From a virus: DNA of 22,190 bases. The translations under genes were made by a program, and so were the position numbers. The stretch spans positions 1 to 22,190 of the IMG/VR virus record IMGVR_UViG_3300046003_001748; one strand, written 5' to 3'. Shown in pieces: positions 1 through 22,190 of the stretch (the first letter of the stretch is position 1; each line of letters begins with the position of its first letter). Below the pieces are notes generated by a model. The model saw only the letters and a program-made list of their open reading frames with translations. It ran no database searches and was not told the origin of the DNA.

Positions 1-469
1 GGTACAATGCAGGTGCAACAGCTAAGATACTAGCTGATAGTAAAACAATAGAAATCTGGAACCCTGAGCCAGCAAATGTCATCCAGGGCCCTGATTTACG
101 TACTTGATCGCGCTCTGCTTCTAATGCTCGGGCTTTAGCAAATAACTCTTTCTTACCCTCACCTGTTGCAGGCTCGCTCTCGTATCTATTAATTTTTGCA
201 GTTAACTTATCTGCTTTATCAAATTGCTTTCTTTCAACTGCATCGTCTCTTGCCATTTCAGCAAGTGTCTGCTTAATAGACTTAGCTTGATAGAAAGCCC
301 AGGTATCGTTTGCTTTAATAGTATTGTTCAATACTTTAGAACTATTGCCTGAAGCAATATAAGTATTAATAGCTAAAAGCGCAGCAAGTACAGTAATTAA
401 CCAGCCCGCTTTGTCTTTGATCTGAGCTTCACGTTCACTACGTGATAAAGGTTTCTTTTCTTCTGCCAT
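1..469 (-). CDS. DUF4337-type membrane protein, 3' end beyond window
   Basis: Open reading frame of 156 codons running off the left edge, so the C-terminus is missing. It starts with MAEEKKPLSRSEREAQ. A hydrophobic segment at about residues 23-40 and a second at about 137-155 flank a charged, probably helical middle. The stretch NNTIKANDTWAFYQAKSIKQ and the layout of two membrane segments around a helical region match the DUF4337 family as I remember it, which is common in phages and bacteria and has no known function. The ATG follows directly on the TAA of the lipase gene, and its ribosome binding site (TTAGGAGAA) lies inside the lipase reading frame, so the two are translationally coupled. 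Family assignment is from memory of the pattern, not a search. Confidence 0.8.
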   Translation of the reverse strand, partial: MAEEKKPLSRSEREAQIKDKAGWLITVLAALLAINTYIASGNSSKVLNNTIKANDTWAFYQAKSIKQTLAEMARDDAVERKQFDKADKLTAKINRYESEPATGEGKKELFAKARALEAERDQVRKSGPWMTFAGSGFQISIVLLSASILAVAPALY

Positions 470-1195
470 TTATTCTTCTCCTAATTTTCCTAATTTAGCG
501 ATATAGTTATCCATCATATGATCGTATGCACCAAGGAATTTCTGACCCTTTGTATAAGCTTTTGCTCTACTACGAACCATGTCTTTTATTTGTTGCCACG
601 GTGTTAGGTTTCTAAATGCCCCGTAGTAATTTAAATACATATGAGTTCCGTGATGAGCAAACCCCATTAACAGAAAAGGAACCTTGGTAACATCGTCACA
701 GTTATTTTGTACTCTATAGTGTTTAACTGTTAGGCTGTTAACGTATTCTTTATTACCCACTCTAGGTGAGCCAAATGTTACTAATGCTATAACTTTTGAC
801 TGCATTCTACCCGAAGCAATTGTTGCCATTGCAGCACCAAGACTATGCCCTGTTACATAAAGGCTATCGATATTCGCAACAGCTTTTTCTATTGCAGGCC
901 ATAGCTTGTTGATTTCACCTTTAAAGCCCACGTGGATCTTACCTCCAATGGCTTCAATATTCTTACCAGCTTTTAAATCAGCTAATATGTCTGACGGTTC
1001 AGTAACTTCCGTACCTCTAAAACTTAATACATGACCCCCATCATTATTTTTAAGAAGATATGCTTGTGCATTATCAATATCAAAAAATTCAACAATGGTA
1101 TGTCCGATGGCTTTAAACTTAGTCTTGGCTGTTTTTGGGTCTTCGTAGGTAATTGCAGCTATGTTAGCAAATACTAATAATTGTGTTTTTTCCAT
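470..1195 (-). CDS. Class 3 lipase-like alpha/beta hydrolase
   Basis: 241-residue protein with the full layout of a class 3 (fungal-type) lipase. The nucleophile elbow is VTGHSLGAAMA with Ser118. It is followed by FGSPRVGN at 141-148, a candidate acid at Asp167/Asp168 (NNCDDVTKVP) and a candidate His182 (AHHGTH). RGT at 60-62 matches the usual oxyanion segment. Family knowledge: these enzymes hydrolyse acylglycerol or phospholipid esters. No signal peptide is visible, so the enzyme would act in the cytoplasm or meet membranes from inside. It sits in a late operon of membrane-associated small proteins, so attack on host membrane lipid at lysis is a reasonable inference, unproven. An AGGAA ribosome site lies 6-7 bases before the ATG. 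Confidence 0.9.
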   Translation of the reverse strand: MEKTQLLVFANIAAITYEDPKTAKTKFKAIGHTIVEFFDIDNAQAYLLKNNDGGHVLSFRGTEVTEPSDILADLKAGKNIEAIGGKIHVGFKGEINKLWPAIEKAVANIDSLYVTGHSLGAAMATIASGRMQSKVIALVTFGSPRVGNKEYVNSLTVKHYRVQNNCDDVTKVPFLLMGFAHHGTHMYLNYYGAFRNLTPWQQIKDMVRSRAKAYTKGQKFLGAYDHMMDNYIAKLGKLGEE

Positions 1196-1225
1196 GATTA
1201 TTCCTATGTTTAATTTTAATATTTA

Positions 1226-1375
1226 TCAAGGTAAAAATTTACCTATCAAGCCATTAACTATTTTATCTGATAAGTCATCCGGTAAGAACTTTAGAAACCC
1301 TAAAAAGTATAATGCCACACATCCATAGATAAATATCTTTAAACACATATCAAAAGTTTTTTGGTATTCGTTCAT
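1226..1375 (-). CDS. Small single-pass membrane protein (49 aa)
   Basis: A 49-residue frame starting MNEYQKTFDMCLKIF, with a hydrophobic segment at about residues 11-31 and a short polar tail ending KFLP. Its ATG overlaps the TGA of the 165-residue gene upstream as ATGA, the usual sign of translational coupling, which is why I accept so short a gene. I do not recognise the family. Its size, single membrane segment and place just before the lipase would suit a holin/antiholin-like or lipase-accessory role, but nothing in the sequence proves this. Confidence 0.7.
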   Translation of the reverse strand: MNEYQKTFDMCLKIFIYGCVALYFLGFLKFLPDDLSDKIVNGLIGKFLP

Positions 1376-1869
1376 CTTCCGCACCTATTACCTGTTTGAC
1401 AAAATTGCATTAGTTCATATCCACCAATAAACAATATGAACAGGACAAAGGAACAAGCACCTATAATCATTGCCCATTCATTCAACTCTGCTTCTTTTTC
1501 TTTTCGCTTGCGCTCTTGAGCATTAAAAAGTCTTATTTCTTGTGCGTCGTCTGCATCCATTTCTGCTTGCTTAGCTTTAGCTTTATTCCACACGTCAATC
1601 TTACCAGCGGCCATGAAGAGCATCTTGAGTTCTTCCTCGAAAGCACGTGCTTGTTCTAATGCCATTTCAATTTGAAGGGCGGTTCCCATGTTGGATTTGC
1701 CACCTGTTTTCTTGGCCTCCATTAGAGCTTTAGTAGCAGTGCTTTTAGCGTCAAACATCTTGCCAATCATGGGAGCAAGAGACCCCAAATCGTTAGCAAC
1801 TGCGCTGGCCTTTTTAACCATGCTTATTGCAGATTGTATGCCTGCAAGGGCTGTCATCGGATCTATCAT
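1372..1869 (-). CDS. Hypothetical helical protein with C-terminal TM
   Basis: 165-residue protein starting MIDPMTALAGIQSAISM. Residues 1-60 are Ala-rich and probably helical. Residues 65-130 are highly charged and look like a long helix or coiled coil (EEELKML, QERKRKEKEAEL). A membrane segment follows at about 133-153, then a short Cys-containing tail (CQTGNRCGR). I recall similar 'MIDP...' proteins in T4-like phages of aquatic bacteria, where they are annotated only as conserved hypotheticals. Both ends are coupled by ATGA overlaps to the 46-residue gene upstream and the 49-residue gene downstream. Function unknown; a membrane-anchored structural or lysis-related role is possible. Confidence 0.85.
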   Translation of the reverse strand: MIDPMTALAGIQSAISMVKKASAVANDLGSLAPMIGKMFDAKSTATKALMEAKKTGGKSNMGTALQIEMALEQARAFEEELKMLFMAAGKIDVWNKAKAKQAEMDADDAQEIRLFNAQERKRKEKEAELNEWAMIIGACSFVLFILFIGGYELMQFCQTGNRCGR

Positions 1870-2006
1870 TTTTGTTTACCTTTTTTTTCTTCTTTTCTCC
1901 ACTCTAAACAAATCACTTTTCTATTATAGACATCTCCGACCCATGTCCATCTTACACATTCAGGTCTTTGAATGTACATATACATAGCAAGGGCAGTAGC
2001 AAACAT
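1866..2006 (-). CDS. Small basic protein (46 aa), conserved-looking
   Basis: 46-residue frame starting MFATALAMYMYIQRPECV, with the core WTWVGDVYNRKVICLEW and a Lys-rich tail. The start overlaps the previous stop as TAATG, and its TGA overlaps the next ATG as ATGA, so it fills the gap between two genes exactly. The Trp/Cys core resembles a small conserved protein I recall beside the same 'MIDP...' gene in aquatic T4-like phages; that recollection is unverified. The N-terminus is mildly hydrophobic and could be membrane-inserted. Function unknown. Confidence 0.72.
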   Translation of the reverse strand: MFATALAMYMYIQRPECVRWTWVGDVYNRKVICLEWRKEEKKGKQK

Positions 2007-2593
2007 TATTTATTTGCCAATGGGTTATCGATAGCTTTTTGAATTTTGCTATCCACTTCTTTCTTTAATCCTTCAACTTCTTTAGATATTTCTCTGCGGG
2101 CATCTGCCATTTCTTTACGAATGGCATTTACTTCGCCTCGAGCTTTATCCAAATCTTCACGTACATCTTTGCGAGCCTGGCGCATTTCTTGCTCCGTCTC
2201 TCTTTGTGCTTGTTTAACACTACGCTCTACCTGTTCTGTAACTGATTCATTACGACGAATATCATTCTTTAAGTCAGTCTTAATATCGCGAGTGTAGTCG
2301 GATGTTTTGGAACTGTTTTCTTCAATAACTGCTAATCGTTTATCAAATCCCGACAAGTCTGGCGCTTCGTATGATGCAATCTTTTTCTTCATACCTACGT
2401 AATCTTTATATACTTCAAACGTACCATACAACCCACCGAGAACAGATGACACAATAGTAGCAGCGACCATTAGTTTTGCCGGTGTAAATTCGTATCCGCC
2501 AATACTAATAACAGTATCTTTACTTGCATATTTCTTCACTGCTGCTTCTGCTTCGTCAATCTTAGCGTTGACGTTTTTTATTTCTTCCGACAT
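2006..2593 (-). CDS. Hypothetical membrane protein with long coiled coil
   Basis: 195-residue protein. A short charged N-terminus (SEEIKNVNAKIDEAEAA) precedes one membrane segment at about residues 40-62 (KLMVAATIVSSVLGGLYGTF). A very charged helical region follows, about 85-190, with regular E/K/R heptad-like spacing, predicted to be coiled coil. The ribosome site AAGGAAATAAA fits the chosen ATG. It resembles membrane-anchored coiled-coil proteins of unknown function in large phages. Place in the late operon suggests a structural or envelope role. No enzymatic motif seen. Confidence 0.85.
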   Translation of the reverse strand: MSEEIKNVNAKIDEAEAAVKKYASKDTVISIGGYEFTPAKLMVAATIVSSVLGGLYGTFEVYKDYVGMKKKIASYEAPDLSGFDKRLAVIEENSSKTSDYTRDIKTDLKNDIRRNESVTEQVERSVKQAQRETEQEMRQARKDVREDLDKARGEVNAIRKEMADARREISKEVEGLKKEVDSKIQKAIDNPLANK

Positions 2594-2612
2594 TTTATTT
2601 CCTTTTTTATTT

Positions 2613-2696
2613 TTATGAAATTATAAAACATAACACTATGATTATCCCTGAAACTATTATGGATGCACACACTAAATTATAAATGCGTTCTCCCAT
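2613..2696 (-). CDS. 27-residue hydrophobic micropeptide
   Basis: A 27-codon frame encoding MGERIYNLVCASIIVSGIII followed by VLCFIIS: a short polar head and a continuous hydrophobic span long enough to cross a membrane. It begins one base after the TAA of the secreted 637-residue protein. A strong AGGAGA ribosome site is followed by AATAAA before the ATG, and the next gene follows 19 bases later. The clear ribosome site and exact fit between two genes support translation. Too short for family assignment. Micropeptides of this kind can be holin-like or modulate a membrane partner, which is only a guess here. Confidence 0.6.
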   Translation of the reverse strand: MGERIYNLVCASIIVSGIIIVLCFIIS

Positions 2697-2697
2697 T

Positions 2698-4611
2698 TTA
2701 TTCTCCTAATTTATATTGTCGATTAACCATTTCTTGATGGAGTCTATCGCTACCCAAGCCTCTTAGTAATCTAACATTATCTGTAACTGTTTGATTTCTG
2801 TAAATTTCCTTTGGTGCATAAAATGCAACATCTGGCATCATAAAGAAATACTGCGAATAATTTGCGGGTTGTTTTGCAATTGATTCTATTGTTATATTCC
2901 CTGCCAACTCATTGTTATCTACATTTTTTACAACAGCACTATTTTGCTGAGAGTTATCATTTGTTTGCATTATAAATGGTCTTGCCTCCATTGCAGTTTC
3001 AACTACATTTCTATTTCCAAATTTTATACCTTCATTTGTAGGTGTGTCAATTTGAATTTGAGAGGTATAACGAATTGGCGTATTTAAGTTATATGATAAT
3101 AATGGTGGTGCAATTGCTAAAGATAATTCTTGTCTTATAACCGGTGGTTGATATTGAACCGAGTTAACTATAGGTTGAGTATACAAATCTATCTTAGGTG
3201 GTTCATATTTAGGTGACTGTAAACTAAACTGATATCCCACATTTACATTATCTTGTTTTGCGGCCGCAGATGTATTTTGTTGGTTACTACCTGAAGAATT
3301 AGAAGTCTGTTGACTAGATGAACTACTTGCCATTGACTGTTCTAATCTGGAAGTATTTAATACAGTATTAGATTGCAGATTACCTTGCAATGCTACAGCG
3401 CCACTTTGCATAGGATTTGATAATGATTGTACACCTGATGTTTGAACTGAACTTGTTGCTTGTGAATTGCTTACGGCAATACTTTGAGATTGCGAATCCC
3501 CTGCAATTTTTTCAGCAGTTTGTTTTGCGGTTTCGCCAGCAGAGAATGCTTGTGCATCGGCCGCTTGTACTACAGACCTTTCCAATGCGGCAGTTTTTTC
3601 TTGATTTGAACCAATCATATTAAGAACTGACGATAGAGAAACTGTAGACTTTGAACCACCACCAGAATCCGACACTTCACCCACTTTCGTTTGTGTTGAT
3701 GATGGTTGTGTAGTCGATGCCTGTTGAGTTGGGCCCGGAGGCAATGGACCATTTTGTTGTGATGATGAAGATTGTGTTGTATCTGGCGGAGGAGGTAATA
3801 AACTTCCGTATGTTCCAGTTGGTGAGATCAATACACTATCAACGAGTATTGTAGTTCCAACAGGTGTTGTTTCTGTTGTCAGCCCTGCCATTGTTGGTTG
3901 CGGTGCTAATTTAGCCAATGCATCAAAATAACCAGGACAAGTTGGACTACTCAAAATATTTGTTGCACATGGGTCTACAGAATACTTTAAACTAAAATTA
4001 ACATTGTAAATTTCAGGACCATACGTGCCAGCCCAAAAGTTATTATCTCTACCCACAAAACCATACTGAACACTTCCCAAATCCTTAGATGCAAAGGGAC
4101 TATTGAATGTTTCAGAATAATTGAATGTGGTCCAGTTGAACCTAGAATTCAAATCATAGTTTTTGTTGAATACAGTAGAACCTTTTGGATCATAGAAACT
4201 AACGTATGCAGTAAGATAGTCCATTCTTCCATCATCCCATCCATTTCCGTTCTTAGCAGTAAATCCAAAATTATATCCGTTTACTAAAAGACCGGTTCCA
4301 CTGTTTGGTAGAACATTGGCAATTGCTTGCATTTGATATAAGTTTGTTGTGCCGTAAGAGAAGTTGATAACACCTCCAGGACGAACAGTAGGATTTGGTC
4401 CGCAGTTTCCAGAATCACCTGCACCCCAACAAGTTAATTGGTCTTGATAAACACCGCCAACCCAAGGCGTAGGGCCACCCTGAGGAGTATTCAATACAAT
4501 ATTCCCCGTAGTGTATACTTGAGTTGGGTCTAGTGTTTGCGCTTTACTTAAAAGCGGCGTGAACAATAATGCCAAGCAAAGAGCCGAAGCCAATGTTTTT
4601 AGCAGTTTCAT
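2698..4611 (-). CDS. Secreted protein with Ser/Gln-rich linker (637 aa)
   Basis: Begins MKLLKTLASALCLALLFTPL with a probable signal peptidase site near LLSKA-Q. I chose this ATG because it starts exactly at the signal peptide; the frame stays open upstream to 4716, but that extension is basic and unrelated. Residues about 25-240 look like a beta-rich, Gly/Asn/Tyr/Trp-rich globular domain with several Cys. Residues about 270-480 are a low-complexity Pro, Ser, Gln and Thr linker containing SSSSQQTSNSSGSNQQN. About 150 residues of non-repetitive C-terminus end MVNRQYKLGE. The first 68 bases overlap the end of the Asn-rich repeat gene in another frame. Export to periplasm or cell surface is inferred. 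I do not recognise a function. Confidence 0.8.
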   Translation of the reverse strand: MKLLKTLASALCLALLFTPLLSKAQTLDPTQVYTTGNIVLNTPQGGPTPWVGGVYQDQLTCWGAGDSGNCGPNPTVRPGGVINFSYGTTNLYQMQAIANVLPNSGTGLLVNGYNFGFTAKNGNGWDDGRMDYLTAYVSFYDPKGSTVFNKNYDLNSRFNWTTFNYSETFNSPFASKDLGSVQYGFVGRDNNFWAGTYGPEIYNVNFSLKYSVDPCATNILSSPTCPGYFDALAKLAPQPTMAGLTTETTPVGTTILVDSVLISPTGTYGSLLPPPPDTTQSSSSQQNGPLPPGPTQQASTTQPSSTQTKVGEVSDSGGGSKSTVSLSSVLNMIGSNQEKTAALERSVVQAADAQAFSAGETAKQTAEKIAGDSQSQSIAVSNSQATSSVQTSGVQSLSNPMQSGAVALQGNLQSNTVLNTSRLEQSMASSSSSQQTSNSSGSNQQNTSAAAKQDNVNVGYQFSLQSPKYEPPKIDLYTQPIVNSVQYQPPVIRQELSLAIAPPLLSYNLNTPIRYTSQIQIDTPTNEGIKFGNRNVVETAMEARPFIMQTNDNSQQNSAVVKNVDNNELAGNITIESIAKQPANYSQYFFMMPDVAFYAPKEIYRNQTVTDNVRLLRGLGSDRLHQEMVNRQYKLGE

Positions 4612-5920
4612 ATTTGTCTTCTTTAGGTCGTTGTGGGATTTTATCTTTATTATCTTCCCATGTAAGTTTAGCCTGTTCGCCAATCTTACCCTCAATAGGA
4701 CAAGGGGTTCCTGCATTTAACATTGCGTTAAACACACGCTCATCCTGACACATGACTGCTACTGCAGCAACTTTCATTCCCATATCATAAAGGGTTTTAG
4801 AAAGTTTTAATCTTTCACAATTTAAATCTCGCAGTGTACCGCCGGATGATACACCAAATACTTGTGTTTGAACTGATCCAGCTGATCCTGTTGTGCATAA
4901 ATCATTGTTACCTCCGCTCATCATTGAGGGCGCAACTGCTGTAGGCGGGGGTTGAATTACTCTTTGTGTAATAAGAGTTTCGTTTTTATTAATGTTAGTT
5001 ACTTCGCCAGAATTTATGTTCTGATTAATGTTTGCATTTTGATTGACATTATTGTTCGTATTAACACTTTGCGATGTAGATGTACTAATATTACGATTTG
5101 TCATATCGCCAGTGTTGACATTGTTATTCTGATTTGTAGAAGTACTTACATTGTTATTCTGATTTGTAGATGCACTTACATTATTATTATTGTAAGTCAT
5201 CGTACCTGTATTTTCGTTTTTGTTAATGTTGGTAGATGTACTAACACTATTGTTATTGTTATTGAAAGTCTGTGTACCGCTATTTACATTATAGTTTGTA
5301 TTTGTATTTGATGACGTAGATGAATTTTGATTAATATTCGTCATCGTTCCGCTATTAATATTATTATTAGTATTAACATTGGTACTGGTACTTGCATTGG
5401 TGTTTTGGTTAATATTCGTTAGCGTACCGCTTTGAATATTATTGTTAGTGTTGACGTTATTATTTGAGCTGGTGCTTGTATTGACGTTATTATTGTTGTT
5501 CGTCATTGTACCAGAATTGACGTTGTTATTATTATACGTCATTGTACCAGAATTGACGTTGTTATTATTAAACGTCTGCGTACCGCTATTTATGTTATTA
5601 TTTGTATTAACATTGGTACTTGTGCTAGTACTTGCGTTGTTGTTATTGTTAGTATTTGTAGATGTACTATTTACAGTAGATGTGCTTGTTGCATTACTGT
5701 TACTTGTAGAATTGCTATTACTGTTAACTGTACTAACACTATTTGAAGTACTGTTGGTGTCTACTAATGACTTACTGTCGTAAGTTCCTTGATTAATTAG
5801 ACTTGTAGTTCCAGTTGTTGTCCCTCCTGTTGTGCTAGAGGTTCCGCTTGTCGTTTGAGCTGATATGCTTCCAAACATCATAACAAAAAGTGCCAATGCG
5901 GCAATCTTTCTGTCGAACAT
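4544..5920 (-). CDS. Secreted Asn-rich repeat protein (458 aa), curli/solenoid-like
   Basis: First gene of the leftward operon. A signal peptide (MFDRKIAALALFVMMFGSIS, cut near SA-Q) is followed by about 290 residues made almost only of Asn, Ser, Thr, Gly and Val/Ile. A repeat of about 12 residues, consensus [VI]N[ST]GxxTxxNxN, is clear at residues 110, 122, 134, 162, 188, 212, 237, 268 and 302. After a Pro-rich hinge (about 322-331) comes a conserved-looking domain of about 100 residues with four Cys (342, 368, 391, 407), including LYDMGMKVAAVAVMCQDERV, then a hydrophobic stretch near the end (GFGSLLGIIVHAAF). Regular Asn-rich repeats in exported proteins suggest a beta-solenoid or curli-like amyloid fold; that is inference. 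Ribosome site AAGGAG lies upstream. Confidence 0.85.
   Translation of the reverse strand: MFDRKIAALALFVMMFGSISAQTTSGTSSTTGGTTTGTTSLINQGTYDSKSLVDTNSTSNSVSTVNSNSNSTSNSNATSTSTVNSTSTNTNNNNNASTSTSTNVNTNNNINSGTQTFNNNNVNSGTMTYNNNNVNSGTMTNNNNNVNTSTSSNNNVNTNNNIQSGTLTNINQNTNASTSTNVNTNNNINSGTMTNINQNSSTSSNTNTNYNVNSGTQTFNNNNNSVSTSTNINKNENTGTMTYNNNNVSASTNQNNNVSTSTNQNNNVNTGDMTNRNISTSTSQSVNTNNNVNQNANINQNINSGEVTNINKNETLITQRVIQPPPTAVAPSMMSGGNNDLCTTGSAGSVQTQVFGVSSGGTLRDLNCERLKLSKTLYDMGMKVAAVAVMCQDERVFNAMLNAGTPCPIEGKIGEQAKLTWEDNKDKIPQRPKEDKYETAKNIGFGSLLGIIVHAAFK
5501..5572 (-). repeat. Two tandem copies of a 36-base coding repeat
   Basis: Two near-identical consecutive 36-base units (exact phase shift of 36 between 5505 and 5541, beginning attgtaccagaattgacg) inside the Asn-rich gene. 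Each encodes one 12-residue protein repeat. Near identity at the DNA level suggests recent duplication; neighbouring repeats are diverged. Confidence 0.85.
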
Positions 5921-5976
5921 TTTTTCTCCTTTTGATTAATATATTATATATTCGGTCATCTTGATGCATAATTTTA

Positions 5977-6005
5977 TTGACATTTCATTGGTTTTACTAT
6001 ATAAT
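5977..6005 (+). promoter_or_regulatory. Consensus sigma70 promoter for DNA polymerase
   Basis: TTGACA at 5977-5982, a 17-base spacer and TATAAT at 6000-6005: a perfect match at both hexamers. Transcription would start near 6012 and lead to the polymerase ATG at 6041. It lies back to back with the late octamer on the other strand, giving divergent early and late transcription. Confidence 0.9.
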
Positions 6006-6013
6006 GATACAAT

Positions 6014-6021
6014 TATTTATA
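6014..6021 (-). promoter_or_regulatory. T4-type late promoter octamer for the leftward operon
   Basis: Exact TATAAATA on the minus strand, about 94 bases upstream of the first leftward ATG (5920). Known family fact: T4-like late promoters are this octamer alone, read by the gp55 sigma factor. Several such octamers are expected by chance in so AT-rich a window, so the placement in a divergent gap is the main support. Confidence 0.6.
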
Positions 6022-6040
6022 ATGTCTAAGAAAGTTTTTA

Positions 6041-8530
6041 ATGAAGTTTTATACAAACGTGAATCAGTATGGCAATCGGATTCTAGTTCGGGGCGTAAAT
6101 AATGGTAAAACGGTTCAAGATAAGATTGAATTTAAGCCAAGTCTTTATACGAAATCCCAGAAACAAACTCAGCATAAGTCGTTATTCGGAGATTTTCTTG
6201 AGGAAATCGAGTTCGCAGATATAAATGACGCCAAAGATTACGTCAGTCGTTATAAGGAAGTTGAGAATTTCCCTATTTTCGGTAACACAAATTACGCTTA
6301 TCAGTATATTACAAAGACGTTTCCTGGCGAAGTAGAGTTCGATATTTCACAGATTAAAATTTGGTCATTGGATATTGAGACATCTGCAGAACTTGGATTT
6401 CCCGATGTTCGCGATCCAAAAGAAGAATTATTATTAATTACGATTCAAGATGCAAATACTAAAGAACTTGTCACATTTGGAACAAAACACTTCAATGTAA
6501 CAAAAGATAATCATACTTATATTCAATGTCGGGATGAGTATGATCTATTACAGAAGTTTGTTCTATATACTCAGGAAAATTGCCCCCATATCTTAACAGG
6601 TTGGAACTTAGAGTTTTTCGATATTCCATATTTGTGTTCTCGTATTGCCCGTATTCTTGGAGATGAGTATGTTCGTAAACTATCACCCTGGGGTGTAGTG
6701 AAGGCAAAAGAGTTTACCCGTATGAATCGTACAGAACTAACATACGATATTCTGGGTGTAGCAATTTTAGACTATCTTGATCTATATAAGAAGTTTACAT
6801 ATTCTGCGCAAGAATCATATAAGTTGGATCACATTGCCAAAGTAGAACTCGGTAAAGAAAAGTTATCGTATGCAGAATATACTTCATTCCGAGACTTTTA
6901 CAAAAATGATTGGCAAAAGTTCGTTGAGTATAACGTGATTGACGTGGAGCTCGTTGACCAACTTGAAGATAAGATGAAGTTGATTGAGCTGATTCTTACT
7001 ATGGCGTATGATGCTAAGTGTAATTATGTAGATGTATTCTCAGCTGTAAGAACTTGGGATTGCATCTTGTGGAATCACTTGTGGAATAAGAACATTGTTG
7101 TTCATCAGAGAGAAGGATTGCCTAGCAGACCTATTGTAGGTGCGTTTGTTCAAGAACCAAAACCTGGACAATATGATTGGGTAGTATCATTTGATGCTAC
7201 AAGTCTGTATCCAAGTATTATTATGCAGTATAATTTGTCTCCAGAAACACAGGTCAAACGAGAAACAAAGAATACTACAGTTGAACAATTGCTACAGAAC
7301 AAATATAATTTAGATGATCTAAAAGAAAAGAACTTGTGTATGTCGGCAAATGGGTTCTGTTACACTAGAGAAAAGCAAGGCCTGTTCCCTGAGATTGTAC
7401 AGAAGTTATTCGATGATCGACAAAAGTATAAGAAGCTTATGTTGGCTGCTCAATCTAAATATGAGGAAACAAAAGATAAGAAGTGGCAAAAAGAGATTGC
7501 AAAGTTTAATAACTTTCAGATGGCTCGTAAGATTCAATTGAACTCGTTGTTTGGGGCATGGGGCAATGAGTTTTTCCGATTCTATGATGCCAACATTGCT
7601 GAAGGCATTACTATGTCGGGTCAGTATATTATTCAGACAGTGGGCGCAGCTTTGGATGAATACTTAAATAAAGTGTGCGGCACAACAGATCGCGTATATT
7701 CATTCTATTCAGATACAGATGCTTGTTATATTACACTTGATCCATTGGTTCAAAAGTTCTATAAAGATCAACCAAAAGAAAAGATTGTTGAAATTCTAGA
7801 TAAAATTTGTAATGAGAAGATTGAAAAGGCAATTAACAAGGCCTGCGATGGACTTGCAGATTATACTAATGCGTTTGAAACAAAGATTTATTTTAAGCGT
7901 GAGGTTATTGCAGATCGAGGTATTTGGGTTGCTAAGAAACGATATGCTTTGAATGTCTATAACAATGAAGGTGTTCAATATAAAGAGCCAAAGTTAAAGG
8001 TCATGGGATTGGAGATTGTTAGATCTTCTACACCTGAACCTGTTCGTGATGCTTTAAAGGCAGCAGTAAAATTGGCATTGACTGGAACAGAACAACAGCT
8101 ACAAGATTATATTAGAGAGTTCGAATCTAAGTATCGTAAGATGACACCCGAGTTGATTGCGTTTCCTAGAGGTGTAAATGGAGTCGATAAATATACAGAC
8201 AAAGGTAGCATTTATAAACAAGGTACACCTATGCACGTTCGTGGTGCTCTGTTGTACAACTTCTATCTAAAAGAAAAACAAATCGATAAAAAGTATGAAC
8301 TTATAAATGAAGGCGATAAGATCAAATTCATTTACTTGAAAGAACCAAACTTGATTAAAGAAAATGTTATTGCCTTTATCAATGTTATTCCCGAAGAGTT
8401 CAATTTGAAGCAGTATGTAGATTATGACATTATGTTTGAGAAATCATTTCTTGAACCATTAACAACAATTTTAAATGGTGTGGGTTGGTCTGCAAAACCA
8501 CAAGCAACATTGGAAGGATTATTTGCATGA
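6041..8530 (+). CDS. 43: Family-B DNA polymerase, T4 gp43-like
   Basis: 829-residue replicative polymerase, a little shorter than T4 gp43 (898). The 3'-5' exonuclease motifs are present: Exo I WSLDIETSAE (Asp111, Glu113), Exo II GWNLEFFDIPYL (Asp194) and Exo III EYNVIDVELVDQL (Asp301). So are the polymerase motifs: A at SFDATSLYPSI (Asp385), B at KIQLNSLFGAWGN (from 498) and C at YSDTDACYI (Asp558, Asp560). The C-terminal ATLEGLFA resembles the sliding-clamp-binding tail of T4-like polymerases. The protein is therefore expected to be both proofreading and polymerising. The stop codon overlaps the ATG of pstS (ATGA), so the phosphate-binding protein is coupled to replication gene expression. 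Confidence 0.97.
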   Translation: MKFYTNVNQYGNRILVRGVNNGKTVQDKIEFKPSLYTKSQKQTQHKSLFGDFLEEIEFADINDAKDYVSRYKEVENFPIFGNTNYAYQYITKTFPGEVEFDISQIKIWSLDIETSAELGFPDVRDPKEELLLITIQDANTKELVTFGTKHFNVTKDNHTYIQCRDEYDLLQKFVLYTQENCPHILTGWNLEFFDIPYLCSRIARILGDEYVRKLSPWGVVKAKEFTRMNRTELTYDILGVAILDYLDLYKKFTYSAQESYKLDHIAKVELGKEKLSYAEYTSFRDFYKNDWQKFVEYNVIDVELVDQLEDKMKLIELILTMAYDAKCNYVDVFSAVRTWDCILWNHLWNKNIVVHQREGLPSRPIVGAFVQEPKPGQYDWVVSFDATSLYPSIIMQYNLSPETQVKRETKNTTVEQLLQNKYNLDDLKEKNLCMSANGFCYTREKQGLFPEIVQKLFDDRQKYKKLMLAAQSKYEETKDKKWQKEIAKFNNFQMARKIQLNSLFGAWGNEFFRFYDANIAEGITMSGQYIIQTVGAALDEYLNKVCGTTDRVYSFYSDTDACYITLDPLVQKFYKDQPKEKIVEILDKICNEKIEKAINKACDGLADYTNAFETKIYFKREVIADRGIWVAKKRYALNVYNNEGVQYKEPKLKVMGLEIVRSSTPEPVRDALKAAVKLALTGTEQQLQDYIREFESKYRKMTPELIAFPRGVNGVDKYTDKGSIYKQGTPMHVRGALLYNFYLKEKQIDKKYELINEGDKIKFIYLKEPNLIKENVIAFINVIPEEFNLKQYVDYDIMFEKSFLEPLTTILNGVGWSAKPQATLEGLFA

Positions 8531-9531
8531 AAAAACTATTTGCTATTATATTAGCCGCAGTAACGGTTACAGCGCAGTCAGCAGAAATTACAGGGGCGGG
8601 AGCAACATTTCCAATGCCTATCTATTCTAAATGGGCAGAAGGATATAAGAAAGCCACCGGCCACAGTTTGAATTATCAGAGTATCGGCAGTTCAGGTGGC
8701 ATTAGACAAATCAACGCAAAGACAGTAGACTTTGGTGCAACTGACGCACCTGTGTCAGGTGAGAACTTAGACAAGAACGGACAGGTTCAGTTCCCAGCAA
8801 TCATTGGCGGAACAGTTCCTGTAGTTAACTTAGACGGTATCAAGCCTGGTGAACTAAAAATTACAGGACCTGTAATGGCTGAAGTATTCATGGGTACTAT
8901 TGCTAAATGGAATGATCCTAAGTTAGTATCATTAAACCCAGGTAAGGCATTACCAGATGCACCAATCACTATTGTTCATCGTGCGGATGGTTCAGGCACA
9001 ACATTTAACTGGACAGACTATCTTGCTACAGTAAGTCCTGAGTGGCTAGCTAAAGTAGGTCGTGGTGCCGCAGTTAAATGGCCGTCACCAAATTCAGTAG
9101 GGGGTAAAGGCAATGAAGGTGTTGCTGCTAACGTAAATCGTATCAAAGGTAGTATTGGTTATGTAGAGTATGCTTATGTTAAGAAGAACAACATGGTATT
9201 CTTACAACTACAAAACAAGAGTGGCAAGTATGTTAGTCCAGATGACTTAACATTTGCTGCCGCTGCCGATGGTGCTGATTGGTTCAGTGTTCCTGGTATG
9301 GGATTAAGTATTGTGGATCAAAAGAATCCTAATGCTTGGCCGGTGAGTTCTGCAAGTTTCATCATTATGTACAAAGAGCCAAAGAGCAAAGCTACCAGTG
9401 ATGAAGTATTAAAGTTCTTTGACTGGGCATTCAAGAATGGCAAGAAAGATGCCGTAGATTTAGATTATGTTCCATTGCCGGACACATTGACGAAACAGAT
9501 TCGTGAACGCGTTTGGACACAAATTAAATAA
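8527..9531 (+). CDS. pstS: PstS-like periplasmic phosphate-binding protein
   Basis: 334-residue substrate-binding protein of the high-affinity phosphate ABC transporter. The signal peptide (MKKLFAIILAAVTVTAQSA) is followed by the family signatures: GAGATFP (23-29), IGSSGG (53-58), DFGATDAP (68-75) and HRADGSGTTF (151-160), which line the phosphate site. I chose the ATG at 8527, overlapping the polymerase stop, because it starts exactly at the signal peptide; a longer frame from 8485 does not. Known: phage pstS genes are auxiliary metabolic genes thought to keep phosphate uptake high in infected, P-limited cells. No PstC, PstA or PstB is present, so the protein must feed the host transporter. 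The sequence looks proteobacterial. Confidence 0.96.
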   Translation: MKKLFAIILAAVTVTAQSAEITGAGATFPMPIYSKWAEGYKKATGHSLNYQSIGSSGGIRQINAKTVDFGATDAPVSGENLDKNGQVQFPAIIGGTVPVVNLDGIKPGELKITGPVMAEVFMGTIAKWNDPKLVSLNPGKALPDAPITIVHRADGSGTTFNWTDYLATVSPEWLAKVGRGAAVKWPSPNSVGGKGNEGVAANVNRIKGSIGYVEYAYVKKNNMVFLQLQNKSGKYVSPDDLTFAAAADGADWFSVPGMGLSIVDQKNPNAWPVSSASFIIMYKEPKSKATSDEVLKFFDWAFKNGKKDAVDLDYVPLPDTLTKQIRERVWTQIK

Positions 9532-9549
9532 AATAAAAGGATTATTCAA

Positions 9550-9990
9550 ATGAAAAAAATATTACTAACATTCGCATTACTAGTTTGTGCCTCTTTAGCT
9601 TATGCACAAAAAACACCTCAGGGCGTACTATATGATGCAAAAATTATAAGAGTGACTGATGGTGATACTGTAGTTATTGCCGCACCCTATTTGCCGCCAC
9701 CGTTAAAACCTGAAATTGCTGTTCGAGTATTTGGGGTGGATACACCTGAAAAGAGTTTTAGAGCACAATGTGAGTCTGAAAAACAAAGAGGCGAGGCAGC
9801 TAGTGTATTCACTAAAAATGCAATAAATTCTACTCAGAAACATCAAGTTATGTTATACGGCTGGGATAAGTTTGGAGGCCGTGTTTTAGGCGATATGATT
9901 TTAAATGGAGTAAGTTTAAGAGCAGAATTAATTAAAAATGGATTTGCTCGAGAGTATTTCGGAGATGCAAAACAAAGTTGGTGTAACTAA
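9550..9990 (+). CDS. Secreted staphylococcal-type nuclease (SNase)
   Basis: 146 residues with a signal peptide (MKKILLTFALLVCASLAYAQ) and a thermonuclease/SNase fold. DGDT is at 37-40. RVFGVDTPE supplies Arg59, Asp64, Thr65 and Glu67, matching the calcium and catalytic residues Arg35, Asp40, Thr41 and Glu43 of the S. aureus enzyme. GGRVLGD supplies Arg111, matching Arg87. All key residues are therefore present and the enzyme should be active on DNA or RNA in the periplasm or outside the cell. It follows pstS after an 18-base gap with an AAAGGA ribosome site, in the same operon. That pairing suggests phosphate or nucleotide salvage, or blocking of competing DNA (inference). Confidence 0.93.
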   Translation: MKKILLTFALLVCASLAYAQKTPQGVLYDAKIIRVTDGDTVVIAAPYLPPPLKPEIAVRVFGVDTPEKSFRAQCESEKQRGEAASVFTKNAINSTQKHQVMLYGWDKFGGRVLGDMILNGVSLRAELIKNGFAREYFGDAKQSWCN

Positions 9991-10005
9991 TTTTAAGGAT
10001 ATATT

Positions 10006-10800
10006 ATGACAACAGGTGTATTATTTCACATGCTAGGATTAGGCGATCACATATCTTATAATGGTATGGCTCGCCGAATGGTTAATGAAAAACGAATGGA
10101 TGTTCTATATGTACTAGCATGGCACCAATATGCCCAATCTGTTGCACATATGTTTAGCGATGATCCGAGAATTAGAGTTGTAGCAATCGGGTCTGGGATG
10201 GAGTATATTCATTCCAGACAAGTTATCTCACAAGTTAATCCAGACTACATTTATATTCTTGGTCACGCAGTTTTGCCTGGGCAACCATTTGATGATTTAG
10301 CAAGACCGGATGCCAAATACTATCAAGAATCTTGGGCTTCGATGTCATCTAGATTCCCAGGCGGACACGAATGTTATTATAACTCAATTGAAATGGATTG
10401 GAAGCATCGGTTTACATCTTTCCATTATCCTAGAAATATGCAGGAAGAGAATCGATTATTCAATAAACTCAATCCAGATCATAAAGAATATGTGTTTGTT
10501 CAAGATGATCCGAGCAGAGGGTTTTCTTTTGATAAAGAAAAAGTATTGTCCTTAGTCGGTAAAGATGTTATAATAATTAATAACGACAAAACGGAAAATC
10601 TATTCCACTATGGATTGTTAATTCAAAATGCTAAGCAAGTGCATTTAATGGAATCATCTTTTAGATGTTTTGTTGAAACTCTACCAACTGAAGGTGTTGA
10701 GTTTTATTTACATCACTATATTAGAAATAGTGAGAGATTAGTTTATGATGGAAAGATATGTCCGAGGGAAACACGAAAACCTTGGCAAGTGATTTTATAA
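10006..10800 (+). CDS. Glycosyltransferase-like protein (putative)
   Basis: 264 residues. The N-terminus, MLGLGDHISYNGMARRMV (9-26), carries the Gly-rich loop typical of GT-B heptosyltransferase-like glycosyltransferases (GT9-type 'GLGDxIxxNGxxR'). The middle resembles a nucleotide-binding half, with a possible acceptor or donor region near ENLFHYGLLIQNAKQVHLMESSF (break near 210), the 'location then ESSF' pattern seen at the sugar-nucleotide site of such enzymes. It is shorter than most GT9 enzymes. Nothing indicates the substrate; modification of phage DNA, virion protein or host surface glycan are all open. It sits between the nuclease and uvsX in the replication operon. Moderate confidence in the fold, low in the reaction. 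Confidence 0.65.
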   Translation: MTTGVLFHMLGLGDHISYNGMARRMVNEKRMDVLYVLAWHQYAQSVAHMFSDDPRIRVVAIGSGMEYIHSRQVISQVNPDYIYILGHAVLPGQPFDDLARPDAKYYQESWASMSSRFPGGHECYYNSIEMDWKHRFTSFHYPRNMQEENRLFNKLNPDHKEYVFVQDDPSRGFSFDKEKVLSLVGKDVIIINNDKTENLFHYGLLIQNAKQVHLMESSFRCFVETLPTEGVEFYLHHYIRNSERLVYDGKICPRETRKPWQVIL

Positions 10801-10809
10801 GGAAACAAT

Positions 10810-11889
10810 ATGTCATTACTCGAAAAATTAAAAAAGAACTCTACAATTAAAGAAACTGAAATTTTAAACAAGTCTAAGTTCTTCGCAAAGAAGGATATGA
10901 TTCAGACTTCAGTTCCAATGATGAATGTAGCATTGTCAGGTTCACTTGAAGGTGGATTGACACCTGGACTTACAGTATTTGCAGGTCCATCTAAGCACTT
11001 TAAAACAGCATTCTCATTGTTGCTTGCTAAAGCATACACCGACAAATATCCCGATGCTGTTGTTTTATTCTATGACTCAGAGTTTGGTTCACCTCAAGCA
11101 TACTTTGATAACTTTGGTATTGATACTGGTCGTATTCTCCATACTCCTATTACAGACATTGAACAATTAAAGTTTGATCTAATGTCTCAAATTAATAACA
11201 TTGAACGCGGTGAGCATATCATTATTGTTATTGACTCTGTAGGTAACTTGGCTTCTAAGAAAGAAGTTGATGATGCGCTTGAAGGTAAGTCTGTTGCAGA
11301 TATGACTCGTGCTAAACAGATGAAATCGTTATTTAGAATGGTAACACCGCATTTGACTATTAAAGATATTCCAATGGTTGTTGTTAATCATACGTATTCT
11401 GAAATTGGTTTGTTCCCTAAACAAATTGTTTCAGGCGGCACTGGATTGTATTATTCTGCAGATAACATCTTTATTATTGGTCGTCAGCAAGAAAAAGAAG
11501 GCACAGAAGTTGTTGGTTATAACTTTATTGTTAATGTTGAGAAGTCTAGATTTGTTCGAGAGAAGTCTAAGATTCCGGTTGAAGTAACATTTGAAGGTGG
11601 TATTAGCAAATGGTCTGGTCTGTTAGATGTAGCCATTGCAGGTGGATTTGTTATTAAACCATCTAACGGTTGGTACTCAGCAGTTAATAAAGAATCAGGA
11701 GAAGTATCTGATAAGAAATTTAGACTCAAAGATACATACACTAAAGAGTTTTGGTTGCCTATTATTACATCGCAACTATTCAGAACATACATCGAAGATA
11801 GCTATCGTATGGCAGGTGGGGAGATGTTAGGTAGAAGTTTTGATGATGCAGAAATAGATGAGGAGTTTAACAATGCCAGTGAAGTATAA
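10810..11889 (+). CDS. uvsX: UvsX-like RecA-family recombinase
   Basis: 359-residue recombinase. Walker A is GPSKHFKT at residues 59-66, the distinctive Ser/Lys/Phe form of UvsX rather than the bacterial RecA GPESSGKT. Walker B is IIIVIDSVGNL at 137-147. The C-terminus is acidic (DDAEIDEEFNNASEV), as in UvsX. Role by family: loads on gp32-coated ssDNA and drives strand exchange for recombination-dependent replication and repair. The order uvsX, small gene, gene 41 resembles the T4 order uvsX-40-41. A ribosome site AAGGAAAC precedes the ATG, 9 bases after the glycosyltransferase stop. Confidence 0.95.
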   Translation: MSLLEKLKKNSTIKETEILNKSKFFAKKDMIQTSVPMMNVALSGSLEGGLTPGLTVFAGPSKHFKTAFSLLLAKAYTDKYPDAVVLFYDSEFGSPQAYFDNFGIDTGRILHTPITDIEQLKFDLMSQINNIERGEHIIIVIDSVGNLASKKEVDDALEGKSVADMTRAKQMKSLFRMVTPHLTIKDIPMVVVNHTYSEIGLFPKQIVSGGTGLYYSADNIFIIGRQQEKEGTEVVGYNFIVNVEKSRFVREKSKIPVEVTFEGGISKWSGLLDVAIAGGFVIKPSNGWYSAVNKESGEVSDKKFRLKDTYTKEFWLPIITSQLFRTYIEDSYRMAGGEMLGRSFDDAEIDEEFNNASEV

Positions 11890-12175
11890 ACCTTGGTCAA
11901 TTCAAAATGAAAAAACTGATTTATGGGGCTTCGAACTTTTGGAAGGTGAGTTTGCCGGAACAACCATTGCAATTACTTCCCTCTCGATGGAAAATAGTGA
12001 TGACGGGACAATCGCACTCGACTTCACAGTTTTTAAACAACCAGAAGACAGAGAAATAGATACGCAATCTGATAGTTTTAATGAAACCCTTAATGGGGTA
12101 GTGAATGATATTTTGACAAAGGCTATTAATGAATTCAAAAATCGAGACAGTAATTCTTCAAAATCTGATAAATGA
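11873..12175 (+). CDS. Small hypothetical between uvsX and gene 41
   Basis: 100 residues, starting MPVKYKPWSIQNEKTDLW. The ATG at 11873, with a GAGGAG site 8 bases upstream, is better than the in-frame ATG at 11858 and overlaps the end of uvsX by 17 bases. The N-terminal half looks like a small beta domain (WGFELLEGEFAGTTIAITSL); the C-terminal third is acidic and helical. It occupies the position of T4 gene 40 (head vertex assembly chaperone, about 114 aa), but I see no sequence likeness that would prove homology. It overlaps the helicase gene by 47 bases. Function unknown; a helicase or recombinase accessory role would fit its place. Confidence 0.75.
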   Translation: MPVKYKPWSIQNEKTDLWGFELLEGEFAGTTIAITSLSMENSDDGTIALDFTVFKQPEDREIDTQSDSFNETLNGVVNDILTKAINEFKNRDSNSSKSDK

Positions 12176-13541
12176 TGATGAATATATGAGAAAAGTAATC
12201 CCGTTCTTAAAGCGGGAATATTTTATTGACAACAATGAAAAGATAATTTACGATAGAATTAAAGATTTTATAGATCAATATAATGCAGTACCGAACAAAG
12301 ATGCTTTGGTTATTGCGGTTCAAAACGATAAGAATCTAACAGAAGATCAATATAAAGAGATTGTAGACACAGTTAACTTACTTGATCCAACTGAACATAA
12401 CCGGGATTGGTTATATAAAGAAACAGAGAAGTTCTGTAAAGACAAAGCAATTTATAATGCAATCCTCTCATCCATTGCTATTATTGATGGTAGAGACAAG
12501 GGAAAGTCTGAAGATGGAATCCCTTCATTATTGCAAGAAGCGCTAGGAGTGTGTTTCGACAACAATGTTGGACATGATTATTTACAAAGTGCCGAATCTA
12601 GATATGAGTTTTATCATCGTGTAGAATCTCGCACACCATTTGATTTAGAATACTTTAACAAAATTACTAATGGCGGATTGCCTAACAAGACATTGAATGT
12701 TGTTCTTGCAGGTACAGGTGTTGGTAAGTCTTTGTTTATGTGTCATGTAGCAGCATCTACTTTATCTCAAGGTAAGAATGTTTTGTATATTACTCTTGAG
12801 ATGGCTGAAGAAAGAATTGCAGAACGTATTGATGCAAACTTAATGAACATTACTATGGATCAGTTGAAAGATTTGCCGAAGTCTATGTTTGAATCCCGTA
12901 TTGAAAAGATTCGTAACAAGACTGAAGGCAATCTAATCATTAAAGAATATCCTACAGCAGGTGCGCACGTAGGTCACTTTAAAGCATTGTTAAATGAATT
13001 ACAATTGAAAAAACAATTTAAACCAGCAATGATTATCATTGACTATTTGAACATTTGTGCTAGCTCAAGATTCAAAGCAGGTTCAAATATTAATTCTTAT
13101 ACTTTGATTAAGTCTATTGCTGAAGAACTTCGTGGATTGGCGGTTGAAGAGAATGTGCCTATTCTATCAGCTACACAGACAACTCGAGGTGGTTATGGAA
13201 ACACAGACGTTGAACTAACAGATACATCTGAATCGTTTGGTTTGCCTGCAACAGTTGACTTTATGTTTGCTTTGATTTCGACTGAAGAACTTGAGCAATT
13301 GAATCAACTTATGGTCAAGCAGTTGAAGAATCGATATAATGATCCAACCGCAAATAAACGATTTATGATTGGTGTTGATAGAGCTAAGATGAAACTATAT
13401 GATTTAGAACAATCTGCTCAAAAGGGTTTGACAGATGCTAATTTGGATATTGATAGGGTTGACAGACAACCTAAAAGCACTTATAATATGAATGATATTA
13501 TAGGTAAAGGCAAACGAGACTTCTCGTCAATTAAGGTTTAA
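12129..13541 (+). CDS. 41: Replicative DNA helicase, T4 gp41/DnaB-like
   Basis: 470 residues, close to T4 gp41 (475). An N-terminal helical domain (1-150) is followed by a RecA-like motor: Walker A AGTGVGKS (194-201), LEMAEE with the catalytic Glu (223-228), Walker B AMIIIDYLNIC (300-310), and SATQTTRGG (347-355) followed by SESFGLPATVDF, the DnaB H4-type region. Known role: a hexameric 5'-3' helicase that unwinds the fork and recruits primase. I accept the ATG at 12129, inside the previous gene, because AAAGG lies 6 bases upstream and the N-terminal sequence matches the family. No primase gene is in this window. Confidence 0.95.
   Translation: MNSKIETVILQNLINDDEYMRKVIPFLKREYFIDNNEKIIYDRIKDFIDQYNAVPNKDALVIAVQNDKNLTEDQYKEIVDTVNLLDPTEHNRDWLYKETEKFCKDKAIYNAILSSIAIIDGRDKGKSEDGIPSLLQEALGVCFDNNVGHDYLQSAESRYEFYHRVESRTPFDLEYFNKITNGGLPNKTLNVVLAGTGVGKSLFMCHVAASTLSQGKNVLYITLEMAEERIAERIDANLMNITMDQLKDLPKSMFESRIEKIRNKTEGNLIIKEYPTAGAHVGHFKALLNELQLKKQFKPAMIIIDYLNICASSRFKAGSNINSYTLIKSIAEELRGLAVEENVPILSATQTTRGGYGNTDVELTDTSESFGLPATVDFMFALISTEELEQLNQLMVKQLKNRYNDPTANKRFMIGVDRAKMKLYDLEQSAQKGLTDANLDIDRVDRQPKSTYNMNDIIGKGKRDFSSIKV
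13459..13487 (+). promoter_or_regulatory. Consensus sigma70 promoter inside gene 41
   Basis: TTGACA (13459-13464), 17-base spacer, TATAAT (13482-13487), within the 3' end of the helicase frame. It would start transcription near 13494 and serve the gene at 13543. Confidence 0.75.
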
Positions 13542-13542
13542 A

Positions 13543-14364
13543 ATGAGAACATATTGGTCAAACACAAAAATTGCAGATTGGATTAGAGGCACAACAAAGC
13601 CTAAATCCGCAACTAGTGGCGGGTGGCATAAATGGGAAAAAGAAGCAAAAGAAACTCATCCAATTCGTTACTGGATTGTAGAAGAGGCATTTGACTCAAT
13701 TCAGACATTTGTTCGTTTGCCAATTGATACTTTATACAATGTAAAATACTACATTAATAACCGTTGGGTCACTCGCACTCATAGCCTCACTGCTCATCCC
13801 CGCGACATTAAGCCCGGGCAATGGCAAGATGTTGGTAATCGTTTTTTGCCTTGTCTCTTTAATGAACTTGTAGACTTTGTTGAAGTAGAAACAGCTTGGC
13901 AACATATTGCATGGGATGATGATGCTTGTAAAAAATATAATCCTCCATTCTATGCTAAAGGTTGGTTCCGTTGGAGAACATGGCGCAGTGCTCAAGCAGG
14001 CCTAGATCATCTTGATTGGGCAGCATCTCTCGATAACTCAGAATATGCCGAAGAAGGCGAAACAATTGAACCTACAAGTCAAGCAACATCTGCAAAAGAA
14101 ATTAAAGAACTTTATTTATGGTGGACACAAACATATCGTAATCGTGTAGATCCTATGAAAGCTGGTGGATGGTCTGCATATTGTGAAAAACGCAGACAAA
14201 AAGCTGGTGGCGATCTATGGGGTCATGAGAATGAGACAGAAGAAGAACGAAAAGAATGTATGACTGCTCTAGATCTATCTCACAAAATTGAAGCAGAACA
14301 TATGGCAGAAGATGAAGCAATGCTGATTCGCCTCATTAAAATTAGACAATCACTTTGGACTTGA
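13543..14364 (+). CDS. Trp-rich hypothetical phage protein (273 aa)
   Basis: 273 residues, starting one base after the helicase stop, with AAGG 6 bases upstream. Unusually rich in Trp and aromatic residues (RYWIVEEAFDSIQ, YYINNRWVTRTH, KGWFRWRTWRSAQAGLDHLDW), with a conserved-looking core and an acidic helical C-terminus (HENETEEERKECM, HMAEDEAMLIRL). I recall similar uncharacterised proteins in aquatic T4-like phages, but know no function. No catalytic motif recognised. Association with the replication block, and a second promoter in front of it, suggest early or middle expression. Confidence 0.8.
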   Translation: MRTYWSNTKIADWIRGTTKPKSATSGGWHKWEKEAKETHPIRYWIVEEAFDSIQTFVRLPIDTLYNVKYYINNRWVTRTHSLTAHPRDIKPGQWQDVGNRFLPCLFNELVDFVEVETAWQHIAWDDDACKKYNPPFYAKGWFRWRTWRSAQAGLDHLDWAASLDNSEYAEEGETIEPTSQATSAKEIKELYLWWTQTYRNRVDPMKAGGWSAYCEKRRQKAGGDLWGHENETEEERKECMTALDLSHKIEAEHMAEDEAMLIRLIKIRQSLWT

Positions 14365-14378
14365 GGAAATATATTAGG

Positions 14379-14386
14379 TATAAATA
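14379..14386 (+). promoter_or_regulatory. T4-type late promoter octamer
   Basis: Exact TATAAATA 20 bases before the ATG at 14407, with room for a start site and the AGAGGAGG ribosome site between them. This spacing is right for a late gene. Confidence 0.75.
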
Positions 14387-14406
14387 AAATTAGAGGAGGA
14401 CACATA

Positions 14407-14910
14407 ATGATTGTTTCCGTAAGAAATGCAAGAGATAGAACGCTGGTGTATTTGTTAAAATTAGCAGCTGAATCATTTGCAAAGAATTTAATGTCCCCTC
14501 AATTGTCTAAAAACATATCTATTAAAATTATTGTACGTGATAAGCTAGATGCCGGAGGCTTTTGCGAATACGAAGTTGATCGAGATGGCAATCCAAGAGA
14601 ATTTATAATTGAACTATTAAGAACACGTAAAAAGATTAATATGTTCAAAGTGCTCGCACATGAAATGGTTCATGTGAAACAGCATGCCAAAGGCGAAGCT
14701 AAAGATAAGTTTAAAAAAGATAAGTATGTTACATTATGGTTTGGTGAGAAATACGATGATGACACATCCTATTGGGATCAACCTTGGGAAATAGAAGCAT
14801 ATGGTTTAGAAAACAGTCTTGTTGCAAAATTCCTAGTGGAACATGACCAGTTTAAAAATCTAAGGCAGAAACACGCAGATTGGTTTGCAGAGGAATTGAC
14901 AAAAGAATAA
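14407..14910 (+). CDS. Putative zinc metallopeptidase (HExxH)
   Basis: 167 residues with a zincin motif AHEMVHVKQH (His85, Glu86, His89) in a helix, and a third-ligand candidate at PWEIEAYG (Glu128 or Glu130). The layout is like SprT/minimal-gluzincin proteins found in many phages. The N-terminal part (about 1-75) is a mixed alpha/beta region. Strong AGAGGAGG ribosome site and a late octamer just upstream suggest late expression, so virion maturation or lysis-phase proteolysis are possible roles. A metal-dependent structural role without proteolysis cannot be excluded. Confidence 0.75.
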   Translation: MIVSVRNARDRTLVYLLKLAAESFAKNLMSPQLSKNISIKIIVRDKLDAGGFCEYEVDRDGNPREFIIELLRTRKKINMFKVLAHEMVHVKQHAKGEAKDKFKKDKYVTLWFGEKYDDDTSYWDQPWEIEAYGLENSLVAKFLVEHDQFKNLRQKHADWFAEELTKE

Positions 14911-14926
14911 TTAAAAGGAGCGATAC

Positions 14927-15082
14927 ATGGAAAATATTACATTCACTCTATATGATCTAATACAATTAGGGCTAATGTTAGCAGCTTGTTTTGCATGCTA
15001 CAAATGGGGACACAATAACGGCGTAGATGACGCAATCGATTTTTTTGAAGCAGAAGGAATTATTGAAAAAGAAAATGCTTAA
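14927..15082 (+). CDS. Small membrane protein (51 aa)
   Basis: 51 residues starting MENITFTLYDLIQLGLMLAA. A membrane segment at about residues 8-26 is followed by a soluble acidic tail (NNGVDDAIDFFEAEGIIEKEN). A perfect AAGGAG ribosome site lies 6 bases before the ATG. It follows the zincin-like gene by 16 bases and is followed by a strong terminator, so it ends that late unit. I recall short proteins with the same 'membrane segment then ...GII' form in T4-like phages; function unknown. Confidence 0.78.
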   Translation: MENITFTLYDLIQLGLMLAACFACYKWGHNNGVDDAIDFFEAEGIIEKENA

Positions 15083-15122
15083 TTTTTAAGCAAATTTCAC
15101 CCGTTGTACTAGAACAACACTT

Positions 15123-15154
15123 AGAACCCGAGCATTTGACTCGGGTTCTTTTTT
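15123..15154 (+). terminator. Intrinsic terminator overlapping a promoter
   Basis: Perfect 10-base-pair stem AGAACCCGAG / CTCGGGTTCT with a 7-base loop (CATTTGA) and a T tract. Ends the unit from 14379. The -35 hexamer of the next promoter lies inside the loop and descending stem. Confidence 0.92.
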
Positions 15155-15164
15155 CTGTTATAAT
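15136..15164 (+). promoter_or_regulatory. Sigma70-type promoter, leaderless output
   Basis: TTGACT (15136-15141), 17-base spacer, TATAAT (15159-15164). The downstream ATG at 15171 is only 7 bases past the -10 box, right at the expected start of transcription. Confidence 0.85.
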
Positions 15165-15170
15165 AAGCAC

Positions 15171-15554
15171 ATGATAAAGAACTTTTCAATCGGATCAGAA
15201 GTCGAGATTCAAACTCGATGGAAGTCGAATATATTAGGTGAAGAATTTCAGGATAATATATTCAAGGGCAAAGTCGTTAATAATCCTAAATGGTTAGATA
15301 ATGATTATGTCTCTGTATATACAGGTAATCCAGAATATCCTACATCTCATATTAATAAGCGATTTATCGTTGGATTTAATTTTCCGGATAATCGAGTAGA
15401 AACTCGTATATTCAAAGTTAAATCTAAATCGAAAGGACATATCTATAATGTCGTTTCGGATAATGGTATTGTTTCCTGCAGTTGTGTAGGATTTCAATTC
15501 CGCAGGACTTGCAAGCATGCAAATAAAGTTAAAGAATTTATCCAAAATGCTTGA
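15171..15554 (+). CDS. SWIM zinc-finger protein
   Basis: 127 residues. The C-terminus carries the SWIM zinc-binding pattern CxCx8CxH (Cys103, Cys105, Cys114, His116; SCSCVGFQFRRTCKHA), a domain that binds DNA or protein. The rest is beta-rich and basic with no motif I recognise. The only in-frame Met is the first residue, and there is no ribosome site; with the -10 box ending 7 bases upstream, the mRNA is probably leaderless. The stop codon (15552-15554) overlaps the -35 box of the next promoter. A DNA-binding or regulatory role is inferred. Confidence 0.8.
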   Translation: MIKNFSIGSEVEIQTRWKSNILGEEFQDNIFKGKVVNNPKWLDNDYVSVYTGNPEYPTSHINKRFIVGFNFPDNRVETRIFKVKSKSKGHIYNVVSDNGIVSCSCVGFQFRRTCKHANKVKEFIQNA

Positions 15555-15579
15555 CAAGGTAGTCGAAAGGCTATATAAT
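15551..15579 (+). promoter_or_regulatory. Consensus sigma70 promoter (ATGC-TTGACA type)
   Basis: TTGACA (15551-15556), 17-base spacer, TATAAT (15574-15579). It lies at the very end of the SWIM gene and drives the gene at 15628. Confidence 0.9.
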
Positions 15580-15627
15580 ATGAATTGTGAAGTTGTTAAT
15601 TTTTACATTTTTTGAAGGATCTTTATT

Positions 15628-16035
15628 ATGAGTACATTCACAGTAGTCGGCGTTTCCACACAGTATGGCGTCACAAAAGTTCGTTTTGCTAATGACTTGG
15701 CATCACGCGTTAAACTCTTGTCTAAGGGTGGTCATTCACCTCTTGAGTTGATTGAGTTGCCTAAGGCAATGACCAAAGCAGAAGCTTGTCAACATCTTCT
15801 TGATGTAGGCGGTATCTTCAAGCAATGGGCGCCCCTCATTACAGAGACAATGGGTAAGAAACAAGGTACAGTTGTTAGCAAACCAGTTAAGACTAAAACA
15901 GCACCTGTAAAGGCAAAGGCAGTTGCTCCTAAGAAAGTAGCAGCACCTAAAGTAATCAAGGCAAAGGTTGTTGAAGACGACTTAGAACTTGAAGAATTGA
16001 AGCAGTTGGCAGAGTTGGAAGACGCGCCAATTTAA
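15628..16035 (+). CDS. Hypothetical with Lys/Ala/Pro-rich C-terminus
   Basis: 135 residues. The first ~75 look globular (FTVVGVSTQYGVTKVRFAND, then MTKAEACQHLLDVGGIF). Residues about 80-115 are a repetitive Lys/Ala/Pro/Val segment like the tails of histone-like or DNA-compacting proteins, and the last 20 are acidic (EDDLELEELKQLAELED). GAAGGA ribosome site upstream and its own strong promoter suggest high early expression. Nucleic-acid binding is likely from composition; I do not know the family's function. Confidence 0.8.
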   Translation: MSTFTVVGVSTQYGVTKVRFANDLASRVKLLSKGGHSPLELIELPKAMTKAEACQHLLDVGGIFKQWAPLITETMGKKQGTVVSKPVKTKTAPVKAKAVAPKKVAAPKVIKAKVVEDDLELEELKQLAELEDAPI

Positions 16036-16070
16036 TTTTAACAAAGCACCAGTAACACGGTGCCGAGATG

Positions 16071-16078
16071 TATAAATA
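16071..16078 (+). promoter_or_regulatory. T4-type late promoter octamer
   Basis: Exact TATAAATA; the only downstream element before a terminator is non-coding sequence. Some such octamers occur by chance here. Confidence 0.45.
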
Positions 16079-16083
16079 TTTTT

Positions 16084-16259
16084 ATGGGAAATAATTTTAA
16101 CCTTTTCTGTCAGCATCCGATACCGACTTCTTATATTAGAACGTCAGAACGCGTTGCAGACAAAAATTCATGGAGTGTGCTCCAGGGTTAAAATTTAAAT
16201 TTTTCGTACAAGTTTATCTTAGAACCCTCGGCACTCCACAGTCCGAGGGTTTTCCTTTT
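16084..16259 (+). ncRNA. Candidate small RNA ending in an intrinsic terminator
   Basis: About 175 bases between a late octamer and a terminator with no good gene. It contains the hairpin TGGAG-TGTG-CTCCA (16171-16184). The segment TGGAGTG (16171-16177) is complementary to CACTCCA in the terminator loop (16232-16238), so a loop-loop pairing or switch is possible. No known family recognised. Confidence 0.35.
16224..16259 (+). terminator. Intrinsic terminator
   Basis: Stem ACCCTCGG/CCGAGGGT (8 pairs) with an 11-base loop, followed by TTTTCCTTTT. Confidence 0.85.
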
Positions 16260-16284
16260 GTGACATGCTTTAATACCCATATGC

Positions 16285-16313
16285 TTGACAAGGTTATTAA
16301 AAGATGTTATAAT
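16285..16313 (+). promoter_or_regulatory. Consensus sigma70 promoter for the tRNA array
   Basis: TTGACA (16285-16290), 17-base spacer, TATAAT (16308-16313), with ATGC directly before the -35. It lies about 52 bases before the first tRNA. Confidence 0.92.
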
Positions 16314-16371
16314 ATAGTTTAAATAGATCGTTATTTAAGCTAAGTTCTTTAATAAATTAGCATACCATTGT

Positions 16372-16445
16372 ATCCGGTTAGCTCAATAGTAGAGCACTCG
16401 ACTGATAATCGAAAGACAGAGGAGCGTTACCTCTACTGGATACCA
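16372..16445 (+). tRNA. tRNA-Ile(GAT), atypical elbow
   Basis: Cloverleaf with acceptor ATCCGGT/ACTGGAT, encoded ACCA end and anticodon loop CTGATAA. Unusual: the T-loop is AGCGTTA instead of TTCRANN, the D-loop AATAGTA lacks the GG pair, and pair 27-43 is mismatched. Confidence 0.8.
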
Positions 16446-16448
16446 ATT

Positions 16449-16524
16449 GTCCCGTTCGTCTAGAGGCCTAGGACATTACCCTTTCACGGTAAGTACACCA
16501 GTTCGAATCTGGTACGGGACGCCA
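16449..16524 (+). tRNA. tRNA-Glu(TTC)
   Basis: Acceptor GTCCCGT/ACGGGAC, anticodon arm TTACC-CTTTCAC-GGTAA, T-loop TTCGAAT, encoded GCCA end. Confidence 0.96.
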
Positions 16525-16559
16525 TTATTTTGTGCATTATCAAGTGTATAAAATAATGG
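16522..16559 (+). repeat. Inverted repeat filling the Glu-Cys tRNA spacer
   Basis: Perfect 10-base arms CCATTATTTT and AAAATAATGG. The left arm includes the CCA end of tRNA-Glu. Confidence 0.85.
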
Positions 16560-16563
16560 TTAC

Positions 16564-16641
16564 GCCTGGGTGGCAGAGTGGTCAAATGCAACGGATTGCA
16601 AATCCGTAAGATCGTCAGTTCAAATCTGACCCCAGGTTCCA
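16564..16641 (+). tRNA. tRNA-Cys(GCA)
   Basis: Anticodon arm ACGGA-TTGCAAA-TCCGT, acceptor GCCTGGG/CCCAGGT, discriminator T as usual for Cys, encoded CCA. Confidence 0.95.
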
Positions 16642-16649
16642 AATAATGC

Positions 16650-16678
16650 TTGACACAAGTGTGTTAAGGTGTTATAAT
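16650..16678 (+). promoter_or_regulatory. Consensus sigma70 promoter before structured RNA
   Basis: TTGACA (16650-16655), 17-base spacer, TATAAT (16673-16678), preceded by ATGC. Transcription would start near 16685, exactly where the hairpin-rich non-coding region begins. Confidence 0.92.
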
Positions 16679-16896
16679 AAGACATAATTTAAAAATCCCG
16701 TTACTATTTTCGTTAAAATAGCGTTTGATTAGCGACAGAGATCCGGTGGCAGAAAACCGTTAGCGTGAGGATTAAAAATACCCTCGCAGGCTCTGATAGG
16801 CAGAATCTCACTGCACACAGACTTTGAATAAATGAGATGGACAGAGTAACCGCTCAATTAAGGGCTTGCGTGGAAGCAAGTAGCTTATCCCAAGTT

Positions 16897-16972
16897 GGTC
16901 TGTTAGTGTTAGCGGTAAGCACGCGAGCCTGTCACGCTTGTAGGAGGGATTCGAATTCCCTACAGACCGCCA
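16897..16972 (+). tRNA. tRNA-Asp(GTC), embedded in structured RNA
   Basis: Acceptor GGTCTGT/ACAGACC, anticodon arm CGAGC-CTGTCAC-GCTTG, T-loop TTCGAAT, discriminator G, encoded CCA. Confidence 0.95.
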
Positions 16973-17195
16973 AGTTATGGTCTTAGTCTATAAATGCATA
17001 AAGACAGTCTAAGTTAAATGGCACCTCAAAGTGGGACCAACCATTTTAAAACCCGCCGGAGTAACGTCTGGCTACTGTGACCCGCAGAAAGTGAAGTAAG
17101 TTCGTAACTTACGGGTGGTAGTCTTTAAACCGAAAGGCCGTTGGCAGCACGAGAGCGGTCCTTGTCGGGAAGCGGGTGGAAGGTACGCGTGAGGG

Positions 17196-17216
17196 ATATG
17201 ATAGCGTCATATTTTT
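17196..17216 (+). terminator. Weak intrinsic terminator-like hairpin
   Basis: ATATGA-TAGCG-TCATAT followed by four T. The stem is AT-rich and only six pairs, so it may attenuate rather than stop transcription before tRNA-Leu. Confidence 0.4.
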
Positions 17217-17253
17217 CTGTACTATAATTACCGCCGGAGGACGCAGAGCATTT

Positions 17254-17330
17254 GCCTAGGTGACGGAATTGGTATACGTGTTGGTCTTAGAAGCCAAATT
17301 TTGAGAGTTCGAGTCTCTCCTTAGGCACCA
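17254..17330 (+). tRNA. tRNA-Leu(TAG) with short variable loop
   Basis: Acceptor GCCTAGG/CTTAGGC, Leu-like D arm (ACGGAATTGGTATACG), anticodon arm TTGGT-CTTAGAA-GCCAA, encoded CCA. The variable region is about 5 bases instead of the long arm normal in Leu tRNAs. Confidence 0.9.
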
Positions 17331-17364
17331 ATTTAAAATGTATTGCAAAAGTATATTTTAAATT
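17330..17364 (+). repeat. Inverted repeat filling the Leu-Ala tRNA spacer
   Basis: Perfect 10-base arms AATTTAAAAT (17330-17339) and ATTTTAAATT (17355-17364), spanning from the last base of tRNA-Leu to the base before tRNA-Ala. Confidence 0.85.
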
Positions 17365-17440
17365 GGGGGTGTAGCTCAGTTGGGAGAGCGGTTGCTTTGC
17401 AAGCAATAGGTCGCAGGTTCGATCCCTGTCTCCTCCACCA
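17365..17440 (+). tRNA. tRNA-Ala(TGC)
   Basis: Anticodon arm GTTGC-TTTGCAA-GCAAT; acceptor contains the G3:U70 pair that identifies tRNA-Ala; encoded CCA. Confidence 0.96.
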
Positions 17441-17448
17441 TATAAATA
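17441..17448 (+). promoter_or_regulatory. Possible late promoter octamer between tRNAs
   Basis: Exact TATAAATA in the 11-base Ala-Pro spacer. It could give late transcription of the downstream array, or be chance in AT-rich sequence. Confidence 0.3.
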
Positions 17449-17451
17449 ATT

Positions 17452-17528
17452 CGGAGTGTAGCGCAGTCTGGTAGCGCACCTGGTTTGGGACCAGGGGGTC
17501 CAAGGTTCGAATCCTTGTACTCCGACCA
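17452..17528 (+). tRNA. tRNA-Pro(TGG)
   Basis: Acceptor CGGAGTG/TACTCCG, anticodon arm CCTGG-TTTGGGA-CCAGG, T-loop TTCGAAT, encoded CCA. Confidence 0.96.
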
Positions 17529-17549
17529 TTTTTTAACATAAGGAAAATT

Positions 17550-17738
17550 ATGAACTCAACTGAAGACATCAAAACAAATCTCGAGGCATATCTTGCTGAG
17601 AACGATAAATTCGAAAAAGGTAATAGTGCTGCCGGGACTCGCGCCCGCAAGGCATTGGGTGAACTTGCAAAAGCTGTAAAAGCTAGACGCAACGAAATCA
17701 CTGCAGAAAAGAACGCACGCAAAGAAGCGAAAGCGTAA
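17550..17738 (+). CDS. Histone H1-like (Hc1-type) small basic protein
   Basis: 62 residues: MNSTEDIKTNLEAYLAENDK, then FEKGNSAAGTRARKALGELA and a basic helical tail (KAVKARRNEITAEKNARKEAKA). The AAGTRARKALGELAK segment is the hallmark of Hc1/histone H1-like nucleoproteins, which bind and condense DNA in Chlamydia and occur in many aquatic phages. AAGGAAAA ribosome site before the ATG. It lies between tRNA-Pro and tRNA-Asn and is presumably co-transcribed with them. A role in host nucleoid or phage DNA compaction is inferred from the family. Confidence 0.85.
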   Translation: MNSTEDIKTNLEAYLAENDKFEKGNSAAGTRARKALGELAKAVKARRNEITAEKNARKEAKA

Positions 17739-17745
17739 TTTTTAT

Positions 17746-17821
17746 TGGCCTATAGCTCAGTTGGTAGAGCACTTGACTGTTAATCAAGTTGTCCCTGGTT
17801 CGAGCCCAGGTTGGCCAGCCA
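17746..17821 (+). tRNA. tRNA-Asn(GTT)
   Basis: Anticodon arm CTTGA-CTGTTAA-TCAAG, acceptor TGGCCTA/TTGGCCA (one T-T mismatch), discriminator G, encoded CCA. Confidence 0.96.
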
Positions 17822-17823
17822 TT

Positions 17824-17908
17824 GGAGGTGCCGCCGTAATGGTATGGCAGGAGACTGTAAATCTTCCGACTTATGTCACAACAGGTTCGATCCCTGTCAC
17901 CTCCACCA
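17824..17908 (+). tRNA. tRNA-Tyr(GTA)
   Basis: Acceptor GGAGGTG/CACCTCC, anticodon loop CTGTAAA, long variable arm as expected for bacterial Tyr, encoded CCA. Confidence 0.95.
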
Positions 17909-17911
17909 ATC

Positions 17912-17987
17912 GCATCGTTAACTCAGTTGGTAGAGTTCCTGCCTTACACGCAGGCTGTCGGGAGTTCGAGTCTCTCACGATGCACCA
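17912..17987 (+). tRNA. tRNA-Val(TAC)
   Basis: Acceptor GCATCGT/ACGATGC, anticodon arm CTGC-CTTACAC-GCAG, encoded ACCA. Confidence 0.95.
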
Positions 17988-18006
17988 AATTTTTTAGAAA
18001 GATTAT

Positions 18007-18270
18007 ATGAACTATAAACCTCTGCATGATAAAGTATTAGTAATTGAAAATGAAAAGCCAAAAGAAACCGAAAGCGGTATTTTTGTAGGCGAAGCCCGTA
18101 TGGATGATAACACAAGAGCGGGGACTGTTCTTGCGATTGGTCCAGAAGTTACTGAGGTTAAAGTTGGAGATATTGTTTACCCAATGTGGACAAAATCTAA
18201 AGTCGTAAAAGAAGGCGACCTATTCATGGGAATTATTTCCCAAGAAGATATTCTTGCAGTACAAGAATAA
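18007..18270 (+). CDS. GroES-like co-chaperonin (T4 gp31 analogue)
   Basis: 87 residues with a complete Cpn10 pattern. The N-terminal PLHDKVLVIENEKPKETESGI resembles the family's 'PLxDRVLVK...EEKTAGGI', and its acidic ExxSGI segment is the GroES mobile loop that contacts GroEL. Then come AGTVLAIGPE, VKVGDIVYP, and the C-terminal strand MGIISQEDILAV. Shorter than E. coli GroES (97) and T4 gp31 (111). Known role in T4: gp31 replaces GroES so that host GroEL can fold the large major capsid protein; the same is likely here. AGAAAG ribosome site. Embedded between tRNA-Val and tRNA-Arg. Confidence 0.92.
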   Translation: MNYKPLHDKVLVIENEKPKETESGIFVGEARMDDNTRAGTVLAIGPEVTEVKVGDIVYPMWTKSKVVKEGDLFMGIISQEDILAVQE

Positions 18271-18276
18271 AATTAG

Positions 18277-18351
18277 CTGGCGTTAGTATAACGGATAATA
18301 CAGCTGCCTTCTAAGCAGTCAATAGAGGTTCGATTCCTCTACGCCGGACCA
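18277..18351 (+). tRNA. tRNA-Arg(TCT)
   Basis: Acceptor CTGGCGT/ACGCCGG, anticodon arm GCTGC-CTTCTAA-GCAGT, encoded ACCA. Reads AGA/AGG codons. Confidence 0.95.
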
Positions 18352-18358
18352 AACACAG

Positions 18359-18432
18359 GCGGGGTTGGAGTAATGGTAACTCAACAGACTTTGACTCTGT
18401 CGTTCCTGGTTCGAGTCCAGGGCCCTGTTCCA
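18359..18432 (+). tRNA. tRNA-Gln(TTG)
   Basis: Anticodon arm ACAGA-CTTTGAC-TCTGT, T-arm CCTGG-TTCGAGT-CCAGG, acceptor GCGGGGT/GCCCTGT with three wobble pairs, discriminator T (unusual for Gln), encoded CCA. Confidence 0.9.
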
Positions 18433-18448
18433 TTTTTAGGAGAAAGTA

Positions 18449-18589
18449 ATGAAACTTAAGATGATCGTCAAGCAACGTAATCGCTTCGTTGCTTTGGCAT
18501 TACAACGCAAAGCGGGAGTCCATCGTAAAAGCAACAAAGCTTTGCGAAGGCAACATAATGCGAGTATAGCTCAGTTGGTAGAGCAGTAG
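18449..18589 (+). CDS. Small basic protein whose 3' end overlaps tRNA-Lys
   Basis: 46 residues starting MKLKMIVKQRNRFVALALQR, very basic (KAGVHRKSNKALRRQ). An AGGAGAAAGTA ribosome site directly precedes the ATG. I recall short 'RN..VA..FRKAGxHxKSxKAxRR' proteins in many T4-like phages, so the frame is likely real. The frame stays open until a TAG inside the D arm of tRNA-Lys, so the last residues (SIAQLVEQ) are simply translated tRNA sequence, and the gene and tRNA share 30 bases. Function unknown; nucleic-acid binding is plausible from charge. Confidence 0.75.
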   Translation: MKLKMIVKQRNRFVALALQRKAGVHRKSNKALRRQHNASIAQLVEQ

Positions 18590-18635
18590 ACTTTTAATCT
18601 ATTGGTCGTGGGTTCGAATCCCCCTACTCGTACCA
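18560..18635 (+). tRNA. tRNA-Lys(TTT)
   Basis: Acceptor GCGAGTA/TACTCGT, anticodon arm GTAGA-CTTTTAA-TCTAT, T-loop TTCGAAT, encoded ACCA. Its first 30 bases also encode the end of the preceding small protein. Confidence 0.95.
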
Positions 18636-18640
18636 TATAA

Positions 18641-18716
18641 AAGCACTCTTGTCAGCACTGTGGGAAGCGCAGATAGACAATACTAGAACAAGGTTCGAAT
18701 CCAAACAAGAGTGTTT
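18641..18716 (+). pseudogene. Decayed tRNA or tRNA-like element
   Basis: An 11-base-pair terminal stem (AAGCACTCTTG with CAAGAGTGTTT, one G-T pair) and an intact T-loop (GGTTCGAATCC) are kept. The T stem has only two good pairs, no 5-bp anticodon stem with U33 can be formed and CCA is absent. No isotype can be given. Confidence 0.6.
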
Positions 18717-18743
18717 CTATATGGTGTAGTTATTAAGGTTAAT

Positions 18744-19508
18744 ATGTTTTTGTTTAAAAGAAAAAAATTAGTAGTAGATTGTTTTGTCAATATTCCTGCG
18801 GTTTACGAATTATTTAAAATTGATAAAGCAAACAAATTTATTCCTAATGAATGGAAATCATTGCCTGCCTTTGAAGAATTAAAAGCAGACGCAAACCCCA
18901 GAACAAATATGACGGTGTCTGTAAGCACAGCAAAAAGATGTTATGCGTTAGGCAACTTGTTTAGCACAGGTTTTATTCTGCCATCCTGGAGCGATTTTGG
19001 TATTGAAGTATTGCATGACGGAACATACAATATTGTAGATCCAATGCAAACAATGCAACAAGACACATCATCGCATCCATCTTGGATGTATTGGGATAAT
19101 TTATACAAAGGATATCAACATATCAAGCTTCGTAGTCCATGGTTGATACGTGAAAAGTCTGGTGTTAATTTTTCTTGGAATCAAGTTGATTATCAAAACA
19201 CCGAAAGATATACGAACGTGCATATTTTGTCAGGGGTAGTAGACTACCAGACACAACATGACACACACGTTAATATGTTTGTAAAACAAGGTTCTGTCAC
19301 AAATTTTAAAGCAGGCGAACCTTTGGTACAACTTATTCCTATCACAGAATCTGATGTTGACATTAAATGTCATCTTATTTCAGATCAGGAATATGGAGAT
19401 ATGACAAGATCGTATGGACAGAAAGTTATGTGGTACGGTCAACACCGAGAGCTGTCAAGGGCAAAAAAAGAATCAAACTGCCCATTCGGCTTTAAGTCAA
19501 AGATATAA
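18744..19508 (+). CDS. Hypothetical protein, possibly DUF6065-like
   Basis: 254 residues. I chose the ATG at 18744, with AAGG 5 bases upstream, over a GTG at 18711 that lies in the tRNA-like element. The middle and end (KLRSPWLIREKSGVNFSWNQ, then HILSGVVDYQTQHDTHVN and GEPLVQLIPI) resemble DUF6065-type proteins: a beta-sandwich with 'sPWlikT..G', 'GvVD', and 'GtPLvqviP'. The family function is unknown; it is often found in phages and polysaccharide loci. N-terminal residues 1-60 are lysine-rich. Assignment is pattern memory only. Confidence 0.75.
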   Translation: MFLFKRKKLVVDCFVNIPAVYELFKIDKANKFIPNEWKSLPAFEELKADANPRTNMTVSVSTAKRCYALGNLFSTGFILPSWSDFGIEVLHDGTYNIVDPMQTMQQDTSSHPSWMYWDNLYKGYQHIKLRSPWLIREKSGVNFSWNQVDYQNTERYTNVHILSGVVDYQTQHDTHVNMFVKQGSVTNFKAGEPLVQLIPITESDVDIKCHLISDQEYGDMTRSYGQKVMWYGQHRELSRAKKESNCPFGFKSKI

Positions 19509-19516
19509 AGAACAAT

Positions 19517-19591
19517 GCAGATGTTAGTTTAGTGGTAAAACCGCGGGTTGTGATTCCGCTATCATGAGTTCGATCCTCATACTTCTGCCCA
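19517..19591 (+). tRNA. tRNA-His(GTG)
   Basis: Anticodon arm GCGGG-TTGTGAT-TCCGC. Carries the extra G(-1) opposite discriminator C73, the identity mark of tRNA-His, and an encoded CCA. Confidence 0.95.
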
Positions 19592-19593
19592 AT

Positions 19594-19673
19594 GGGTTGG
19601 GATATTTTAATTGGTTAAAAACGGGGATGTATATGCCGCGTAATGTGAGTTCGACTCTCACTCCCACCCACCA
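19594..19673 (+). tRNA. Atypical tRNA, isotype unclear (GTA in loop position)
   Basis: T-arm GTGAG-TTCGACT-CTCAC and encoded ACCA are normal. The acceptor is an 8-pair stem with one bulged T (GGG-t-TGGGA / TCCCACCC). The anticodon stem is weak (CGGGG/TGCCG, one mismatch), with loop ATGTATA. By position the anticodon is GTA, but a normal tRNA-Tyr already exists and this one lacks a long variable arm. Confidence 0.65.
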
Positions 19674-19681
19674 ATAATTTC

Positions 19682-19769
19682 GGAAACGTGGTCGAGTGGT
19701 CTATGGCTCTAGTCTTGAAAACTAGCGATCCGAAAGGGTCCGTGAGTTCGAATCTCACCGTTTCCTCCA
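19682..19769 (+). tRNA. tRNA-Ser(TGA)
   Basis: Acceptor GGAAACG/CGTTTCC, anticodon arm CTAGT-CTTGAAA-ACTAG, long variable arm, encoded CCA. Confidence 0.96.
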
Positions 19770-19773
19770 GATC

Positions 19774-19862
19774 GGAAAGTGGGCAGGATGGTAATGCAGC
19801 AGATTGCTAATCTGTCATCGGATTAAACCGGTGAGTGGGTTCGACTCCCACACTTTCCACCA
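19774..19862 (+). tRNA. tRNA-Ser(GCT)
   Basis: Acceptor GGAAAGT/ACTTTCC, anticodon loop TTGCTAA, long variable arm, encoded ACCA. Confidence 0.95.
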
Positions 19863-19869
19863 TATTAAT

Positions 19870-19960
19870 GCCAGCGAGACTGGGTAGTCAGAGAGGTCTT
19901 ATACACCTTTTAGCGCCAGATTAGCGTTCTTGAGAGAGTTCGAGTCTCTCCGCTGGTACC
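19870..19960 (+). tRNA. Odd tRNA-like gene, anticodon position TAT (Ile?)
   Basis: Acceptor GCCAGCG/CGCTGGT and T-arm GAGAG-TTCGAGT-CTCTC are sound. The anticodon arm is overlong (7 pairs, GAGAGGT/ACCTTTT) with loop CTTATAC. A variable region of over 20 bases contains a direct repeat (TTAGCG twice) and no hairpin. The D arm can close as GACT-GGGT-AGTC. No full CCA is encoded: after discriminator A comes CC and then the first G of the next tRNA. Confidence 0.65.
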
Positions 19961-20035
19961 GGTAATGTAGCATAATGGTAGTGCACCGCCTTCATACGGC
20001 GCAAGGTGTAAGTTCGACTCTTACCATTACCACCA
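19961..20035 (+). tRNA. tRNA-Met(CAT)
   Basis: Acceptor GGTAATG/CATTACC, anticodon loop TTCATAC, encoded ACCA. Begins directly after the preceding element. Could also be an Ile2 tRNA (lysidine-modified CAT). Confidence 0.9.
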
Positions 20036-20048
20036 TATATAATAATAT

Positions 20049-20126
20049 CCGCCCGTAGCTCAATTGGATTAGAGCACTTGGCTACGAACCAAGAGGTTAG
20101 GGATTCGAATTCTCTCGGGCGGTCCA
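20049..20126 (+). tRNA. tRNA-Arg(ACG)
   Basis: Perfect acceptor CCGCCCG/CGGGCGG, anticodon loop CTACGAA, encoded CCA. Full CGN reading needs host A34-to-inosine editing by TadA. Confidence 0.95.
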
Positions 20127-20146
20127 ACTTTACAGGAGTGTGCAAA

Positions 20147-20326
20147 ATGTCAGGAAAAGGCAGTAAACAGCGTCCAACAAATTTAGAAGAATTTCATGCT
20201 AATTATGACGCAATCTTTAAACAAGAAGATAAAACAGAACAAGTTCTTACAGAAGTTGTAAGATTTAATGAAGATAATAACTTATATGAAGTAGATCAAT
20301 TGCCGAAAAATTTGATCAATGAATGA
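20147..20326 (+). CDS. Small conserved-looking phage protein (59 aa)
   Basis: 59 residues starting MSGKGSKQRPTNLEEFHANY, followed by DAIFKQEDK and an acidic tail. The ATG at 20147 has an AGGAG site 8 bases upstream; the frame is open further 5' only because it runs through tRNA-Arg. The GSKQRPTxxxxFxxNYDAIF pattern is one I recall in short proteins of many unrelated phages, where function is unknown. The stop TGA is immediately followed by the first base of tRNA-Trp, so coding and tRNA sequence abut with no spacer. Confidence 0.85.
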   Translation: MSGKGSKQRPTNLEEFHANYDAIFKQEDKTEQVLTEVVRFNEDNNLYEVDQLPKNLINE

Positions 20327-20400
20327 TTCTCCCTAGTGTAATGGCAGCACGACGGTCTCCAAAACCGTTAGTAAGAGTTCGAGTCTCTTGGGGGATGCCA
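20327..20400 (+). tRNA. tRNA-Trp(CCA)
   Basis: Anticodon arm ACGGT-CTCCAAA-ACCGT, T-arm AAGAG-TTCGAGT-CTCTT, discriminator G, encoded CCA. Base pair 1-72 is a T-T mismatch. Confidence 0.93.
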
Positions 20401-20402
20401 AT

Positions 20403-20478
20403 GCGGGTGAAGTGTTTTTGGCTACACGTCTGCCTTCCAAGCAGAAATAGACGAGTTCGACTCTCGCCTCCCGCTCCA
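20403..20478 (+). tRNA. tRNA-Gly(TCC)
   Basis: Acceptor GCGGGTG/CTCCCGC, anticodon arm CTGC-CTTCCAA-GCAG, discriminator T as in Gly, encoded CCA. Confidence 0.94.
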
Positions 20479-20490
20479 TTAAGGTGTATT

Positions 20491-20973
20491 ATGAGAAAAA
20501 TCAATATTGCAGAAGTAAAGTCTTTTATCCAAGCTCAGTCCCCCGAGACTAAAATCTATATCGGAGCAGACTCCGAACGATTAAAGCGTAATGGAAAATG
20601 GTATGCTGATTATACTCTTGCAATCGTAGTACACATCGATGGACGTCACGGTTGTAAGATATTTGGCGAGGTGCAAACCGAGCTAGACTATGACGCAAAA
20701 GCGGGGAGGCCTTCCATGCGTCTAATGAATGAAGTTTATAAAGTTGCAGAGTTGTACCACAAAATTGTGGATTGTATTGAGGATAAAGAAGTTGAAATCC
20801 ATTTGGATATTAACCCAGATATCAAACATAACAGTTCTATTGTGATTCAACAAGCAGTTGGTTATATCAAAGGTACTTGTAATGTTGTACCTATGGTTAA
20901 GCCGCAAGCATTTGCAGCAACGTATTGTGCTGATAGATTAAAAGAAATTTTAGCATACCAGCAAGCAGCTTAA
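20491..20973 (+). CDS. RNase H-like fold protein, YkuK/DUF458 type
   Basis: 160 residues. The pattern KIYIGADSE (Asp27), RLMNEVYK (Glu81), EIHLDINPD (Asp106) and AATYCADRL (Asp148) gives four acidic residues in the order of an RNase H-like active site, as in the YkuK (DUF458) family. No activity is established for that family as far as I know; nucleic-acid cleavage or RNA processing is a fair inference, and its place within a tRNA array is suggestive. The ATG at 20491 is right after tRNA-Gly, with AAGG upstream; the longer frame reads through tRNAs. The stop is 5 bases before tRNA-Thr. Confidence 0.85.
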   Translation: MRKINIAEVKSFIQAQSPETKIYIGADSERLKRNGKWYADYTLAIVVHIDGRHGCKIFGEVQTELDYDAKAGRPSMRLMNEVYKVAELYHKIVDCIEDKEVEIHLDINPDIKHNSSIVIQQAVGYIKGTCNVVPMVKPQAFAATYCADRLKEILAYQQAA

Positions 20974-20978
20974 GAGTT

Positions 20979-21053
20979 GCCCGATTAGCTCAGTGGTAGA
21001 GCAACCGCCTTGTAAGCGGTAGGTCGTCAGTTCGAATCCGACATTGGGCACCA
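20979..21053 (+). tRNA. tRNA-Thr(TGT)
   Basis: Acceptor GCCCGAT/ATTGGGC, anticodon arm ACCGC-CTTGTAA-GCGGT, encoded ACCA. Confidence 0.95.
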
Positions 21054-21063
21054 AAAATATTTT

Positions 21064-21071
21064 TATAAATA
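21064..21071 (+). promoter_or_regulatory. Possible late promoter octamer (first of pair)
   Basis: Exact TATAAATA just after tRNA-Thr; a second copy follows 30 bases on. Confidence 0.4.
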
Positions 21072-21093
21072 ACGAAAATTATAAGGCATAATG

Positions 21094-21101
21094 TATAAAT
21101 A
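21094..21101 (+). promoter_or_regulatory. Late promoter octamer before GNAT-like gene
   Basis: Exact TATAAATA about 47 bases upstream of the ATG at 21141, in a gap with no other function visible. Confidence 0.55.
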
Positions 21102-21140
21102 TGATTATAAGCCTATTCAATTTTCGCCGTGGACATAATC

Positions 21141-21572
21141 ATGCTATACAGACCATCGAGTTTATCTGATCCAATATTAAACATAATCAAGGACGACCCT
21201 GTTCGTCCCGAGATTCCTGTAGACTTTAGAATTAGCGAAAATAGAGAAATATTAATTTTAATGAAAGATGATAAGCCGCAAGCAGTTGTTTGTGTTGCTT
21301 ATATGGATGATATTCCCACATCTTGTTCTGAATTATTTAAAACTTCTACGGCACCATCTACTGTTATATTCTACACTATCTGGAGTTATTCTCCGGGTTC
21401 AGGGCGTGATCTTATATTCAAAGCAAGAAACGATATAGTTCAAAATAAACCACACATTAAACGGTTTGTTACTTTAAGTCCACCAACCGAAATGGCAAGA
21501 CGTTTTCATATTAAAAACGGAGCAACCGAATTTAGAAAGAATTTGGATACCGTAAACTACGAATATGCTTGA
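21141..21572 (+). CDS. GNAT acetyltransferase-like protein
   Basis: 143 residues from the ATG at 21141; a GTG at 21129 is an alternative and neither has a good ribosome site. The segments AVVCVAYMDDIP, VIFYTIWSYSPGSGRDLIFKARNDI and TLSPPTEMARRFHIKNGATEF follow the order beta4, beta5-loop-helix and the late strand of GNAT folds. PGSGRDL is at the usual acetyl-CoA pyrophosphate loop. I recall close relatives in T4-like cyanophages annotated as hypothetical or acetyltransferase. Substrate unknown. Late octamers upstream suggest late expression. Its end overlaps the next promoter. Confidence 0.75.
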   Translation: MLYRPSSLSDPILNIIKDDPVRPEIPVDFRISENREILILMKDDKPQAVVCVAYMDDIPTSCSELFKTSTAPSTVIFYTIWSYSPGSGRDLIFKARNDIVQNKPHIKRFVTLSPPTEMARRFHIKNGATEFRKNLDTVNYEYA

Positions 21573-21597
21573 CACAATATAAATAATCTGTTATAAT
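21569..21597 (+). promoter_or_regulatory. Consensus sigma70 promoter for mazG
   Basis: TTGACA (21569-21574), 17-base spacer, TATAAT (21592-21597), preceded by ATGC as in the other strong promoters here. Confidence 0.92.
21578..21585 (+). promoter_or_regulatory. Late octamer nested in the sigma70 spacer
   Basis: Exact TATAAATA inside the 17-base spacer of the mazG promoter, so both host-type and late polymerase could start transcription of the same gene a few bases apart. Confidence 0.45.
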
Positions 21598-21616
21598 ATG
21601 TTTTTAAGGTGACAAT

Positions 21617-21913
21617 ATGAGCGAACTTAATAAAGATCAAGCAGCAATTCTTCAGATTTTACAAGAAGAATGCGCAGAAGTAATTCAAGCAACATCGAAA
21701 GTATTTCGATTCGGATTGTTTGATACCCATCCAGATACCCCAAACAAAACAAATACACTCCATCTTGAAGAAGAATTAGGTGATGTTCTAGCAATGATTG
21801 ATTTACTAGATTCTCATAAAGTTATTTCTTATAGTAATGTAGTTCAGTTTAAACAAAGAAAATTCGATAAGCTACGCACTTGGTCTGAAATCAATGTAGA
21901 TTACAAGGGATAA
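21617..21913 (+). CDS. mazG: MazG-like nucleotide pyrophosphohydrolase
   Basis: 98 residues with the MazG metal-binding signature EECAEVIQ (Glu17, Glu18, Glu21) and LEEELGDVLAMIDLL (ExxD motif, about residues 51-66), an all-alpha NTP-PPase. Known family activity: hydrolysis of (d)NTPs to (d)NMP and pyrophosphate. Phage MazG proteins have been proposed to clean non-canonical nucleotides, or lower ppGpp, during infection. AAGGTGA ribosome site. It has a perfect sigma70 promoter with a nested late octamer. It is compact compared with double-domain bacterial MazG. Confidence 0.9.
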   Translation: MSELNKDQAAILQILQEECAEVIQATSKVFRFGLFDTHPDTPNKTNTLHLEEELGDVLAMIDLLDSHKVISYSNVVQFKQRKFDKLRTWSEINVDYKG

Positions 21914-21919
21914 ACAAAC

Positions 21920-22003
21920 GCGAGGGTGATGGAACGGTCTACATATCAGACTTAAAATCTGACGGCGCAAGCCTTGCGGGTTCGAATCCCGCCCCTCGTA
22001 CCA
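21920..22003 (+). tRNA. tRNA-Leu(TAA)
   Basis: Acceptor GCGAGGG/CCCTCGT, anticodon loop CTTAAAA, normal long variable arm (GGCGCAAGCC), encoded CCA. Confidence 0.95.
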
Positions 22004-22022
22004 TTTTTTTAATAGAAACAAC

Positions 22023-22099
<77 letters not shown>

Positions 22100-22115
22100 T
22101 TTAATAAAGGTAAAT

Positions 22116-22190
22116 ATGACAGCTAGATACACATCCCAAGCAGCAGTTGAAATGATTGGCAATCGATATGACTTGGTTCTTATTGCATCT
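22116..22190 (+). CDS. RNA polymerase omega subunit-like (RpoZ), 5' end only
   Basis: 25 codons before the window ends. MTARYTSQAAVEMIGNRYDL, then VLIAS, matches the start of bacterial omega ('...VxxAxxxIGNRFDLVLxAxxRA'), including the diagnostic IGNR(F/Y)DLVL segment. AAAGG lies 5 bases before the ATG. Omega helps assemble and stabilise the host RNA polymerase and takes part in the ppGpp response; a phage-encoded form could redirect host polymerase. The rest of the gene lies outside, so completeness is unknown. Confidence 0.78.
   Translation, partial: MTARYTSQAAVEMIGNRYDLVLIAS

Follow-up and report, generated by a model that had tools for sequence, protein, structure and literature searches.

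The question raised by this locus is whether the gene-free interval around a phage tRNA-Asp gene is one large RNA with the tRNA in its middle, as an initial annotation made from the letters alone had proposed, or more than one RNA lying beside the tRNA. The window (the whole stretch of DNA that was analysed) is the 22,190-base IMG/VR contig IMGVR_UViG_3300046003_001748, from a T4-like phage whose gp43-type polymerase is closest to those of T4-like cyanophages and marine phages and which also encodes UvsX and DnaB. It contains 24 tRNA genes predicted by ARAGORN and one extra (16372-16442), missed by ARAGORN and recognized by Rfam only (54.7 bits), which is preceded by a second perfect promoter at 16285-16313. 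Protein genes in or near the array include a GroES-like co-chaperonin (18007-18270), a 62-aa open reading frame (17550-17738) that is also conserved in the arrays of relatives, and a phosphate transporter subunit (8485-9531).

Two RNA families in one tRNA slot

As annotated, the interval from 16680 to 17253 has no open reading frame of 50 or more amino acids and an intact tRNA-Asp inside it, and its description as a structured, non-coding RNA region of a tRNA island, in a setting resembling that of GOLLD and ROOL, was likewise upheld. Judged by comparison with relatives, the interval is two unrelated RNA families, here called FIVE and THREE, one on each side of tRNA-Asp.

16650-16678 (+): perfect sigma-70-type promoter (TTGACA-N17-TATAAT, 12/12) of the tRNA/RNA slot, not FIVE-specific
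16695-16893 (+): FIVE, subtype A, with hairpins P1, P2, P3, P4, P6 and P10 and pseudoknots P0, P2b, P7 and P8 (match to covariance model R1; covariation)
16897-16972 (+): tRNA-Asp (GTC), a separate gene between FIVE and THREE (ARAGORN and Rfam)
16973-17043 (+): linker, present in some relatives (L086, L093) and absent from L091 and L092
17044-17250 (+): THREE, with two pseudoknots and a long closing arm (match to covariance model R2; covariation)

In blastn searches against relatives of this phage, the left (FIVE) and right (THREE) parts matched different sets, and the modules have been gained and lost independently. The order promoter, FIVE, tRNA-Asp, linker, THREE is shared by the window and L086. 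In L093 the same promoter is followed by a different RNA, tRNA-Asp, the linker and THREE, and L091 and L092 have this order without the linker, so that tRNA-Asp and THREE stand without FIVE in L091-L093. FIVE and tRNA-Asp occur without THREE in L095, L098 and L135, as FIVE does in other relatives, and THREE lies after Gly or Ala and before Met in L148 and L112. The arrangement FIVE-tRNA-THREE recurs in L194, with tRNA-Tyr replacing Asp. The possibility of a fixed FIVE-tRNA-THREE unit was rejected, as both orders are seen among relatives and the distance varies as well.

These gene orders indicate that the promoter belongs to the slot and that the tRNA is a neighbour rather than a domain; the proposal of one large RNA with a central tRNA fails on the independent occurrence of its halves. 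The promoter had been correctly recognized as perfect, and what had to be given up was its assignment to FIVE, since in L091-L093 that promoter is followed by a different RNA cassette. Nor is a promoter-driven start a property of the module, as FIVE begins 2 nt after a tRNA in L095 and L098.

Structure of FIVE

FIVE occurs as two subtypes, A (the window copy) and B, with a common architecture of up to four pseudoknots in series and a 3' hairpin, in the order P0/P1, P2b/P2, P3/P7 (with hairpin P4), P6/P8, a small GAG/CTC hairpin and P10.

16704-16721 (+): P1 hairpin, whose loop pairs with 16699-16700 (P0, weakly supported); covariation
16722-16743 (+): P2 hairpin, with one significant pair, and P2b pseudoknot (CGTT/AGCG), supported mainly by the A/B comparison
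16744-16759 (+): P3 (CGGT/ACCG), whose loop CAGA (16750-16753) forms the P7 pseudoknot with TCTG (16792-16795)
16765-16787 (+): P4 hairpin of variable length, in both subtype A and B alignments
16800-16838 (+): P6 hairpin (GCAG/CTGC), whose loop ATCTC (16805-16809) forms the P8 pseudoknot with GAGAT (16834-16838)
16839-16855 (+): GGACAGAGTAACCGCTC segment, used as a search pattern and invariant partly by construction; variant in L157
16859-16887 (+): P10, 3' hairpin with a G/TAG internal loop; best covarying helix

Model R1, which is B-type, matches the window copy with 60.3 bits (E 1e-12), and this copy contains both the P7 (CAGA/TCTG) and the P8 (ATCTC/GAGAT) pairing of the family. R1 recovered 87 copies in 81 loci, with both subtypes on some contigs. 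In subtype B, pairing is 100% for P3, 91% for P7 and 98-100% for P10, and both sides change in all five pairs of P7. Overall, 80.4% of the cells in the B-type alignment are paired, compared with 69.5% after shuffling, and the corresponding values for the A-type alignment are 98.0% and 91.4%; none of 500 shuffles was as good in either case. Against a phylogeny-aware null, every significant column pair lies inside the fold (6/6 for B, 4/4 for A), P7 and P8 pairs included, with two P7 pairs exceeding every null and a P8 pair at E 0.03. In addition, a joint A+B alignment of 78 distinct sequences recovered P1, P6, P8 and P10, with the P8 pair at E 0.05 under an aligning model that had no P8. The weakest FIVE helices are P0 and P2b, where the B alignment is poor and support comes mainly from comparison of the subtypes by eye. 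A CTTGC/GCAAG hairpin noticed at the outset proved to be real, corresponding to the covarying P10.

Folding one sequence at a time by minimum free energy gave no useful information (z -0.34 and -1.42). FIVE by itself was unexceptional (z -0.34), and the interval as a whole folded a little more stably than shuffled sequence (z -2.06). Such folding does not see pseudoknots, and the evidence for FIVE is therefore comparative.

Structure of THREE

17055-17072 (+): S1 hairpin (alignment A4)
17075-17116 (+): S2 hairpin, whose loop ACCC (17080-17083) forms pseudoknot S3 with GGGT (17113-17116), spanning S4
17096-17112 (+): S4 hairpin, between the two strands of pseudoknot S3
17117-17138 (+): S5 hairpin, with three significant pairs, and pseudoknot S6 (GGT 17117-17119 with ACC 17129-17131)
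17139-17151 (+): S7 hairpin (A4 and phylogeny-aware null)
17158-17249 (+): 3' arm, in which S8 encloses S11, S9 and S10; one S9 pair significant
17195-17216 (+): S10 hairpin, previously annotated as a terminator hairpin

Model R2 matches the window at 17036-17256 with 195.8 bits, and both pseudoknots of the family, S3 and S6, are present in this copy. Alignment A4 (45 sequences) supports S1-S11, with 93.4% of cells paired compared with 82.1% in shuffles and none of 500 shuffles as good; both sides changed in 28 pairs, and covariation was 0.330 versus 0.136 in shuffles. Seven of the nine significant column pairs under the phylogeny-aware null lie inside the fold, and an eighth is at most one column off. 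The S3 pairing ACCC/GGGT is replaced by ACAC/GTGT in L313 and L377, and S6 hardly varies and is weakly tested.

Several pairings in the initial annotation were replaced by this model. An ACCCGC/GCGGGT helix had been drawn closing 17051-17177; relatives of THREE mostly start with AGAACGTTCC and lack ACCCGC, and in the model backed by A4 the GCGG of its second strand pairs with CCGC near 17231-17234. Pairing of CCGGTGG with CCGCCGG across the tRNA is superseded by pairing of each side within its own module (P3; S1/S11). The hairpin with a T run, taken for a terminator, is arm S10 inside THREE; most relatives have no T run there, and a tRNA-Leu follows. Finally, the 8- and 9-base repeats are unremarkable, as we estimate that ~0.6 identical 9-mer pairs would be expected by chance in 570 nt.

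Covariation and sampling of relatives

The phylogeny-aware null, which we wrote after the idea of R-scape, was used on three alignments (FIVE A, FIVE B and THREE). The covariation check that had been suggested for this interval was positive, with signal above the null and 17 of 19 significant column pairs in the proposed structures, and shifting the partner columns abolished the pairing signal in all three alignments. Relatives were gathered by exact motifs (the 17-base FIVE segment and a two-part motif for THREE), and for this reason the invariance of FIVE 16839-16855, of S11 and of CTAYAATTACCGCC in THREE is in part a product of the search itself. Most of the covarying helices are located outside the search motifs, and R1 also finds copies without the exact motif, such as that in L157. 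Strong covariation of this kind indicates that the predicted folds of FIVE and THREE are under selection.

Searches for known RNAs

A search of 16600-17300 with all 4227 families of Rfam 15, at gathering thresholds and at E ≤10, gave only tRNA and one chance-level CRISPR-repeat match, and Rfam found nothing on subtype B FIVE. No blastn match to FIVE (both subtypes) or THREE was found in 50,697 GenBank phages, among which the whole interval matched at tRNA-Asp only, and ten isolated large or tRNA-bearing phages gave no R1 or R2 covariance-model match under stricter filters. We found no report of either RNA in the open-licence literature. Because there is no Rfam match beyond chance and none in that literature, we call FIVE and THREE, on present sequence comparisons, new families among the structured RNAs of phage tRNA islands.

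Specific identities were also considered and rejected. The interval does resemble GOLLD in its setting, being phage-borne and in a tRNA island, and the GOLLD-like label was withdrawn on two grounds: there is no match to the model of the conserved 3' region (RF02032, gathering 150 bits) up to E 10 in 16600-17300, and in place of one continuous large RNA there are two separately occurring modules of ~200 nt. The same model detects GOLLD in L163 and L248. ROOL gave no match to its Rfam model at E ≤10, neither R1 nor R2 matches the T4 genome, which speaks against homology to RNAC or RNAD, ARAGORN finds no tmRNA (tRNA-Ala-like ends, tag open reading frame), and Rfam ribozymes and introns match neither the interval nor subtype B FIVE. 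The true GOLLD RNAs of L163 (1864-2326) and L248 (11682-12145, minus strand) each have an internal tRNA, and subtype B FIVE lies elsewhere on the same contigs.

Occurrence in phage tRNA arrays

FIVE and THREE are each present in more than 100 IMG/VR contigs of sizes up to 524 kb, with exact matches to the FIVE 17-mer in at least 119 IMG/VR stretches. Their strand always agrees with that of nearby tRNAs (79:0 for FIVE, 67:0 for THREE). Where a tRNA is mapped upstream, more than half of the modules start no further than 10 nt from the tRNA 3' end; where one is mapped downstream, the gap to it is at most 10 nt for about a third of FIVE copies and half of THREE copies. Many copies are spaced more loosely on one side or the other. 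Each RNA occurs only once or twice in whole contigs of 345-524 kb. The FIVE 17-mer was matched seven times in 257 Gb of bacterial and archaeal sequence; a single match is a genuine copy, and the 3-kb contig that carries it has four tRNAs. As far as sampled, FIVE and THREE are restricted to phage tRNA arrays.

Other arrangements were seen in these arrays. On the 524,565-base contig of L203, loci near 120 kb and 423 kb on opposite strands each hold one FIVE and one THREE, ~1 kb apart, and may represent two arrays or a chimeric or duplicated assembly. In L300 (7138-8237, minus strand), a FIVE of subtype A, a FIVE of subtype B and a THREE follow one another within 1.1 kb. The occupant of FIVE's slot in L091-L093, from the same promoter to tRNA-Asp (L091:624-828, L092:5153-5357, L093:337-542), is a third structured-looking RNA that ends in closing arms AATTGGGG/CCCCAATT, has weaker relatives in L206, L292 and L327, and gave no Rfam match. 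A fourth recurrent stretch (TTGAGTAGCTACAGTGGAACACCG...ACCGGCC) lies directly 3' of subtype B FIVE at L164:11262-11396 and in ~25 loci, and is 65-100% identical between phages. Gene-poor inter-tRNA gaps that recur between phages in small clusters (L169:10704-10862 on the minus strand, L109:966-1088, L163:4143-4240, L118:8199-8337) may be more RNA genes. Clustering of all inter-tRNA gaps produced one giant cluster, joined at least partly by undetected tRNAs, and provides leads only.

Proposed mechanism and alternatives

We consider it probable that FIVE and THREE are two independent structured non-coding RNA genes, carried as cassettes between phage tRNAs, co-transcribed with them, freed by tRNA maturation and acting in trans. 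The slot's promoter would drive them and the tRNAs together, and they would probably be released by 3'-end trimming of the upstream tRNA and an RNase P cut at the 5' end of the downstream tRNA, each freed RNA folding into a compact, presumably stable, multi-pseudoknotted molecule of ~200 nt. We infer co-transcription and release from the position of many copies, 0-10 nt away from mature tRNA ends, and from the precedent of T4, whose RNAC and RNAD (species 1 and 2 RNAs) are detected in infection and have no known function (PMC9697503, PMC3014915); these two show that a phage tRNA cluster can yield RNAs other than tRNAs during infection. The most likely role in trans would be during infection, either on the host machinery for translation or RNA handling or in decoying a tRNA- or ribosome-directed defence. 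Trans action is suggested because the modules travel together with tRNAs, can be absent or swapped as other accessory phage genes are, and show strong selection on their structure. An effect on translation or on RNA-directed defence is our best guess by analogy, based in part on GOLLD, the nearest analogue in setting, which is reported to bind ribosomes in pull-downs (PMC12286853); any particular target is a guess that is unlikely to be correct.

The best of the alternatives, though improbable, is that the modules are cis-acting elements of the tRNA operon (processing guides, or antitermination or attenuation leaders) and not free RNAs. They do lie always on the tRNA strand and often a few bases from tRNA ends, but many different tRNAs follow them, most array positions have no module, an unrelated RNA replaces FIVE in the same slot, and they are more elaborate than typical leaders. 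Self-acting RNAs, such as ribozymes cutting the tRNA precursor at their own ends, would account for a compact, pseudoknot-rich, strongly conserved core between RNAs that need separation by cuts; with no Rfam ribozyme or intron match to E 10, and with ordinary tRNA enzymes already able to make the ends, we regard this as distinctly improbable. Selfish or decaying mobile elements, for example intron remnants landing in tRNA arrays, would be gained, lost and replaced like these cassettes, but are very improbable given intact adjoining tRNA genes, covariation that reflects ongoing structural selection and no endonuclease gene seen within the modules. A single GOLLD-like RNA with tRNA-Asp as an internal domain is almost certainly wrong: GOLLD can carry a tRNA (1927-1998 in the L163 copy) and L194 repeats the arrangement around tRNA-Tyr, but GOLLD is not matched to E 10, every supported helix closes inside one half, and, on the gene orders, the separate occurrence of the halves in both orders has already refuted this for most relatives.

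It is possible, albeit doubtful, that large uncultured phages use their tRNA arrays as platforms for a repertoire of multi-pseudoknot RNA cassettes that can be exchanged (FIVE, THREE, the third RNA of L091-L093 and the fourth of L164 and its relatives), each released when the tRNAs are processed and then working in trans, perhaps in RNA counter-defence or translation takeover. Such platforms would be a layer of phage biology absent from Rfam and from cultured phages. FIVE and THREE suggest that much of the apparently empty space of phage tRNA arrays may be RNA genes. Both families are widespread and strongly conserved and have good covariation models; they offer testable structures and likely ends, and relatives without one module are natural knock-outs.

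Comparison with known systems

Four pseudoknots are also present in tmRNA; unlike tmRNA, FIVE and THREE have no tRNA-like ends or tag frame. RNAC, RNAD, GOLLD and ROOL have long been known without function, and FIVE and THREE help to ask what the non-tRNA RNAs of these arrays do. The closest analogues by position are RNAC and RNAD, which adjoin tRNA-Arg in T4 (L280) and, like FIVE and THREE, are non-tRNA RNAs directly beside tRNA genes of a T4-type cluster, whereas at 119-139 nt they are shorter. GOLLD (RF02032) shares the phage tRNA-island setting and an elaborate pseudoknotted structure, and can hold a tRNA, with phage tRNAs sometimes in its linker (PMC12286853); it is far larger (many exceed 800 nt) and differs in sequence and structure. 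ROOL likewise comes from phages and prophages, lies near tRNA islands and contains several pseudoknots (PMC12286853); unlike FIVE and THREE, it is one RNA of ~600 nt.
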